Assembly (NCBI GenBank): GCA_012964825.1
Contig: DTTI01000073.1
Span: 1-64,000 of the forward strand
Direction: 5' to 3'
Source: Candidatus Neomarinimicrobiota bacterium
GTDB taxonomy: Bacteria; Fidelibacterota; Marinisomatia; Marinisomatales; S15-B10
Length of the DNA stretch: 64,000 bases
This document shows positions 1 to 64,000 of this stretch, one piece after another; positions within the stretch are counted from its first letter, which is position 1; the number at the start of each line of letters is the position of its first letter. The notes under the pieces were generated by a model, which was not told the origin of the DNA, searched no databases, and saw only the letters and a program-made list of their open reading frames with translations. The position numbers and the translations under genes are program-made.

Positions 1-2
1 AG

Positions 3-521
3 GTGCCTCGGGGCTGGTCGATGGTTCACGAAATAACCGCTAATTCGGTCACTCTGGATAAACTTAGCAATAGCAAATGGGATGAGCTATTCCAGGAAAG
101 AAAGTATATTGTAAAAGATACGCTTGAAAACGGTAATCCACGAAAGTTCAAAATACGTTATCCTGGCCTCTTTCGGTTGGGAGTATCCAAACGGTTTGAC
201 CAGGACTTAACAATTGCCGGGGACCTGGTAGCTGGTTTTACTAACAGGCTAGGTGTTCATCAGAAGTGGAAACTTTCAACAGGCCTTCAGTTCAACAGGT
301 TCAAGGCTTTTCCCCTCCGTTTGGGTTATATGTATGGCGGGAAATATTTAAAAGAGCTTGGGTTTGGGGCAGGCTTTCACGCCGGGCCCATTATTTATGA
401 TTTTGCTCTTTCTTTTCGAAACGGTGTCTGGATTCACAATATGAAAGGAATATCTATTTCATTTGGTGTAGCCCTCACCAGTTTCAAGAGCCGCAAGGAT
501 AAGACGCCTCCCAGCCAGTAG
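3..521 (+). CDS. Outer-membrane beta-barrel protein, C-terminal part (5' end outside window)
   Basis: The frame is open from the first bases of the window to a TAG at 519-521, so this is the C-terminal 172 residues or so of a longer gene; the GTG at position 3 is probably internal. The sequence alternates short polar turns with amphipathic strands rich in Gly, Phe and Tyr, for example FRLGVSKRF, LRLGYMYGGKY and ISISFGVALTSF, as expected for the last strands of an outer-membrane barrel. It resembles the conserved barrel proteins of FCB bacteria (DUF5723/PorV-like), but I cannot name the family. It converges with the next gene with no base between the two stop codons. Confidence 0.6.
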   Translation: MPRGWSMVHEITANSVTLDKLSNSKWDELFQERKYIVKDTLENGNPRKFKIRYPGLFRLGVSKRFDQDLTIAGDLVAGFTNRLGVHQKWKLSTGLQFNRFKAFPLRLGYMYGGKYLKELGFGAGFHAGPIIYDFALSFRNGVWIHNMKGISISFGVALTSFKSRKDKTPPSQ

Positions 522-1613
522 CTATTTTCTCGCCCGCATCAACAATATAATTCCTCCCAGACAGAAGACAATATTGCCAATCCATGCCGACAAGGCAGGC
601 TCAAGTATTCCCTTGTAGCCAAGCGTCTGTCCGAACCGAATAAAGGCGTAGTAACCGAAAATCAAAAATACGCTCATTCCAGCGCCAAAGGCGAGGCCTG
701 TCCTCGGTTTAAATGCCACAAGAGGAAATGCAAATAGAACAACAATCACGTTGGTGAAAGCGAAAGAAATCTTACCGTAAAGATTTACCTCCCAGCGGGT
801 CGTGTCCACACCGCTCTCATTTAACTCTGCGATAAATGTTTTTAGATTGCTGTAGTTCTTTTCCTGGGGGGAGGTTGCCTGTCTCGTAAGATCTTCCGGG
901 CTGAAGTTGATGGTGAGCACCGTATCGCTCCGGGAGAAATAAACTGCGGTCTCAAAGCCGTCAGGGTGGAATTCTCGGATGGCGTAAGTCTCAATTCTCC
1001 ACTTCTCATCTTGGGGAAGCCAGGTCATTCTATTTGCATCGATACGCCGTGTAAGTTTCCCTTCTTCCATAAAGTGAATCAAAACACCGGCAGCCTTCAG
1101 AGTCTTTGGTGTATATCGATCGATAGCGATGTGAAAATCATCGGATTTCCTCAGAAAGATGTCACGTTTTTTTGTTGAATATCGTTTACCACGAGACTTA
1201 ATCAAGTACTCCTTTTCAATTTCTCGCCTTTTCTGATTTCCGATTGTCACGACACGGTCATCAAAAAAGAAGGAAGCTACGCTGATAATTATAGAGCATA
1301 TGATAAGGGGAGCGGCAATCCTGTATAGTGAAACGCCGGAGGCCTTCATGGCTGTCAATTCATTTCTTCTTGAGAGAAGACCCACTGTGAAGATGGTAGA
1401 GACAAGGACCGCCATGGGCAGGCCGATACTAACAAACCATGGCAGTGAGTAGAGATAGTAAGTGATAATCAAATTACTGGGGACTTCCGCATCGATGAAC
1501 TTGTCCATATTCTCAACGGTGTCCACGACAATAAAGATAATCAGAAACCCGAAAATTGCGACGCCCAGGAGGGACAGGAATTGATGAATGACGTAGAAAT
1601 CAATCCTTTTCAT
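522..1613 (-). CDS. LptF/LptG-family lipopolysaccharide export permease
   Basis: A 363-residue inner-membrane protein of the YjgP/YjgQ family, which supplies the membrane half of the LptB2FG transporter that extracts lipopolysaccharide for the Lpt bridge. It opens with MKRIDFYVIHQFL and a first membrane helix, has two more helices before about residue 110 (including the family's RRNELTAMKASGVS cytoplasmic stretch), a long periplasmic beta-rich domain at about 125-270, and three C-terminal helices. Length matches E. coli LptF and LptG (about 360). I cannot tell which of the two paralogues it is. It is divergent from the NhaC gene, with 76 bp between the starts. Confidence 0.88.
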   Translation of the reverse strand: MKRIDFYVIHQFLSLLGVAIFGFLIIFIVVDTVENMDKFIDAEVPSNLIITYYLYSLPWFVSIGLPMAVLVSTIFTVGLLSRRNELTAMKASGVSLYRIAAPLIICSIIISVASFFFDDRVVTIGNQKRREIEKEYLIKSRGKRYSTKKRDIFLRKSDDFHIAIDRYTPKTLKAAGVLIHFMEEGKLTRRIDANRMTWLPQDEKWRIETYAIREFHPDGFETAVYFSRSDTVLTINFSPEDLTRQATSPQEKNYSNLKTFIAELNESGVDTTRWEVNLYGKISFAFTNVIVVLFAFPLVAFKPRTGLAFGAGMSVFLIFGYYAFIRFGQTLGYKGILEPALSAWIGNIVFCLGGIILLMRARK

Positions 1614-1689
1614 CGCTCAGTCAAGTTACTCAGGGCATTGAGAAAAAGGGAGGAAAAATCACTTTTCTCTCTCTGGCTCACCGCCTATA

Positions 1690-3357
1690 TTGACACCCTT
1701 TGTGAACGGACAGACCCGTAAACTTTCTCTTATCGCCGTATTTATCGCTCTTGTGGTGTGGGAATTGTTGGTTCCCACGGGCAATGTGACAGACTTCCGG
1801 GTTTCTTTTTCCTCCCTTATACCTCCGTTGTTTGCCATTTCCATGGCACTCATTACAAGAGAGGTGATCCTTTCACTGTTTTGCGGTGTTTGGATCGGCG
1901 CTACCATGCTCATGGGATATAACCCCGTGGAGGGGCTTCTGAAGACCATCGATACTCATATTTTGAATTCCATCACTGATACTGATCAGGCGGCCATACT
2001 GCTTTTTACCCTCGGTTTCGGCGGTGTCATCGGTGTGGTCAGCGCAAATGGCGGAATGGGAGGCGTCGTTGAAAGTGCCTCGCAGTACGCCAATACACGA
2101 AAGCGAAGTCAGATGGCTACTATGCTCATGGGAGTGGTCATTTTCTTTGACGACTATGCCAACACTCTTTTCGTCGGAAACATGATGCGTCCGTTCACCG
2201 ATAAGCTCAAGGTTTCCCGGGAGAAACTTGCCTATCTCGTAGATTCCACCGCAGCACCGGTGGCGAGTCTTGCTGTTATCAGCACATGGTCTGTTTTTCA
2301 GATGTCGCTCTTGGAAACACCCTATAAAGAATACGGTATTGTGGAGAATCCTTACATTACGTTCCTCAATTCCATTCCGTACTCTTTCTATTGCATTCTC
2401 ACAATCGCATTCATGGGTTTCTTGATCTGGTCAGGCCGCGATTATAGCAACATGCTCAAAGCGGAGCGTCGTGCTCTCAATGACGGGAAGGTTCTGGCTG
2501 ATGGTGCACAACCTCTCACAGATACAGAACTGTCCAAGGATGGGGGATTGAATTCAGGCACTTCACACTGGACAAACGCCATGGTGCCAATTCTTTTGCT
2601 TGTTGTCATAATTGTCATCGGGCTGTACAAGACTGGGACGGACGCACTGGCACCCGGTGACGATCATTCCATCAGAAATATCATCGGCTCCTCCGATCCA
2701 TACCGTGCTTTAATGTGGGGTTCTTTTATAGCGGGATTTGTGGCCATTTTTCTTTCTTATGGAAGAAATCTCCTCACCTTAAGGGAAAGTCTGGAGTCTT
2801 GGGTAAAGGGAGCCAAGTCAATGCTTATGGCTTGTATGATCCTTGTTCTAGCCTGGACGCTGGGAGATATCTGCAGGGAGGTTAAGACGGCTGATTATAT
2901 CATAAGTTTAACTGAAGGTTTTCTCACTCCGGCCCTTTTGCCGCCGGTCACTTTTTTAACCGCGGCTGTGGTCAGTTTTTGTACAGGTACCTCTTGGGGA
3001 ACTATGCCTATTCTCGTTCCCATCGCTGTACCGTTGGCTTTCAACCTTTTGGGAGGAGACCCCAATTCTCTTGTTGGTGAACCCATCTATCTTGCAACTT
3101 TTGCCAGCGTTCTCTCGGGATGTGTATTTGGTGACCACTGTTCACCCCTATCTGATACAACAATACTCTCTTCAATTGCTTCCGGCTCGGACCATGTTGA
3201 TCATGTAAAGACTCAGTTGCCTTATGCTTTAACCACAGGGGTTATCAGTCTTGTTTTCGGTTATTCTCTTGTGAGTTACCTGCCGGTGGGGGTGGCTATT
3301 TTGTTGGGTGTTGCGGCAGCTGTGGTAGCTGTAAGGCTGTTGGGACGAGAGCCTTAA
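1690..3357 (+). CDS. NhaC-family Na+/H+ antiporter
   Basis: A 555-residue polytopic membrane protein, probably exchanging cytoplasmic Na+ for H+. Family hallmarks include the pair FGGVIGVVSANGGMGG and VVIFFDDYANTLFVGNMMRP near residues 115-165, the STAAPVASLAVISTWS segment, and the C-terminal GDHCSPLSDTTILSSIASG. About eleven hydrophobic segments are visible. The chosen start is a TTG; a GTG four codons downstream is equally possible, and neither has a clear ribosome-binding site. It stands alone between a divergent LptF/G gene and a convergent CNNM-type gene. The exchanged ion (Na+, or an amino-acid/Na+ couple as in some relatives) cannot be settled from sequence. Confidence 0.85.
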   Translation: MTPFVNGQTRKLSLIAVFIALVVWELLVPTGNVTDFRVSFSSLIPPLFAISMALITREVILSLFCGVWIGATMLMGYNPVEGLLKTIDTHILNSITDTDQAAILLFTLGFGGVIGVVSANGGMGGVVESASQYANTRKRSQMATMLMGVVIFFDDYANTLFVGNMMRPFTDKLKVSREKLAYLVDSTAAPVASLAVISTWSVFQMSLLETPYKEYGIVENPYITFLNSIPYSFYCILTIAFMGFLIWSGRDYSNMLKAERRALNDGKVLADGAQPLTDTELSKDGGLNSGTSHWTNAMVPILLLVVIIVIGLYKTGTDALAPGDDHSIRNIIGSSDPYRALMWGSFIAGFVAIFLSYGRNLLTLRESLESWVKGAKSMLMACMILVLAWTLGDICREVKTADYIISLTEGFLTPALLPPVTFLTAAVVSFCTGTSWGTMPILVPIAVPLAFNLLGGDPNSLVGEPIYLATFASVLSGCVFGDHCSPLSDTTILSSIASGSDHVDHVKTQLPYALTTGVISLVFGYSLVSYLPVGVAILLGVAAAVVAVRLLGREP

Positions 3358-3364
3358 TCTAACC

Positions 3365-4573
3365 TCATTTTTTCCTTATATGAATTCGCTCGACCTGACT
3401 TGGAGTGGAACGAAGGATTCTTATTCTGAAACCGGCTGACTCTAATTTTTCCCCGGGTGTAGGAATTCTTCCTAGCCTGTGGATGATGAAACCGCCGATT
3501 GTTTCATAATTCCCTTTTGGCAGTCTGACGCCGGATTCCGATTCAAGTTCTTCCAGATCCATGCGACCATCCATAACAAAACTACCATCGGTGAGCCGGG
3601 ATACTCGTTTCGTCTCCTGATCAAACACATCTTCAAATTCACCAAAGAGCTCTTCGATGAGGTCTTCAACCGTAACCAGACCGGAGGCCTTTCCATCGAC
3701 CCCTACAACAATGGCGAGCGTTGACCGGTATCGCTTTAATTCCCGAAGTGCTTCGCTGGATGTCATCGTTTCGCTGATAAAGAGCGGTCTGTGAGCAATT
3801 TCATATAGGGATTCAGCCTCTGAGAAAAGGTCATGAAGGAAAACGATTCCCTGGATCTGATCGAGGGAATCCCTGTAGAGAACAAGTTTGGAGAGGCCGG
3901 TTGATGCCATGAGTTGGACGGCATCCTCAACAGAGGCGTCTTCATGCAGGCCTATGATGTCGGCGCGGGATGTCATGGCTGCCCGGACCGGTTGTGAACC
4001 GAAATCAAAAATATTGATGATCACCTCTTTTTCTTCCGCTTCTAATTCTTCACTTACTTCCATTTCATCAAACAGAATCTTCAGTTCATTTCGATTCAAA
4101 AAGTGTGTGGTTGATTTTTCCTTCCCGTCAGGGAACAGGGACGCGTAGCTCCGAGCAATCCAGACAATAGGAGTGAAGAGAATCTCCGACGCCCTAAGAA
4201 ATGGCGTGTTGAAGACAGCCATTGAAGTGGCCCTTTCCCTGGAAAAACTTTTTGGTAATATTTCACCGAACACCAGGATAACAGCTGATATTGTTATAAG
4301 GATCCACAGTTGCGGCAGACCCAAGTGGATGAGCGTGATGGTGGCGTAAGATGAGGTCAACACATTTGCCAGATTCGTCCCAACAAGGACAGTGATGAGG
4401 TATCTGTCCGGTTTGCCCAGAAATTGCTCAGTAAGATTTACGGTCCCGTATCCCCGCTCGCGCCAAACTGCCAGTTGGAGAGGATTTGCCTGATGGAATG
4501 CAATTTCAGTGGCTGAGAAAAATGCTGAGAGGACTAGGCCGATGATTGCTAAAGTGGGTTCTACCATATACAC
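3365..4573 (-). CDS. CNNM/CorC (HlyC)-family membrane protein with DUF21, CBS pair and C-terminal domain
   Basis: A 402-residue protein with the usual order of this family: a DUF21 membrane domain with about four helices (residues 1-180, with SAFFSATEIAFHQAN and the GEILPKSFSRERA motif), two CBS domains (about 195-310), and a CorC_HlyC transporter-associated domain from about 320. Relatives act in Mg2+ or Co2+ efflux and resistance; older annotation calls them haemolysins. The start is a GTG; an in-frame ATG two codons later (4567) is as likely. Its tail converges on the NhaC gene with a 7-bp gap. Confidence 0.85.
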   Translation of the reverse strand: MYMVEPTLAIIGLVLSAFFSATEIAFHQANPLQLAVWRERGYGTVNLTEQFLGKPDRYLITVLVGTNLANVLTSSYATITLIHLGLPQLWILITISAVILVFGEILPKSFSRERATSMAVFNTPFLRASEILFTPIVWIARSYASLFPDGKEKSTTHFLNRNELKILFDEMEVSEELEAEEKEVIINIFDFGSQPVRAAMTSRADIIGLHEDASVEDAVQLMASTGLSKLVLYRDSLDQIQGIVFLHDLFSEAESLYEIAHRPLFISETMTSSEALRELKRYRSTLAIVVGVDGKASGLVTVEDLIEELFGEFEDVFDQETKRVSRLTDGSFVMDGRMDLEELESESGVRLPKGNYETIGGFIIHRLGRIPTPGEKLESAGFRIRILRSTPSQVERIHIRKK

Positions 4574-4685
4574 AATTTACACAAAATCAGTTGAGCGAAG
4601 GGCTGTTCAGAGGTAAATGGAATACACTTCATTGAGACAGTGGAGGTTGATTAACTTTTTCAAGATAAGAGGACCACTTCGGACA

Positions 4686-5597
4686 ATGGGTGAAAAACTG
4701 AACAGGGCTTCTCTAGCAACGGAACAGCAGAATCCTAATTCCATTGATCTCGATTCCAAATCAGTGGCTGAGATCCTGGAAATTATCAACATGGAGGATA
4801 GTACTGTGGCGGGATCCGTTCGTGAAGTGCTCCCTCAAGTGGAAGAGGTGGTGAATCTGGCTGTTGGTGCCATCAGGGGCGGGCGACATGTTGTTTATAT
4901 TGGTGCCGGGACGAGCGGTCGTTTGGGTGTTTTGGATGCTGCCGAATGTCCTCCAACATTTTCAGCACCGCCTGACTTTTTCCAGGGTGTTATTGCAGGC
5001 GGAGAAAAAGCTCTCAGACGTTCAATTGAAGGGGCCGAAGATAAACCTTTGGATGCCGAAAGGGATTTGGACTTGGTGGATCTCACAACGGGAGATGTGG
5101 TCGTCGGCATTGCCAGCAGCGGAACAACAACCTATGTACTCCACGCCCTGGAATATGCGAAAACCAAGGGGTGCTCCACCGTCTTTCTCATCTGTAATCC
5201 TTCTCTGCTTGTGGATATTAGAGTGGATGTGCTCGTTGCGGTGAATGTGGGCCGGGAGGTTATCACTGGCTCCACCCGTATGAAATCGGGCACTGCCACA
5301 AAAATGATACTTAATATAATATCAACGGCCACCATGGTACGGCTAGGAAAAGTTTACGGCAACCTCATGGTGGATCTCAAAGCTGTGAATGAAAAGCTGG
5401 TGGACAGAGGTACCCGCATTGTCTCCCAATTGACAGGCCTGGACTATGATTCAGCAAACAGTTTGCTTATGGATTCCAGAAAAGAGGTGAAGACAGCCAT
5501 CGTTATGCATCACAAAAAGTGTGATTACAGCACGGCCAAACAGACATTGGATGAAAATGACGGCTTTCTGAGGCCTGTTATCGAAAAGGCCAAATAA
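4686..5597 (+). CDS. murQ: N-acetylmuramic acid 6-phosphate etherase
   Basis: Cleaves the lactyl ether of MurNAc-6-phosphate to give GlcNAc-6-phosphate and D-lactate in peptidoglycan recycling. The protein has a SIS domain with the phosphosugar-binding segment YIGAGTSGRLGVLDAAECPP, then GIASSGTTTYV and the family signature TGSTRMKSGTATKMILN. I chose the ATG at 4686, which gives 303 residues against about 298 in E. coli and a natural MurQ N terminus (GEKLNRASLATEQQNP); the frame extends 23 codons upstream, but that part is not MurQ-like. It heads an operon with anmK 15 bp downstream, so the two recycling steps are coupled. Confidence 0.95.
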   Translation: MGEKLNRASLATEQQNPNSIDLDSKSVAEILEIINMEDSTVAGSVREVLPQVEEVVNLAVGAIRGGRHVVYIGAGTSGRLGVLDAAECPPTFSAPPDFFQGVIAGGEKALRRSIEGAEDKPLDAERDLDLVDLTTGDVVVGIASSGTTTYVLHALEYAKTKGCSTVFLICNPSLLVDIRVDVLVAVNVGREVITGSTRMKSGTATKMILNIISTATMVRLGKVYGNLMVDLKAVNEKLVDRGTRIVSQLTGLDYDSANSLLMDSRKEVKTAIVMHHKKCDYSTAKQTLDENDGFLRPVIEKAK

Positions 5598-5612
5598 TCA
5601 TATCTAGAAACA

Positions 5613-6749
5613 ATGCCTGCTGATCTGGACACTCTACAGAAGAAACCGTGCCTCACCATGGTGGGGCTGATGACAGGGACCTCCATGGATGGTCTTGATA
5701 TCTGCGTGGCCGAAGTTGATTTAAAAGAGGAGTCAGCGCAGTTCAATGTGCTGGGAACAGGATCAGTTTCATACAGTGACAAAATGAGAGCGGACGTTGA
5801 AACGTGCCTGGAGGGTGACTCTGATGTGATATCACAGACTCATGTTTCTCTGGGCAGGTTCATGGCGGTAGAGACAGAGAAGTTCTTGCGTGCGAACGAA
5901 TTAATCATCATAGATGCCATCGCCATGCATGGACAGACCGTCCATCATGTGAGCGGTGAATCGAGTCTCCAGATAGGGGAACCGTCCTTTCTGGCTCAAG
6001 CTCTCAATGTGCCAGTGATTTTAGATTTTCGTAGCGCCGACATTGCCGCGGGAGGCACCGGAGCACCCCTGATTCCAATTGTTGATAAATGGCTGTTTCA
6101 ACGCCGGGAGGAGGCGGTCATCTGCATGAACTTGGGTGGCGTTGCCAATGTCACTTATCTTCCCTCCAAAATTTCGGATGAACCGATACTTGGTTTTGAC
6201 ACCGGTCCTGGTATGGGACTGTTGGATGAAGCCTCAAAAGCCCTTACAGGGAACAATTTTGATGAGGACGGCACTCTGGCTCAGGCTGGTACCGCTCATG
6301 AGGAATCAGTGGAGGGGTGGCTCCGTCACTCCTTCATTACAGCATCACCGCCCAAATCCACCGGTAGAGATGAGTTTGGTGCCGATTGGATCTCGGAACA
6401 TCTACCTGATATGAAAAGTTGGAAAGTGAATGATGTTTTGGCAACACTATCCCTTTTTACCGCTCAGAGTGTGGCAGTAAATTGCCGAGAGAACCTTCCG
6501 CTTGACAGTGTTAAACAAATCTTAATCTCAGGCGGAGGTGTCTACAACAAATCTGTGATGAATCAATTAAAAACTGAATTTTCTTCTATTTCAATTCTCA
6601 CTTCCAATGATTTCGGCATCGATCCTTTTATGAAGGAAGCGCTGGGCTTTGCTATGCTGGGGGCGGCACACCTGAAGGGAATTCCGGGTAATCTCCCTTC
6701 TGTGACGGGTGCCTCTGAGGCTGTTATTCTCGGTAAACTGATTGTTTAG
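5613..6749 (+). CDS. anmK: Anhydro-N-acetylmuramic acid kinase
   Basis: Phosphorylates and opens 1,6-anhydro-MurNAc to MurNAc-6-phosphate, the substrate of the MurQ encoded just upstream. The 378-residue protein carries the family's N-terminal signature GLMTGTSMDGLD (residues 18-29), the MHGQTVHH segment, LDFRSADIAAGGTGAPL, the MNLGGVANVTYL loop and FDTGPGMGLLD, and the late ISGGGVYN motif. Length is normal for AnmK. Together with murQ it gives the route from anhydro-MurNAc to GlcNAc-6-P; no MurNAc transporter or amidase is nearby. Confidence 0.95.
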   Translation: MPADLDTLQKKPCLTMVGLMTGTSMDGLDICVAEVDLKEESAQFNVLGTGSVSYSDKMRADVETCLEGDSDVISQTHVSLGRFMAVETEKFLRANELIIIDAIAMHGQTVHHVSGESSLQIGEPSFLAQALNVPVILDFRSADIAAGGTGAPLIPIVDKWLFQRREEAVICMNLGGVANVTYLPSKISDEPILGFDTGPGMGLLDEASKALTGNNFDEDGTLAQAGTAHEESVEGWLRHSFITASPPKSTGRDEFGADWISEHLPDMKSWKVNDVLATLSLFTAQSVAVNCRENLPLDSVKQILISGGGVYNKSVMNQLKTEFSSISILTSNDFGIDPFMKEALGFAMLGAAHLKGIPGNLPSVTGASEAVILGKLIV

Positions 6750-6758
6750 AATCACACC

Positions 6759-8129
6759 ATGAAAATTAATCCATACATTTTTCGACAGTATGATGTAAGA
6801 GGTATTGTTGAGGAAGACTTTCCTTCGGAGTTTGTTTCAGGGTTTGGCAAAGCATTTGGGACACTCGTCAAGCGGTCCGGCGTGCGAGAGGTCGCTCTCA
6901 GCGGTGATGTCCGGTTAAGTACACCTCAGCTTAAAAAACTTTTCAAAGAAGGCGTGCTGAATACAGGAGTTGACATCATTGACATCGGTACGCTACCCAC
7001 ACCTGCTAATTACTACAGTATGTGGAAGCTGGATGCCGGCGCCGCAGTCCAGATTACAGGGAGCCATAACCCTTCAAATATGAACGGATTCAAAATGTCC
7101 CTGAAAAAGGGTGCTGTGTATGGTGATCAGATCCAGCAACTGAAAGGCTTCATGGAGCGAGACGATTTCGAGAGCGGCGAAGGGACTGAAGTGAGGTACA
7201 AGATTCTGGATGAATATATTGAAATGATACAGAGCAAGATCACGTTTGACCATCAGATGACCTTGGCCATGGACAGCGGCAATGCCGCGGCATGCCTCGC
7301 TGCCCCATCCATATTTAAAGGATTAGGCGCCGATCTTACTGAATTGTTTTGTGACGTGGATGGTAACTTTCCAAACCATCACCCGGATCCAACTGTTACG
7401 GAGAATCTTACCGAGCTGATCTCAACGGTTAAAGGTGGCAACTTTGATGCTGGCCTTGCCTATGATGGCGATGCCGACCGTATCGGTTTAGTGGATGAAA
7501 AGGGGGAGATCGTATTTGCCGACCAGATCATGGCTCTTATGCTGCCCGAAATCGTGAATGAAGGGGACGAGATCCTTTTTGATGTCAAGTGCTCACAGGC
7601 ACTGGAGGAAGAGATAATCCGGCTGGGGGGGAAGCCTGTCATTTGGAAAACGGGGCACTCGCTTATCAAACAGAAAATGAAGGAGCTCTCCTGTAAGTTC
7701 GGTGGGGAGATGAGTGGCCATCTCTTTTTTGCTGATGACTATTTTGGTTACGATGACGCCATTTATGTATCAGCGCGATTCGTTCAGATGCTGTCTCGCC
7801 AGGACAAAAAACTTTCTGAACTTGTTGCGGCTTTGCCTCAGTATCACTCCACACCGGAGATGAGGCTCAACTGTTTGGATGATGAAGAAAAATTCAGGAT
7901 TAACAAGGAGGCGACGGCTTATTTTAATGAACATTACGATTGTCTGGACATTGACGGTGTAAGGATCAGATTCCTTGACGGCTGGGGGCTTGTCCGGGCA
8001 TCCAATACACAACCGGTAATCGTTTGCCGTTTTGAAGCGAAAAGTGAAGATAGGATGAATGAAATCAAGAACCTTGTTTTGAATAAGATAAGTGAACTAG
8101 GCGACGTGGAGACTCCAGCGGATGACTGA
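6759..8129 (+). CDS. Phosphomannomutase / phosphoglucomutase (alpha-D-phosphohexomutase)
   Basis: Interconverts hexose 1- and 6-phosphates in the cytoplasm. All four domains of the superfamily are present in 456 residues: the YDVRGIV start, the phosphoserine loop TGSHNPSNMNGFK (Ser about residue 107), the metal loop YDGDADRIGLVDE, the sugar-binding GGEMSGHLFF, and a C-terminal domain with RASNTQPVIVCRFEA for phosphate binding. This arrangement is typical of the bifunctional PMM/PGM (AlgC-like) branch, and the isomerase three genes downstream fits that. Its last 8 bp overlap the next gene. Confidence 0.92.
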   Translation: MKINPYIFRQYDVRGIVEEDFPSEFVSGFGKAFGTLVKRSGVREVALSGDVRLSTPQLKKLFKEGVLNTGVDIIDIGTLPTPANYYSMWKLDAGAAVQITGSHNPSNMNGFKMSLKKGAVYGDQIQQLKGFMERDDFESGEGTEVRYKILDEYIEMIQSKITFDHQMTLAMDSGNAAACLAAPSIFKGLGADLTELFCDVDGNFPNHHPDPTVTENLTELISTVKGGNFDAGLAYDGDADRIGLVDEKGEIVFADQIMALMLPEIVNEGDEILFDVKCSQALEEEIIRLGGKPVIWKTGHSLIKQKMKELSCKFGGEMSGHLFFADDYFGYDDAIYVSARFVQMLSRQDKKLSELVAALPQYHSTPEMRLNCLDDEEKFRINKEATAYFNEHYDCLDIDGVRIRFLDGWGLVRASNTQPVIVCRFEAKSEDRMNEIKNLVLNKISELGDVETPADD

Positions 8130-9096
8130 TGATTTTTCCGGCAGAGTTGAGCGATACCGTAACCTTATTGATGCGGCTCTGTTGGATATTGGTAAAAACG
8201 ATGAACCTGCCTATCTCTACGAGCCCATACGTTACGTTCTTTCCGGCAAGGGTAAGCGACTTCGTCCCACTTTAGTCTTTATTTCCGCTGACGCCTTCGG
8301 CGCTAGCGAAGATGTGGCACTACCGGCAGCCATGGCTGTTGAGATTCTTCACAACTTCTCCCTCGTTCACGATGACATCATGGACGGTGATGATCTCCGG
8401 CACGGCAAAGAAACTGTTCACAGACGTTGGGACAACTCCGCGGCCATTCTGACCGGTGACGGCATCTTTGCTCTTGCCTATGATCAGCTTACCCGTCTCG
8501 ATGATGCGGCCACAGAAAGTCTGAAAGTTTTCACAGATGCCACACTGAGACTTTGCGAAGGTCAGGCAATGGATAAGGATTTTGAATCCCGTAAAGGGGT
8601 TAGTGTGGATGATTATCTAGAGATGGTCCGGCTCAAGACTGGGACACTTCTCTCCCTCTGCTGCCGGCTCGGTGCCATCGTGGGCAGTGCATCTTCGTAT
8701 CAGACTGATCAGATTGGGCGGTTTGGCGAACGGGTAGGGCAGGCATTCCAGATTCAGGATGATATCCTTGAGATCTATTCGAGTTCAGAGAATATGGGGA
8801 AGAGCCTCGGCTCTGATGTTCTAGCGGGGAAGAAAACATTTCTCACTTGCAGTGCTGAGGAGGATAATGTTTCTCAGTGGTCTGAATTCAGGGCCAGTCT
8901 TAGTGGGGAAGATTTGAGCGCAAAGATATTACCGGAACTGCGACAATACTTTCACGATAACGGAATCCAGGTAACGGGAGAGGAGAAAGTGAAACACCTA
9001 GTGAATGAGGCACTTTCATTTCTGGGGGATATTCCTGAAAATAAACGGGAGAAATTTGAGTTGTTTGTGCAGATGGTGATGGAGAGAAAGCATTAA
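8122..9096 (+). CDS. Polyprenyl diphosphate synthase (trans-isoprenyl)
   Basis: Condenses isopentenyl diphosphate onto an allylic primer. Both aspartate-rich motifs are present: LVHDDIMDGDDLRHG near residues 87-101 (first DDxxD) and FQIQDDILEIYSS near residue 210 (second, in the shorter QDDxxE form). GKGKRLRP near residue 40 binds diphosphate. Length (324) fits the IspA/IspB family; the product chain length (farnesyl, geranylgeranyl or octaprenyl) cannot be read safely. The start codon lies within the end of the phosphohexomutase gene (8-bp overlap), suggesting translational coupling. Confidence 0.9.
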   Translation: MTDDFSGRVERYRNLIDAALLDIGKNDEPAYLYEPIRYVLSGKGKRLRPTLVFISADAFGASEDVALPAAMAVEILHNFSLVHDDIMDGDDLRHGKETVHRRWDNSAAILTGDGIFALAYDQLTRLDDAATESLKVFTDATLRLCEGQAMDKDFESRKGVSVDDYLEMVRLKTGTLLSLCCRLGAIVGSASSYQTDQIGRFGERVGQAFQIQDDILEIYSSSENMGKSLGSDVLAGKKTFLTCSAEEDNVSQWSEFRASLSGEDLSAKILPELRQYFHDNGIQVTGEEKVKHLVNEALSFLGDIPENKREKFELFVQMVMERKH

Positions 9097-9098
9097 CC

Positions 9099-10142
9099 AT
9101 GGACTTCAGGAAGCTTGACCCGGCAGATATGCACGGTCAGATAGTCAATTTTCCTAAGCAGATTGAAGACGCATTGGCTATTGGAGGGGGCCACGATCCG
9201 AAAGGTGATTTTTCAGATATTTCTTCAGTTGTGATCGCTGGTATGGGCGGCTCTGCCATAGGTGGTGACCTCATCCGAGCTCTAACCGTAGACAGTACCA
9301 GCGTGCCCATAGAAGTGGTCCGTGATTATCGACTGCCTGCCTGGGTGGATGGCAAAACTTTTGTTATCTGTGTCAGCTATTCGGGCAACACTGAGGAAAC
9401 CCTCTCTTGCCTGGATGACGCTCTGGAGCGGGGTGCAAAGGTTGCCGGAGTCACCTCCGGCGGGAAATTGGAAGCGAGGTTAAATGGTTTTGACAGTGAT
9501 GTTATCAAAATTCCCGGCGGCAATCCGCCGAGGGCTTCTATCGGTTATGTTTCCATTCCTGCCATTGTGCTCTTGCAAAAGATCGGGTTAGCTGACGAAT
9601 CACTTAGCAAAGATCTCCAGAGCGCTGCCGTCGAGCTGAAAGAACTGAGAGATAATTTTGCCGAACCTTCTGACAGTAACCCCACATTCTCTTTGGCAAA
9701 AACTGTTTATGACTCTGTGCCGATCATCTATGGTGATGCCCGTTACACAGGTGCTGTAGCGCTTCGCTGGCGCGGACAGTTCGAAGAAAACGGAAAAATG
9801 GCCGCCTTTCACCACACATTGCCGGAGATGAACCACAATGAAATTGTTGGGTTCAAGAATAATCCAGAATTACTGAAACAGATGGGCGTTGTCTGGTTAA
9901 TTGATAAAGACCAGCATGAGAGAACTGCATTGCGACAGTCACTGACTCGTGAACTGATTGGCGAGACTGTTCGCTATCAGAAAGAGGTCCGGAGCCAGGG
10001 GAATTCCCTGGTAGGACGCTTACTCTATCTTGTCCATTTCGGGGACTGGGTAAGTTATTGGTGTGCAGTGTTGCATGGGGTTGATCCCACACCTGTGGAA
10101 AGGATAGAATCGCTGAAAGCGAGACTTGCAAAAAATGACTGA
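9099..10142 (+). CDS. Bifunctional phosphoglucose/phosphomannose isomerase
   Basis: A 347-residue double-SIS-domain isomerase of the archaeal-type PGI/PMI family, interconverting glucose-6-P, mannose-6-P and fructose-6-P. Visible motifs are VIAGMGGSAIGGDLIRAL (about residues 45-62), CVSYSGNTEETLSCLDDA, the GGNPPRASIGY segment, and HTLPEMNHNEIVGF with its conserved catalytic Glu-His region. It starts 2 bp after the polyprenyl synthase gene. With the phosphohexomutase upstream it would supply mannose-1-P or glucose-1-P for envelope polysaccharides. Confidence 0.9.
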   Translation: MDFRKLDPADMHGQIVNFPKQIEDALAIGGGHDPKGDFSDISSVVIAGMGGSAIGGDLIRALTVDSTSVPIEVVRDYRLPAWVDGKTFVICVSYSGNTEETLSCLDDALERGAKVAGVTSGGKLEARLNGFDSDVIKIPGGNPPRASIGYVSIPAIVLLQKIGLADESLSKDLQSAAVELKELRDNFAEPSDSNPTFSLAKTVYDSVPIIYGDARYTGAVALRWRGQFEENGKMAAFHHTLPEMNHNEIVGFKNNPELLKQMGVVWLIDKDQHERTALRQSLTRELIGETVRYQKEVRSQGNSLVGRLLYLVHFGDWVSYWCAVLHGVDPTPVERIESLKARLAKND

Positions 10143-10212
10143 TTTGGTGGTTAAGAAGGTTGCATTGAGAACAACGATCACCTAAATTAAAGCAGGCTCG
10201 AACTCATCATCT

Positions 10213-10785
10213 ATGATACCGGTAGAAGTCACACGCATCTCTTTTTACCCACCAAGCAAAGGGTATGCCGTGGTACTGCAAGAGATCGGCGGCGAAGAAA
10301 GAAAGCTACCGGTCATTGTAGGATCTTTCGAGGCCCAGTCCATCGCCCTTGCCATGGAGAAGGTGGACACGCCTCGACCCATGACTCATGATCTATTAAC
10401 CTCCATCCTTGAACAGATGGAAGTCGATGTTAAAGCAGTTGTTGTTACTCATTTGTCTGAAGGGACTTTTTTCGCCGGTATCAGGATAGATATTGATGGA
10501 GACGATGAGGCTGAGGTTGATTCGCGTCCCTCAGATGCCATTGCGGTTGCGCTGAGGTTGGGAGCGCCAATTTTCGTTGATGAAGCTGTCATGAATGAAG
10601 CAGGCGTGGAAGATGAGGAACAATCTTCTGTTAGTTTTGAAGAATTAGTGCACAGTCACGATAACAACCGGCGTAATATTCTCGAAGATAAATTGCAGAA
10701 AGCCATTGACGATGAAGAATATGAGCGGGCAGCAAAGATCAGAGATCAGCTTATGGAACTGGAAAAGGGGGCTTCCAAGGTCTGA
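10213..10785 (+). CDS. Bifunctional nuclease (BFN/DUF151) domain protein with C-terminal UVR domain
   Basis: Residues 1-130 form the BFN domain (EIGGEERKLPVIVGSFEAQ, RPMTHDLLTSIL, SRPSDAIAVALRLGAPIFV), a family with reported RNase and DNase activity in plants and found across the FCB group. Residues about 150-187 form a UVR helical hairpin (LQKAIDDEEYERAAKIRDQL), as in UvrB/UvrC and ClpC adaptors, so the protein probably docks to a partner. The 190-residue length and domain order are usual for Bacteroidetes and Chlorobi. The cellular role is unknown. A 70-bp gap precedes it and its stop directly abuts the stop of the convergent rnc gene. Confidence 0.87.
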   Translation: MIPVEVTRISFYPPSKGYAVVLQEIGGEERKLPVIVGSFEAQSIALAMEKVDTPRPMTHDLLTSILEQMEVDVKAVVVTHLSEGTFFAGIRIDIDGDDEAEVDSRPSDAIAVALRLGAPIFVDEAVMNEAGVEDEEQSSVSFEELVHSHDNNRRNILEDKLQKAIDDEEYERAAKIRDQLMELEKGASKV

Positions 10786-11517
10786 TCAGGACTTTATAGA
10801 TTCCAGTGTTTTTTGAGAAGCCGTTTGTTCAGCGGCTTTTTTTGTTGGTCCGGATGCTGAACCGTGAGTTCGCTGGCCAATTTTTACAGTCACTTCAAAG
10901 ATCTTTTCGTGCTCAGCACCTTCCGTGTCAGTGATGTTGAAGCGGGGTGTCTCCATACCGTTGGCCTGGCAGTGTTCAATTAGCAGACCTTTGTAATTGA
11001 GTGTTTTCCAGGCTTCTCTCCGCTTTTCCCAGACTGTTCTGTTTATCAGCTTTCTGCATGGTTCAAGCCCGCCGTCAAGCCTCATGGCGGCGATAAGCGA
11101 TTCAAAAACATTTGCCAACTGTTTCTCAGACACTTTCGGTTGACTCAGGTCCAGAGAGGAACCTGCTTTTATGTACTTCAGGAGATTCAGGGAAGCACCC
11201 ATTTTCGCCAGGTATCCCTTTTGCACAAGCGTTGACCGCCGCTGTGTCAGCAAACCTTCTCTTGCCTGAGGGAATTCCCTTATGAGCAGGTCCGACACCA
11301 CCTGATCAAGGATGGAGTCCCCCAAAAACTCCAGCTGCTCGTAATTGCCGGTCACTTCGGGATTTTTAGATTTGTGTGTCAAAGCAGTTTTGAGCAAGGA
11401 AGAGTCTCGAAAAAAATAGTCCAGCGCTTCCTGGAGTTCTATGAGTTTGCCGTTTCTGTGAACAAACCGCCAAATAAGTCGTCTGAAAAACTTTCTGAGC
11501 AGATTCAGTTTTCCCAC
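10786..11517 (-). CDS. rnc: Ribonuclease III
   Basis: Double-strand-specific endoribonuclease for rRNA and mRNA maturation. The catalytic domain has the signature EQLEFLGDSILDQVV (E60, E63 and D67 match E. coli E38, E41 and D45) and ANVFESLIAAMRLDGG. A double-stranded RNA binding domain follows from about residue 170, ending GPTKKAAEQTASQ. The residue matching the E. coli metal ligand D114 is Asn136 here, while E117 is kept as Glu139. The GTG start lies inside the end of fabF (13-bp overlap), the gene order commonly seen in bacteria. Length 243. Confidence 0.93.
   Translation of the reverse strand: MGKLNLLRKFFRRLIWRFVHRNGKLIELQEALDYFFRDSSLLKTALTHKSKNPEVTGNYEQLEFLGDSILDQVVSDLLIREFPQAREGLLTQRRSTLVQKGYLAKMGASLNLLKYIKAGSSLDLSQPKVSEKQLANVFESLIAAMRLDGGLEPCRKLINRTVWEKRREAWKTLNYKGLLIEHCQANGMETPRFNITDTEGAEHEKIFEVTVKIGQRTHGSASGPTKKAAEQTASQKTLESIKS
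10816..10843 (+). terminator. Rho-independent terminator of the murQ operon, inside rnc
   Basis: On the + strand AAGCCG (10818-10823) pairs with CGGCTT (10833-10838) around a 9-nt loop, with two more possible pairs at the base, and runs into seven T residues (10837-10843). It lies 31 bp after the bifunctional nuclease stop, inside the 3' end of the convergent rnc coding region. Confidence 0.55.
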
Positions 11518-12746
11518 TGCTTTACGATAAGCACAGCATTGTGCCCACCGAAACCAAAGGTGTTTGACATAGCCACCTTGACATCTCTCTCCGCTGCAAT
11601 ATTAGGTGTATAGTCTAGGTTGCAGTCAGGATCGGGCGTTTCATAATTGATGGTGGGGGCAATCTTATTATCTATAATAGTCATGATGCATGCGACGGCC
11701 TCGATCCCGCCGCTGGCACCTAAAAGATGCCCAGTCATAGACTTGGTTGAACTGACACTCAGGCTGTCGGCACAAGTACCAAACAGTTTCCGGATAGCTG
11801 CAGTTTCATTCTTATCATTATACGGAGTGGACGTGCCATGTGCATTAATATAGTCAATATCTTCAAGATTGAGGTCAGCGTCGGAGACGGCTCTTTTCAT
11901 GGCACGAACAGCACCTTCGCCGCCGGGGGCGGGAGCAGTGATGTGATAGGCATCGCTGGTGGCGCCGTAGCCGGCTATCTCACCGTAAATAGTGACGCCC
12001 CTGGCAGTGGCATGGTCCGCCGCTTCCAGCACCAGAAGCCCTGCCCCTTCACCCATGATAAAACCGTCCCGTTTCAGATCGAATGGCCGAGACGCTTTCT
12101 CCGGTTCATCATTATTGCTTGAGAGAGCTTTCATGTTTGAAAAACCGGCATAGGCAATAGGTGTGATAGCAGCTTCGGAACCTCCGGTAAGAATGACATC
12201 AGCGTCTCCGTACTGAATGAGTCTGTAGGCGTCGCCGATTGCGTTCGTGGCACTGGCACATGCTGAAACAACACTGTAGTTTGGCCCTTTCATTCCCCAT
12301 CGAATTGAAATATATCCCGGTGCGATGTCCGGAATGAACATGGGGATGAAGAAAGGGGAAATGGCACGGGGACCACGGTTAATCATTTTCCGGTTCTGCT
12401 CTTCCATGGTTTGAAGACCGCCGACGCCTGAACCGAGGATGACACCGAATCGGTCCATATCATTAATACCATTTTCCAGATTGGCATGCTTTAATGCTTC
12501 ATCTGCGGCGGCCATGGCCAAAACTGCGAACTCGTCGAGGCGGTTCAGCTCCTTTTTATTGAGATAGTCATCGGGCTGGAAATTCTTTACCTCTCCGCCA
12601 ATCTTGACGGCGAAATCTGAGGTATCGAATTTGGTAACAGTGGATATCCCGCTCTTGCCCGCGAGCAGACAGTCCCAGAAATGGTGGACACCCACACCGA
12701 ATGGGGAGACAATTCCCATCCCTGTGACCACGACGCGCCGTGGCAC
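11505..12746 (-). CDS. fabF: 3-oxoacyl-[acyl-carrier-protein] synthase II
   Basis: Condensing enzyme that elongates acyl-ACP with malonyl-ACP. The 413-residue protein has the catalytic cysteine in VVSACASATNAIGDA, the two histidines in INAHGTSTPYND and STKSMTGHLLGASGG, and the terminal NTFGFGGHNAVLI. Length is standard for FabF. It follows acpP by 5 bp and overlaps rnc at its end, within a complete fatty-acid synthesis cluster. Confidence 0.96.
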   Translation of the reverse strand: MPRRVVVTGMGIVSPFGVGVHHFWDCLLAGKSGISTVTKFDTSDFAVKIGGEVKNFQPDDYLNKKELNRLDEFAVLAMAAADEALKHANLENGINDMDRFGVILGSGVGGLQTMEEQNRKMINRGPRAISPFFIPMFIPDIAPGYISIRWGMKGPNYSVVSACASATNAIGDAYRLIQYGDADVILTGGSEAAITPIAYAGFSNMKALSSNNDEPEKASRPFDLKRDGFIMGEGAGLLVLEAADHATARGVTIYGEIAGYGATSDAYHITAPAPGGEGAVRAMKRAVSDADLNLEDIDYINAHGTSTPYNDKNETAAIRKLFGTCADSLSVSSTKSMTGHLLGASGGIEAVACIMTIIDNKIAPTINYETPDPDCNLDYTPNIAAERDVKVAMSNTFGFGGHNAVLIVKQWEN

Positions 12747-12751
12747 GGTTA

Positions 12752-12985
12752 TCAGCTGGCGTGTGAGTCTATATAGTCTACGGCGGAGCCTACAGTGGTA
12801 AGCTTCTCGGCTTCCTCATCAGGAATTTCCATGCCGAACTCTTCTTCGAGCTGCATAATCAATTCAACCGTATCGAGTGAATCGGCGCCAAGATCATCAA
12901 CGAAAGATGCTTCAATGTTGATCTTATCTTCATCAGCACCGAGCTTGTCCATGATAACTTCCTTCACCTTGTCGAAACTGGACAT
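12752..12985 (-). CDS. acpP: Acyl carrier protein
   Basis: A 77-residue acidic protein with the phosphopantetheine attachment motif [15 protein letters not shown] (Ser about residue 36). It carries the growing acyl chain for the Fab enzymes encoded around it. The fabG-acpP-fabF order is the classical arrangement. A good Shine-Dalgarno (AAAGGAG on the minus strand, around 12995-13001) precedes the start, as expected for a very abundant protein. Confidence 0.97.
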
Positions 12986-12997
12986 CTGTTTTCTCCT

Positions 12998-13735
12998 TTA
13001 CATGTAGAGACCGCCATTAACGGCAATTGTCTGACCCGTAATGTAAGCTGCTGCGTCGGAAGTTAGAAATAGTGCCGTTGCGGCAATCTCTTCCGTATTC
13101 CCAATTCTCCCCAGGGGAATCTGTTTGATCATTTCTTCTTTCATTTTATCGTTCAAATCGGTTGTCATGTCAGTATCAATGTAACCCGGGGCGATGGCGT
13201 TAACGGTGATATTACGTGACGCCAGTTCACGAGCGACGGTTTTTGTGAGACCGATTATTCCGGCCTTTGCTGCCGAATAGTTGGCCTGCCCCGGATTGCC
13301 CATCATACCTGATACCGATGTGATATTAATAATCCTGCCGAAACGGTTTTTCATCATGTGAGATATGACTGCCTTAATGCCGTTGAAACATCCTTTGAGG
13401 TTCACATCAATCACACTGTTCCAGTCACCTTCTTTCATCCTGAGTAAAAGATTGTCTTTCACAATGCCCGCATTATTTACAAGCACATCAACGCTCCCAA
13501 ACTTTTCCGTAGATTCTTTCACAGCTTTTTCAAAGGCGGTCATGTCCGAAACATCCATGGGCACAGCCAGTGCGGTTCCGTCATTTTCTTCAATCTCAGC
13601 AACTACCTTTTCAAGGTCTTTCGCAGTCCTGCTGGCGCAAGTCACCTTGATGTCGCTCTCAGCAAACTTTTTAGCGATAGCGAGACCGATTCCGCGGGAA
13701 GCACCAGTGATAAATGCCGTTTTTACTTCAGGCAA
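12998..13735 (-). CDS. fabG: 3-oxoacyl-[acyl-carrier-protein] reductase
   Basis: NADPH-dependent short-chain dehydrogenase performing the first reduction of the elongation cycle. The 245-residue protein has the cofactor motif TGASRGIGLAIAKKF at its start, NNAG at about residues 90-93, the catalytic Ser in ITSVSGMMGNPGQ and the YSAAK Tyr/Lys pair, and ends in the usual TGQTIAVNGGLYM. It overlaps fabD by 8 bp, indicating coupled translation. Confidence 0.96.
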   Translation of the reverse strand: MPEVKTAFITGASRGIGLAIAKKFAESDIKVTCASRTAKDLEKVVAEIEENDGTALAVPMDVSDMTAFEKAVKESTEKFGSVDVLVNNAGIVKDNLLLRMKEGDWNSVIDVNLKGCFNGIKAVISHMMKNRFGRIINITSVSGMMGNPGQANYSAAKAGIIGLTKTVARELASRNITVNAIAPGYIDTDMTTDLNDKMKEEMIKQIPLGRIGNTEEIAATALFLTSDAAAYITGQTIAVNGGLYM

Positions 13736-14654
13736 TAGCCAACTCCTTTATCTGGTCAAACCGCTCTATTCCTCTTGTTGAAAGGGTACGATCTATACGG
13801 TGGTTAAGTCCCTGAAGGACGCGTCCAGGACCGACTTCAACAAAATCTGTTGCACCTAAATCCCGGAGAGTTTCTACAGTTTCGATCCATCGGACCGGAT
13901 TGTCGAGTTGGCGAATCAGATTTTCTTTAATCTCATTCGGTTCCGAAACAGCCTCAGCGGAAATATTCATCACAACGGGGAACCGTGCACGGCTCAGGCT
14001 AATTTCATCAAGAGCCTTTTTCATGGACATTTTCGCGGTGTCCATTAGCGGAGAATGGAAAGCGCCACTCACATTCAGTTCAATTGCTTTAATGGCGCCT
14101 GATTCTTCTGCCAGCTTCATGGCATTTTTTACCGCATCAACATTCCCGGAAATTACAATCTGCCCCGGAGAATTGAAATTCGCCGGTACTGCTACTTCTA
14201 CTCCTTCAGACGCTTTATCACAGATGCATTTTACAGCGTCAGCATCAAGTCCGATGACGGCGGCCATGGTACCTGAGCGTTCCTGTCCGGCCCGGCTCAT
14301 GGCGTCACCCCGGAGTTTGACCAGTTCCAAAGCCTGTGTGAAAGTGAAAACGCCGGCGGTTGTGAGGGCGGAATATTCGCCGAGACTGTGCCCGGCTGAA
14401 AAACTCGGTGTAAGTCCTTTCGCCATTATGAGTTCTGCCAGTGCAACGCTGGCAACAAAAAGTGCGGGCTGAGTGACTTCGGTCCGCCGAAGGATCTCTT
14501 CAGGTCCTTCAAAGGAAAGTTTTGCCAGGTCTATACCCATAATGTCATTGGCCTCTTCGTACCTCCTCTTTGCTGAAGCTGAGGCCTCAATTAAATCTTT
14601 TCCCATGCCAACTTTTTGGGAACCCTGACCTGGAAAGAGGAAAGCCGTAATCAT
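13728..14654 (-). CDS. fabD: Malonyl-CoA:ACP transacylase
   Basis: Transfers malonyl from CoA to ACP. The protein starts ITAFLFPGQGSQKVGMG, has the active serine in GHSLGEYSAL, the conserved VSGAFHSPLM histidine, and the C-terminal VEVGPGRVLQGL. I set the start at the ATG of 14654, giving 308 residues: it overlaps the fabH TGA in an ATGA junction and has a GGGGAAG ribosome-binding site 5 nt upstream. A start 12 codons further upstream would lie inside fabH without adding family sequence. Confidence 0.95.
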   Translation of the reverse strand: MITAFLFPGQGSQKVGMGKDLIEASASAKRRYEEANDIMGIDLAKLSFEGPEEILRRTEVTQPALFVASVALAELIMAKGLTPSFSAGHSLGEYSALTTAGVFTFTQALELVKLRGDAMSRAGQERSGTMAAVIGLDADAVKCICDKASEGVEVAVPANFNSPGQIVISGNVDAVKNAMKLAEESGAIKAIELNVSGAFHSPLMDTAKMSMKKALDEISLSRARFPVVMNISAEAVSEPNEIKENLIRQLDNPVRWIETVETLRDLGATDFVEVGPGRVLQGLNHRIDRTLSTRGIERFDQIKELAIA

Positions 14655-15640
14655 ACGCACTTCCCCCATCTGATTAGAGTGGCTCCCCACGTAAACCCTG
14701 CTCCGAATGCGGCCAGGACAACAAGGTCTCCCTCTGCCAACCGACCCTCATTGACGGTCTCGCTCAAACCAATGGGGATAGTGCCGGCAGTGGTGTTGGC
14801 AACTCGGTCAATGTTTACCAACACTTGTTCTTCACTCAACCCCAGTCGCTTGGCGGTGGCATCAATGATTCTTTTATTTGCCTGGTGTGGAATAAAAAGG
14901 TTCACATCTTTATTTGAGAAACCATTCCTTTCCAAAAGTGTCTTAGCGGCATCAGCCATTCCCCGAACAGCCGACTTGTATACTTCCCGACCGTCTTGTT
15001 TCAAGTAATGCAACCGCTGGTCCACCGTTTCGTGAGTTGCGGGCTGGCGGCTTCCGCCGGCAGGCATATAGAGTCGATTACCGCCACTCCCATCTGTGAA
15101 CATGATTGAGTCAAGAATACCATCATCCCCTTCAGTTGGTTGAAGGAGCACAGCGCCGGCACCGTCACCGAAAAGAACACAAGTGGAACGATCTTTATAA
15201 TCAAGGACTGAGGTCATAGTGTCGCCCCCAATGACAAGCGCTTTATTGTGCCTTCCACTGTAAATGAGACTGGCGGCCGTTTCCAGCGAAAAGAGAAACC
15301 CCGAACAGGCGGCATTCAGGTCAAAAGCCCAGGCATTGGTGGCACCGATTGAATCTTGGACAAGTGCGGCAGTAGAGGGGAAGAACATGTCCGGCGTCAC
15401 CGTTCCAACAATAATCACATCAATCTCCTGGGCACTTGTGCCGCTTTTTTCCAGAATCTGTTCAACAGATTTGATTCCCATATGAGATGTGGCTTCTCCC
15501 TCAGCCACAACGTGGCGCTCCCGGATGCCTGTCCTGCTTTGAATCCATTCATCGGAAGTGTCAACAATCTGCTCGAGTTCGGTGTTCGTCATGACGCGAT
15601 CAGGAAGATAGTGGGAAACGGCTGAGATGGTTACCCGCAA
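14651..15640 (-). CDS. fabH: 3-oxoacyl-[acyl-carrier-protein] synthase III
   Basis: Initiates fatty-acid synthesis by condensing acetyl-CoA (or a branched primer) with malonyl-ACP. The catalytic triad is visible: Cys in LNAACSGFLFSLETA, His in FIPHQANKRIIDA and Asn in RVANTTAGTIPIGL. The N terminus has TSDEWIQSRTGIRERH, the classic KAS III segment. 329 residues. It starts 3 bp after plsX and is coupled to fabD by a 4-bp overlap. Confidence 0.96.
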   Translation of the reverse strand: MRVTISAVSHYLPDRVMTNTELEQIVDTSDEWIQSRTGIRERHVVAEGEATSHMGIKSVEQILEKSGTSAQEIDVIIVGTVTPDMFFPSTAALVQDSIGATNAWAFDLNAACSGFLFSLETAASLIYSGRHNKALVIGGDTMTSVLDYKDRSTCVLFGDGAGAVLLQPTEGDDGILDSIMFTDGSGGNRLYMPAGGSRQPATHETVDQRLHYLKQDGREVYKSAVRGMADAAKTLLERNGFSNKDVNLFIPHQANKRIIDATAKRLGLSEEQVLVNIDRVANTTAGTIPIGLSETVNEGRLAEGDLVVLAAFGAGFTWGATLIRWGKCV

Positions 15641-15642
15641 AA

Positions 15643-16656
15643 TTATGTGCTTTCTTTAATGAGGGATACAGTGGATGAGATATTGTCCCTGATGGATCCA
15701 ATTAGATCAGTCTCGACACATTTTTTTGCCGCAAATACGGCATTCTTTATAGCTCTGGAAGGAGAACTGCCGTGACAGATGATAACAACACCATTCACAC
15801 CAAGGAGGGGGACACCGCCGTACTCTTCATATTCGAAGTGTTTCATGGCTTTGGAAAATATGGAATTGAACAGTTTTTTCTCATCTGTGGAATTGACTTT
15901 ATCTTCCAGCTGCAGTGAAACGTTCCGGTGGACATGGGCTATCCAGCCTTCAGCAAATTTCACAATATTATTCCCCAGAAAACCGTCACAAACTATTACA
16001 TCAACATCTCCGTCAAAGAGATATCTGCTTTCAATGTTTCCTTTGAATGATGGAAGACATTTTTTCATCAACTTGTGGGATTTAACGTAAACCTCGGTAC
16101 CTTTTGTTTCTTCGGCTCCAATGTTAAGGAGACCTACAGAAGGATTTTGAACCCCTTTAATATGAGATATATATTTTGACGCCATGACTGCAAACTGAAG
16201 AAGGTGAGAGGATTTAGCTTCGGTATTGATGCCTGCGTCGCAAAGAACAAGACCGTTCTGACCAACGGGAAAGTAAACACCCAAAGCTGGCCGCTTAACA
16301 CCTTCGATTCTACCGAGGAGGAAGAGCGAGGCTGCCAAGATTGCTCCCGTGTTTCCAGCACTCACGAAGGCTTTTGCTTTCCCTTTTTTCATTAGGTTAA
16401 TGCCTGAAACAATTGAGGAGTCCGGCTTTTGTTTTATCACTTGAGATGGCCGATCTGTCATCTCGACTTCCTGAGAAGTATGATGTATTGTTACTGATAA
16501 TGATTCATTTGAATCAGTCAAGCTCTCTTTGATCTTGGACTCATCTCCAGTAAGAGTGAGATCAATTGTGGAGTCGTCGGATACGGCTTCCAGAGCACCT
16601 TCAATGACTTCTGACGGCGCGTGGTCACCCCCCATGGCATCGACGACTATTCTCAT
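15643..16656 (-). CDS. plsX: Phosphate acyltransferase PlsX
   Basis: Makes acyl-phosphate from acyl-ACP for phospholipid synthesis. The 337-residue protein begins MRIVVDAMGGDHAPSEVIEG and includes KAFVSAGNTGAILAAS, the LCDAGINTEAKSSHLLQFA segment, DVIVCDGFLGNNIVKFAEG and the LLGVNGVVIICHG end motif, all typical. It lies between rpmF and fabH, the standard context. Confidence 0.96.
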   Translation of the reverse strand: MRIVVDAMGGDHAPSEVIEGALEAVSDDSTIDLTLTGDESKIKESLTDSNESLSVTIHHTSQEVEMTDRPSQVIKQKPDSSIVSGINLMKKGKAKAFVSAGNTGAILAASLFLLGRIEGVKRPALGVYFPVGQNGLVLCDAGINTEAKSSHLLQFAVMASKYISHIKGVQNPSVGLLNIGAEETKGTEVYVKSHKLMKKCLPSFKGNIESRYLFDGDVDVIVCDGFLGNNIVKFAEGWIAHVHRNVSLQLEDKVNSTDEKKLFNSIFSKAMKHFEYEEYGGVPLLGVNGVVIICHGSSPSRAIKNAVFAAKKCVETDLIGSIRDNISSTVSLIKEST

Positions 16657-16664
16657 CGAGATTG

Positions 16665-16844
16665 TTAGCTGGTAGGTGTGGTTACCGGCCTGCCTCTATA
16701 ATAGCCACAGTTGGGACATGCCCTATGGGGCATCTTGGGCTGATTACATTGCGAGCAACTTGAGATGGTTGCTTCCTTCGTTTTCCAATGTGTCCGCCTT
16801 TTTCTACTACGGGCTTTTGACTGTTTTCTTTTTGGAAGTGCCAT
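16665..16844 (-). CDS. rpmF: 50S ribosomal protein L32
   Basis: A 59-residue gene in the gap between plsX and the DUF177 gene. It starts MALPKRKQSKARSRKRR, has the zinc-ribbon cysteines as CSQC and CPNC, and ends in GYYRGRPV followed by a short tail and TAA. A GGAG ribosome-binding site lies 7 nt upstream, formed by the last codons of the DUF177 gene, whose stop is 1 bp from this start. The DUF177-rpmF-plsX order is widely conserved. Confidence 0.96.
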   Translation of the reverse strand: MALPKRKQSKARSRKRRTHWKTKEATISSCSQCNQPKMPHRACPNCGYYRGRPVTTPTS

Positions 16845-16845
16845 A

Positions 16846-17361
16846 TTAATTCTCCATGTCAGATAGGTTTATTTCTTTCATAGGAGCCCAACGTTCATCC
16901 ATCTCATTTTTTTCACATTGACAGCTCGAAGAATTCAGGTTTACGCCGCATCCGGCACACAGTCCTTTGCACTCTTCGCTACAAGTTTCCTTCATGGATT
17001 TCTCAAGAGCGATCGAATCTCGTAAAGCCGGTGAGATATCAATTTCATTTTGATCTATGGGGAAAAGCATTATATCAGAATCTGTGGACTCATTTATGAT
17101 AGAAGCGTCTTCTGTGACAAGTATTCGGAAAGTGCCATTCACTGTTCTACCGAAAAGTTTTAGGCATCGGTCACAGCTCTCTTTCAAATCAGCGGTAACT
17201 TCACCTCGTATATCCAGGGTAGAACCGCTTCTCTTGATATTCAATGTTACGGGAAGATTATCTTGAATAAAGGACAAATCGTCAAGTCCCAAATTGCTGA
17301 CTGATGCAGTGCAATGGAGTGCCTCCGATGATTCATACAGTTCCCGTCGAGAAAGTTTCAT
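16846..17361 (-). CDS. DUF177 (YceD-like) protein
   Basis: A 171-residue member of the family coded upstream of rpmF in most bacteria and linked to 23S rRNA accumulation. It contains the conserved DRCLKLF cysteine region (about residues 73-79), a central acidic part, and a C-terminal four-cysteine patch CSEECKGLCAGCGVNLNSS that can bind a metal. It is the first gene of the fatty-acid operon; a promoter candidate ends only a few bases before the ATG, and I see no Shine-Dalgarno. Confidence 0.88.
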   Translation of the reverse strand: MKLSRRELYESSEALHCTASVSNLGLDDLSFIQDNLPVTLNIKRSGSTLDIRGEVTADLKESCDRCLKLFGRTVNGTFRILVTEDASIINESTDSDIMLFPIDQNEIDISPALRDSIALEKSMKETCSEECKGLCAGCGVNLNSSSCQCEKNEMDERWAPMKEINLSDMEN

Positions 17362-17372
17362 AACAATGATTG

Positions 17373-17404
17373 CGAAATTACCCTTCTAATAAACTCCAAG
17401 TCAA
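17373..17404 (-). promoter_or_regulatory. Promoter candidate of the DUF177-rpmF-fab operon
   Basis: On the minus strand a TTGACT (17404-17399) is followed after 18 nt by TAATTT (17380-17375). In the Bacteroidetes reading it is TTG-N21-TAATTTCG, one base off TAnnTTTG. It lies 12 bp before the DUF177 ATG, so the leader would be very short. Confidence 0.4.
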
Positions 17405-17424
17405 GCATTCCTGTTGATGCTGGT

Positions 17425-17453
17425 AAAAAAAAGGGGCGTGTTGCCCCTTTTTT
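17425..17453 (-). terminator. Rho-independent terminator after the sucCD-ndk operon
   Basis: GGGGC and GCCCC pair around a 5-nt loop, flanked by eight A on one side and six T on the other, so it can end transcription in both directions. It lies 24 bp after the stop of the membrane-protein gene at 17477 and separates that operon from the DUF177-fab operon. Confidence 0.85.
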
Positions 17454-17476
17454 CATCAGTTTTATTGCTTCAAGAA

Positions 17477-18709
17477 TTAAGTCTCCTCAGACGATTCGTC
17501 CTCATTTTCATCGCTGTTATCCGCACTTTCATCTGAGTCATCGTCTGATTCTCCCGATTCTTCTTCGTCATCCGATAAAGAATCTGAATCGAAGGACCAA
17601 TCATCCTCATTTTCCAGCTCCAGTTCTTCCTCATCTTTCCTTTCTAGGAGATTTTCTTCATCGGTTTTCATCCTGAAAATTATCACAGCAATCGTCTGAG
17701 CCACAATCTCCACACTGAGTCCGTATGAGAGTACGGTGCCGACGATTAAGAAAAGTGATGTGGCAATGAATACAGCGCCGAAGTATTCCATTGGGCCAAG
17801 GGCTCCGGATGCATCTGGGAGATAGACCGTAGAGAGTAACCCGTCAAAAGTAAGAGCTTCAGTGATGGGAGAGATCGGTTCCAAAACCTTATCAGAAGCC
17901 CAAGATACCATTCTGCCAAGTTTCGATCCCATGAGTGAATCATGTCCGAAAACAATATTGATAAGGCCGTAACCCATGCACAAGAAAGAAGAGAAGATGG
18001 TCACACCTGCATAAACAAGTGCATAGAGTAACGGGAGATAGAGAAGTGTTCTCCACGGTTGTGACCAGGTTATGGAGTAATTCTGGAAGACGGCGCCCAT
18101 TGTGTCCTCTTCCATGGTGCCCACAACGGCATGGGTGAAAAAGATCGATACAACCAGGACAACTATAGTGTAAGCCACAAAAACAGAACCGAAGAACCAG
18201 AGCAGGTAGGGTATACCGAAGAAAAGTTCACCGAGATACGGAATTTTTCCGATGAGAGCAAAGACAGCAGCAATGACGACGAAAAAGAGCACAATGACTG
18301 CAATGGAGAGATGAGTAAAAACAGGCGCATGCCAGTGTTTCTTAACAAACTTCCATGCGTCGCCAGAGGAGTAAAATTCGTCCCCTTTGAGTTGCTTGTA
18401 AGTCACTCGGGCTACAGCTGTAGCACCCAGTAGAATAGCCACGATCCAGGCGAGACATCCCAAAAGCCAAACAACCAAGGCTACCGAACCGTAATCATTT
18501 CCTATGAGGCATGGGTAGAGTCCGTATTGCGACCACACTTCTCCCATAGACCAGCCGTTTAGGAGGAAGGAGAGATGAGTGATAACAAAGTAGGCAACAT
18601 ATCCCACGAGGTTTGCTTGAAGAAGAATCCAGATTTTTTTCCCTCCCAGTGCAAGTCGCGGCGCCCTGAAAATGTCCCTAACGTCAAAGTGAAGTTTCAT
18701 AGGTTGCAT
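17477..18709 (-). CDS. Polytopic membrane protein with a long acidic C-terminal tail, function unknown
   Basis: A 410-residue protein. Residues 1-345 carry about seven hydrophobic segments (for example the stretch around SVALVVWLLGCLAWIV and the last one around SLFLIVGTVLSYGLS); the last 65 residues or so are a disordered, almost wholly Glu/Asp/Ser tail. I do not recognise the family. The start could equally be the ATG three codons downstream (18700). It is the last gene of the operon that begins at 24288, just before a strong terminator. The acidic tail may bind cations or a basic partner, which is inference only. Confidence 0.7.
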   Translation of the reverse strand: MQPMKLHFDVRDIFRAPRLALGGKKIWILLQANLVGYVAYFVITHLSFLLNGWSMGEVWSQYGLYPCLIGNDYGSVALVVWLLGCLAWIVAILLGATAVARVTYKQLKGDEFYSSGDAWKFVKKHWHAPVFTHLSIAVIVLFFVVIAAVFALIGKIPYLGELFFGIPYLLWFFGSVFVAYTIVVLVVSIFFTHAVVGTMEEDTMGAVFQNYSITWSQPWRTLLYLPLLYALVYAGVTIFSSFLCMGYGLINIVFGHDSLMGSKLGRMVSWASDKVLEPISPITEALTFDGLLSTVYLPDASGALGPMEYFGAVFIATSLFLIVGTVLSYGLSVEIVAQTIAVIIFRMKTDEENLLERKDEEELELENEDDWSFDSDSLSDDEEESGESDDDSDESADNSDENEDESSEET

Positions 18710-18737
18710 CTTTTAACCCTTTATTGATTTGATTAAA

Positions 18738-19538
18738 CTACTGATCCACGCGGACTTTGTCTATCCAAGCAACGATACCGGTCCTTGAGTTGATTTCATC
18801 AGCTGCTTTCTTTGCCTCATCCCGCGAGTTAAAGGCACCAATCCGTACCCTGTACCAGAATTTGGTACCCGGACGTGCTTTCTGAATATAGGCATCAAAG
18901 CCCATTTTTCTAAGTTCACCCATTTTCCCTTCAGCTTCTTTTAAGGTCGATTCAGAATAGATCTGTATGGTAAATCTCCCTTCAACTGAAGCTAATTGAT
19001 CTGCTTTTGGCGCTGGTGGTGGTTTTGGTGACTTTTTCTTTACCGGTTTAGGTTTTTCTTTCACAGGGGGAGCCGGGGCTGGTGAGGGAGGCTCCGGCGA
19101 TGGTACCTTAGGAGCTAGAGGCTCTTCAAAAGTTACCGTTTTTTCAACAACTTCTTCTGTTTCAGCAAGTTGGGTGTCAACCAAAATTTCCGTCGTAGTG
19201 GAAGACGAAATCTTGAAAAGATATTCATTGCTAACGATGGCCTCACCAGTGCTATTGAAGATGATCAATTCAAATTTGTAGTCACCCGGGGCATCGGGCT
19301 GGAATGCCATTTCGCGGCCGCCCTGGCGAATATAGAGGTTACTGTAAGTGAGCAAGCTTTCATTCGGAAAAGAGAGAATATCCCAACCGTAAGACGGATT
19401 TTCCACACCCACAGGCTTTTCAATCTGAATGCTGTAATAGTTGCCAACCGTTCCCTGGTGTGAACTATAACTCTCACATGTTGTTAATGTTAATGAAAGA
19501 ACAGATAGAAGAGGAATGTATAGTTTCGAGAATGGCAT
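18738..19538 (-). CDS. SPOR-domain lipoprotein (peptidoglycan-binding)
   Basis: A 266-residue protein with an N-terminal signal ending in a lipobox-like LTTC at about residues 17-20, a beta-rich domain to about residue 120, a Pro/Lys-rich linker (PSPEPPSPAPAPP and following), and a C-terminal SPOR domain from about residue 188 (RFTIQIYSESTLKEAEGKM). SPOR domains bind denuded glycan strands at division sites. The signal type (lipoprotein rather than soluble) is a moderately confident reading. It lies 17 bp after ndk in the same orientation. Confidence 0.82.
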   Translation of the reverse strand: MPFSKLYIPLLSVLSLTLTTCESYSSHQGTVGNYYSIQIEKPVGVENPSYGWDILSFPNESLLTYSNLYIRQGGREMAFQPDAPGDYKFELIIFNSTGEAIVSNEYLFKISSSTTTEILVDTQLAETEEVVEKTVTFEEPLAPKVPSPEPPSPAPAPPVKEKPKPVKKKSPKPPPAPKADQLASVEGRFTIQIYSESTLKEAEGKMGELRKMGFDAYIQKARPGTKFWYRVRIGAFNSRDEAKKAADEINSRTGIVAWIDKVRVDQ

Positions 19539-19555
19539 ACGTACTGAATGGGCGT

Positions 19556-19978
19556 TTAGTCGGTAGAAATTTCGAGGGAAGAAAAGAAAAATGCAATTTC
19601 TTTTACTGCATTCTCATTAGAGTCAGATCCGTGAACGGCGTTGTTCTGAATGTTCTCGGCGAAATCTCTTCGAATTGTCCCTTCATCTGCCTCTTCAGGA
19701 TTGGTGGCACCGATCAATTTTCGAAAAGATGTCACGGCACCCTCTTTTTTAAGTGCCATGGGTACGCACGATCCTGAAGTCATGAATTCAACAAGGTTGT
19801 TGAAGAAAGGCCGCTCCCTGTGAACAGCATAGAAAGCTTCAGCTCTTTCCCTGGTAAGCATTACTTGTTGCATGGCGAGGATCTGAAAACCGCCGTTAAG
19901 AATTCGGTCAATGATTTTCCCTGTATTGCTTTTACTGACTGAGTCTGGTTTTATAATTGCTAAAGTGTGATTGCTCAA
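19556..19978 (-). CDS. ndk: Nucleoside diphosphate kinase
   Basis: Transfers the terminal phosphate from ATP to other nucleoside diphosphates. The 140-residue protein starts [13 protein letters not shown] and has the catalytic histidine in NAVHGSDS (about residues 115-122). The usual RGLxG after KPDxV is replaced by SKSNTG. It follows sucD by 2 bp; NDK and succinyl-CoA synthetase are known to associate in several bacteria, so shared expression makes sense if the latter makes GTP. Confidence 0.95.
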
Positions 19979-19980
19979 GT

Positions 19981-20856
19981 TTAGTTCTCCAATTGTTGCT
20001 GCATTGCAATTCCAATATCGGCCGGACTTGCCACCACCGAAATCCCAGCATTTCTGAGGGCTGTCATTTTATCTTCCGCCGTCCCTTTTCCCCCATCGAT
20101 GATGGCTCCTGCGTGCCCCATTCTTCTTCCAGGAGGGGCTGTTTGGCCCGCGATAAATGCCACCACCGGTTTATTAAATCCGGACTCTTGCATCCATGCT
20201 GCAGCTTCTTCTTCAGCTGAGCCGCCGATTTCGCCGATCAGAACGACACCATCGGTACCGTCATCCTCAGCGAAGAGCGAGAGCAGATCGATAAAGGTGC
20301 AACCGATAATAGGATCACCACCGATGCCGACACATGTGGACTGACCGATGTTCAGCTCCGTCAGCTGGTACACTGCTTCGTAGGTGAGCGTTCCGCTTCT
20401 TGAGATGACGCCGATTGGGCCCTCTTGGTGAATAAAACCGGGCATGATGCCAATCTTTGCTTTTCCAGGAGAGATAATGCCGGGGCAGTTTGGCCCAATC
20501 ATTCTGGTATCTGTTTTACGAACGAAGTTTTTCACCTTTACCATATCCGCAGCCGGAATACCTTCGGTGATACAGACAACAAGTTCAACACCTGCATATG
20601 CAGCTTCCATGATGGCATCGGGACCGAAGGGAGGGGGAACGAAAATGACGGAAGCGTTGGCATCTGTTTCATTGACAGCTTCCGCAACGGTGTTAAAGAC
20701 GGGCAAGTCAAGATGTGTTTGTCTGCCCTTTCCGGGAGTGACACCGCCCACCACGTTTGTCCCGTAAGCAATCATCTGTCCACCGTGGAAAGACCCTTCC
20801 TTTCCAGTAAAGCCCTGGACAATGACCCGAGTATCTCTATTAAGGAGGATGCTCAT
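19981..20856 (-). CDS. sucD: Succinyl-CoA synthetase alpha subunit
   Basis: Nucleotide- and CoA-binding subunit of the TCA-cycle enzyme that makes ATP or GTP from succinyl-CoA. It has [15 protein letters not shown] at the CoA site, the [11 protein letters not shown] and [11 protein letters not shown] loops, [11 protein letters not shown], and the phosphorylated histidine in [18 protein letters not shown]. Length 291 is standard. It is translationally coupled to sucC through an ATGA overlap. Confidence 0.96.
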
Positions 20857-22019
20857 CCCTGTGTAGCCGCCTCCACCGCTTTTTCAGCACCATCTTTCAA
20901 GCTGGTAGCAATAATGAATTCAAGAGGGGATTCTTCCAGTAATGTGACGGCTTCTTTAGCGTTTGTTCCCTCAAGTCTGACAACCACGGAAACTTTTACA
21001 TCCATGGTGGAAAGGGCGTCTACAACACCTTGGGCCACGCGATCACACCGGACAATGCCGCCGAAAATATTGATGAGAATAGATTTTACGTTAGGATCAG
21101 TAAGGATAAGCTTAAACCCCCGTGAAACGGTTTCAGAATTAGCAACACCGCCCACATCTAGAAAGTTGGCAGGTTCTCCCCCGGATAGTTTAATAATATC
21201 CATAGTGGCCATGGCGAGGCCCGCGCCGTTAACCATACATCCTACATTACCGTCCAACTTTATGTAATTAAGCTGGTAACTGGCGGCATCGGTTTCGCTG
21301 GGCAACTCTTCTGAGGTATCTCGCATCTCAGCCAAATCATTGTGACGGTAAAGACCGTTGTCGTCAAAGTTCATTTTGGCATCCAGCGCCATCACCTGGC
21401 CGTCGCCTGTAACCACCAGGGGATTGATCTCCGCCAGTGAACAATCATAGTTATCAAACGCTTTCCAGAGGGCCATAAATGTTTTAACGCCATTCTTCAA
21501 CTGATCGTCATCCAGCCCAAGAGCAAAGGCGAGCTGTCGCGCCTGGAAAGTTGTGAGGCCAAATTCAGGATAAATCCAAACTTTTATGATCTTTTCCGGC
21601 GTCTCCGCTGCCACTTTTTCAATCTCAACACCACCTTCTGTTGATACCATGAAAACAAAATTTTCTTTGGAACGATCGAGAACAATTCCAGCGTAGAACT
21701 CCTTTGCAATGTCTACTCCTTCCTCAATAAGCAGCCGGTTCACCTCTTTTCCTTCCGGTCCCGTCTGATGGGTTACAAGCTTCATCCCAAGGATTTGATC
21801 AGCCAGTTTTCGTACCTCCTCCATAGTCTTGGCAATCTTGACACCACCGCCCTTGCCGCGGCCACCAGCATGAATCTGTGCTTTCACCATCCACAGATCG
21901 CCGCCTATTGCTTCCGCCGCTATCACGGCCTCATCAACAGAAAAAGCAGGGATGCCCGCCGGTACCGGGACGCTGTTCTGTCTGAGAATCTCTTTCGCCT
22001 GATACTCGTGAATCTTCAT
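20853..22019 (-). CDS. sucC: Succinyl-CoA synthetase beta subunit
   Basis: ATP-grasp subunit, 388 residues. It begins [20 protein letters not shown], has the [19 protein letters not shown] nucleotide-binding segment, [12 protein letters not shown] with metal ligands, [12 protein letters not shown], and [19 protein letters not shown]. Its start overlaps the stop of the carbamate kinase gene by 4 bp (ATGA), an unusual upstream neighbour for sucC. Confidence 0.96.
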
Positions 22020-22975
22020 GACTGATTAGTTATGACTGTGCCTGTTTGTCCTGAAAGTGCTTCAGCTACGGAATCGATGGCAGAGATGAGCACCCGCTCA
22101 CCACCTCTTTTGATGAAATTCACGGCAGCAGAGATTTTCGGTTCCATGGTGCCGGGTGCGAACTGTCCGTCTTTTAAGTGTTTTTTCGCATCTCTCATTG
22201 TCATGCGGTGAATAGGCGCCTCGTTTTTCTGTCCAAAGTTAAGAAATACAGTTCTGACGTCCGTCAGAATGAAAAAATCGCGAGATCCAATTTCGTTTGC
22301 TATAATGGCCGATGCAAAGTCTTTGTCCACCACTGCATCAAAACCTTCCATGTCGCCATTGTCAATGGAGTACACGGGTATACCTCCACCACCGCCGGCG
22401 ATCACAATTATTCCAGCATTCACCAGTTCTCGGATGACATTCGCCTCCACAATTGAGATTGGTTTCGGCGAAGGGACCACCCGCCGCCAGTCTCCCGATG
22501 ATGTCTCTCTTACAGTCCAACCGTAACGGTCAGCCAAAGAAGCAGCTGTTTTTTCATCATAATGTTGGCCGATCTCTTTGGATGGATTTTCTATTTCAGG
22601 ATCATTCTTATCCACTAATACCTGCGTGATTATGGTGACCACATCTCTATGAATATTTTCACTTTTCAGAAGGTTTTGAAGAGACTGCTGGATCATGTAT
22701 CCCATGCCGCCTGCAACATCCGCCACGCAGATTCCCAAAGGTAGGATAGGTGCCGTGTCAGCGGTGAGTTCCGTTCTTAGCAGGGCGTTTCCCACTTGAG
22801 GTCCGTTGCCGTGGGTGATGACAAGGTCGTACCCTTCCGAAATAAGGTGCATGATGGCGCTCATGCTCTCCCGCGTGTGGCGGAATTGGTTGGTGATGGT
22901 ATCCACTTCTTTTTGGGGAGAGATGGCGTTTCCTCCCAGTGCCAGAACGGCGGTCCTGTTTCCGTCCTGTGTCAT
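22016..22975 (-). CDS. arcC: Carbamate kinase
   Basis: Makes ATP and carbamate from carbamoyl phosphate and ADP, or runs in reverse. The 319-residue amino-acid-kinase-fold protein starts with [12 protein letters not shown], has the substrate loop [15 protein letters not shown], the family's [12 protein letters not shown] and [11 protein letters not shown] segments, the catalytic-site [11 protein letters not shown], and the C-terminal [15 protein letters not shown]. No arginine deiminase or ornithine carbamoyltransferase is in the window, so the carbamoyl phosphate source is unknown. It is coupled by 4-bp overlaps to genes on both sides. Confidence 0.94.
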
Positions 22976-24288
22976 TTCATGAAAGGAGTCAATACCTCAG
23001 CTACTGTCGGTTTTCCGATCTCTTTCAAGTCGTAAGTTACACGTACCGATGGCTTTTCAATATGGAGTACTTTACGCAGATCTATAGGCGTTCCAATTAA
23101 CACCGCATCACAATCGGCGGCATTGATGGTACTTTCCAGATCTTTTATTTGCTGTTCGCCGTAGCCCATGGCCGGTAACAGTTTTCCAATGTCGGGATAC
23201 GTCTCAAACGTCTCCGCAATTGTTCCGGTGATCCAAGGCCTCGGATCGACGATCTCACTGGCACCGAACTTCTCCGCAGCTACTACGCCGGCGCCGAATT
23301 TCATTCCACCGTGTGTCAGGGTGGGACCATCTTCCACCACTAGGCACCGTTTTCCTTTGATAGCATCAGGTTCCTCAACTTTCACAGGTGAAGCAGCTTC
23401 AATGACGGTGGCGCTGGGATTAACCGAGGCTATGTTAATTTTTACTGTTGCTACGTTCTCAGGATCGGCTGTGTCCACCTTGTTGATCACTAACACGTCT
23501 GCCATCAGGAGGTTTGATTCGCCGGGATAGAATAACAGTTCATGTCCGGGTCGATGGGGATCTACGACCACAAGAAAGAGATCGGGCTTGTAGAACGGCA
23601 TATCGTTGTTACCGCCATCCCAAAGGATAATGTCTGCTTCCTTTTCAGCTTTGTCAAGAATGGCCCCGTAATCGATGCCAGCGAACACTACCGATCCGCG
23701 GACAATGTGAGGTTCATATTCCTCCATCTCTTCGATAGTACAGTCGTGCTTTTTCAGGTCCTCTATGGTGGAAAATCGCTGGACTTTCTGTTTTGCTAGG
23801 TTGCCGTAAGGCATGGGATGACGAATGATGGCCACTCTTCTTCCTACATCGGTCAGCACTTCTGCCACCCGTCGACTCGTCTGACTTTTCCCGGATCCTG
23901 TTCTAACGGCGCCGATTGCTATTACCGGCTTATTAGATCTGATCATTGTCTTTTTGCCGCCCAAGAGCTTGAAATTTGCCCCACACTTGAGGACTTCTGA
24001 CGCCTTGTGCATAACGTATTCATGGGAAACGTCACTGTAGGAAAAGACAACATCATCAACCTTCATCCCCAGTATCAATCGAGACAAATCTGCCTCGTCC
24101 AGGATGGGAATTCCATTGGGATAAAGCTCACCACTGAGCTCAGGTGGATATCGTCTGCCTTCGATGTTGGGGATTTGCGTCGCAGTGAAGGCTACTACCT
24201 CACTGTGAGGATCGTTACGGTAGATTACGTTGAAATTATGAAAATCACGCCCGGCGGCCCCCATGATGAGGACTCGTGTTCTGTTCAT
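22972..24288 (-). CDS. COG2403-like P-loop protein (cyclic 2,3-diphosphoglycerate synthetase family)
   Basis: A 438-residue protein with an N-terminal Rossmann-like domain (VLIMGAAGRDFHNFNVIYRN) and a P-loop NTPase domain whose Walker A is AIGAVRTGSGKSQTSRRVAE, about residues 123-142. Later motifs are IILWDGGNNDMPFYKPD and DVLVINKVDTADPENV, resembling a GTPase-style NKxD base-recognition motif. The family includes archaeal cyclic 2,3-diphosphoglycerate synthetase, but in bacteria the substrate is not established. It heads the arcC-sucC-sucD-ndk operon, and its stop overlaps the arcC start. The context suggests a role with carbamoyl phosphate or another acyl/phosphoryl donor; that is inference. 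Confidence 0.8.
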   Translation of the reverse strand: MNRTRVLIMGAAGRDFHNFNVIYRNDPHSEVVAFTATQIPNIEGRRYPPELSGELYPNGIPILDEADLSRLILGMKVDDVVFSYSDVSHEYVMHKASEVLKCGANFKLLGGKKTMIRSNKPVIAIGAVRTGSGKSQTSRRVAEVLTDVGRRVAIIRHPMPYGNLAKQKVQRFSTIEDLKKHDCTIEEMEEYEPHIVRGSVVFAGIDYGAILDKAEKEADIILWDGGNNDMPFYKPDLFLVVVDPHRPGHELLFYPGESNLLMADVLVINKVDTADPENVATVKINIASVNPSATVIEAASPVKVEEPDAIKGKRCLVVEDGPTLTHGGMKFGAGVVAAEKFGASEIVDPRPWITGTIAETFETYPDIGKLLPAMGYGEQQIKDLESTINAADCDAVLIGTPIDLRKVLHIEKPSVRVTYDLKEIGKPTVAEVLTPFMK

Positions 24289-24324
24289 ATCTATTCAGGC
24301 CTTTCGTAGCTTCTGATTTATTCT

Positions 24325-24360
24325 AAAAAAACTCCATGCCGAAACAGTTGTGCAGGAGTT
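24325..24360 (-). terminator. Rho-independent terminator after pruA
   Basis: On the minus strand AACTCC (24360-24355 approximately) and GGAGTT pair, with an inner TGC/GCA pair, followed by a run of seven T. It is about 75 bp after the pruA stop and before the start of the COG2403 gene, separating the arsC-pruA operon from the arcC-sucCD operon. Confidence 0.65.
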
Positions 24361-24432
24361 GCTAGAAAAGGGGGAAGCGCTAACTAAATCCGAAAAAGTT
24401 TCTGAACCCGAGAATTCTTTGGATAAACTTAA

Positions 24433-26061
24433 TCATTCGTCAGCCATGAACGGGTAGCGGTAATCCTTGGGGGGATCGAAGTTCTCTTTTACGGTTCTCT
24501 GGGAGACCCAGCGTGCAAGGTTCCAGATAGAACCCGCCTTGTCGTTTGTCCCTGATGCTCTGCTGCCGCCGAACGGCTGCTGGCCTACCACCGCTCCTGT
24601 AGGTTTATCATTGATATAAAAATTTCCTGCGGCATGAGTAAGTGCTTGAGAGGCATCATCAATGGCTTTTCTATCCTGAGCAATAACACATCCTGTCAGG
24701 GCGTAGATGGATGTCTGATCAATCAGTTGCAGTGTCTCCTGCCATTTATTTGAATCGTAAACAAAAATAGTCAAGACAGGGCCAAATATCTCTTCTTCCA
24801 TCGTTTTGAAGTGAGGATCGGTAGTAATGATAGTGGCCGGTTCAATAAAGTAACCAACCGAATCGTCATATCCTCCCCCAGTGAGAAACTCGGCGTCGGA
24901 CGATTCTCTTGTGTAGTCGATGTATTCGATAATGGAGTCGAAAGCGGCCTTATCGATGATTGCATTCATAAAGTTGGTGAAATCCTCTACATCGCCCATT
25001 CTGATGGATTTCACCTCTGCCACATATCGCTCCTTGACCTCTGGCCAGATGGTTGACGGAATGTACGCCCGCGAGAGGGCGGAGCATTTCTGACCCTGAT
25101 ATTCAAATGCACCCCGGACCATGGCGGTCACAAGTGCGTCGGCATCGGCTGATTCATGAGCTATGCAAAAATTCTTACCGCCTGTTTCACCGACGATTCG
25201 GGGATAGCTTTTGTAATTGGCGATGTTCTCGCCCACTGTTTTCCACATACCTTGAAAAACAGCTGTTGATCCAGTGAAGTGTACCCCGGCCAGGTCCGGA
25301 TGACGCATGACCGTGGGGCCCACCTTTGAGCCCGCTCCCGGTATAAAATTGATGACACCGTCTGGGAGTCCGGCTTCCTTGAACAGTTCCATAAAAAACC
25401 AGGCAGGATAGACAGCGCTTGATGCCGGTTTCCAGAGCACCACATTTCCCATAAGAGAAGGTGCTGTGGGGAGGTTAGCCCCGATGCTGGTGAAATTGAA
25501 GGGACTCACCGCGAAAACAAAACCCTCCAGAGGACGATGCTCGACCGTGTTTTTAGTGGGGGGTGGAGAATGCATGGGCTGATGGGTGCTGAGTTCCTGT
25601 GCATAATAGGGGTTGAAGTTGAAAAAGTCAGCCACCTCACAAGCCGCGTCAATTTCTGCTTGAAAAACAGTTTTGCTCATGTTAAGCATGGTAGCAGCAT
25701 TCAGTGTTTGCCGCCATTTACCGGCAACCAGTTCACCCATTTTGAGGAAAATTTTTGCCCGTTTTTCAAATGGAGTAGTAGACCAGCTTTTCCAAGCTTC
25801 TGTGGCTGCATCAATGGCCTGGTTCACTTCCGATTCACCAGCCTGATGAAAATGGGCGAGAACGTACTTATGGTTGTGAGGGATGATACACTTTCCGATA
25901 TTGCCGGTCTTTACCTCCCGGCCACCGATTATCAGTGGGATCTCAATCTCCTGACCTTTCAACTCATCGATTTTGGCTTTCAGTTCATCTCGTTCGGGCG
26001 TTCCGGGTGCATAGGATCGAATAGGATCATTTTCAGGCTTAGGAACAACGAAATCACTCAT
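24433..26061 (-). CDS. pruA: L-glutamate gamma-semialdehyde (P5C) dehydrogenase, mammalian type
   Basis: Oxidises glutamate semialdehyde, formed from proline or arginine, to glutamate with NAD+. The 542-residue aldehyde dehydrogenase has the FAVSPFNFTSIGANLP segment, the catalytic Glu in VGETGGKNF, the catalytic Cys in FEYQGQKCSALSRAYIP, EEIFGPVLTIFVY, and the C-terminal QQPFGGSRASGTNDKAG. Its length and the SSAVYPAWFFMELFKEAG region match the ALDH4A1-like P5CDH group. No proline dehydrogenase is in the window. It lies 87 bp after the M19 dipeptidase gene. Confidence 0.93.
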   Translation of the reverse strand: MSDFVVPKPENDPIRSYAPGTPERDELKAKIDELKGQEIEIPLIIGGREVKTGNIGKCIIPHNHKYVLAHFHQAGESEVNQAIDAATEAWKSWSTTPFEKRAKIFLKMGELVAGKWRQTLNAATMLNMSKTVFQAEIDAACEVADFFNFNPYYAQELSTHQPMHSPPPTKNTVEHRPLEGFVFAVSPFNFTSIGANLPTAPSLMGNVVLWKPASSAVYPAWFFMELFKEAGLPDGVINFIPGAGSKVGPTVMRHPDLAGVHFTGSTAVFQGMWKTVGENIANYKSYPRIVGETGGKNFCIAHESADADALVTAMVRGAFEYQGQKCSALSRAYIPSTIWPEVKERYVAEVKSIRMGDVEDFTNFMNAIIDKAAFDSIIEYIDYTRESSDAEFLTGGGYDDSVGYFIEPATIITTDPHFKTMEEEIFGPVLTIFVYDSNKWQETLQLIDQTSIYALTGCVIAQDRKAIDDASQALTHAAGNFYINDKPTGAVVGQQPFGGSRASGTNDKAGSIWNLARWVSQRTVKENFDPPKDYRYPFMADE

Positions 26062-26148
26062 GAGTCAAAATCCTTTCAGCTTTAGAGTTCTTAGGAAACG
26101 AGCGAGCGAATTTAGGGGAAGATGGAAGTTGTAGGCAAGGGCAAGGTC

Positions 26149-27285
26149 TCACCACACTTCTCTGAAGAGCCTCTCCCAATTTTTTCCTAGAATTTTTTCT
26201 ACGCGGTCCACACTGTGACCTCTTTCCAAGAGTTTATTTCCGATCATTTCCATCCTAAGCGCTGAATTCATGTCTTTAACAAAGAAAAATTCATCTTCCC
26301 TCGGAGCGGCAATACCTGCGGAATTCCTGATTTCAGCAAACTTTATGTGTTGAGCTATGTATTCATCAGTGACGACATGTGGGGTGATTGACAGATCACT
26401 GCCGATTCCTACATGATCCTCTCCGCACACATTAACGGCATGTTCTATGTGGGCTAAAAGATGTTCAGAGGTTGGTTGATCATTTGCATTCAAAAAAGGC
26501 ATCATATAAATGCCGATGACCCCTCCGCGATTAGCCATCAGTTTAAGTTCTTCATCGCGTTTGCTTCTGGGATGATCATAGACTGCTTTGCAGCCACTGT
26601 GTGTTATGGATACAGGCTGATCAGATGCGAGGATACTCTCGCGAGTGGTTTTAGTTGAACAGTGGCTTAGATCAATGAGAAGACCCATCTCATTCATCTT
26701 ATTGACTACTTCCTTACCGAAGCTGGTTAGTCCGCCAGCATTTGGTTGCAGACATCCGTCCCCTACGGAATTCTTAAGGTTATATGTGAGCTGAACTATC
26801 CGAATTCCAAGATTGTGAAAAGTGACTAGAAAATTCACATCTTGTCCAAGCATATTTGTGTTTTGAAACCCGAAAATCAACCCCAATTTTCTATCTTTTT
26901 TAGCTTTAAGAATGTCGCCAACTCTCCTGATTTTCATCAGAAACTCAGGATGTTCTGCAATTTCCCTTTCCCAATAACCGATGCTTGACACAGTTTGTTC
27001 AAAAGCTTTATCACCTATTCCGCTGTTGACTGTAACATTTACTGCTGTAATTCCTGATTTTCGGCTGTTACTCATCATTTCATCGGTTAATGGGCTGTCC
27101 ATTCTTCCTGGAACGTTAAAAGGGCCAGGCGAAGCGAGATTGTCAATTATGACAGATCTGTCGTAACGAAAGTGTCCACTTGGTGGAGCAGTTTGGAATG
27201 AACCGATTGATATGCCGGTTGCGGGAAGAATAGCAGCGGTTAGAGTTAGTTTTGTGAATTCTCTTCGCGTAATGCGTTTGGTCAT
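26149..27285 (-). CDS. Tat-exported M19 (renal) dipeptidase
   Basis: A zinc dipeptidase expected in the periplasm. The chosen start is the ATG at 27285 (378 residues), with a GGGGA ribosome-binding site 9 nt upstream; it opens MTKRITRREFTKLTL, a twin-arginine signal, followed by a hydrophobic core. A start 15 codons upstream would spoil the signal and overlap the TSUP gene. Family motifs are LIFGFQNTNMLG, LTYNLKNSVGDGC, the metal-binding LLIDLSHCS, ITHSGCKAVYDHPR and VGIGSDLS. It could hydrolyse D/L-dipeptides or beta-lactam-like amides; the substrate is unknown. Confidence 0.9.
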   Translation of the reverse strand: MTKRITRREFTKLTLTAAILPATGISIGSFQTAPPSGHFRYDRSVIIDNLASPGPFNVPGRMDSPLTDEMMSNSRKSGITAVNVTVNSGIGDKAFEQTVSSIGYWEREIAEHPEFLMKIRRVGDILKAKKDRKLGLIFGFQNTNMLGQDVNFLVTFHNLGIRIVQLTYNLKNSVGDGCLQPNAGGLTSFGKEVVNKMNEMGLLIDLSHCSTKTTRESILASDQPVSITHSGCKAVYDHPRSKRDEELKLMANRGGVIGIYMMPFLNANDQPTSEHLLAHIEHAVNVCGEDHVGIGSDLSITPHVVTDEYIAQHIKFAEIRNSAGIAAPREDEFFFVKDMNSALRMEMIGNKLLERGHSVDRVEKILGKNWERLFREVW

Positions 27286-27313
27286 AATTGTGTCCCCAAC
27301 ATTACCATTATAG

Positions 27314-28084
27314 TTAAATAATCCCGCCACCCAGCGCCACGGAGACCAGAATCAAACCAATCCCAACGATCTTTCGGATTTGATCCATGGTCACTTTTTT
27401 TAGAACTCTCTGACCGATAAAGACACCAAGAAACGCCGCCGCACACGCCGCGCCCATGAGTGCCATATTCTCCCCGCTGATGGATGAAAGATTTACACCG
27501 TAAACAGAGATACGTGTAATGTCAACAAGGCAAGCGATGGTTACACCCGTCCCAATGAACGCTTTTTTGCTCAATCCGGAACTGGCCAGGAAAGCACTCC
27601 GCATGGCGCCCTGATGCCCGGAAAGCCCGCCAAAAAATCCACTCACCAGTCCGCCCACAGGTAGGAATTTGGGACCAAACTGGAGATTCTTATTTTGTGG
27701 CAAGAGATCAAAAAGTGCAAAGAAGAATATCAGAACGGACATGGTGAAATTTACGGGTAAAATGACCATTTGGTAGCCCGCCAATGAATAGGACAAAAGA
27801 GGGGGCTGTTCAGCAAGTTTCACCAAAAGTTTCGCTCCGCCGTAAGCAGCCACAATAGCGATAAACCCAAACTTTGTTAGAACATCAATTTTGCAATGGC
27901 GACCGAAGAGCGTCAGTTTTAGCAAGTTGTTCGCCAAGTGGACAACAGCAGTGGCCGCCACGGCGGCTTGCGGAGGAAAGAGAAGAATCATAGCTGGTAA
28001 TAGGAGAGTACCTAGGCCAAAACCTGAAAAAAGTGTCAGCCCGGAGGCGACAAAAGCAACAAGCGCAACCAGAAAGTAGTCCAA
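27314..28084 (-). CDS. TSUP (TauE/SafE) family membrane permease
   Basis: A 256-residue membrane protein with about eight helices and the inverted repeat of the family: ASGLTLFSGFGLGTLLLPAM in the first half and LVSGFFGGLSGHQGAMRSAF in the second. Relatives move organosulfonates, sulfite, thiosulfate or sulfoacetate. It starts 2 bp after the arsC-like gene and precedes the dipeptidase by 28 bp, so the three are probably one transcript. The pairing with a redox protein of the arsenate-reductase fold suggests a sulfur- or oxyanion-linked job, which is inference. Confidence 0.85.
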   Translation of the reverse strand: MDYFLVALVAFVASGLTLFSGFGLGTLLLPAMILLFPPQAAVAATAVVHLANNLLKLTLFGRHCKIDVLTKFGFIAIVAAYGGAKLLVKLAEQPPLLSYSLAGYQMVILPVNFTMSVLIFFFALFDLLPQNKNLQFGPKFLPVGGLVSGFFGGLSGHQGAMRSAFLASSGLSKKAFIGTGVTIACLVDITRISVYGVNLSSISGENMALMGAACAAAFLGVFIGQRVLKKVTMDQIRKIVGIGLILVSVALGGGII

Positions 28085-28086
28085 AG

Positions 28087-28440
28087 CTATTTTAACAGTT
28101 CAAGGACCTTTTCCGGAGGCCGACCCAGCACTGCCCGCCGGCCAGTTACAGCAATGGGGCGCTCCATCAGTTTGGGGTGCTTCGCCATTGCGCTGAACAG
28201 GATGTCATCATCCTCAAGGGACTTTTTCATGTTGAGCGTCTTAAACTCGGCCTCGCCTTTTCGGATGAACTGATTTGGTCTGAGACCCATCATTCCTGCC
28301 AGGGATCGTAGTGTCGATTCATCGGCGGGATTCTTTAAATATTCGATGATCTTCGGTTCAACCCCGTTACCTCTGAGAAGCTGCACGGCTTCCCGGCTTT
28401 TTCGTCAACGGGGATTGTGATAAAGTGTGATCTTACTCAT
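28087..28440 (-). CDS. arsC: ArsC-family arsenate reductase with in-frame UGA at the catalytic Cys12 (probable selenoprotein)
   Basis: Read from the ATG at 28440, the frame gives 117 residues with one internal TGA at codon 12 (28407-28405): SKITLYHNPR-[UGA]-RKSREAV. In ArsC of the glutaredoxin-coupled class the same place is the catalytic Cys12. The three arginines that bind the oxyanion in plasmid R773 ArsC are here at exactly 60 (FIRKGEAEF), 94 (MERPIAV) and 107 (LGRPPEKV). An AAGGAG ribosome-binding site lies 9 nt before the ATG, whereas the only downstream start (GTG, 28386) has none and would give a protein with no catalytic residue. A SECIS-like hairpin follows the UGA. I therefore read selenocysteine; a nonsense mutation or base error is the alternative. 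First gene of an operon with the TSUP permease, dipeptidase and pruA. Confidence 0.78.
28375..28394 (-). promoter_or_regulatory. Putative bacterial SECIS element in arsC
   Basis: On the mRNA, GGGAAGC (11-17 nt after the UGA) pairs with GCUUCUC (24-30 nt after) to form a 7-bp stem with one G-U pair, closing a 6-nt loop CGUGCA. The second loop base is G, and the loop begins 18 nt after the UGA. The conserved G in the first two loop bases and a UGA-to-loop distance of about 16-37 nt are the known features of bacterial SECIS elements read by SelB. Confidence 0.65.
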
Positions 28441-28531
28441 CAGTGGAAACTCCTTATAAAGTTTGTCATTTTTTCCTTGTCCAATTTAATGCTCAAGCTA
28501 GACCCCACCGATTCTAATCTCTCTATTATGA

Positions 28532-28562
28532 TTGATTTAGACAGAACTTGTAGGTAATTTTG
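28532..28562 (+). promoter_or_regulatory. Promoter of the mreBCD-mrdA-rodA operon
   Basis: TTG (28532-28534), 20 nt, then TAATTTTG (28555-28562), an exact match to the Bacteroidetes-type -33 TTG / -7 TAnnTTTG pattern. It can also be read as TTGATT-N17-TAATTT. It is about 60 bp before the mreB start, in the divergent gap shared with arsC. The same arrangement occurs before hrcA. Confidence 0.55.
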
Positions 28563-28622
28563 AATCTCCGCGATTAATCCGAGGAGACCACTTTACAGAA
28601 CATTCATCTTTCGAGTGAGCAG

Positions 28623-29651
28623 GTGAGTATAGTCAAGAATGGTATAGGTTCGGCAGGCTGGGTATCCGGCGACATAGCTATAGACTTAGGAACGGCCAAC
28701 ACTTTGATTTGGGTTCGTTCCAAGGGTATCATCATTAATGAACCTTCCATCATTGCAAGAAACATAAATGACGGATCCGTTCTGGCTGTAGGCAAAGAGG
28801 CCAGCTTGATGGTTGGGAAGACACACCGGGATATTGAAACCATCTGTCCTCTCAAGGATGGTGTTATTGCAGACTTTGAAGCGACAGATGGGATGCTCCT
28901 CGGTTTTGTGAAGAAAATCAATTTCAGTCCCATTGCACGGTTCAAGATGGTGATCTGCGTGCCGAGCGGTGTAACGGGGGTAGAGCGAAAGGCGGTGCGG
29001 GATTCTGCTGAGCGCGCAAACGGAAAAGAAGTTTACCTTATCGAAGAGCCGGTGGCTGCTGCGATAGGAATCGGAATAGACATTTCCCGACCGGTGGGGA
29101 ATATGATTGTAGATATTGGCGGTGGCACCTCCGAGATCGCGGTCATCGCTCTCAATGGGGTAGTAACCAAAGAGACGATCAAGATCGCCGGCCACGAAAT
29201 GGATGAAGCTATTGTTCAGTGGTTCCGCAATGAGCACAAACTTGACGTTGGTGAACCAACGGCTGAGAAGATCAAGATAAAAGTCGGCAGCGCAATGCGA
29301 ATGGATGAGACGCCTATCCAGATAAGGGGGCGGGACTTGGTTTCAGGTATCCCCAAAACGGTTGAAGTCTCCTCCGACGAGATCCGTCAAGCTTTGAAGG
29401 ATTGTGTTACTCAGATCGTCGATGTAATCAAAAGAGCACTTGAAAAGACACCCCCCGAGCTCGCCGTTGATATCCTTGAAAGGGGTATTATTCTTACCGG
29501 TGGCGGTTCAATGCTTAAAGGGCTTGATCAGAATATCAGGGAGAGAACAAATCTTCCGGCAAACTTATCTGAACGTCCCCTCACAGACGTGGTGAGAGGC
29601 ACCGGTATGGTTTTATCCGATATTAAGAAGTACACAGATGTGCTTTTGTAG
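28623..29651 (+). CDS. mreB: Rod shape-determining protein MreB
   Basis: Actin-like ATPase forming membrane-bound filaments that direct lateral wall growth. The 342-residue protein has DIAIDLGTANTLIW (phosphate 1), the GGTSEIAVIALNGVV phosphate-2 region and the LTGGGSMLKGLDQNI adenosine motif, with VPSGVTGVERKAVRDSAERA between. The start is GTG with a weak ribosome-binding site; the sequence before DIAIDLG is about 17 residues, slightly long for MreB. First of a complete elongasome operon. Confidence 0.95.
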   Translation: MSIVKNGIGSAGWVSGDIAIDLGTANTLIWVRSKGIIINEPSIIARNINDGSVLAVGKEASLMVGKTHRDIETICPLKDGVIADFEATDGMLLGFVKKINFSPIARFKMVICVPSGVTGVERKAVRDSAERANGKEVYLIEEPVAAAIGIGIDISRPVGNMIVDIGGGTSEIAVIALNGVVTKETIKIAGHEMDEAIVQWFRNEHKLDVGEPTAEKIKIKVGSAMRMDETPIQIRGRDLVSGIPKTVEVSSDEIRQALKDCVTQIVDVIKRALEKTPPELAVDILERGIILTGGGSMLKGLDQNIRERTNLPANLSERPLTDVVRGTGMVLSDIKKYTDVLL

Positions 29652-29657
29652 CTGTTG

Positions 29658-30443
29658 ATGCGAAGGCTCGTCGGCTTTATTGTTGATAATCGTGACTGGT
29701 TCTTTCTCACTTTCTCAGTAGCACTCTCACTTCTCCTCCTTTCGAATAACGAGTCACCTGATGTTCAGATCCTCCGTGGGAAGGTCAATTCCGTTCTGTC
29801 CGTCATTTACGCACCCGGGAACTGGGTACAGGGGATTGGTACCCTGAGGGAAGAGAATGACGTCCTTAGAGCAAAGGCTGTGCAGCTCTCTCTTCTCAAT
29901 TCTGAAATGTTGCAATACAAGACCGAGAACGAGCGTCTTAAAGCCATGCTGGATTATAAGGAATCGGTGGGCATGTTTCTTTTGCCTACCCGGGTGGTCA
30001 GCACTGGACTTTCACCGCTCATGAAAGTGGTGAACATCAATGTCGGTTCTCAACAAGATGTGAGGCCTAACCTTGCCGTGGTAAGTGTTGACGGTGTGGT
30101 GGGAAAAACCGTCTCAGTGGGTCCGACAACAACCGTGGTTCAGCTTATGACGGACTACAGCTTCCGGTTGAGCGTCAAAATGGAGAAAAGCGGGACTATC
30201 GGCATTATGCGCTGGAGAGAAGGAGATGTCTTTGAAGTGTGGGAGATCCCCAAAGCTACGGGGATTGAAGTAGGTGAGAGGATTGTCACTTCGGGCTACA
30301 GTGACATATTTCCACCCAATCTGGCTGTGGGCTATGTTACAGGCACCATTGACCAGCCTGAAATGCTGCACAAGGTCGCTGTATCGAAAGCCAACACCGA
30401 TTTTACCACTTTGGGTCATCTGTTTGTCATAGGCGGTGAATAA
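29658..30443 (+). CDS. mreC: Rod shape-determining protein MreC
   Basis: Bitopic periplasmic scaffold of the elongasome. It has a short cytoplasmic N terminus, one membrane helix (FFLTFSVALSLLLLS, about residues 14-28), a coiled coil (about 60-95, LREENDVLRAKAVQLSLLN), then the beta-rich MreC domain with VNINVGSQQDVRPNLAVVS and the TSGYSDIFPPNLAVGYV end. I chose the ATG at 29658 (261 residues); a TTG one codon earlier is possible. Its stop overlaps the mreD start by one base (TAATG). Confidence 0.93.
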   Translation: MRRLVGFIVDNRDWFFLTFSVALSLLLLSNNESPDVQILRGKVNSVLSVIYAPGNWVQGIGTLREENDVLRAKAVQLSLLNSEMLQYKTENERLKAMLDYKESVGMFLLPTRVVSTGLSPLMKVVNINVGSQQDVRPNLAVVSVDGVVGKTVSVGPTTTVVQLMTDYSFRLSVKMEKSGTIGIMRWREGDVFEVWEIPKATGIEVGERIVTSGYSDIFPPNLAVGYVTGTIDQPEMLHKVAVSKANTDFTTLGHLFVIGGE

Positions 30444-30934
30444 TGGCGAATCGCGTTGTACCTTTTTTGAACGGTTTGGCCGTGCTGTTTCTTCAGATGA
30501 TCCTAAGCGATTTCCTCACCATAAGGGGTCTCCGGCCTGATTTTATTCTTATATTCGTGGTTTATCTTTCACTAAGATGGGGAAGTCTCACAGGAGTTGT
30601 TGCCGGTTTTACCCTTGGGCTGGTGGAAGATATTTTAAGCGCCGGTTCGCTCATGGGCCTTGCACCACTCACGAAGTCACTCACAGGATTCCTGGTGGGA
30701 AGGCTTCAGGGGAGGTATATCCGTATGAGCCCAGTTACTTTTCATGCTGCTTGGGTCGGAATAATGATGGCTCATTTCTTCATTTTCATTTATGTCAATT
30801 ATCAGTCTGTTTTTGAGACCAACTCAAGTATCTTTTGGAAAACCTATATCTTCTCTGCAGTCTACACATTCATTTTCATAGGTATGTTTCAGGTGATCAA
30901 ACCCCTCAGCACCATCAAACCACCTGCTAATTGA
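30443..30934 (+). CDS. mreD: Rod shape-determining protein MreD
   Basis: A 163-residue inner-membrane protein with about five helices and the family features DFLTIRGLRPDFILIFVVYL near the N terminus and GFTLGLVEDILSAGSLMGL in the middle. It completes the MreBCD complex that positions PBP2 and RodA, both encoded next. It is recognised as much by position as by sequence, since MreD is poorly conserved. Confidence 0.9.
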   Translation: MANRVVPFLNGLAVLFLQMILSDFLTIRGLRPDFILIFVVYLSLRWGSLTGVVAGFTLGLVEDILSAGSLMGLAPLTKSLTGFLVGRLQGRYIRMSPVTFHAAWVGIMMAHFFIFIYVNYQSVFETNSSIFWKTYIFSAVYTFIFIGMFQVIKPLSTIKPPAN

Positions 30935-30941
30935 GAAAGCT

Positions 30942-32717
30942 GTGCTGAGGACAGAAATTTATGTTCCTGTCCGGAGACGGGACGTTTCTTTTGCGGTGAT
31001 CCTGCTGTTGTTTGCTTTGCTGTTGGGGCGGTTTTACTACCTTCAGATTTATCGACATGACCAATATAAACTTGTGGCCGACGCGAACAGGGTTCGCATG
31101 GTTACCAACCCGGCGCCACGAGGTCATATCCTCGACAGGAACGATAAAATCCTAGCGGCTAACCAATCCATTTATGCTGTTTCAGTTATCAAGGATGAAC
31201 TCATTGATGAAGATGTGCAGATGAGTATGATGGCCAGATATCTCGATCGGGATCAAGAGGATCTTCAGCAAAATTTAAAGAAGTATCACCAAGGACGTTT
31301 CCTACCAGCTCTTATAGCAAGGAACGTTACTTTAGACAAACTGAGTCTAATTGAAGAACACAGGAATGAGCTGCCCGGAGTTTTCTCTACAAAATTTCCG
31401 GTGAGATTTTACCCCAGTATGACAGATATAAGAGCTTCCCATGTCCTCGGCTATCTTCGTGAAATCACTACAGAAGAGCTCAATGCCACGGAGGAGGGTG
31501 ATTATGCGTTAGGTGACTATTCTGGCTTTCAAGGGCTGGAAAAGTATTATGAGTACTTACTGAGAGGTGTTAAAGGTGTTGAATTCAGGCAGGTTGATGC
31601 TCTGGGGAGGGAAGTGGGCACTTTGATCGATCGCAAACCGATTCTCTCCAAGCCGGGGGAAAGCTTGCGCCTTACACTGGATGCGGGCCTGCAGTCAAAA
31701 GCGGAATCATTGCTTGATGGTAATCGAGGCGCCGTGGTGATTATGAATGCAGAAACAGGTGGAATTCTCGTCATGGCCAGCAAGCCCGATTTTCCACTGA
31801 GTGATTTTTCCGCCGGCATGAATCTGGACAAGTGGCGGAGTTATTCCGCTGACGTAGACCGTCCCCTCTTTAACCGGGCCGTCCTTGGGCTCTATCCACC
31901 CGGTTCTTCAATGAAACTTATAACAGCCATCGCTGCACTTGAGCGAGGTCTGGTGGATGAGAAGTGGAGCATTCAGTGTACGGGTAGTTACGAATTTGGC
32001 GATCGGACATTTGGATGTTGGCGACAGAATGGACATGGTCGTGTAAATCTTTCGAGGGCAATAGTAGAGTCGTGCAATGTTTACTTTTATCAACTGGTTG
32101 AGCGAATGAACATCGATACATGGGCTGCTTACGCGAAACTGTTCGGTTTTGGAATGCTAACAGGGGTAGATCTGCCAGATGAAAGCAATGGCCTGGTAGC
32201 GGACAGGGCCTACATGAACAAAAAATACGGGCGGTGGGGGTGGGCCAAAGGATCGCTTCTGCACCTTTCTATTGGCCAAGGCGACATTTTGGTAACACCT
32301 CTGCAAATGGCCCAGTTTATAGGAATTGTTGCCATGAAAGGGGAGAAGCATCGGCCAAGGCTTGTGGAAAAAAGTACGATAGACGAGACGGTAAGAATAC
32401 CGATAAAATCAGCCACTTGGAGAGCCATTCACAGAATGACATTTGATGTTGTGAACAAGAGTAGTGGTACCGCCTTTGACAAAGAATTGGCAGCATCCGA
32501 TGTGAGGGTGTACGGAAAAACAGGTACGGCTGAGAATCCCCACGGAGATCCTCATGCTTGGTTTGTCGGTTTTGCCGAAGGAGAAGGCGAGACTTTTGTC
32601 ATCAGTATTATTATAGAAAATGGCGGGACAGGAGGCTCTACTGCTGCACCCATTGCTGCGAAATTAATCAAATCATATTTCAGAGTGGGAAGCGCCAACC
32701 TGGCCGCACAGTCATGA
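30942..32717 (+). CDS. mrdA: Penicillin-binding protein 2 (elongation transpeptidase)
   Basis: Class B PBP that crosslinks peptidoglycan during rod elongation. The 591-residue protein has a short cytoplasmic start, one membrane anchor (about residues 15-35), the dimerisation domain with NPAPRGHILDRNDKILA, then the transpeptidase domain with the catalytic Ser in YPPGSSMKLITAIA, SCN in IVESCNVYFYQL and KTGTAENPHGDPHAWF. The start is GTG. It is coupled to rodA by an ATGA overlap. Confidence 0.95.
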   Translation: MLRTEIYVPVRRRDVSFAVILLLFALLLGRFYYLQIYRHDQYKLVADANRVRMVTNPAPRGHILDRNDKILAANQSIYAVSVIKDELIDEDVQMSMMARYLDRDQEDLQQNLKKYHQGRFLPALIARNVTLDKLSLIEEHRNELPGVFSTKFPVRFYPSMTDIRASHVLGYLREITTEELNATEEGDYALGDYSGFQGLEKYYEYLLRGVKGVEFRQVDALGREVGTLIDRKPILSKPGESLRLTLDAGLQSKAESLLDGNRGAVVIMNAETGGILVMASKPDFPLSDFSAGMNLDKWRSYSADVDRPLFNRAVLGLYPPGSSMKLITAIAALERGLVDEKWSIQCTGSYEFGDRTFGCWRQNGHGRVNLSRAIVESCNVYFYQLVERMNIDTWAAYAKLFGFGMLTGVDLPDESNGLVADRAYMNKKYGRWGWAKGSLLHLSIGQGDILVTPLQMAQFIGIVAMKGEKHRPRLVEKSTIDETVRIPIKSATWRAIHRMTFDVVNKSSGTAFDKELAASDVRVYGKTGTAENPHGDPHAWFVGFAEGEGETFVISIIIENGGTGGSTAAPIAAKLIKSYFRVGSANLAAQS

Positions 32718-33934
32718 ACTTCTACAATAAACTGAAAGATGCCCCTCTTCACTGGCTCGTTCTGGTTTTCATTCTGAATGTATTTGGTCTTATGGCTCTG
32801 TACAGCATTTCCCAAGATAGTGTTACCCTTTCCATGTCATCCCGTTTTGTGAAATTTCTCTTCTGGTTTTTTCCTGCCATTGGAACTTTTTTCTTCTTTT
32901 TTGCCATACCAAAGCGATTTATTCACGAATACTCCTACATCGCTGTTGTGCTCGCTTTCGCTTCACTTTTTCTCCCTTATCTTACTGGACCTGTTGCAGG
33001 AACATATCGCTGGGTATCACTGAGCGGAGTCAGTTATCAGCCGGCTGAAACTATGAAATGGCTTGTTATTATTGCCCTTGCAAGATACTTGTCAGATAAC
33101 AGGTTCAAGCTGAAAAAGGCCCGGTCTATGTTCGTGCCCATTGTTGCAGTTCTTATACCGACCGTTGTTGTTGTCAAACAGCCGGATTTAGGTTCGGCTG
33201 TCATTGTTATGGCGCCGCTGATCCCGCTGCTCTATTGGGTAGGCGTCAAACCTCTTCACATTTTTCTGCTGTTAGCACCGATATTGAGCATCATCACTGC
33301 TTTTAACTATTACACTTTCACAGCCTGGATAATTCTGATAGCTGTTGTTCTGTATCTCTCCCAGACGACACTTCGGGTTATGCTGACTAACTTCTTTGTG
33401 AATATTTTCCTCGGTCTGCTGACTCCTTTACTATGGAACGGTCTGCATATTTATCAGAAGGAACGCGTGCTTGTTCTTCTTGATTTGACCCGAGATCCAC
33501 TGGGTGCTGCGTATCAGGTGATACAGTCTCAGACAGCCATAGGCTCCGGCGGCCTCTGGGGTAAAGGCTTCGGGCGGGGTACTCAGACACACCTGAAATT
33601 CCTCCCTGAGCAGGAAACAGACTTCATATTTTCAGTTATAGGAGAGGAATTTGGATTTATTGCTGTGGCATTCATTCTGGTTCTTTTTGCCGTCCTGGTG
33701 CTTGACATGGTTCAGCGTGCCTACAGAACTTCGGAGCGTTTCCCCAGCCTCGTATTGTTCGGTATTGCTGCACTTTTTATGTCTCACATCTTCATAAATG
33801 TTGGTATGACTGTGAATCTTCTACCAGTAAAAGGTTTGCCTTTACCGTTTATCAGCTATGGCGGGACTTTCCTTGTTTCCTGTTATTCCATGCTGGGTCT
33901 GGCCATGAACATGAGCGTTGAGACCAACGATTGA
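32714..33934 (+). CDS. rodA: SEDS peptidoglycan polymerase RodA
   Basis: Glycosyltransferase partner of PBP2. From the ATG at 32714, which overlaps the mrdA TGA, it has 406 residues and about ten membrane helices. SEDS features include the segment around YRWVSLSGVSYQPAETMKW, VVVKQPDLGSAVIVMAPL, the AIGSGGLWGKGFGRGTQTHL loop, LPEQETDFIFSVIGEEFGF with its catalytic acidic residues, and LPVKGLPLPFISYGGT near the end. An open frame reaching further upstream lies inside mrdA and is not part of the protein. Confidence 0.95.
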   Translation: MNFYNKLKDAPLHWLVLVFILNVFGLMALYSISQDSVTLSMSSRFVKFLFWFFPAIGTFFFFFAIPKRFIHEYSYIAVVLAFASLFLPYLTGPVAGTYRWVSLSGVSYQPAETMKWLVIIALARYLSDNRFKLKKARSMFVPIVAVLIPTVVVVKQPDLGSAVIVMAPLIPLLYWVGVKPLHIFLLLAPILSIITAFNYYTFTAWIILIAVVLYLSQTTLRVMLTNFFVNIFLGLLTPLLWNGLHIYQKERVLVLLDLTRDPLGAAYQVIQSQTAIGSGGLWGKGFGRGTQTHLKFLPEQETDFIFSVIGEEFGFIAVAFILVLFAVLVLDMVQRAYRTSERFPSLVLFGIAALFMSHIFINVGMTVNLLPVKGLPLPFISYGGTFLVSCYSMLGLAMNMSVETND

Positions 33935-33985
33935 ATAAACCGGCCTTACTCTCAGAAACTGCTTGAAGTATGACCACTAAACAGA

Positions 33986-34016
33986 TTGGTGAAATTGACA
34001 AATAGAGGTAAATTTG
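33986..34016 (+). promoter_or_regulatory. Promoter candidate of the ybgF-like gene
   Basis: TTG (33986-33988), 20 nt, TAAATTTG (34009-34016): exact TTG-N20-TAnnTTTG. An overlapping TTGACA is present at 33996. It is in the 98-bp gap after rodA, 17 bp before the start codon at 34033, so either the leader is very short or the real start is the ATG at 34063. Confidence 0.45.
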
Positions 34017-34032
34017 ACTACGTTAATACCTG

Positions 34033-34872
34033 ATGAGTAGCCCAATTTGTCTTCTGGCGACTATGAATCGCAACTCTGCCTCCCAATTTTCCCGTCTTTT
34101 TCCACTTTTTTTCTGTGGTGTTTTTATTACTGCTTTTACCACGGCTCAGACCCAGTCATTGCAGGATAGAGATTTGAAAGACAAGGTGTCCACACTGGAG
34201 ACGCAAGTGAACCAGTTGCTTGGTATTGTCATCCCTGATGTGGAAAATGCAATGGAGAGTATGGTCCGGGCGAAAGCTCAATCCGACAGTACCACCATTT
34301 TAATCATTAACCGGATCAACACGATCCAGAACAAAATAAGAACTCTAGAGAGCAAAGCAGCTTACACGGACAGCATCAACTTTCAGCTCCTTCAGCAGCT
34401 GATGATGATTGAGAATAAAATTGTTACGCTGACACGAAGTTTCAATGAACTTTATGATCTCAAATCAGGCACCATTGATGTCTCAGCATCTAGGATTAGC
34501 GGTGATGATTATAAGAGAAGCTATATTGGTGCTCTGAGTTCCTACAATGATGGTAACTATGACTTGGCTATTCAGGGATTTGGGCGCCTAGTAACAGGAG
34601 ATCCTGATCACAAGCTTGCAGATAACAGTCAATTCTGGCTTGGCGAATCCTATTATGCTTTGAAGAACTATAAACGGGCTGTACTTGAATTCGAAAAAGT
34701 TTTCCAGTTCAAAGAACAGGACAAGTGGGACGATTCACAGTTAAAGCTTGGAATCTGCTATCAAAAGATTGGCAATACTGAGAAGGCAAGGGCTGAGTTT
34801 CAGAAGCTGGTAGACCATTACCCCGGCAGCGAATATTACCAGCGAGCGCAACAGTACCTTCGTCAGTTGTAA
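34033..34872 (+). CDS. YbgF/CpoB-like periplasmic TPR protein
   Basis: A 279-residue exported protein: an N-terminal signal segment (FPLFFCGVFITAFTTAQ, about residues 23-39), a coiled-coil region (about 45-135, LKDKVSTLETQVNQLL and similar heptads) and three C-terminal TPR repeats (from about 160, YKRSYIGALSSYNDGNYDLA). This is the YbgF/CpoB arrangement, which links outer-membrane constriction (Tol-Pal) to wall synthesis. No tol or pal gene is in the window, so the role is inferred from architecture and from lying after rodA. The ATG at 34063 is an alternative start. Confidence 0.75.
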   Translation: MSSPICLLATMNRNSASQFSRLFPLFFCGVFITAFTTAQTQSLQDRDLKDKVSTLETQVNQLLGIVIPDVENAMESMVRAKAQSDSTTILIINRINTIQNKIRTLESKAAYTDSINFQLLQQLMMIENKIVTLTRSFNELYDLKSGTIDVSASRISGDDYKRSYIGALSSYNDGNYDLAIQGFGRLVTGDPDHKLADNSQFWLGESYYALKNYKRAVLEFEKVFQFKEQDKWDDSQLKLGICYQKIGNTEKARAEFQKLVDHYPGSEYYQRAQQYLRQL

Positions 34873-34898
34873 CCCGCTATTCTATTTAGATATTTTTG
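34867..34898 (+). promoter_or_regulatory. Possible promoter before the glycogen-synthase-like gene
   Basis: TTG (34867-34869), 21 nt, TATTTTTG (34891-34898), again TTG-N21-TAnnTTTG. It is very close to the ATG at 34911 and overlaps the likely GGAG ribosome-binding site (34897-34900), so it may be fortuitous. Confidence 0.25.
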
Positions 34899-34910
34899 GA
34901 GATTCAATAA

Positions 34911-35750
34911 ATGAAAATATATTTTCTTGCATCTGAGATTGTTCCCTTTTCTCAGACATCTTTCCTCGCGACTTTTTGCAAAAATGTCCCAATCAAGCTT
35001 CAACAGCAAGGACACGATATCAGGCTTACCTCCCCTAAGTACGGATATATCAGTGAGCGCAAGTATACTCTTCGTGAGGTGATCCGACTCAGAAAGATCG
35101 AATCAGAGATTGGCGGCGAGATTCAAATCGCTTCAGCGAAATCAGCTTTTATTCCAAAAACAAGAGTTCAGGTTTACTTCATGGAACATGCTGACTGGTT
35201 TCAACCATTAACAACACTTCTCTACAAAGCGAAGAACGGCCGGCCGCTGTCTGATAATGATAACCGGTTTGGTTTTTACAGTAAGATTGCGCTAGAAATG
35301 CTGGTTAATCTTTTTTGGGCGCCTGACATCATAATCTGTAACGATTGGCAATCGTCTTTTGTCCCTATCCTTTACAACCAGCTTTTTTCCGATCTGGAAT
35401 TCTATAAGGGTATCAAGACAGTCCAGCTTATTCACTCAATTGATGATTATTCCAAAGTTTCAGCTTCATCCTTCGAAAAGCTGGGAGTGGAATTGCCAAA
35501 AGAGTTTGCTCGCGATGAACTCAATTGTCTTGCGGTAGCTGCCACAAATGCAGATCTTGTCATTGCTGTGGATGGTCCTAATGCCAAGATTTCAAAGGAA
35601 CTTTCAGGCCATGCAGACTTTAAACCCCATATTGCTGGCATCAAGAAAAAACTTAAGGTCATAAATCTAAAGAATGTAGATGAAACTTCAGTTGAATCAG
35701 CCGCTGACAGTATTCATAAAATTCTTCAACACACTTTCAGCTTGACATAG
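34911..35750 (+). CDS. Glycogen/starch synthase N-terminal (GT5) domain protein
   Basis: A 279-residue protein matching only the N-terminal Rossmann domain of GT5 glycogen synthases: MKIYFLASEIVPFSQ, KLQQQGHDIRLTSPKYG, ALEMLVNLFWAPDIIICNDWQ (usual form PDIIHAHDW), VQLIHSIDDYSK and CLAVAATNADLVIAVDG. The ADP-glucose-binding KTGGLGDV motif is not kept; the corresponding stretch is SQTSFLATFC. The C-terminal GT-B domain is absent. Short proteins of this type occur in Bacteroidetes and are annotated as glycogen synthase, but activity here is doubtful. A GGAG ribosome-binding site precedes the ATG. Confidence 0.75.
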   Translation: MKIYFLASEIVPFSQTSFLATFCKNVPIKLQQQGHDIRLTSPKYGYISERKYTLREVIRLRKIESEIGGEIQIASAKSAFIPKTRVQVYFMEHADWFQPLTTLLYKAKNGRPLSDNDNRFGFYSKIALEMLVNLFWAPDIIICNDWQSSFVPILYNQLFSDLEFYKGIKTVQLIHSIDDYSKVSASSFEKLGVELPKEFARDELNCLAVAATNADLVIAVDGPNAKISKELSGHADFKPHIAGIKKKLKVINLKNVDETSVESAADSIHKILQHTFSLT

Positions 35751-35790
35751 GCCTTTCCATTTTAGTTTTCATCATCTCTAAGACCGGCGA

Positions 35791-37026
35791 ATGAATCATC
35801 TCGGCTTAAGGATTCCCTGCACCATCGTTTCACTTTTCCTCATTTCCTGTGAAAGTGAAGCTTTTGTCACAAATTTGGATGATGCTCCGCTTCAGTCCCA
35901 GGTAGCCTCAACAGCATCTTTCCAGTTTAAGACTTATCAGGTGCCGCCAACTCTTGGAGGACTACACAGCATCTATGTGGGACGCAACGAACAATTTGAC
36001 GCTTCCCGGACGCTGGTGGAATTTGAATCTCATACCATTTTAAACTGGGCAAACTTTGAGATAGACAGCGGTTATTTTCAGTTCACGCTGGACAGCACTT
36101 TCTCTGGCGATATCCCTGATGAAAGTACAATTACTATGGGTTATTTCAGGAGGGATTCCAACTATGTTGAACTGGAATCTAACTACACCAATGTTGACTG
36201 GATAACTGAAGATTTCCCAAAGCTTTCCTCCAGATTTGCCAGTGATACCACAGGACTGATACATCTTCGGTTCTCCGTGGACTCCACACTTGTTACAACC
36301 CTAGGCGATACAGCGGAAGGGAGCTGGCTCTATCTGCTGGGGTCACCTGAAGACTCTGATTTCATGCTGAAATTTTATTCTTCTGACAGTCCTATCTATG
36401 GACCTATTCTGAGAATATTCATGCATCAACCAACAGATGACTCAGACACCTCAGAAACAGTTGTGGACTCGACCCGTGTTTTCAACGGTCAGTCGGATGC
36501 GACACTTTTCATTCCACCCAGCTTGGAGAATGGCCTTTTTGATTCAAGCTACAGTTACATTGGCGTTGCAGCTGGTTTGGTGACAGTTGTGAAAGCTGAT
36601 TTAGCTTCCATGAATATTCCCAAAAATGCATCCGTGGGGCGAGCCAAGCTAATACTCACCATAGATGAAGCCCACAGCTCAGCAGGAGCGCTGGACTCAC
36701 TGTTTTTCCAGGCTTACGCGCTGGAAGACACTGTCACGAACTGGGGTTGGGGAGAAGTGCTGACTGAAGACATTTACAACCATCTTACTGCCTCCTTTGC
36801 CAGATCCTTTTCAGCGGCACCAAGTGGATCAGTATTGAAACTGGATGTGACCGATTTACTTCAGTCTCTTATCAGTGAGAGAGAGGTTGATGATAAAACT
36901 ATTGTGAATCTTGGTTTTAAGCTGAAGATGATTAATTCAGGATCGATTTTTGATTATGCGGCTGTGCGTTCTGACAGTTCAGCCCTGGGGCAGCCGTTGC
37001 TGGAGCTTTTTTATGAAATTCCGTAG
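35791..37026 (+). CDS. Secreted lipoprotein, beta-rich, function unknown
   Basis: A 411-residue protein with a lipoprotein signal (SLFLISC-E, Cys about residue 20). The rest is Ser/Asp/Thr-rich and predicted beta, with two similar parts around SGYFQFTLDSTFSGDIPDES and VGRAKLILTIDEAHSSAGAL; the latter, with VLKLDVTDLLQSLISE, resembles DNRLRE-like carbohydrate-adhesion modules. I do not recognise a named family. It overlaps the next gene by 14 bp and forms a set with an outer-membrane barrel and a TPR lipoprotein. Confidence 0.7.
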   Translation: MNHLGLRIPCTIVSLFLISCESEAFVTNLDDAPLQSQVASTASFQFKTYQVPPTLGGLHSIYVGRNEQFDASRTLVEFESHTILNWANFEIDSGYFQFTLDSTFSGDIPDESTITMGYFRRDSNYVELESNYTNVDWITEDFPKLSSRFASDTTGLIHLRFSVDSTLVTTLGDTAEGSWLYLLGSPEDSDFMLKFYSSDSPIYGPILRIFMHQPTDDSDTSETVVDSTRVFNGQSDATLFIPPSLENGLFDSSYSYIGVAAGLVTVVKADLASMNIPKNASVGRAKLILTIDEAHSSAGALDSLFFQAYALEDTVTNWGWGEVLTEDIYNHLTASFARSFSAAPSGSVLKLDVTDLLQSLISEREVDDKTIVNLGFKLKMINSGSIFDYAAVRSDSSALGQPLLELFYEIP

Positions 37027-38206
37027 TCTTTTCTTTCTACTGTTTTCCACTTGTCTGGTGGCTCAATCGCCCTACAATGCTGTAGGTCACGGTATTATTC
37101 TAGACAGTCCAGATGCGGCCAGTCTCGGACTCTCCAGTACAGGGCTAATCCCTTCTTTCAACAGCCGTTTTTCACCGTCAAATCCAACAACTTGGACCGA
37201 TCTCGTTTTTACTTATCTCATGGGTCATTATAACGCAAAAGAAGTGAGCACCGAGGGTTTTCGCTCCGGATTCGGTACCCTGTCAAGTGCTGCTTTAATT
37301 GTTCCGATTCAGGGTAAATATGCTCTTGGCTTGGGGATGACCCCAGTAACACGTAAATCTTTTGATTTGATGGCAGATACCACTTCAGAGGTCTTTTCTG
37401 GGGATACGCTTACCCTGTCAAAAACAATGGACGGTTCCGGTGGTATCAGCACAATGTTTGCAGGCGCTGGTTGGAAGGTCTCACCAAAACATACCATCGG
37501 AATTCGATTCGATTTCCTTTTCGGTGTTTACGATGAACACACCGTCAGCCACATAGACTATAGATCATCCGATTATGCCAGGAGATTTGCCTACAAAGGG
37601 ACCATGCTATCGGGGTATTACCGATTTGTACCGACGATTGAAAACCGGCGTTTGTCGGCGTTTGCAGGTTTTCAATTACCCTTTGGCAATCAGTATATTG
37701 TAAGAACTGATTTATTTACATATGTTGAACCGGACGCACAACCTAGAATGAATTTTGTCTTGCCCTCTACTCTCAGCGGCGGATTGGTATACCACATTTC
37801 GTCATCAACTCATGCCGGCGCTGAAATGTTCATCAGATCTTTTGGCTCCCCGGAGACAAAAAATTTAAATACGCTCGATGGTGAAGTTGGTAAAGCAAAC
37901 AGAATAAGCATTGGACTAACACGCGAAAAGATCTATGGTTCAAGGGATATTATGGACAAGGTCCACTACCGTGTTGGATTTTTCCGAAGGTCACACTATA
38001 TTCGCGGGCCCAAAAATAATCTGACTGAGATGGGGTTATCTTTCGGTATTGGCGTTCCTTTCGGGCTGACTCAAAATCAGCTGGATTTCGGCTTCAGAGT
38101 TTCGCAGAGAAGCGGGTTCCTTACCGAAGATCCTGAATCAATAAATCAGTTTTCAGTCGGACTTACTCTTGGTGACCTGTGGCTGGTAAAAGGTAAGAGG
38201 AGATAA
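37013..38206 (+). CDS. Outer-membrane beta-barrel protein, function unknown
   Basis: From the ATG at 37013 (GGAG 7 nt upstream) this is a 397-residue protein with a signal peptide MKFRSLFFLLFSTCLVAQ. The mature N terminus SPYNAVGHGIILDSPDAASLG resembles the PorV/FadL-like pattern in which an early helix-like plug precedes the barrel. Alternating strands follow to the end (GLSFGIGVPFG, LDFGFRVSQRSG, FSVGLTLGDLWLVKG). An upstream extension of the frame lies in the lipoprotein gene and is not signal-like. The substrate is unknown. Confidence 0.72.
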   Translation: MKFRSLFFLLFSTCLVAQSPYNAVGHGIILDSPDAASLGLSSTGLIPSFNSRFSPSNPTTWTDLVFTYLMGHYNAKEVSTEGFRSGFGTLSSAALIVPIQGKYALGLGMTPVTRKSFDLMADTTSEVFSGDTLTLSKTMDGSGGISTMFAGAGWKVSPKHTIGIRFDFLFGVYDEHTVSHIDYRSSDYARRFAYKGTMLSGYYRFVPTIENRRLSAFAGFQLPFGNQYIVRTDLFTYVEPDAQPRMNFVLPSTLSGGLVYHISSSTHAGAEMFIRSFGSPETKNLNTLDGEVGKANRISIGLTREKIYGSRDIMDKVHYRVGFFRRSHYIRGPKNNLTEMGLSFGIGVPFGLTQNQLDFGFRVSQRSGFLTEDPESINQFSVGLTLGDLWLVKGKRR

Positions 38207-38207
38207 C

Positions 38208-39500
38208 ATGACTTTTTATTCCTTGAGAGAAATTTTCTCCTTTAAAACTGCGCAAGTTGTCATGCTTGTGGCACTCGTTTTTTCAGCATGTGTACCTCCT
38301 TCCCCTGTTGAAGAGGAATTGGCAGCACCCGAACCAGTGAGTGAAGAGCAATGTTTACGACTTTTAAGCAGTGCTGCTGAGTACTACAAGAACAAAGACT
38401 GGAACTCAACTTCGCGAGTTTATGGTGAGCTTGTTGATTTGGGATGTGATAAGGGCAGTGAGGAGGAAATTTTCCAGTACTGGGCCATTGCTTATGAATT
38501 CCTCGGCAGGTTCGACAGTTCAGAATATGTACTTCTTCAGGGCTTGAAGCGTCTTCCTGACAACGTCAATTTGCGCAAAAGGCTAGCCTATGCTTACAAG
38601 AGGTTAGGAAATGCTGAAAAAGAAATTTTTGAATATGAAAATCTCATCGACCTAACGCCTGATGATTTAGATCCGTTAAACAGCCTCAGTGAACTCTACG
38701 CCAAAGTTGGCCGCTACGACGACCAGGTTTTCGTGCTCCAGCGGATACTGGAGATTGATCCTAACAACAAAAATGCTCAAGGTGACCTTGCTCAGGCTTT
38801 TGAAGCCACCGGCAAGGATCCTCTGGATATCCACCGGCGGAGGTTCGAAGACAATCCGACCAACTATTCTTTCGGGATCGACCTTGCCGATCAGCTTATG
38901 TTAGCTGGAGAGGAAGAAGAAGCTGTGGAGGTATTGAACAAACTCCGCCGCGATGGTGGTAACAGTGGATCGGTGACCAACAAACTCGTTTTGCAGAAAC
39001 TGGCTACAGCATATTCTGAGATTGATAATCTTGAATTAGCTTCAGGTGCTTACGAAAAACTTTACGATCTTGACCCCAGGGATTTCAAAACAATTTTGGA
39101 GATTGTGAAGGTAAACACTGCTATTGGCGATTATGGAAAGGCTATGAAATGGGCCGAGGAATCCATTAAAACTGCGTCTGATAATGGTGAATCATTCGGT
39201 GCGAAGGGAAGTGTCTACTACGCCGCATTTCAAGATTGTCGCGAAAACTTTCCCACCACTAATGACAAAATAGTAGCAGCACTTGCATACAACTACTTTA
39301 AAATGGCCGAAGACAAAGGTCACAACAGGTATAAGCGTGATCGTATCTATCTCGAAAATAACCGTGACGACCTTGTTTTCGGTCAAACTGACTGGTTTAT
39401 GCTTGATGAAGATGTAAAGCGTCAAGGTTCTATTTCCCCGAAAAGTGAATGCTATGCGTGGGTCTCAGAACCGATAAAGAAAGACCCAAGCTGGAATTAA
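38208..39500 (+). CDS. TPR-repeat lipoprotein
   Basis: A 430-residue protein with a lipobox (LVFSAC, Cys about residue 28) and TPR units through most of the mature part, for example AAEYYKNKDWNSTSRVYGEL, WAIAYEFLGRFDSSEYVL, LAYAYKRLGNAEKEIFEY, LSELYAKVGRYDDQ and LATAYSEIDNLELASGAYEKL. Such proteins are scaffolds for envelope complexes. It starts 1 bp after the barrel gene, so the lipoprotein, barrel and TPR lipoprotein are probably made together and may work as one outer-membrane complex. Confidence 0.8.
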   Translation: MTFYSLREIFSFKTAQVVMLVALVFSACVPPSPVEEELAAPEPVSEEQCLRLLSSAAEYYKNKDWNSTSRVYGELVDLGCDKGSEEEIFQYWAIAYEFLGRFDSSEYVLLQGLKRLPDNVNLRKRLAYAYKRLGNAEKEIFEYENLIDLTPDDLDPLNSLSELYAKVGRYDDQVFVLQRILEIDPNNKNAQGDLAQAFEATGKDPLDIHRRRFEDNPTNYSFGIDLADQLMLAGEEEEAVEVLNKLRRDGGNSGSVTNKLVLQKLATAYSEIDNLELASGAYEKLYDLDPRDFKTILEIVKVNTAIGDYGKAMKWAEESIKTASDNGESFGAKGSVYYAAFQDCRENFPTTNDKIVAALAYNYFKMAEDKGHNRYKRDRIYLENNRDDLVFGQTDWFMLDEDVKRQGSISPKSECYAWVSEPIKKDPSWN

Positions 39501-39531
39501 CCGTAATACCACAGATCATTATTAACTTTTG

Positions 39532-39556
39532 ATGCCGGACATGTTCCGGCGTCTTT
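39532..39556 (+). terminator. Possible terminator after the TPR lipoprotein gene
   Basis: GCCGGA (39534-39539) pairs perfectly with TCCGGC (39545-39550) around a 5-nt loop, followed by GTCTTT. The T run is short, so termination would be weak. Confidence 0.4.
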
Positions 39557-39588
39557 GCATTGTGCTGGTGAAGACGTGTGTTCCCTTT

Positions 39589-39596
39589 TAAATTTG
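39589..39596 (+). promoter_or_regulatory. Possible -7 element before glyA
   Basis: TAAATTTG, exact TAnnTTTG, 27 bp before the glyA ATG. No TTG lies at the expected distance upstream, so support is weaker than at mreB and hrcA. Confidence 0.3.
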
Positions 39597-39623
39597 TGAG
39601 TCGCTTATCCGCACTGTTCACCA

Positions 39624-40940
39624 ATGACGATTAAACCAGTTGCATCCGCAGGTCTTCGCGATTGTGATCCTGAAATCTTTTCCGCCATCCGCAGCGAAAT
39701 CTCACGAGAAAACGAAACTCTTGAATTAATCGCTTCTGAGAATTTCGTCAGCCAGGCGGTTCTCGAAGCGGCCGGCGGCGTAATGACCAACAAATATGCC
39801 GAAGGATATCCTGGTAAACGTTATTATGGAGGATGCGAGTGGGTGGACGAAGCTGAGAACATTGCTCGTGACCGCGCCAAAAAGCTCTTTAATGCCGACT
39901 ATGCCAATGTTCAGCCTCACTCAGGCTCTCAGGCGAACATGGCTATCTTTTTCACATTTCTCCAGCCCAGGGAAACCATCATGGGCCTAGATCTGGCCCA
40001 CGGTGGACATCTGACCCACGGAAGCCCTGTCAACTTTTCCGGGAAACTATATAATGTAGTCTCTTATCAAGTGGAAAAGGATACGGGACGTGTGGATTTT
40101 GACAAATTTGCAGAACAGGCCCGACAGGCCAAGCCGAAGCTCATCATCTGTGGCGGAAGCGCTTATCCAAGGTTTATTGAGTTTGAAAATTTTAGAACCG
40201 TTGCTGATGAAGTGGGTGCATTTCTCATGGCAGATATTGCTCACCCTTCCGGTCTCGTGGCGACCGGAATTCACCCAAGTCCGTGGCCACACTGCCATGT
40301 GGCGACGTCGACCACGCACAAGACCCTGCGCGGGCCCCGGGGCGGTCTCATCCTCATGGGGAGCGACTGGGAGAATCCGTGGGGAATTATTGCACCGAAA
40401 TCAGGCCGTACGAAGAATGTTTCTGAACTCTTGGATTCCAACGTCATGCCAGGTATTCAGGGCGGCCCACTCATGCACATTATCGCTGCAAAAGCAGTCG
40501 CCTTTGGCGAAGCGCTCCGGCCAGAATTTCAAGTCTATTCCAAAGCTATCATCGCCAACGCAAAGGCTATGGCAAAAGCTTTCATGAGCAAAGATTATTA
40601 TCTTATTTCCGGTGGCACTGACACCCATGTTATCCTCATTGATCTCTCAAACAAGGAACTTTCAGGGAAAAAAGCCGAGAACAGTCTGGAAGCGGCTGGT
40701 ATAACAGTTAACAAAAATATGGTTCCCTACGATGAGAGAAGCCCCATGATTACAAGCGGAATTCGAATCGGAACGCCTGCTATGACTACACGAGGATTGG
40801 GAGCTGATGAAATGGTTCAGATTGTTGATTTGATTGACCGTGTCATTCAGGCTCCTGATGATGAATCAGTGACCGAGATCGTCAGAAATGAAGTGAAGGA
40901 AATGTGTGATCAGTTTCCTCTCTACAGTGAATTGGATTAA
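39624..40940 (+). CDS. glyA: Serine hydroxymethyltransferase
   Basis: PLP enzyme converting serine and tetrahydrofolate to glycine and methylene-tetrahydrofolate. The 438-residue protein has [39 protein letters not shown], the [13 protein letters not shown] loop, [15 protein letters not shown] and the PLP lysine in [16 protein letters not shown]. Length is slightly above the 417 of E. coli because of an N-terminal extension ([18 protein letters not shown]). It lies 12 bp before a TRAP-associated lipoprotein gene. Confidence 0.96.
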
Positions 40941-40952
40941 TACTCAGCTGGT

Positions 40953-41864
40953 ATGAGCTTGATTTTTCGGTTAATCACCGCCACTTTTTTCTTTTTATCT
41001 CTAACAGGATGCTCAATGAGGGAATTTGTTTTAGGGAGTGTGCTCAATTCCGCAGGTGACAGCATATCAGCCATTTACCTTTCCGAGGATGATCCCGATC
41101 TCGTGAGGGAGTCGCTTCCAACCAACATGAAACTTATTGAGCTGTTGATCCAGCAGTCGCCGGGGAATCCTGTTCTTCTCACATCCGCCTGTCAGGTCTT
41201 TACTGTTTATGCCTATGCGTTCATTGTGCGGGATGCCGAAATTGCTTTGGATGAAAATTTCAGTGAGTCCAGGAGGCTGGCCAAACGAGGCGGAAAGCTA
41301 CTATTGCGGGCCCGGGATTATGGAATGGCTGCTCTCGAGGCAAAATACCCCGGATTCGGTAAGAGCTACAGCTCCGATCCCCAATCGGCTCTTGCCAGGG
41401 TGAGTAAGGAAGACCTTCCCATACTCTACTGGACTGCCGCCGCCTGGGGTCTACTTATCTCTTCATCAAAGGACAATCCCTCCGCCATTATCGAATTACC
41501 AAACGTGGGTCACTTTATTGAAAGGGGACTGGAACTTGACGAGTCCTATGACAAAGGCTCCCTTCATGACCTGATGTTTACCTATACACTGAGCCGCCCT
41601 GATGGTGGAAGCTCGGCTCCGGAGGTTGCAAAACAACATTACAACCGTGCCTTGGAACTATCAGAAGGGAGCCGGGCTTCTCTTTATATCTCTTATGCTG
41701 AATCCATTTCGGTCAGAAATCAGGACAAGGAAGAATTTCTCGAACTTCTTGATAAGGCGCAGGCTGTTGACGTGAATGAAATTCTTGGCCAGCGGCTTGC
41801 CAATATTCTGGCGCAGGAGCGGGCACAGTGGCTCAGAGAGAGAGTGGATGAATTGTTCTTTTAG
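40953..41864 (+). CDS. TRAP transporter TatT component family lipoprotein
   Basis: A 303-residue helical-repeat lipoprotein (lipobox SLTGC, Cys about residue 20) with the TatT-family start SVLNSAGDSISAIYLSEDDP and the DLPILYWTAAAWGLLISSSK segment. TatT proteins trimerise and pair with the DctP-type binding protein in tripartite (TPAT) transporters. The neighbour is exactly such a binding protein, whose start overlaps this gene by 17 bp. The four-part order glyA-tatT-dctP-dctQM may reflect uptake of a C2-C4 carboxylate; the substrate is not evident. Confidence 0.85.
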   Translation: MSLIFRLITATFFFLSLTGCSMREFVLGSVLNSAGDSISAIYLSEDDPDLVRESLPTNMKLIELLIQQSPGNPVLLTSACQVFTVYAYAFIVRDAEIALDENFSESRRLAKRGGKLLLRARDYGMAALEAKYPGFGKSYSSDPQSALARVSKEDLPILYWTAAAWGLLISSSKDNPSAIIELPNVGHFIERGLELDESYDKGSLHDLMFTYTLSRPDGGSSAPEVAKQHYNRALELSEGSRASLYISYAESISVRNQDKEEFLELLDKAQAVDVNEILGQRLANILAQERAQWLRERVDELFF

Positions 41865-42852
41865 GCGACTGGCTTCACTCGTCGGTTTTTTCTTCTTTTT
41901 TTCATCCTTTCCAATGGAAGGAAAGACTGTTATAAAGATGGCTACCCTAGCTCCCGTAGGTTCTCCGTGGCACAATCTTTTGCTGGAGTTGGGACAGAAG
42001 TGGCGGGACGCCACTGAAGGGGAGGTTGTATTGAGAATTTATCCCGCAGGCGTCGCCGGTGATGAGCGAGATGTGATCAGGAAGATCAGAATCGGGCAAC
42101 TCCATGCTGCAGCAGTCACCATCGAGGGGCTGGCTGAAATAAGCCGTGACATGTCTGTTTTCTATATTCCCATGCTGGTGGACTCTTTTGAGGAACTGGA
42201 CGCTATAAGAAATATTCTCATGCCCGAACTGGAGCAAGGTCTTACGGATAGTGAATTCAAACTTCTGGCGTGGGCCGATGTGGGGTGGGCCTACTGGTTC
42301 ACCCGGGAGCCCATGTATGAGCCGTCGGATCTGAAAGGCATGCGGCATTTCAGTTGGGCTGGTGATTATGCCAGTGAGCAGCTGTGGCGCAAAGGGGGCT
42401 TTCATCCCGTTCCTCTGGCATCTGTGGATGTTGTTATCTCTCTACAGACGGGCGTTATTGATGCATTTTCTACCACGCCTCTTGTTGCACTCTCTTTCCA
42501 GTGGTTTGGTTTTGCACCAAACATGCTGGACCTAAAGTGGGCCCCCATGATCGGTGGATTGATCATCAGTGAAAAAATGTGGAGTAAAATTCCCGCTGAA
42601 TATCAACCTATTCTGGAGGGAATCAGTAAAGAGATGGAGGTGGAGACGAGAGCTTTGGTCTCAGAGATGGAAAAGGCCCTCCAGGTGATGGTTGAGAACG
42701 GCCTCAACATTAATCAGCCATCCGTTGAAGATCGAAAAGCGTGGGAGGAACTGATCATATCTTTCTATCCCCATATCCGGGGGAGCCTTGTTCCCACAGG
42801 AATTTTTGACAGGGCAATTGAGCTTAAAAAGAATTTGCTGGAAAATAGATGA
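41848..42852 (+). CDS. dctP: TRAP transporter substrate-binding protein, DctP family
   Basis: Periplasmic binding protein. From the ATG at 41848 it has 334 residues, with a signal segment (LASLVGFFFFFSSFP) and the family start TVIKMATLAPVGSPWHN. Later features are LRIYPAGVAGDERDVIRKIR, WADVGWAYWFTREP and the binding segment LQTGVIDAFSTTPLVALSFQ. It is coupled to the membrane subunit by an ATGA overlap. A longer frame beginning at 41776 lies in tatT and has no signal. Confidence 0.88.
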   Translation: MNCSFRRLASLVGFFFFFSSFPMEGKTVIKMATLAPVGSPWHNLLLELGQKWRDATEGEVVLRIYPAGVAGDERDVIRKIRIGQLHAAAVTIEGLAEISRDMSVFYIPMLVDSFEELDAIRNILMPELEQGLTDSEFKLLAWADVGWAYWFTREPMYEPSDLKGMRHFSWAGDYASEQLWRKGGFHPVPLASVDVVISLQTGVIDAFSTTPLVALSFQWFGFAPNMLDLKWAPMIGGLIISEKMWSKIPAEYQPILEGISKEMEVETRALVSEMEKALQVMVENGLNINQPSVEDRKAWEELIISFYPHIRGSLVPTGIFDRAIELKKNLLENR

Positions 42853-44660
42853 ACTTTTCTCAAAAATCAGCACATGCAGTTGCAAGAACATTTGAATGGT
42901 GGGAAAACACGCTGGTCCTGGCGGCACTTCTTTCCATGGCCTTCCTGCCGTGCGTGGAAGCTATCACTCGTGTCATGGGTGTTCCGGGAGTTCCTGGCTC
43001 CACCATTATTGTACAGCACCTGACGCTCTGGATCGGCTTCCTGGGTGCCATTATCGCCGCCCGAGAGAACCGACTCCTTTCCCTCACACAGCCGATAGAG
43101 ATAGAAACAGATGGAAGGAAGGGATTCAGTTACTGGTTTGCCAGAGGCGTAGCCATTACTGTGAGCCTCATTCTTGCCTACGCCAGTTTTATCCTGGTCA
43201 AGACCGAATCAGAATATCCTAGGGATCTTCTGCCGGGTATTCCTATCTGGGTTGTGGAAGTAATCATGCCTCTGGGTTTCTTTTTCATCGCCATGGAGAT
43301 GTTGCGAACGAGTAAAAAAGAACCTGTCTACCGGGCTCTGCTTATAGCCATTCCCCTTGTCATTGGGGCTATGGGACTGGGAGAGACTCTCCAAACGCCC
43401 ACCGTATTATGGGCTGGTGTGATTGCCATCATAGTCTCACTTGCTTTTGGGGCTCCCATTTTTATCGGACTGGGTGGTTTTGCCGTTCTCTTTTTCTGGT
43501 ATGATGGAGTACCCATTGCTGCTGTGCCGGCAGAAATGTACAGAATTGTTGTTTCGCCTACACTTCCCACCATTCCTCTTTTCACCTTGGCGGGATATAT
43601 CCTTGCCCAAAGCGGTGCTTCCAAGCGGCTTATTGAAGTGTTCCGGCACTGGTTTGGGTGGATTCCAGGTGGAACGCCCGTCATGATCACTCTTCTCTGC
43701 GGTTTTTTCACCACCCTCACCGGCGGTTCCGGTGTCACCATCCTGGCGTTGGGAGGACTGCTTCTTCCCATGCTTATTTCCGAAAAGTATCCTCGCGAGT
43801 TCTCTGTAGGGCTCATCACAGTGTCAGGTTCCCTCGGTTTGCTTTTTCCGCCAAGCCTCCCGGTTATCATTTATGGTGTGACGGCGGGTGTCCCAATAAA
43901 CAAGATTTTCCTGGCTGGTATTATCCCGGGTTTTTTCCTCGTTGCCATGGTAGCAATGTGGGGCGTAAGGCAGGGATTTATCTCGAAAGTCACAAGGCAA
44001 CCTTTCCAACCAGCAGAAGCATTTCAGGCTTTCTGGAAAGCCAAATGGGAAGTGTTTATTCCCGCCTTCATTCTCATCGGTATCTTTGGCGGTTTTACCA
44101 CGCTTGTGGAGGCGGCGGCGTTTACGGTTGTTTATGTTTTATTCGTTGAGGTGTTTGTCTACAAAGATTTGAAACTGAACGACCTTCCCAAAGTGATTGT
44201 GGATTGTGCCACGCTGGTAGGTGGTGTGTTGATCATTCTTGGTGTGGCTATGGGGTTTACCAGCTATCTGGTGGATGCCCAGGTGCCGCTCCTGGCCCTG
44301 GACTGGGTGAGGGAGAATATTCAGAGTAAGTATGTATTCCTTTTGGCTCTCAATGTGATGTTGCTTATCGTCGGCTGCCTCATGGATATCTTTTCTGCTA
44401 TCATTGTGGTTGTGCCCCTCATAAAACCCATGGGTATTTACTTTGGGATCGACCCTGTCCATATGGCGGTCATTTTTATCGCGAACCTAGAGCTTGGTTA
44501 TCTCACACCGCCTGTGGGGATGAACCTTTTCCTGTCGGCGTACCGTTTCAACCGCTCCATGCCTGAAGTGTACAAGGCAACTTTGCCATTTTTCATCATC
44601 CTGCTCTTAACAGTGCTTGCCATTACATATATTCCGGCTCTGTCGCTCGCTCTCCTGTGA
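42849..44660 (+). CDS. TRAP transporter fused DctQ-DctM membrane protein
   Basis: A 603-residue fusion. Residues 1-165 are the small subunit DctQ (four helices, with FEWWENTLVLAALLSMAFLP and LTLWIGFLGAIIAARENRLL); residues about 180-603 are the large subunit DctM with some twelve helices, including TLPTIPLFTLAGYILAQSGA, GGSGVTILALGGLLLPML, LLFPPSLPVIIYGV, and ELGYLTPPVGMNLFLSAYRF. Fused QM proteins are common among TRAP systems. It completes the tatT-dctP-dctQM transporter, driven by a Na+ gradient in characterised relatives. Confidence 0.92.
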   Translation: MNFSQKSAHAVARTFEWWENTLVLAALLSMAFLPCVEAITRVMGVPGVPGSTIIVQHLTLWIGFLGAIIAARENRLLSLTQPIEIETDGRKGFSYWFARGVAITVSLILAYASFILVKTESEYPRDLLPGIPIWVVEVIMPLGFFFIAMEMLRTSKKEPVYRALLIAIPLVIGAMGLGETLQTPTVLWAGVIAIIVSLAFGAPIFIGLGGFAVLFFWYDGVPIAAVPAEMYRIVVSPTLPTIPLFTLAGYILAQSGASKRLIEVFRHWFGWIPGGTPVMITLLCGFFTTLTGGSGVTILALGGLLLPMLISEKYPREFSVGLITVSGSLGLLFPPSLPVIIYGVTAGVPINKIFLAGIIPGFFLVAMVAMWGVRQGFISKVTRQPFQPAEAFQAFWKAKWEVFIPAFILIGIFGGFTTLVEAAAFTVVYVLFVEVFVYKDLKLNDLPKVIVDCATLVGGVLIILGVAMGFTSYLVDAQVPLLALDWVRENIQSKYVFLLALNVMLLIVGCLMDIFSAIIVVVPLIKPMGIYFGIDPVHMAVIFIANLELGYLTPPVGMNLFLSAYRFNRSMPEVYKATLPFFIILLLTVLAITYIPALSLALL

Positions 44661-44672
44661 GAGGACAAAGTT

Positions 44673-44702
44673 TTGACAAATGATTGAGGTCGGGTATATT
44701 TA
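44673..44702 (+). promoter_or_regulatory. Promoter of the PorV-family gene
   Basis: TTGACA (44673-44678), 16 nt, TATATT (44695-44700). Read in the FCB style it is TTG-N19-TATATTTA, one base off TAnnTTTG. It is 74 bp before the start, right after the TRAP operon. Confidence 0.55.
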
Positions 44703-44775
44703 ACGATAGTCTCTATTCAGAGGATGTTTGGAACAGACGCGACAGAATTGAGTTAAAAACCCACTTTTCGCACTA

Positions 44776-46113
44776 ATGGTGAAACAGTCGAGAAAAATAG
44801 CTCTTGTTTTAGCAACGGTTACTCTCTTTACGGGTATTTCGCCTCTCAAAGCAGGGAGTGAAGCGGGAGCTCTGTTCCTGCTCATTTCTCCCGGTGCCCG
44901 TGCCGGCGGAATGGGTGAAGCCCAGGTGGCCGTGGCCAACGACGCTTATGCCAGCTACTGGAACCCCGCGGGCCTGGCGTTTCTTCAAGGTTCCGAGGTT
45001 GCTCTCATGCATGTCAACTGGTTACCTAACCTGGTCTCTGACATGTACTATGAATTTGTTGCCTTTCGCCATCATGTACCTACCTTGGGTACCTTGGGCG
45101 GGCATATCATTTTTCTTAATCTCGGTGAGCAGCAGCGAACCGATGAGCAGGGGGAGAATCTCGGTACATTCAACAGCTTCATGTTCGCTGCCACCGCTTC
45201 TTACGGAGCATTCATTTCCCGGAACGCGGCCATCGGTCTCAACGTGAAGTTGCTTCATCAGAAGCTGGCTGAGATTGGCGCTGGGGCTGAGAAAGGGAAA
45301 GGTGTCACTACTGATTTCGCATTCGACCTCGGCTATCTTCAGAAAGGTTTTCTTTCCAACAGACTGGATATGGGTGTGACGGTGACCAACATTGGTCCGA
45401 AGATTGCTTTTATCGATGAGGCACAGGCCGACCCCATGCCCACAAATTTCACTCTTGGCCTGAATTTCAAAGTCGTGGACACCGAATACAACAAACTGAG
45501 CATCGTCATGGATATTGACAAAATGCTTGTGGCATCCTATCCAGACATGGATTGGAACAGTGATGGTGTTGTGGGCATGTACGACAAAAAAGGTAAGTAT
45601 GTGGGCCCCAGTGGGAGTTACAATTCAAAAGGTAGGATGGAAAAAGCTCACACCGATCCCATCTATCTTGGCATATTCACTTCGTGGGTGGATGACTGGC
45701 TGTTGGGTGGTGACATTGACCGTCCCGGGAGGAATGGTGTGTCGGACGGGAAAATTGGCGGCTACACCAAAGATGCCACCGACAAGTTTGTTCCCACAGA
45801 GGCGGAGTGGGGAGATTCTGACTACGGGAAGTATAACGATGCAGGAGAACTTGAAGTGGGCACCGGCAGATCGAGAACATTCCAAAACGAACTGGATGAG
45901 ACTGTGCTGAATCTTGGTGCCGAGTACTGGTACTCCCGCTACTTTGCTTTGAGGGCAGGTTACTACTACGATAAGACAGGAAAGATTCATAACCCCACTT
46001 TCGGTGTGGGACTCAGGTTTTCGGGCTACGGCTTTGATGCCGGGTTTACCCTTGGAGAGCCGGGGCACCCTCTTACCAATACCATGCGGTTTTCTCTCAA
46101 TATTGAATTCTGA
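44776..46113 (+). CDS. PorV/PorQ-family outer-membrane protein
   Basis: A 445-residue barrel protein with a signal peptide ending near LKAGS. The mature start AGALFLLISPGARAGGMGEA and ANDAYASYWNPAGLAFL is the signature of the PorV/UPF0164 family, the type IX secretion shuttle in Bacteroidetes. Strands run to the terminal FSLNIEF with a final Phe. A hydrophilic insert with a calcium-loop-like DWNSDGVVG lies around residues 255-260. The next gene encodes a protein with a T9SS C-terminal signal, which supports a secretion role. Confidence 0.87.
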   Translation: MVKQSRKIALVLATVTLFTGISPLKAGSEAGALFLLISPGARAGGMGEAQVAVANDAYASYWNPAGLAFLQGSEVALMHVNWLPNLVSDMYYEFVAFRHHVPTLGTLGGHIIFLNLGEQQRTDEQGENLGTFNSFMFAATASYGAFISRNAAIGLNVKLLHQKLAEIGAGAEKGKGVTTDFAFDLGYLQKGFLSNRLDMGVTVTNIGPKIAFIDEAQADPMPTNFTLGLNFKVVDTEYNKLSIVMDIDKMLVASYPDMDWNSDGVVGMYDKKGKYVGPSGSYNSKGRMEKAHTDPIYLGIFTSWVDDWLLGGDIDRPGRNGVSDGKIGGYTKDATDKFVPTEAEWGDSDYGKYNDAGELEVGTGRSRTFQNELDETVLNLGAEYWYSRYFALRAGYYYDKTGKIHNPTFGVGLRFSGYGFDAGFTLGEPGHPLTNTMRFSLNIEF

Positions 46114-46133
46114 GGATTTCTGGAAATTTTTTG

Positions 46134-46168
46134 AAAAGTCCTGCCTTTTCTAACGGCGGGACTTTTTT
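46134..46168 (+). terminator. Rho-independent terminator after the PorV-family gene
   Basis: AAGTCCTGCC (46136-46145) pairs with GGCGGGACTT (46155-46164) through ten base pairs, one of them G-T, around a 9-nt loop, then a run of six T (46163-46168). It is 20 bp after the PorV-family stop. Confidence 0.8.
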
Positions 46169-46175
46169 ATACAAA

Positions 46176-49013
46176 GTGATCTGGCGACTGTTTTTAATCT
46201 GTCTGTTCGTCATCCCTCTCCATGCTCAAATGGTTCTTGAAAAAGAGGCTGTTTCTGTTCTGGGCTTACGGGTCAGCTTCAGTCCGGATGATGACGTTTC
46301 TTCCACGGGTAACGGTACGTTCCTTGCCGAACCAGAATTGGATCAGTGCGGTGATTATGTCATCGATCCGCCCCCACATAACAAGGCCTATTTTGACGCG
46401 CACCTACGTGCTGTTGACAACTACTACCGTTCCGTCTCCCGAGGAAAATTCGGAATCGATCTGGATAGTTCCGTCATTCTGCCGGAGGAGGCATCCTCAA
46501 GCTATGTGCTTAATGAGACAATGTCGAGTTATTACCCTTACGATGATGATCAAGCTCAACAGCAGGGACTGGCCCGTTTATTCGAAAAAAGTCTGGAGGC
46601 GTCTTACGCTGAAGATGTGCTAAATTTCGACGAATTTGATATTATTATTGTTTTCCATGCCGGTATTGGCCAAGACTTTTCACTTCCGTTCATAGATCCA
46701 ACGCAGACTGATATTCCCTCCACATATATTGATTCACAGTTTCTGGAAGAACAGCTTGGTAGCGGTTCCATAACTTTTCCAAATGGGTCGGCAGTTTCTT
46801 CCGGTATCATCCTGCCGGAGACGCAGAATCATCTTCTTTACAGTATTTCCTCTGAAATATTTGCCGGCCTTTCGCAGCCGTGCGATTATCAGTTTGGATT
46901 GACTGGAACATTTGTCCTCATGTTTGGATTTGCAGTGGGGCTCCCGCCACTTTGGGACTTGGAAACCGGGGAAAGTGGTGTAGGTATATTTGCACTTATG
47001 GATCAGGGCTCGAACAATGGTAGAGGGTTGGTTCCTTCCCCACCTGATCCGTGGACAAGGGTCTGGGCCGGGTGGGAGTCGGCACAAGTCGTAACACCCA
47101 CGCAAACTGTCACAGTGGTGGCCAGAGATACTTTAGTTGATGAGATTGTCCGGATAAACATTTCTACCAATGAATATTTTCTCATCGAAAACCGTAATAA
47201 CTGGGTGAGAGAGAATGTTGACATCGATTCTCTGAGGTGGGCAATTGGGGGTCTGGGAATCAGCGTGCGGGGCTATGTTGAAGTACTCCTAGATTCGGCA
47301 AACCTCCAGCGGGATAGTACAACGGGGGTGGTGACATCTGTCCCCAACTATGATCTGGGCCTGCCAGGTTCAGGCCTGCTTATCTGGCACATTGATGAGG
47401 AAAGAATAACCGAAGGGTTCGCGAGTCAGACAGTAAACGGTAACCGTGACAGGCGTGGCATCGATTTGGAAGAGGCTGATGGCGCACAGGATATGGGATA
47501 CCCTTCGGCATTTCTGTTCACCGATCCATCAGCAGGTCTCTGGTCAGACATGTGGTTTGATGGAAACAGCCAGTATACTATCGCCAACCCTGCTTTCGTA
47601 AATCAATCGCCCTCTTTCGGCCCTGACACCTACCCTAGTACCCGGTCAAACAGTGGTGCTGATTCGTATCTGGAGATCAATGACATAACCAAGGCGGGGA
47701 AGGTGATGACGTTCACACTGGCCAATTCTCTTTTGGCTGACGGATTTCCAGATTCATCTTTGCAGATGGAGTTCCTTTACGACTTCGATGGAGATGGTCA
47801 AAGGGAGATCATTGGCATGTCCGATTCATTATGGTGGTCCGGTCCTGGCGAGATCAAACCTGAAGGGATTACACTTCGTCCAGTTGGCGACTATCGCTTG
47901 GCAATTACCAATAGCGGCCCGGCTCCAGAGCTTGTGCTTACTTTTGAGCGAGATGGGTTACTTGCTGTGGAGATAAAATCTTATTCCTCAACCATTTCCG
48001 GATTTGAGTCAGTATGGTCAGCCAGCTTACAACTTGCTCTCCCATCAAGGGTTGTTGGTTATACTAACGCTTCGAAAGTTGGTCTGTTTTACGATGATCA
48101 CATTGTAATTATTACACCGGATTCTTCATGGGAAGAAGTGACGAATGAAGGACTGACTGTTTCGTGGTGGACGAGAGGTCCACTGTCAGATGTTGGCTCT
48201 GTTGTACATACCTCTGGAGAGGGGTTAGTGAGCATGACAAATGGTATCACCTATACAGGCTTTGAGGAAGTCGGTTTTGTTTATCTTGGCGTGGTCGACT
48301 TGGATGGTGACGCTGAATTGGAGATCATTGCGACTGACACAGAAGGGACGGTTTACGCTCTGAACCGTAACCTCACCCTTTTGAGCGGTTTCCCAATGGA
48401 GCTGGATGCGGCAGGCCCTTTTCTGGCCGGACAGATCACGGGAGACGATCATCCAGAGATTGTGACAAAAACCTCTCAAGGGGATGTTTTGATTATTGAC
48501 TGGACCGGTAGGATAAGTTTTCACTTGGCCGGGGATGAGACAAGTGAACTGAAGATGATTGCAAATTATCAGGGGAGAAACGCCATCCTTACTTCTTCAG
48601 AAGTGTGGCTTTTTGATGAGGCAGCTGCAGATGAAGGCAATTCATGGCCGTCCGAGCACGGCGGCCTGCTCAACGGGCGATTTTTTTCAGGTTCTCTATC
48701 GGAGTCACCTGTTTCGGCTAACAACGGTATTCTTGACAAAAAAAGAACATACTGTTACCCAAACCCTGCTGATGATGGTTCCACCACACTTCGGGTGACC
48801 GTAGGTGAAGTCGATAACATTACCATCACCGTCTATGATCTGGCGGGCTTTTTTGTGGAACGTTTGAAGATAGCCAATGTTCATTCAAATGAAGTGAATG
48901 AAGTTGTTTGGGATGTGAGTCAGGTTGAGAGCGGTGTTTACTTAGCTAATGTGGAAGCTACCTTAGCTGGAAAATCGGCATCCAAGATTCTCAAAATTGC
49001 TGTCATCAACTGA
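46176..49013 (+). CDS. M6-like secreted protein with degenerate zinc motif, FG-GAP-like repeats and T9SS C-terminal domain
   Basis: A roughly 945-residue secreted protein. I place the start at the GTG of 46176, giving the signal peptide IWRLFLICLFVIPLHAQ; a TTG at 46131 would lie in the terminator stem. The M6 (immune inhibitor A-like) region is recognisable from GLPPLWDLETGESGVGIFAL and LLIWHIDEE, but where family members have HEFGH the codons at 46917-46931 read L-M-F-G-F, so no zinc site. Later come FLYDFDGDGQREIIG and YLGVVDLDGDAELEIIATD (FG-GAP/VCBS-like, calcium type). The end has YCYPNPADDGSTTLRV and VESGVYLANVEA, a type A T9SS sorting domain. Probably a cell-surface adhesive or binding protein rather than a protease. 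Confidence 0.8.
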   Translation: MIWRLFLICLFVIPLHAQMVLEKEAVSVLGLRVSFSPDDDVSSTGNGTFLAEPELDQCGDYVIDPPPHNKAYFDAHLRAVDNYYRSVSRGKFGIDLDSSVILPEEASSSYVLNETMSSYYPYDDDQAQQQGLARLFEKSLEASYAEDVLNFDEFDIIIVFHAGIGQDFSLPFIDPTQTDIPSTYIDSQFLEEQLGSGSITFPNGSAVSSGIILPETQNHLLYSISSEIFAGLSQPCDYQFGLTGTFVLMFGFAVGLPPLWDLETGESGVGIFALMDQGSNNGRGLVPSPPDPWTRVWAGWESAQVVTPTQTVTVVARDTLVDEIVRINISTNEYFLIENRNNWVRENVDIDSLRWAIGGLGISVRGYVEVLLDSANLQRDSTTGVVTSVPNYDLGLPGSGLLIWHIDEERITEGFASQTVNGNRDRRGIDLEEADGAQDMGYPSAFLFTDPSAGLWSDMWFDGNSQYTIANPAFVNQSPSFGPDTYPSTRSNSGADSYLEINDITKAGKVMTFTLANSLLADGFPDSSLQMEFLYDFDGDGQREIIGMSDSLWWSGPGEIKPEGITLRPVGDYRLAITNSGPAPELVLTFERDGLLAVEIKSYSSTISGFESVWSASLQLALPSRVVGYTNASKVGLFYDDHIVIITPDSSWEEVTNEGLTVSWWTRGPLSDVGSVVHTSGEGLVSMTNGITYTGFEEVGFVYLGVVDLDGDAELEIIATDTEGTVYALNRNLTLLSGFPMELDAAGPFLAGQITGDDHPEIVTKTSQGDVLIIDWTGRISFHLAGDETSELKMIANYQGRNAILTSSEVWLFDEAAADEGNSWPSEHGGLLNGRFFSGSLSESPVSANNGILDKKRTYCYPNPADDGSTTLRVTVGEVDNITITVYDLAGFFVERLKIANVHSNEVNEVVWDVSQVESGVYLANVEATLAGKSASKILKIAVIN

Positions 49014-49049
49014 CAAAGGAAAACAGGTCCAAAATTTCCAATTGAAAGT

Positions 49050-51992
49050 GTGAAACGATCCCTCTTTATAGCTGGATTACTTTTCCAAACGGTGTTCGGG
49101 CAGGTGGCATTCAATCATCCCGAATTGACGTGGAAGACCTTCGAGACGGACCATTTTACTGTACACTTCCATAACGGGACGGAGAGAACTGCCAAAGAGG
49201 GGGCCGTGGCAGCGGAAACCATCTATTCTTATGTCACAGGTCTCTATCAATATGAACCTGTTGAGAAGACTCACATTATTTTCATTGACACTGATGACTA
49301 TTCTAATGGTGCCGCTTACTATTATGACAATAAGATAGAGATTTGGGCCTCTCCTCTTGACATGGAGCTGCGCGGAAGTCACCGTTGGATACAGAATGTG
49401 ATTACCCATGAATTCACGCACATTGTTTCCATGCAGGCGGCCATGAAGTTCGGGAGGCGTGTGCCCGGTGGTTATTTTCAGTGGATAAGGTATGAACCGG
49501 AAAAACGGGAAGATGTGCTGTATGGTTATCCCAATACGCTAGTCTCCTATCCTTTGCCCGGTACTACCGTGCCGCCGTGGTTTGCTGAGGGGGTGGCACA
49601 GTTCATGTACGATGGGGCTACTTACGACTTTTGGGATACGCACCGGGATATGATTCTAAGAGACAGGGCACTGAACAATAATCTTCTTTCGCTCACGGAG
49701 ATGAATACCTTCGGTAAGGCGGGCATTGGGAATGAATCCACCTATAATTCCGGATTTGCCTTTTCCCGGTATCTAGCATACAAATACGGGCAAGAAGTGC
49801 TTCCTGTCATTGCCAGGAATCTATCCCGTAAGTCAGGTGCATCAATCCAATCTGCAATTGAGGGGGCGGCCGGTTTTCCGGCCGATAAAGTGTTTTCGGA
49901 TTTTCAGACAACATTGATGGAACGGTATGAGCTTCTCACCGAATCAATCAATAGCGGAGAAGTAAAAGGCAAGATCATACGGAAGAAAGGGACTGCCAAT
50001 TTCCACCCCACCTGGGCTCCGGATGGAGAAAGGTTTGCATATTTGTCCAATGAGGGAAACGATTTTCTCGGCCAGACCAACTTGCGCATTTTCACCTTCA
50101 AGGACAGCACGGATGAAATCACGGCAAAAGATGTTTTCTCTTCCCCGGCATGGTCCTCATCAGGAGATAAGATCTATTACACAAAAAAATCGAAACCGGA
50201 TAGAAAAGGTTCTAAATGGTTCGACCTTTACGTTTATTCATTTGAAGATGAGGAAGAGGAGCGTCTGACGAAAGGTTCCAGAGCTTTTTCACCTGTTATA
50301 TTTCCCGGTGATTCACTGCTGGCTTACCTGGCAACCCGGGACGGGACACAGAATGTCTTTCTGATTAACCTGAATTCAGAGGAATCAGAACAGATAACAC
50401 GTTTCGATGATGGACGCCAAATTTCCAATCTTACTTTCGATGCCAACAAAAGGTGGCTAATGTTCGATTATGTGGAAAGCCATTTCAGAAATATCGCAGC
50501 CCTCGATATAAAAGATACGACTTTTGTTGACCTTATGGCTGTTCCCGAGTGGGATGAACGGGATATAACGGCCACGGCCAACGGGGGTCTGATCTATTCC
50601 TTAGACCGTTCAGGCATTTTCAACCTTTTCTACGTCAATTCTTCCGATGGTCGCCAAGGATATATCTCCAACGTTTTCGGTGGTGCATTCATGCCCGATG
50701 TGAGCAGGGACGGGAAGGTGCTCTATTCCCTCTATGAAAATGGTGGCTACAGGATTGCGCTCATGGACTCCGTCCGGCTGGTGGATGAAACTGTTGTCGG
50801 TTACAGCCCTGACTATTTCACAAAATTCGACGGCTTGCCACCTCCTGTAATGGCGGACGATTCATCTTATCCTGATTCTGTTTTTAAGAATTATGAGGAC
50901 TCATTTTCCAGAATGTTTTTCTTCCCAAGACTGCAGCTGGATTACGGCATGATGAAACCTGGGTTCTATTTCCAATCCAATGAAGTGATCAACCGGGTCA
51001 GCGTTTTTGGCGGTGCCGGTCTTAACAGGCTTACTGATCTTGATCTATTCTTACTCTTTGAACTGAGAACGCTTTATCCCACGCTTTATGCGGAAGTCTT
51101 TTTCATGACGCGGCACATCACCAATCAATCCACCCTTTGGGATGTGATTGATATCGACTCGGATGTGGCTTACCGGCTTTTCCAAATGGAGGGAGGGGCA
51201 AGGTTTCCATTTCGGGGTCGGCACAGTGTCACTCTCTTTGGCTCATATCAGAATTACCGTTCAAATGCTCTCTGGTGGGTTCCTGGAGAACAGCTTTTCG
51301 GCAAGTCAGGGATCGATTACTACAGCGGTGTTCATACGGGGATGAGATGGGACACACAGGTTTTCCGAAGAACGGTTGACTATGACATCCTGCCAAGTAA
51401 TGGGTTCAAGGTTCATCTTGATTTCCGCCAGGAAAACAATCGGTTTTACAGTCCGGAAGAATCGTTGTTCGAGATTGTCTTCAAAGATTTCAACTTTGCC
51501 AGAGTGAAGGGGAGCGGTGAAGCTCATTTTGAGGTACCTAATACGGACCGATGGACACTCTCCGCTGAAATTGCTGGTGGGTGGATGTCAGAGACGGAAG
51601 TGGATTCATTTTTCAACTTTTTTGCAGGAGGTTTGCCGGGGATAAAGGGATATCCTTTTTATGCACTTGAAGGGAACAGAATGGTGGCGGCGACAGCTAC
51701 AGCGAGAATCCCCATCATGAGACAGCGCCATATTTCTTTGGGACCGTTTATTCTACAGAATATTGTAGTCGGGTTCATGGGCCAGTTTGGTGACGCTTGG
51801 AACGGGAACGGAGGAAGCTTCTCAGCAAAGCGTTCGGTGGGTGTTCAGCTTCGGTTTGGAGGCTTTTCATTCTACAATTACCCGACGGGAATTGGCGTGG
51901 AATTACACAGGGGATTAGATAAATTCACCGCGCTAAATCATGAGTATGGCGGCGACTCACGGCTTTACTTTACCCTTCTCTTTGGATTCTAA
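49050..51992 (+). CDS. Gluzincin (peptidase MA-like) - TolB/PD40 propeller - Omp85-like barrel fusion protein
   Basis: A 980-residue exported protein with a signal peptide (SLFIAGLLFQTVFGQ). Residues about 30-290 form a zinc protease domain with HEFTH at 120-124 and the third ligand Glu180 in WFAEGVAQF. Residues about 310-600 carry PD40/WD40-like repeats (FHPTWAPDGERFAYLSNEG, AWSSSGDKIYYTKKS, FMPDVSRDGKVLYSLYENG). From about 640 the sequence is strand-rich, with FFAGGLPGIKGYPFYALEG resembling the IRGY region of Omp85 barrels and a terminal YFTLLFGF. The layout suggests an outer-membrane-anchored protease with a propeller. The start is GTG. Confidence 0.82.
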   Translation: MKRSLFIAGLLFQTVFGQVAFNHPELTWKTFETDHFTVHFHNGTERTAKEGAVAAETIYSYVTGLYQYEPVEKTHIIFIDTDDYSNGAAYYYDNKIEIWASPLDMELRGSHRWIQNVITHEFTHIVSMQAAMKFGRRVPGGYFQWIRYEPEKREDVLYGYPNTLVSYPLPGTTVPPWFAEGVAQFMYDGATYDFWDTHRDMILRDRALNNNLLSLTEMNTFGKAGIGNESTYNSGFAFSRYLAYKYGQEVLPVIARNLSRKSGASIQSAIEGAAGFPADKVFSDFQTTLMERYELLTESINSGEVKGKIIRKKGTANFHPTWAPDGERFAYLSNEGNDFLGQTNLRIFTFKDSTDEITAKDVFSSPAWSSSGDKIYYTKKSKPDRKGSKWFDLYVYSFEDEEEERLTKGSRAFSPVIFPGDSLLAYLATRDGTQNVFLINLNSEESEQITRFDDGRQISNLTFDANKRWLMFDYVESHFRNIAALDIKDTTFVDLMAVPEWDERDITATANGGLIYSLDRSGIFNLFYVNSSDGRQGYISNVFGGAFMPDVSRDGKVLYSLYENGGYRIALMDSVRLVDETVVGYSPDYFTKFDGLPPPVMADDSSYPDSVFKNYEDSFSRMFFFPRLQLDYGMMKPGFYFQSNEVINRVSVFGGAGLNRLTDLDLFLLFELRTLYPTLYAEVFFMTRHITNQSTLWDVIDIDSDVAYRLFQMEGGARFPFRGRHSVTLFGSYQNYRSNALWWVPGEQLFGKSGIDYYSGVHTGMRWDTQVFRRTVDYDILPSNGFKVHLDFRQENNRFYSPEESLFEIVFKDFNFARVKGSGEAHFEVPNTDRWTLSAEIAGGWMSETEVDSFFNFFAGGLPGIKGYPFYALEGNRMVAATATARIPIMRQRHISLGPFILQNIVVGFMGQFGDAWNGNGGSFSAKRSVGVQLRFGGFSFYNYPTGIGVELHRGLDKFTALNHEYGGDSRLYFTLLFGF

Positions 51993-52886
51993 GTGACAAA
52001 ACAGCCAAAACTGATACCGGTCATACTGATCCTCATTGCTCCTCTTTTTTCAAGCGGGTCGAGACTTCTCATTTATGAACCCCGTTTTCATGGCCCACTG
52101 TTGTTGATCCAGCCTGAGGCAAAAACAGATTCAGCTCAGATTAAAGTAGACAGCACCATTTATCCCGCCAGGGGACTCATTTTGTCCATGGCCATTCCCG
52201 GTATGGGGGAGTGGTACGCCGGAGCAAAGAAAAAGGCCCTCTTTTTCGCTGGGATGGAGGTGGCCGCCTGGATGAGCTGGAGGTCATTTACCAAGAGTGG
52301 GGAAAGGATCGAAACTGAATACGAACTGTTCGCCAATGAGAATTGGAATCTTTATCAATGGTGGCTGAGGACACCATGGCTTACATCCAGTTATGGTGAT
52401 GTGGTCTGCGAAGGGACTCACCACCTCAAACTGTTTCTCCCCGGCCAGACAGCCACCATCAGTTCAGACTCCCTTTGCGGGTGGGACTGGATTGAAGGTG
52501 TGGAAGTTGTGAAGGATCATGAGTTCTACGAGAACATTGGCAAGTATGATCAATTTGTTGCAGGATGGTCGGATCTTTTCAAGGAAGACGGGAATAACGG
52601 TTGGTGGGAGAAGGAAAAGTCTGTGGGGGACAGCGTTGAAATTCTGGTCATGACAGATTTAAAGAATAATTATCTCGACCAGCGGGCAGATTCAAATGAT
52701 GCATTCAGGCTGGCTACCTACACCGTCAGTGCCATTATGTTCAATCATTTAATTAGCGCTTTTGATGCATTCATTGAGACGAGACGCCGCTTATTGGCAC
52801 CAAACACAGAATCTGCATTGGGACTGACCTTTTCTCCCTTCGCCCGGTCTGGCGTGGGAGGGATCTCTCTGGCCATAAGATGGTGA
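51993..52886 (+). CDS. DUF5683-like membrane-associated protein
   Basis: A 297-residue protein with an N-terminal signal or anchor (IPVILILIAPLFSSGS). The core ILSMAIPGMGEWYAGAKKKALFFAGMEVA is the DUF5683-type pattern (small hydrophobic P-G-x-G-Q/E-x-Y motif plus a helix), and near the end TYTVSAIMFNHLISAFDAFIE is the second hydrophobic segment typical of the family. Function unknown. The GTG start follows the previous TAA directly. It precedes a BamD homologue by 10 bp, suggesting an envelope-assembly context. Confidence 0.7.
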   Translation: MTKQPKLIPVILILIAPLFSSGSRLLIYEPRFHGPLLLIQPEAKTDSAQIKVDSTIYPARGLILSMAIPGMGEWYAGAKKKALFFAGMEVAAWMSWRSFTKSGERIETEYELFANENWNLYQWWLRTPWLTSSYGDVVCEGTHHLKLFLPGQTATISSDSLCGWDWIEGVEVVKDHEFYENIGKYDQFVAGWSDLFKEDGNNGWWEKEKSVGDSVEILVMTDLKNNYLDQRADSNDAFRLATYTVSAIMFNHLISAFDAFIETRRRLLAPNTESALGLTFSPFARSGVGGISLAIRW

Positions 52887-52896
52887 GAGAATATTA

Positions 52897-53664
52897 ATGA
52901 TTGAGAGGCTCAGATATATTTTCCCACTGTTTGCGGTTTTGTTGGTCAGCTGTGCCAAGGATGAGATCGATCTCAGCAAAGATGATATTGATGAGCGATA
53001 TGAAAAGGCCATGGAACTGTTGGAGAAACGGAAATACTACCGTGCCCAAGAGCATTTCCAGTATGTCCTTTTGCGGGGTAGACATACAGAAATCGGTGAC
53101 GATGCCCAGTTCTATCTGGGTGAGGCTTATTTCCACAATGAAGAATACGAGAGCGCTATCAGCGAATATGATAAGCTGGTTCGTCAGATGACATTCAGTC
53201 CACACGTCAGGCTTGCTCGTTACCGCATCTGCCAGAGTTATGAAAAAAGTTCTCCAAAGTTCTATTTCGATCAGGGTGCCACAGACAGGGCGATACAGAA
53301 ATATCAGGAATTCATCGAGGACTTTCCCGATTCAGAGTATCGTGATAATGCCACTGCCACCATCCGGGAGATGCGAAACAAACTGTCTCAAAAGATGTAC
53401 GAGTCCGCTATTCTCTATGTGAAGATGGAAGAGTATGACGCCGCCGTAAATTACCTGGAGGGTCTTTTGGAGCTTTATTTTGACACAGATTTTTCTGACA
53501 AGGCACGGTTCCTGATTGTGGACACACTCATCGTAGCCGGTAAGTTTAAGGAATCAGAAACGTTCCTGAAGGACAACACCGGGAGGTTCATTGATCAGAC
53601 CTTGCTTGAGGATGCGAAAAAATTGATTGACAAACACCGGCAAGAGGAAGGAAAGAAATTGTGA
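52897..53664 (+). CDS. bamD: Outer-membrane assembly lipoprotein BamD
   Basis: A 255-residue TPR lipoprotein (lipobox LLVSC, Cys about residue 19) with five TPR-like repeats in the BamD pattern: AMELLEKRKYYRAQEHFQYV, AQFYLGEAYFHNEEYESAIS, then KYQEFIEDFPDSEYRDNA, typical of BamD/YfiO. It supports BamA in inserting barrels. No BamA gene is in the window. Its TGA overlaps the nadD start. Confidence 0.87.
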   Translation: MIERLRYIFPLFAVLLVSCAKDEIDLSKDDIDERYEKAMELLEKRKYYRAQEHFQYVLLRGRHTEIGDDAQFYLGEAYFHNEEYESAISEYDKLVRQMTFSPHVRLARYRICQSYEKSSPKFYFDQGATDRAIQKYQEFIEDFPDSEYRDNATATIREMRNKLSQKMYESAILYVKMEEYDAAVNYLEGLLELYFDTDFSDKARFLIVDTLIVAGKFKESETFLKDNTGRFIDQTLLEDAKKLIDKHRQEEGKKL

Positions 53665-54242
53665 AGCTTTGCCTTTTCGGAGGAACCTTTGATCCGCCCC
53701 ATGTGGGTCATCTTATCATTGCAGAGACCATTCAGGAATCTGAGAAGTTCGATCGAATTGTTTTTGTGCCAGCCTCCAATCCACCTCACAAGAAAAGAAG
53801 CATTTCGCCTATCGAGGACCGTTTGGAAATGCTTCGCCTGACTTTGGTGAATAATGACCATTTTGATGTGTCCAATATCGAAATAGAGCGGGGCGGTGTT
53901 TCGTATACGGTGGAGACCGTAAAGGAGACAAAGGGAAAGTTTAACCTCAATTCAGAGGGTATCTACTTTCTTATAGGTAGCGATTCCCTTTTGGACTTTC
54001 ATAGCTGGATGGAATATGAATCAATCCTGAATGAATGCACAGTTATCGTTGCCCTTCGCCCGGGGTTTCGCCCTAGCAGGATTGATCCAAAGATTTTGTC
54101 TCAAATTAGGTTCGCAAATATTCCGCAAATTGAAGTCTCCTCCTCCCAGATACGACATCGAGTGAAGAGTGGATTGACCATTCGATACATGGTTCCAGAC
54201 TCTGTCTGGGATTTTATCAATAAAAAAGGGATGTACCTCTGA
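53661..54242 (+). CDS. nadD: Nicotinate-nucleotide adenylyltransferase
   Basis: Adenylates nicotinate mononucleotide in NAD synthesis. The 193-residue protein has the nucleotidyltransferase start LCLFGGTFDPPHVGHL (His pair of the HxGH motif), FVPASNPPHKK, IYFLIGSDSLLDFHSW and the ISSS-like IEVSSSQIRHRVKSG. GTG start overlapping the bamD stop by 4 bp. Length is standard. Confidence 0.95.
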   Translation: MKLCLFGGTFDPPHVGHLIIAETIQESEKFDRIVFVPASNPPHKKRSISPIEDRLEMLRLTLVNNDHFDVSNIEIERGGVSYTVETVKETKGKFNLNSEGIYFLIGSDSLLDFHSWMEYESILNECTVIVALRPGFRPSRIDPKILSQIRFANIPQIEVSSSQIRHRVKSGLTIRYMVPDSVWDFINKKGMYL

Positions 54243-54276
54243 ATAATCACAGCATTCCTGTAAATCCTAATCAATG

Positions 54277-54308
54277 TTGATAACCCCCTTGCAAAGCCAT
54301 ATTATAAT
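54277..54308 (+). promoter_or_regulatory. Promoter of the Na+/Ca2+ exchanger gene
   Basis: TTGATA (54277-54282) and TATTAT (54300-54305) with a 17-nt spacer; a perfect TATAAT overlaps at 54303-54308. About 75 bp before the ATG, in a 138-bp gap with no gene. An AAAGGAAATC ribosome-binding site precedes the start. Confidence 0.55.
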
Positions 54309-54380
54309 TAAAATGAGAAAGTCCCTGCTTAGCTAAGTTGTAGACTATTCAACTCCTCAGAAGGTAACTAAAAGGAAATC

Positions 54381-55301
54381 ATGGAAGTTGTAAAAGATGT
54401 AATTATTGTTCTTGTGTGTGTCGGTGTGATAGCTAAAGGAGCAACTTGGCTTGTAGATAGTGCATCCAAAATTGCCAAGCGTATGGGAATCTCAGAACTG
54501 GTAATCGGGCTGACCATATTGGCATTGGGTACATCAGCTCCCGAATTTGCTGTTTCGATCTTGGCGGCTTTGAAGGGAATAGGTGATATTGCCATAGGGA
54601 ATATTGTAGGTTCGAACATATTTAATCTAGGCTTTATTCTTGGTGGTACAGCAATTATCCACAGCCTGAAAACAAGTAGAATCGTCATTGTAAGAGATGG
54701 CTTATTCTTACTATTCGGTACGTTTATTCTATTGTTTTTTCTCTGGGATTTAGCCCTGACCAAATTTGAGGGAGGAATCCTTTTTTCCCTGCTTATTCTT
54801 TATCTAAGCTATCTTTATATCAAAAGAGAACCGTTAGAAATGGATCAGGTAACGGGTAAGATGGATTGGTGGGATCCTGTGTCGCTGATTGGAGGATTGG
54901 CGATGGTTCTCTTTGGTGCCCACTTTATGGTGGAGTCAGCGGTTAACCTGGCAAAATATTTGGGCGTATCAGACTGGGTCATAGGGGCTACCGTAATTGC
55001 GGCAGGGACTTCAGCTCCTGAATTTGCTACATCACTGGCTGCGGCTTTGCGTTCTCGTTATGGAATGTCTGTTGGAAACCTGATCGGGAGTGATATTTTC
55101 AATCTGTTCGGAGTTCTCGGGGTGGCGGGAATACTGAGTGATATACCTGTTGGTTTGGATGCCAGGGTGCATCTTGTGTTCTTATCTCTTATGGTTGCTC
55201 TTGTACTGGTCTTCATGCGCACAGGGTGGGTGGTATCCCGAAGGGAGGGATACATATTGGTGATGATCGGCCTGGTTCGGTGGATATATAGTTTTATCTG
55301 A
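54381..55301 (+). CDS. Na+/Ca2+ exchanger family protein (CaCA, YrbG-like)
   Basis: A 306-residue membrane protein with ten helices in two inverted halves. The alpha repeats are LALGTSAPEFAVSILAALKG with GNIVGSNIFNLGFILGG, and IAAGTSAPEFATSLAAALRS with GNLIGSDIFNLFGVLG. The two GTSxPE glutamates and the N/D of the second strands, which bind Ca2+ and Na+ in the NCX_Mj structure, are kept. It is a single gene between two promoters. Confidence 0.93.
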   Translation: MEVVKDVIIVLVCVGVIAKGATWLVDSASKIAKRMGISELVIGLTILALGTSAPEFAVSILAALKGIGDIAIGNIVGSNIFNLGFILGGTAIIHSLKTSRIVIVRDGLFLLFGTFILLFFLWDLALTKFEGGILFSLLILYLSYLYIKREPLEMDQVTGKMDWWDPVSLIGGLAMVLFGAHFMVESAVNLAKYLGVSDWVIGATVIAAGTSAPEFATSLAAALRSRYGMSVGNLIGSDIFNLFGVLGVAGILSDIPVGLDARVHLVFLSLMVALVLVFMRTGWVVSRREGYILVMIGLVRWIYSFI

Positions 55302-55382
55302 TTTCCTGTTTAAATCTTGAGTCAGTTGAACAGTTGACTGAACATATTTTGACTCTTTGCTCTTTATTCCTGAAAGACTTCA

Positions 55383-55412
55383 TTGACATAAGACAAATAA
55401 GTATTATTCTTG
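55383..55412 (+). promoter_or_regulatory. Promoter candidate of ftsEX
   Basis: TTGACA (55383-55388), 16 nt, TATTCT (55405-55410); as TTG-N19-TATTCTTG it is one base off TAnnTTTG. About 14 bp before the ftsE ATG. Upstream in the same 124-bp gap is an imperfect 20-nt palindrome (AGTCAGTTGA with TTGACT, from about 55319) with no T run, perhaps an operator. Confidence 0.45.
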
Positions 55413-55425
55413 TGTTGGTGTCATC

Positions 55426-56076
55426 ATGATTAGTTTCAAAAATGTATCCTGTACCTTTGAAGATGGCGTCGGCATTGAGCATGTAACTTTTGATATCGAG
55501 CCAGGTGAATTCGTCTGCATTATAGGACCCACAGGGGCGGGTAAAACCACTTTTCTGAAACTTATCTATATGGACATCTTCCCTGAGGAAGGGACAGTAA
55601 GAGTGGACAAATACAGATCTGACAAAATCAAGAAACGCAACATTCCCATGCTGAGGCGCAAGGTGGGGATGGTGTTCCAGGATTTCGAGTTGCTGAAAGA
55701 TAGGAGTGTTTTTGAGAATATCGCCATTCCGCTCCACGTTCAGGGAGTCGGAATGAAGGTGGTGAAAGATGAGGTTGAGAATGTGTTGGAACGGCTCAGC
55801 ATCTCGGATCGTCGGGATCATCTGCCGACCCAACTTTCAGGCGGAGAGCAGCAGATTGTTTCACTTGCCCGAGCCCTTGTGAAGGATCCGCTGGTGATCC
55901 TTGCTGATGAGCCGACGGGGAACCTCGATCCTGCCGCTTCTCTCAAGGTGGTTGAGCTGCTGGAAGAGATTAACAGGGACGGTACAGCGGTTCTTATGGC
56001 CACTCACAATTTCTCCCTAGTGAGAGACCGGGGTTACAGATTCATGCAGATTGTAGACGGCGAAATCCAGACATGA
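55426..56076 (+). CDS. ftsE: Cell-division ABC transporter ATP-binding protein FtsE
   Basis: A 216-residue ABC ATPase with Walker [15 protein letters not shown], the [20 protein letters not shown]-loop region typical of FtsE, signature [15 protein letters not shown], Walker [13 protein letters not shown], and the switch His in MATHNFSLV. It works with FtsX to activate periplasmic amidases at the septum. It is coupled to ftsX by an ATGA overlap. Confidence 0.95.
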
Positions 56077-56939
56077 TTGATCGATTTCTATACCTTGTCT
56101 CGGAAGGCATCCGAAGTCTCTGGCGAACCAAATCAACGGTACTTGCCACCATCACCGCAATAGGTATTGCTTCCAGTTTTGTGGTGATTATCGCAGTGGT
56201 GGTCGAGAATGTTTCGGGCATTATTCAAATTGCCCGAGGGCAATACGAATTTCAGGTCTTCTTTTCAGAGGACGTTGACAACACCCAGGCGGCGAAACTA
56301 GTTGATCAGATAGGCGGCATTGAGGGTATCAAGTCCGCTTCACTGATTACCAAGGATGAGGCGGCTGATATTTTCCAGCGAGAGTTTGGAGAAGACATTT
56401 TTGAGCTTTTAGAGGAAAATCCACTGCCACCGGGATCTGTTCTTAAGCTGGAAGAGCCCAAAGAGGGAAGGATAGATGTCAATCCCATTATAAAGCAGAT
56501 CGAATTTGTGGAAGGTGTGGATGAAGTGCGCTACCAGGGGCGCCTCATTTCACTCATCGAGAGATACTATGAAGGATTTTTCGCTGGGGTGACTGCCCTT
56601 GCCGCGGCAATCCTGTTTGGCACGGTCATACTTATATCAAATACCATTCGTCTGAGTATTTATGCCCGGCGGGACCTCATCAGGATTCTGAAACTGGTGG
56701 GTGCTACCAACAGGTTTGTCCGATTCCCCTTCATGGTTGAGGGTATTCTCGAGGGACTCCTGGGCTCTCTGGTGGCCGCGGCAGTTTCTTACGGTTTTGT
56801 TGAAGGGAGTAACTATTTTCTTTCACTCTTTACTCAGTACCGTCTGGTGTGGCAATTTCAGATCGTGGCTCTGCTTATGGGTGTCATCATCTTTTTCTCG
56901 TTTGTGGGGAGTGTGCGTGCGGTGAGGAAGTTCCTATAG
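56073..56939 (+). CDS. ftsX: Cell-division protein FtsX
   Basis: A 288-residue permease-like protein with four helices: one near residues 20-42, then an extracellular domain (about 50-160, including EYQFQVFFSEDVDNTQAAKLV-like sequence), and three C-terminal helices with RLSIYARRDLIRILKLVGATNRFVRFPFMVEGIL split across them. It is the partner of FtsE and the final gene before a promoter for hrcA. Confidence 0.92.
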   Translation: MIDRFLYLVSEGIRSLWRTKSTVLATITAIGIASSFVVIIAVVVENVSGIIQIARGQYEFQVFFSEDVDNTQAAKLVDQIGGIEGIKSASLITKDEAADIFQREFGEDIFELLEENPLPPGSVLKLEEPKEGRIDVNPIIKQIEFVEGVDEVRYQGRLISLIERYYEGFFAGVTALAAAILFGTVILISNTIRLSIYARRDLIRILKLVGATNRFVRFPFMVEGILEGLLGSLVAAAVSYGFVEGSNYFLSLFTQYRLVWQFQIVALLMGVIIFFSFVGSVRAVRKFL

Positions 56940-56967
56940 CGACTGTTTCTCTCGACGGACGATAATC

Positions 56968-56998
56968 TTGATTAACCCTGACCGTGACTGTAATTTTG
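56968..56998 (+). promoter_or_regulatory. Promoter of hrcA-grpE-dnaJ
   Basis: TTG (56968-56970), 20 nt, TAATTTTG (56991-56998). It is the same exact pattern, to the base in the -7 element, as before mreB, and 14 bp upstream of the GTG of hrcA. No CIRCE inverted repeat is visible in 56940-57012. Confidence 0.6.
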
Positions 56999-57012
56999 GA
57001 AGTTAGTCTAAA

Positions 57013-58065
57013 GTGAGATTTAAGAACATGAAAGCCGATATCACTCAGCCGTCTGACCGGGACAAGGCCATCCTCAAGATGGTCATTGAAGATTTTGTAG
57101 ATACTGCTCACCCCGTGGCATCCAAACGGTTGAAAGAGGAATATAATTTAGAACTGAGTCCTGCCACTATCAGGAATACACTTCACTTCCTTGAGGAGGT
57201 TGGTCTTCTTAGTCACATCCACACTTCCTCAGGCAGAATTCCCACCGATTTTGGTTACCGCTTTTACGTAGATGAACTGCTGGAATCGAAAGTGGCATCT
57301 GAGTCCATGCGGCAGATCGCCATGGATGAACTGGCGGCAGCATCGTTCAATGTGGAGAGACTGTTTCAAATCACAGCCAATTCACTGGCGCAGCTGAATC
57401 ACCTTTTCGGCTTTGCCATCCTTTTAGTTGACAGCCGGAGAAAACTGACAAATCTGGATCTTGTGAAACTCAGTTCAGGGCAGGTGTTGCTGGTGCTGGG
57501 TTTCAAGTCAGAGAAGGTGAGAACCGTTCTTTTAAATCTTTCCTTGGAGATCAAGGATTCTCTCATTGAGATGGTGGCTTCAATACTCAGAGAGCGGCTC
57601 ATTGGTCTCTCCGTATCAGATATAACAAAAACTATCGGTAACCGTCTCAGGGGTCAGTCAATTTTTGAAAGTGAAATTATCCAGGTAATCATTGAAAATG
57701 CGGAAGATTATTTTTCAGTTTCGTCAGAAGATGAAATTTTTTCTTCAACAAAAGACCAGCTGTGGCAACATCCTGAATTCAGTGAGCCGGACAATATGCA
57801 GTCCATGATCAACGCGCTGGATAATTCAAAAACCATCAGGAGTTCAGTGGATATGTCCGCTGAAAGCGCAAGTCTCACCATCGCCATCGGTTCAGAGAAT
57901 AGCGCTCAGTCCATGCATTCCTGCTCCGTGGTGACCAAGTCAATGGTACTTGGTGAGAATTCCGCCTGTTTTGGTGTCATCGGGCCTACGAGAATGAACT
58001 ATGCTGAAGTCCTTACAGTTCTGGATCTTTTTGCTTCAACAATCGAAAAACTGAATCATGCCTAA
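57013..58065 (+). CDS. hrcA: Heat-inducible transcription repressor HrcA
   Basis: A 350-residue repressor. The N-terminal winged helix is intact: DFVDTAHPVASKRLKEEY, LSPATIRNTLHFLEEVGLLS and HTSSGRIPTDFGYRFYVDEL. The C-terminal half ends with the usual CFGVIGPTRMNYAEVL. The GTG start has a weak site; an ATG five codons later (57028) is possible. It overlaps grpE by 8 bp. Confidence 0.93.
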   Translation: MRFKNMKADITQPSDRDKAILKMVIEDFVDTAHPVASKRLKEEYNLELSPATIRNTLHFLEEVGLLSHIHTSSGRIPTDFGYRFYVDELLESKVASESMRQIAMDELAAASFNVERLFQITANSLAQLNHLFGFAILLVDSRRKLTNLDLVKLSSGQVLLVLGFKSEKVRTVLLNLSLEIKDSLIEMVASILRERLIGLSVSDITKTIGNRLRGQSIFESEIIQVIIENAEDYFSVSSEDEIFSSTKDQLWQHPEFSEPDNMQSMINALDNSKTIRSSVDMSAESASLTIAIGSENSAQSMHSCSVVTKSMVLGENSACFGVIGPTRMNYAEVLTVLDLFASTIEKLNHA

Positions 58066-58663
58066 AAAAAAGAAAATCAAAAAAGAGAAAGTCGAAGAAG
58101 AACCAAAGAATGGTCAGGTTCCTGAAGCTGAAGAAGAGATAGCAAAAAAAACAGAGGCTCTGGAAGAAGCTGAACCGGTAGATGAAGAGGTTCAAGAAGA
58201 GTCCTCTATCGAAGATGAGCTGAAGGACCTCCAAGACCGCCATCTTCGCCTCCGTGCCGAGTTCGACAACTATAAAAAGCGAAAAGATAGAGAATTCATC
58301 CGTTTGTTGCAGTATGAGGGTAAGGATGTGATCATCTCTTTTCTCGGTATCGCTGATGATCTCCAGAGAATGATCGCTTCTGCGGATGGAGATAAGTCGA
58401 AAAATGCGAAATCGCTAGTGGCGGGGATGAATCTTATCCTCGAAAAACTTCACCGCCGGCTCAGCGCCCTGAAGGTTGAACCGTTTGATTCCGAAGGGGT
58501 CAAGTTTGATCCGGAACTTCACGATGCTATGATGACCCAGACTTCCGATGATCACGAAGATGGTGTTGTGATCCAGGAATTTGAAAAAGGGTATAAATAC
58601 AAGGACAGGGTCATCCGTCATGCTAAGGTGATTGTCAATTCAAAGGGTAGCGATAAGGAGTAG
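58058..58663 (+). CDS. grpE: Nucleotide-exchange factor GrpE
   Basis: DnaK nucleotide-exchange factor, 201 residues. A highly charged Lys/Glu N terminus and a long helix (to about residue 90) precede the beta-wing with EPFDSEGVKFDPELHDAMM and VVIQEFEKGYKYKDRVIRHA, the classic signature. It lies between hrcA and dnaJ; dnaK itself is not in the window. Confidence 0.94.
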   Translation: MPKKKKIKKEKVEEEPKNGQVPEAEEEIAKKTEALEEAEPVDEEVQEESSIEDELKDLQDRHLRLRAEFDNYKKRKDREFIRLLQYEGKDVIISFLGIADDLQRMIASADGDKSKNAKSLVAGMNLILEKLHRRLSALKVEPFDSEGVKFDPELHDAMMTQTSDDHEDGVVIQEFEKGYKYKDRVIRHAKVIVNSKGSDKE

Positions 58664-58666
58664 CTC

Positions 58667-59794
58667 GTGAAGCGTGATTACTACGAGGTACTGGGCTTAG
58701 AAAAGGGTGCTGGCGAAGCCGAAATCAAGAAAGCTTATCGCAAGCTTGCCATGAAGTATCACCCTGACAAAAATCCCGGTGATAAAAATGCTGAGGAAAA
58801 ATTCAAAGAGGCAGCGGAAGCTTACTCGGTTCTAAGTGATTCTCAAAAGCGCACGCAGTACGACCAGTTTGGCCATACCGCCACTGACGGCGGTCCAGGC
58901 GGTTTTGGCGGCGGTTTTGGCGGATTTGAAAACTTTGACCTGTCTGACGCCCTCCGGACCTTCATGGAAGGTTTCGGTTCCAGCTCATTTGATGACTTTT
59001 TCGGCGGCGGTACGGGCTCAAGGCGCCGCAGCCGGGGCTCGGACCTTAAAGTTACCCTAAATCTTAACCTTGAAGAGATTGCAGAAGGTGTAACCAAAAC
59101 TATCAAAGTAAACCGGATGGATTCGTGCGACTCTTGTAATGGTACAGGTGGTGAGAAAGGGGCCATGCCCATACGGTGTACCACTTGCAACGGCTCAGGG
59201 CAAGTGCGCCAAATCTCCCGTTCACTTTTTGGCCAGTTCGTCAATGTGGGGGCGTGCTCAAACTGCGGCGGCAGTGGTGAGGTTATATCCAAGCCTTGCC
59301 GCTCTTGTGCCGGTGACGGCCGGAGAAAGAAAGCATCACAGATCAAAGTAAATGTCCCCGCCGGTGTGGCAGCTGGCAATTATATGACACTCCGTGGCGA
59401 GGGGAATGCAGGGCCAAGGGGAAGTGACAGGGGCGATCTGGTGGTTTTCTTCGATGAAAAAGAACATAAATTCTTCACGCGTCACGATACTGACATCATC
59501 ACAGAGGTAGAAGTCTCTTTCTCCCAGGCGGCCCTAGGTGACAAGATTGAGGTGCCAACATTGACCGGCTCCGCCAAATTGTCCATTCCAGCTGGTATCC
59601 AGTCCGGACAGGTATTGCGGATGCGGAATAAAGGCCTAGGTGAACTGCGTAATGGCAGGAAAGGTGATCAACTGGTGAAGATTCAGGTAAGCACACCTAC
59701 AAAACTAAATTCCAGCCAGAAAAAACTGTTTAAGGAGCTTGCTTCAAGCAACGGGAGAAAAGTGAGAACCGCCGTGAGGAAGGTGCGACTCTAA
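58667..59794 (+). CDS. dnaJ: Chaperone protein DnaJ
   Basis: A 375-residue class I J-protein: J domain with [21 protein letters not shown], a Gly/Phe stretch ([13 protein letters not shown]), the four zinc-finger repeats [24 protein letters not shown] and CRSCAGDG, and the C-terminal substrate-binding domains ([18 protein letters not shown]). The HPD is at about residues 33-35. The start is GTG, 3 bp after grpE. Confidence 0.95.
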
Positions 59795-59797
59795 CCT

Positions 59798-60178
59798 ATG
59801 ACACCTCAGGAAAAATTCATTTCCAGATTTCTTCTGACGATACTTGCCCTGGGTCTAGCAGTGGGATTTGTCAGGCGGACATGGTTCCCTGAAAATATTG
59901 ATATCTCTAAAGCGTCTGAAGAGGCAGACTAGGTTGCCCGAATTGCCCAGGAGGGGAGAGCATCTCACCTGGCCGGGAAAAATATCGCTTCGATAATCAC
60001 CATCCAAAAAGTAAACTTGAATAGAGCTCTCAAGAGTGAACTTATAATTCTTCCCGGCATTGGTCCGGCACTGGCTGACCGGATCTTAGCATACTGGGAC
60101 GAGTTTGGCACATTTAAAACCATAGACGATTTGAAGAATGTGAAAGGAATCAGTGCTAAATTCCTTGGAAAGATTTGA
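59798..60178 (+). pseudogene. comEA: comEA-like gene interrupted by an in-frame amber codon
   Basis: The frame from the ATG at 59798 runs for 126 codons to a TGA at 60176-60178 with one internal TAG at codon 45 (59930-59932). The first 44 residues hold a membrane helix (FLLTILALGLAVGFV); after the stop comes a clean helix-hairpin-helix domain (VNLNRALKSELIILPGIGP, ADRILAYWDEFGTFKTIDDL, NVKGISAKFLGKI), exactly the ComEA layout. There is no frameshift. Both halves are well preserved, so a recent nonsense mutation, a base error or read-through are all possible. An AGGAGG at 59949-59954 has no standard start codon at a suitable distance. Confidence 0.7.
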
Positions 60179-60222
60179 CAACACCTGGAATTGTGAAGCT
60201 GAAAAGAGAGACAAACAGATAG

Positions 60223-60984
60223 ATGACTGAATTTCTGGATACAAAATATAAATGGTGGATTAGAGACCTTCTGGAACTGGCGATTCTGGTTTCCGTGATC
60301 GCATTCCTGGGTGTGATTTATATGCCCCGGCTGATTTGGGATCAAGAAGAGGCTGTAGAAGCAGAAAGCCGTTTTTACATGGAAAATGTTTATGACGTCC
60401 TTTCATATTATGAACGCCTCACCGGTGAGCGGACTGCGGATGGCCAATGGGCCATAAAGGTGGTAAATGCAGCCAGGGATTCCCTTACTGCCGACACTAC
60501 ATTTCTCAGTAAGCAGAAGATTCATCTTGACGATGGCACAGCCGATGTGGATATGTTTGCCAACTATGCTGTGGTTTATGACACTAGCTTCGGTTTCCTG
60601 AAGACCCGGAAAGATACGCTCATGGACACAACTATGGTTGTCGTGAACTTCAATGAGGATGAATCACGTTACGATACCTCCTTTGTTCGCAAGAATATGC
60701 TGAAGTCTTTTCTGGAAGACAGTACTTTTGTGAATGTATCGGACACAACCTATTCCAGTCACGTGGAGGTTGTTAGCTATTATGACAGCTTTACGCCTGA
60801 CCCGACCATGCTTTACTGCCCTCTGACAAATCAACCTTATCTCATAGAATTGACTGAATATGATTACAAAGTTGAAAGCCCCATCGAGGGGAAATATACG
60901 GAGCGTCGTTTCCTTATCTTCGCATTCAATACGCGGTCCCACGGAAAAATTGAAGACGGGGAAAAGAGCTGGATACGCTTCTGA
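60223..60984 (+). CDS. Single-pass membrane protein of unknown function
   Basis: A 253-residue protein with a short N terminus, one membrane helix (LLELAILVSVIAFLGVIYM, about residues 15-34), and a soluble, acidic beta-rich domain rich in Asp, Thr and Tyr. The topology (N-in, C-out) and its place before a PilM-like protein suggest a pilus- or secretion-associated component such as a pseudopilin-related or PilN/O-like protein, but no family motif is clear. The helix starts a few residues further in than in pilins and there is no prepilin cleavage motif. Confidence 0.6.
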   Translation: MTEFLDTKYKWWIRDLLELAILVSVIAFLGVIYMPRLIWDQEEAVEAESRFYMENVYDVLSYYERLTGERTADGQWAIKVVNAARDSLTADTTFLSKQKIHLDDGTADVDMFANYAVVYDTSFGFLKTRKDTLMDTTMVVVNFNEDESRYDTSFVRKNMLKSFLEDSTFVNVSDTTYSSHVEVVSYYDSFTPDPTMLYCPLTNQPYLIELTEYDYKVESPIEGKYTERRFLIFAFNTRSHGKIEDGEKSWIRF

Positions 60985-60990
60985 CCGTGT

Positions 60991-61890
60991 ATGCTCGCAA
61001 TTTCTATCAGGAGTGGCTGGCTTCGGTTTGCTCACGCTGATGTCAATGAAGAGACGTTAGTTGTCAATTCCCTCAAGGCAACAAAACTTTCCAAAAACTT
61101 TTACCGCCCTGATCTGAGATCACCAGATCTATTGGTACATCTCGGGGTTATTTTTCATGATGTTATAGAATCACTACCTGTTCATGACAAAGAGGTGTTC
61201 TTGTCACTGGATGAACGGTGGATCGACTGCCAGATTTTTCCCGTCGACAAAGGATTAACTATGGAAGAACAGGAAGCATATCTCAACTGGTTCCTGAAGC
61301 GGCGCCTCGGTCCTCTTTGGCCTACGTCATCTGTATTCTTCAAAAAGGTTGAATCGAATGGCAGTGATAAAGAGTGGATTCTGACATGTGTTGTTCCAGA
61401 GAATGCACTGGAGGCGTTGAATGTTGCTTTGGAGCGGGCTGGAGCGGTGCCGGTTTGGTTGGAGCCTTGCACACTTTCCCTTGCAAGGGCGGTGGGTGGG
61501 GATAAAGCCAGCGTTGTTTTCATCAAAGATGGCAGAAGTGTAAGGGCACTGTTCTTTATTGGCGGAATAATGCACTCGTTTGGCAGTCCTAAAATTCGCG
61601 ACGGAGTTATTTCCATGGACACCATGACAGGTGATCGAGGACTGGCATCTTCAATGATCAAGATGATTAATGAGATAAAACCCAGATCGACAAAGACGCC
61701 CGCCATCAGCATCAAATTTGTAGGAGAACTCCCCGGTAAGTGGCAAGGGTTTGTTTCCTCTAAAAAGCGGCATTTGCAGGAGGTAAATCCCCTGGATTCA
61801 TTTACTTTGGCTAAAGGTGCAAAACTGAAAGGTACTGACCCCTCAGATTTTGGTGAAGTGGCAGGTCTTTTGCACCGGAGGATTATGTGA
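60991..61890 (+). CDS. PilM/GspL-like actin-fold protein
   Basis: A 299-residue cytoplasmic protein with divergent actin-like features: MLAISIRSGWLRFAHADVN (strand and loop of the phosphate-1 type), VFLSLDERWIDCQIF, TCVVPENALEALNVALERAG and VVFIKDGRSVRALFFIGGI. The pattern resembles PilM of type IV pili and GspL of type II secretion, without their full nucleotide-binding motifs. Its stop overlaps the ATG of the next gene (TGATG). Confidence 0.6.
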   Translation: MLAISIRSGWLRFAHADVNEETLVVNSLKATKLSKNFYRPDLRSPDLLVHLGVIFHDVIESLPVHDKEVFLSLDERWIDCQIFPVDKGLTMEEQEAYLNWFLKRRLGPLWPTSSVFFKKVESNGSDKEWILTCVVPENALEALNVALERAGAVPVWLEPCTLSLARAVGGDKASVVFIKDGRSVRALFFIGGIMHSFGSPKIRDGVISMDTMTGDRGLASSMIKMINEIKPRSTKTPAISIKFVGELPGKWQGFVSSKKRHLQEVNPLDSFTLAKGAKLKGTDPSDFGEVAGLLHRRIM

Positions 61891-62210
61891 TGACGGACCT
61901 CAACCTGTTCGGCAGTGAAGGCTTTCAGGAACCGGTGGCACTGCAACAGGTAAAATCACGAACAACAAAAGTGGAGCTGGCGAGGGTAGAGGAGCCTGAA
62001 AAAAAGACGGTGAAAGAAACGGTGAAAAAGCCCCCTGAGCCAAATAGAAAAAGTAAGTACAAAGGACATGAAATTTTTTCTTTTCTTTTGTCTGCTGCTA
62101 TCGTTGCGCTTGTGATCTGGTACTTTGTACTGAGGAAAGAGGTCTCCTTCTATATTAACGAGTACCAGCCCAGTGCCTTTGAGATTCACCGGCAAGACAC
62201 CCATGGCTGA
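61890..62210 (+). CDS. Small membrane protein, PilN-like by position
   Basis: A 106-residue protein with a charged, Lys/Glu/Pro-rich N-terminal half and one membrane helix at about residues 64-82 (IFSFLLSAAIVALVIWYFVL), then about 20 residues outside. The ATG at 61890 overlaps the TGA of the PilM-like gene; a GTG one codon earlier is also in frame. The soluble half before the membrane fits a partner of the PilM-like protein, as PilN is for PilM, but no family match is visible. It overlaps rsmD by 8 bp. Confidence 0.5.
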   Translation: MTDLNLFGSEGFQEPVALQQVKSRTTKVELARVEEPEKKTVKETVKKPPEPNRKSKYKGHEIFSFLLSAAIVALVIWYFVLRKEVSFYINEYQPSAFEIHRQDTHG

Positions 62211-62724
62211 TCTTTCCATCCTTGCCGGTACCTACAAAGGTACCCGGCTCAAAACACCAGAAGCGGCTAATACACGGCCCACATCCGCCAGGGTAAGGAA
62301 ATCACTCTTTGACATTCTGGGTGACCTGTCGGGATCCTCTGTCCTGGATCTTTTTGCTGGTACCGGCGCCCTCGGTTTGGAAGCTGCTAGCCGGGGTGCA
62401 GTCTCAGTTACATTTGTTGAGAGCGAGAGGAAAGCCGTGGAATCCATAAAGAAGAATGGCCTGCTGTTCCAAGGCGTGAAGTTGGACGTCATCAGGCAGG
62501 ATGTTTTCCGGTTTCTGAAAAAGAACGACAGTTTGTTTGACCTGATTTTGGCAGACCCGCCTTATGGCAAGGTGAACTTGGACGGGCTGGCGGAATTGGC
62601 ACTTCAGTGGCTCAGCCCAGAGGGTCGTCTGATGATTGAATCTTCAGTGCGGGAGAGCTGGCGTCCCGAAAGGGCCCGGGTGAAGGAATACGGCGACACA
62701 CAGATCTCAATCTTTTCTTCATGA
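62203..62724 (+). CDS. rsmD: 16S rRNA (guanine-966-N2)-methyltransferase
   Basis: From the ATG at 62203 it has 173 residues. The protein starts ADLSILAGTYKGTRLKTP, has TRPTSARVRKSLFDIL, the SAM-binding VLDLFAGTGALGLEAASRG and the catalytic DLILADPPYG. An extension of 10 codons upstream would lie in the previous gene. It is joined to coaD by an ATGA overlap, the usual pairing. Confidence 0.95.
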   Translation: MADLSILAGTYKGTRLKTPEAANTRPTSARVRKSLFDILGDLSGSSVLDLFAGTGALGLEAASRGAVSVTFVESERKAVESIKKNGLLFQGVKLDVIRQDVFRFLKKNDSLFDLILADPPYGKVNLDGLAELALQWLSPEGRLMIESSVRESWRPERARVKEYGDTQISIFSS

Positions 62725-63212
62725 GTAGATCTCCCAAAACAGCCATCTATCCTGGCTCCTTTGACCCCATTACACTGGGCCATATCGATGTCATCGAGCG
62801 CGCCGTCAAGATTTTTGACAGGGTAGTAGTGACAGTTGCATCCCATCGGGATAAAAGCCCCCTCTTCAATCTTGAAGAGCGGATTGATATGATCGGTGTG
62901 TCCACCAAACAATTCAACGAGGTGGAAGTAACCTCCTCTGAAGGACTCATCGTGAAGTTTGCTGAGGAGCAAAGAGCGGTATCCCTTATCCGCGGACTGC
63001 GCTTCGTCAGTGATATAGAGTTTGAGTTTCAGCTGGCGTGGATGAACCGCCACCTCAATGCTGAAGTGATCACTGTTTTCCTCATGACGGATGCGAGGTA
63101 TACTCACCTCAACTCCTCTCTCCTCCGGGAAGTGACTACCCTGGGCGGTAATGTGGACGATTTTGTTACACCTTACGTCTCTCAGAAACTGAAAGAAAAG
63201 CTGAACCTGTAA
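62721..63212 (+). CDS. coaD: Pantetheine-phosphate adenylyltransferase
   Basis: Makes dephospho-CoA from 4'-phosphopantetheine and ATP. The 163-residue protein has AIYPGSFDPITLGHIDVIERA (the HxGH motif as LGHI), then VSLIRGLRFVSDIEFEFQLAWMNR-type sequence with the R-G-L-R signature, and LNSSLLREV near the end. Length is typical (about 160). Coupled to rsmD by an ATGA overlap. Confidence 0.95.
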   Translation: MSRSPKTAIYPGSFDPITLGHIDVIERAVKIFDRVVVTVASHRDKSPLFNLEERIDMIGVSTKQFNEVEVTSSEGLIVKFAEEQRAVSLIRGLRFVSDIEFEFQLAWMNRHLNAEVITVFLMTDARYTHLNSSLLREVTTLGGNVDDFVTPYVSQKLKEKLNL

Positions 63213-63337
63213 TCAGTTTTTGTCACTTTCCCATCGTTGACAGAAAAATAATGAGATTATCATTCCCACCGCGGGGGTTGAAGGGCTAAATTCTCCGTCT
63301 CGATTAGGTGAAAAAAGAGGTTTAGTTAACTAAAGCC

Positions 63338-63652
63338 ATGCCAACGTACGAATACAGATGCACTAAATGTGGTCATCGCTTTGAGATGCTTCAGACCATG
63401 ACTGATGCGCCGCGTAAAAGGTGTCCCCAGTGCCGATGCAAGGTGGAACGGCTTATAGGTGCCGGTGCGGGCCTCATCTTCAAGGGGTCTGGTTTCTACA
63501 TAACCGATTACGTGAAAAAGGACGGCGGTAAAGAGGAATCGAAAAAACCTGCCAAAGCCAACGGCAAGTCTGAATCTTCCTCTGAGAAAAAGGGCGAAAA
63601 GAAAAGCGACAAAAAGAGTAATACCAGTACAAAATCAAAGGAAAAGGATTAA
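63338..63652 (+). CDS. FmdB-type zinc-ribbon protein with basic tail
   Basis: A 104-residue protein: a FmdB/CxxC_CxxC zinc ribbon ([51 protein letters not shown]) followed by a 40-residue tail of Lys, Ser, Glu and Ala that looks disordered. FmdB domains are regulatory or ribosome-linked in various bacteria; the function here is unknown. A 125-bp gap separates it from coaD; it precedes icd by 13 bp. Confidence 0.85.
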
Positions 63653-63665
63653 ACGGAAAGACATT

Positions 63666-64000
63666 ATGAGTGAGAACGGCCAGAAGATAACTTTCGACAA
63701 CGGACAATTGAACGTTCCCCATGAGCCCATCATCCCTTTCATTGAAGGGGATGGAATTGGTCCAGACATCTGGGCGGCGTCGGTCCGTGTATTCGATGTG
63801 GCGGTAGAAAAGAGTTATGACGGCCAGCGAAGCATTTCCTGGAAGGAGATCCCGGCCGGGGAAAAGGCCAACGAAGAAACTGGGGAATGGCTGCCCCAAG
63901 AGAGTGTTGATACCATCTCTGATCATCTGGTGGCCATAAAAGGTCCTCTCACCACACCTGTGGGGGGCGGCATCAGGAGTCTTAACGTTTCTTTGCGCCA
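63666..64000 (+). CDS. icd: Isocitrate dehydrogenase (NADP+), N-terminal part (cut by window end)
   Basis: The frame runs from an ATG with a GGAAAG site upstream to the window edge, about 111 residues. It begins [20 protein letters not shown] and has [12 protein letters not shown], then [20 protein letters not shown] and [19 protein letters not shown], the substrate-binding loop with the phosphorylatable Ser of bacterial isocitrate dehydrogenase. It joins sucCD as a TCA-cycle gene in this window. The C-terminal part is not seen. Confidence 0.93.

Follow-up and report, generated by a model that had tools for sequence, protein, structure and literature searches.

The window analysed here, 64,000 nucleotides of Candidatus Neomarinimicrobiota bacterium, carries an ArsC-type reading frame that is interrupted by a single TGA. 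The question raised by this locus is whether the codon is read as selenocysteine (Sec), is the mark of a dead or misread gene, or ends translation, and what the resulting protein would do. As judged from comparative sequence analysis, the gene almost certainly encodes a functional selenoprotein that belongs to the ArsC family (COG1393 / TIGR00014, UxxS), hereafter Sec-ArsC.

The ArsC reading frame and its in-frame UGA

The elements of the gene are as follows.

28087-28440, minus strand: Sec-ArsC coding sequence, 117 residues and a TAG stop (translation; TIGR00014 and Pfam ArsC matches; AlphaFold fold)
28405-28407, minus strand: in-frame UGA at codon 12, putative selenocysteine (TGA in 42 relatives including the own genome, Cys in others)
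28450-28455, minus strand: Shine-Dalgarno sequence AAGGAG, 9 nt upstream of the ATG at 28440

Translation from 28440 to 28087 returned a protein of 117 residues, MSKITLYHNPRU12RKSRE...LELLK*, in which the UxxS motif is U12-R-K-S15 and cysteine is absent. The TGA at codon 12 (28407-28405) was the only defect of the frame. A second open frame of 99 amino acids starts downstream at GTG 28386 and excludes the active residue. These results bear out the earlier note, which had described a 117-residue ArsC frame with one TGA and no further defect, an AAGGAG site ahead of the ATG at 28440, and a GTG at 28386 that lacks such a site and would yield a product without its active residue.

Selection on the two sides of the UGA was evaluated against close relatives. 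In the comparison with the sister species locus L006, codons 13-116 showed a pN of 0.06 and a pS of 0.34, and the codons after the TGA showed a pN of 0.15 and a pS of 0.72 with respect to L008, while codons 1-11 carried no non-synonymous change in comparison with two sister species. This pattern indicates purifying selection on both flanks of the UGA.

Codon 12 in the order

Homologues were searched in 101 genomes, and an ArsC homologue was detected in 51 genomes of the order. The ArsC frame contained exactly one TGA in 42 of these 51 genomes and was free of TGA in the other nine. In all 42 interrupted frames the TGA occupied codon 12, whereas eight of the nine TGA-free homologues showed TGC or TGT at this codon and the remaining one (G005) was truncated by the contig end. 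Every homologue that reaches codon 12 thus has either Cys or UGA there, which is the pattern that the earlier note had proposed to look for in related genomes.

These data weigh on the idea of a pseudogene or a sequencing error, in which the TGA would be a dead stop or a miscalled TGC or TGT. The codon is indeed one base away from both cysteine codons, and a metagenome-assembled genome (MAG) can carry errors. However, 42 independent genomes share this TGA at codon 12, and their frames contain no further stop; moreover, pN/pS is well below 1 after the TGA and the covarying hairpin described below is confined to the TGA versions. We consider this explanation very improbable.

A tree of the ArsC proteins (116 columns, position 12 masked) required at least three changes between Sec and Cys, and five among the four classes of sequence, with many forks unresolved and gains and losses left undecided by the tree. 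Among the genomes with a Cys-ArsC, five (G010, G014, G027, G048 and G069) retain both selA and selB, and the cysteine in these genomes can therefore not be put down to a lost Sec pathway. Sec and Cys versions of ArsC appear to interchange while the Sec pathway stays.

Two further homologues were observed. In G008, a genome of the same family that contains selB, the same site beside mreB is occupied by a divergent ArsC that has Cys (TGT) and the motif C-K-T (L145), possibly an in-place replacement of the Sec form. The ArsC of L064, on a contig of an uncultured Flavobacteriaceae MAG, groups with good support with the Neomarinimicrobiota Cys versions (L143), suggesting horizontal transfer or a misbinned contig.

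Family membership, catalytic residues and predicted fold

Sec-ArsC scored 126.5 bits against the TIGR00014 equivalog model (cut-off 106.05) and 64.6 bits against Pfam ArsC PF03960 (cut-off 24). Its alignment to the plasmid R773 ArsC ran from 1-116 on 1-116 with no gap, and the R773 numbering is therefore valid for U12, R60, R94 and R107. The columns of position 12 and of the three arginines were invariant in an alignment of 28 proteins, in which U is displayed as C. The assignment of codon 12 to the catalytic Cys12 site of R773 ArsC, with arginines 60, 94 and 107 in register, as the earlier note had it, is confirmed by the ungapped alignment.

An AlphaFold model of Sec-ArsC built from 28 relatives showed a pLDDT of 95.4 and a TM score of 0.92 both to the Vibrio cholerae ArsC structure 3f0i and to R773 ArsC (1i9d), and Sec-ArsC is accordingly modelled with the thioredoxin-like fold of the ArsC family. 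R773 ArsC (PDB 1i9d, 1jzw) thus resembles Sec-ArsC in the ungapped length, the catalytic position 12, the three arginines and the fold. It differs in having Cys where Sec-ArsC has Sec, in an identity of about 38% and in its motif, HNPACGTSR as opposed to HNPRU-x-KSR. The best match by sequence and fold was to ArsC proteins of the YfgD type (3f0i of V. cholerae and 3rdw of Yersinia pestis). They share with Sec-ArsC the motif HNPxC-S-KSRE and a short C-terminus, but have Cys in place of Sec. The closest structural match was 3f0i (45% identity), which presumably corresponds to vc2165 of V. cholerae.

Selenocysteine machinery of the host

The genome of the host is 97.6% complete. It contains selA and selB as adjacent genes, a selD that scored 404 bits, above the cut-off, and a tRNA-Sec above the Rfam cut-off with the anticodon TCA (tRNA-Sec(UCA)). 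The set of genes that the earlier note had asked for in the same genome, selA, selB, selC and selD, was thus recovered in full. The selD gene (C28:53031-53957) has an in-frame TGA of its own, followed about 32 nt downstream by a long hairpin, CUGGCUCAG-GUU-CUGAGCCAG; the host SelD is probably itself a Sec-containing protein, a known kind.

Among the 42 genomes with Sec-ArsC, 37 showed a selB match and two of the remaining five a selA match. Matches to both SelB and SelA were absent from G002, G052 and G085, which are fragmented MAGs, and the absences of SelB and SelA are most simply explained as gaps in MAGs.

Read-through of a UGA in the ArsC frame would also be expected if UGA were reassigned genome-wide to Trp or Gly instead of Sec. 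However, TGA terminates 24 of the 48 long non-overlapping open reading frames of the window, the two apparent long read-throughs resemble same-frame tandem genes, and no conserved protein interrupted by a TGA without a SECIS element was seen in the window. Elsewhere in the window UGA is an ordinary stop. In addition, the homologues carry Cys at codon 12 and not Trp or Gly. Reassignment is the least probable of the explanations considered, to be given almost no weight.

A covarying SECIS-type hairpin downstream of the UGA

A candidate SECIS element was located by comparison across 25 relatives, in the place predicted by the earlier note.

28375-28394, minus strand: SECIS hairpin, GGGAAGC (28394-28388), loop CGUGCA (28387-28382), GCUUCUC (28381-28375)

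In this form, referred to as class A, 17 nt separate the UGA from the loop. The published bSECIS criteria (PMC13188914) specify a loop of 3-9 nt, a stem of 4-16 bp, a G in the first two loop positions, a spacing of 16-37 nt and an MFE of at most -7.5 kcal/mol. The class A element lies within all four of the published constraints, having a loop of 6 nt, a stem of 7 bp, a spacing of 17 nt and an energy of -8.0 kcal/mol, and its loop reads C-G-U, with G and then U at positions 2-3.

The inner five pairs were formed in each of the 25 sequences, and pairs 17-30 (A-U/G-C) and 19-28 (G-C/U-A) showed compensatory changes. Pairing reached 91.4%, compared with 31-68% when the partners were slid, and covariation exceeded 500 of 500 shuffles and every slid control; two measures, both-sided pair changes and further pair types, did not exceed the shuffles. 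The string CCGUG was invariant in the 25 relatives. The third bases of the fourfold-degenerate codons 18 and 19 had zero entropy (25/25), whereas the twelve other fourfold columns tested ranged from 0.95 to 1.98 bits, and at codon 18 the third base was fixed even though the residue is Ala in 22 sequences and Ser in three. The hairpin was absent from the Cys homologues.

When a single 61-nt sequence that spans the UGA and continues past it was folded, another structure was preferred (z -0.43) and no SECIS signal emerged; the support for the element therefore comes from comparison and not from energy. A scan of positions 27900-28700 against Rfam gave chance-level matches only, and a search of the host genome with the class A model returned no second such element, the next best hit having an E value of 0.8.

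The hairpin also bears on the possibility that translation truly terminates at codon 12 and that a functional N-truncated protein starts from GTG 28386, for which the open 99-residue frame could be cited. The GTG has no Shine-Dalgarno sequence and falls within the invariant loop of the hairpin, where SelB accounts for the constraint. Moreover, codons 1-11, including YHNPR, are conserved, and relatives of the class B described below have Thr-Leu or Ala-Leu codons at this place and no GTG. Such a restart is, in our estimate, as improbable as a pseudogene. Sec insertion at codon 12 is instead strongly supported, because of the conserved TGA, the sel genes, the covarying hairpin and the frozen fourfold sites.

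Translation of Sec-ArsC would start at ATG 28440, and the hairpin 10-30 nt downstream of UGA12, with its apical C-G-U-G loop beginning at 18 nt, would recruit SelB with Sec-tRNA(Sec), so that selenocysteine takes the place of the family's catalytic cysteine. By analogy with the family, the Sec12 selenolate, which sits where helix 1 begins and is ringed by R60, R94 and R107, would make the first attack on an oxyanion or an oxidised substrate with the help of these arginines. Since the protein has no cysteine, reduction of the selenium intermediate would have to come from an external thiol or redoxin.

Second and third placements of the hairpin

The class A hairpin is missing from sixteen relatives, most of which belong to family f8; these show a different one (class B), with a CGUGA loop located 30 nt after the UGA. 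In class B 99.1% of the cells pair and both-sided changes occur in four pairs; the best slid control (+3) reached a similar covariation score but a pairing of just 81%. The published limit of -7.5 kcal/mol is not reached by several of the class B hairpins. The loops of both classes begin with CGUG. In L140 the hairpin took a third form, its loop reading GGUU. The placements at 17 nt and 30 nt set L020, L022, L023, L025-L033, L131-L133 and L141 apart from L005-L013 and others.

One Sec codon served by differently placed hairpins, with Cys versions interspersed in genomes that retain selA and selB, may reflect relocation of the SECIS element or repeated gain and loss of Sec, in an enzyme with a substrate other than arsenate; we regard this as a serious possibility, at slightly less than even weight.

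Gene neighbourhood and substrate

The genes flanking Sec-ArsC are the following.

27314-28084, minus strand: TauE/SafE-family permease gene (Pfam TauE, 75.5 bits; synteny)
28623-29651, plus strand: mreB, divergent (synteny; a conserved neighbour, not functionally tied)

The permease gene begins 2 nt past the ArsC stop and is a probable operon partner of Sec-ArsC. The adjacency is kept in families f1 and f5 and is missing in the sister species G001 and G002, and because these two lack TauE there the functional link is weak. Outside f1 and f5, at L016, L017, L021, L024, L031, L034 and L127, the gene is often near a gene for a nitroreductase-like protein or for a product containing VTGGTFDK..., which looks asparaginase-like by eye.

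Unlike R773 ArsC, Sec-ArsC stands outside any ars operon, its neighbours being TauE, peptidase M19 and mreBCD. Searches of the host genome covered the arsenite exporters Acr3 and ArsB (TIGR00832, TIGR00935) and, for glutathione synthesis, GshB (TIGR01380) and GshF (TIGR01435), and returned no match to any of these four. For bacillithiol, the BshA matches were below the threshold and glycosyltransferase-like. The missing arsenic-efflux genes call the label "arsenate reductase" into question.

We considered a reading in which Sec is inserted but the substrate is not arsenate, the protein being a thiol/selenol oxidoreductase similar to YfgD that may be connected, in f1 and f5, with the sulfur-compound permease TauE/SafE; towards this reading we lean slightly. 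It is favoured by the lack of a match to Acr3, ArsB, GshB or GshF and of a BshA above the cut-off in a 97.6% complete genome, by the ArsC-TauE gene order in f1 and f5 and by the closest structural match being the V. cholerae protein. The V. cholerae vc2165 protein conserves the catalytic Cys and Arg residues, yet makes no arsenite, As(III), in vivo, and is dispensable for arsenate resistance, its loss giving no arsenate phenotype (PMC9601151). Against it, Sec-ArsC exceeds the TIGR00014 equivalog cut-off and keeps all four R773 catalytic positions, and neither in the two sister species nor outside f1 and f5 does TauE lie beside the gene. Arsenate as the substrate of Sec-ArsC is possible but not favoured by the context, and "arsenate reductase" is used here as a family name only. 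The earlier note had proposed a Sec arsenate (or other oxyanion) reductase: its selenocysteine stands, its arsenate chemistry does not find support in the genes searched or in vc2165, and the hedge "or other oxyanion" is needed for this reason.

Relation to known selenoproteins and significance

The family is not new, since a 2005 study of the Sargasso Sea introduced the UxxS arsenate reductase as a selenoprotein family (14 sequences, PMC1088965) and it was found again in the Global Ocean Sampling data in 2008 (77 sequences, PMC2398784). A review of 2026 places it under TIGR00014 and describes almost all proteins of this sort as largely uncharacterised in function (PMC13188914); as 'ArsC 1' UxxS it is filed under COG1393 (PMC9312934). 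The mention in the earlier note of Sec-ArsC sequences from marine metagenomes was therefore correct. The Sec 'ArsC 1' proteins share with Sec-ArsC the family, UxxS at the catalytic site, a marine origin and a SECIS element just past the UGA, but they are unassigned metagenome reads, whereas the present genes belong to Neomarinimicrobiota genomes with Sec machinery and show two SECIS placements. The 2005 Sargasso sequences and MBT3519430.1 are likened to Sec-ArsC by description. A second Sec-containing ArsC-like family, UxxC, is described by the models cd03032 (PMC2398784) and NF041106 (PMC13188914), while Sec-ArsC is UxxS, matches TIGR00014 and is cysteine-free.

Neither a Neomarinimicrobiota host nor two SECIS placements were found in the main text of the Sec-ArsC papers cited above. 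A search for literature on Neomarinimicrobiota selenoproteins found none, the Marinimicrobia matches concerning other organisms by title.

A gene caller that treats TGA as a stop would begin this gene at GTG 28386 and lose its active site, which may affect up to 42 genomes of the order. The Sec-ArsC family, represented mainly by marine metagenome reads, gains a named lineage in which the Sec machinery is complete and a gene that can be used in experiments. The two SECIS placements show how an RNA signal constrained by coding can occupy different spots of one gene.
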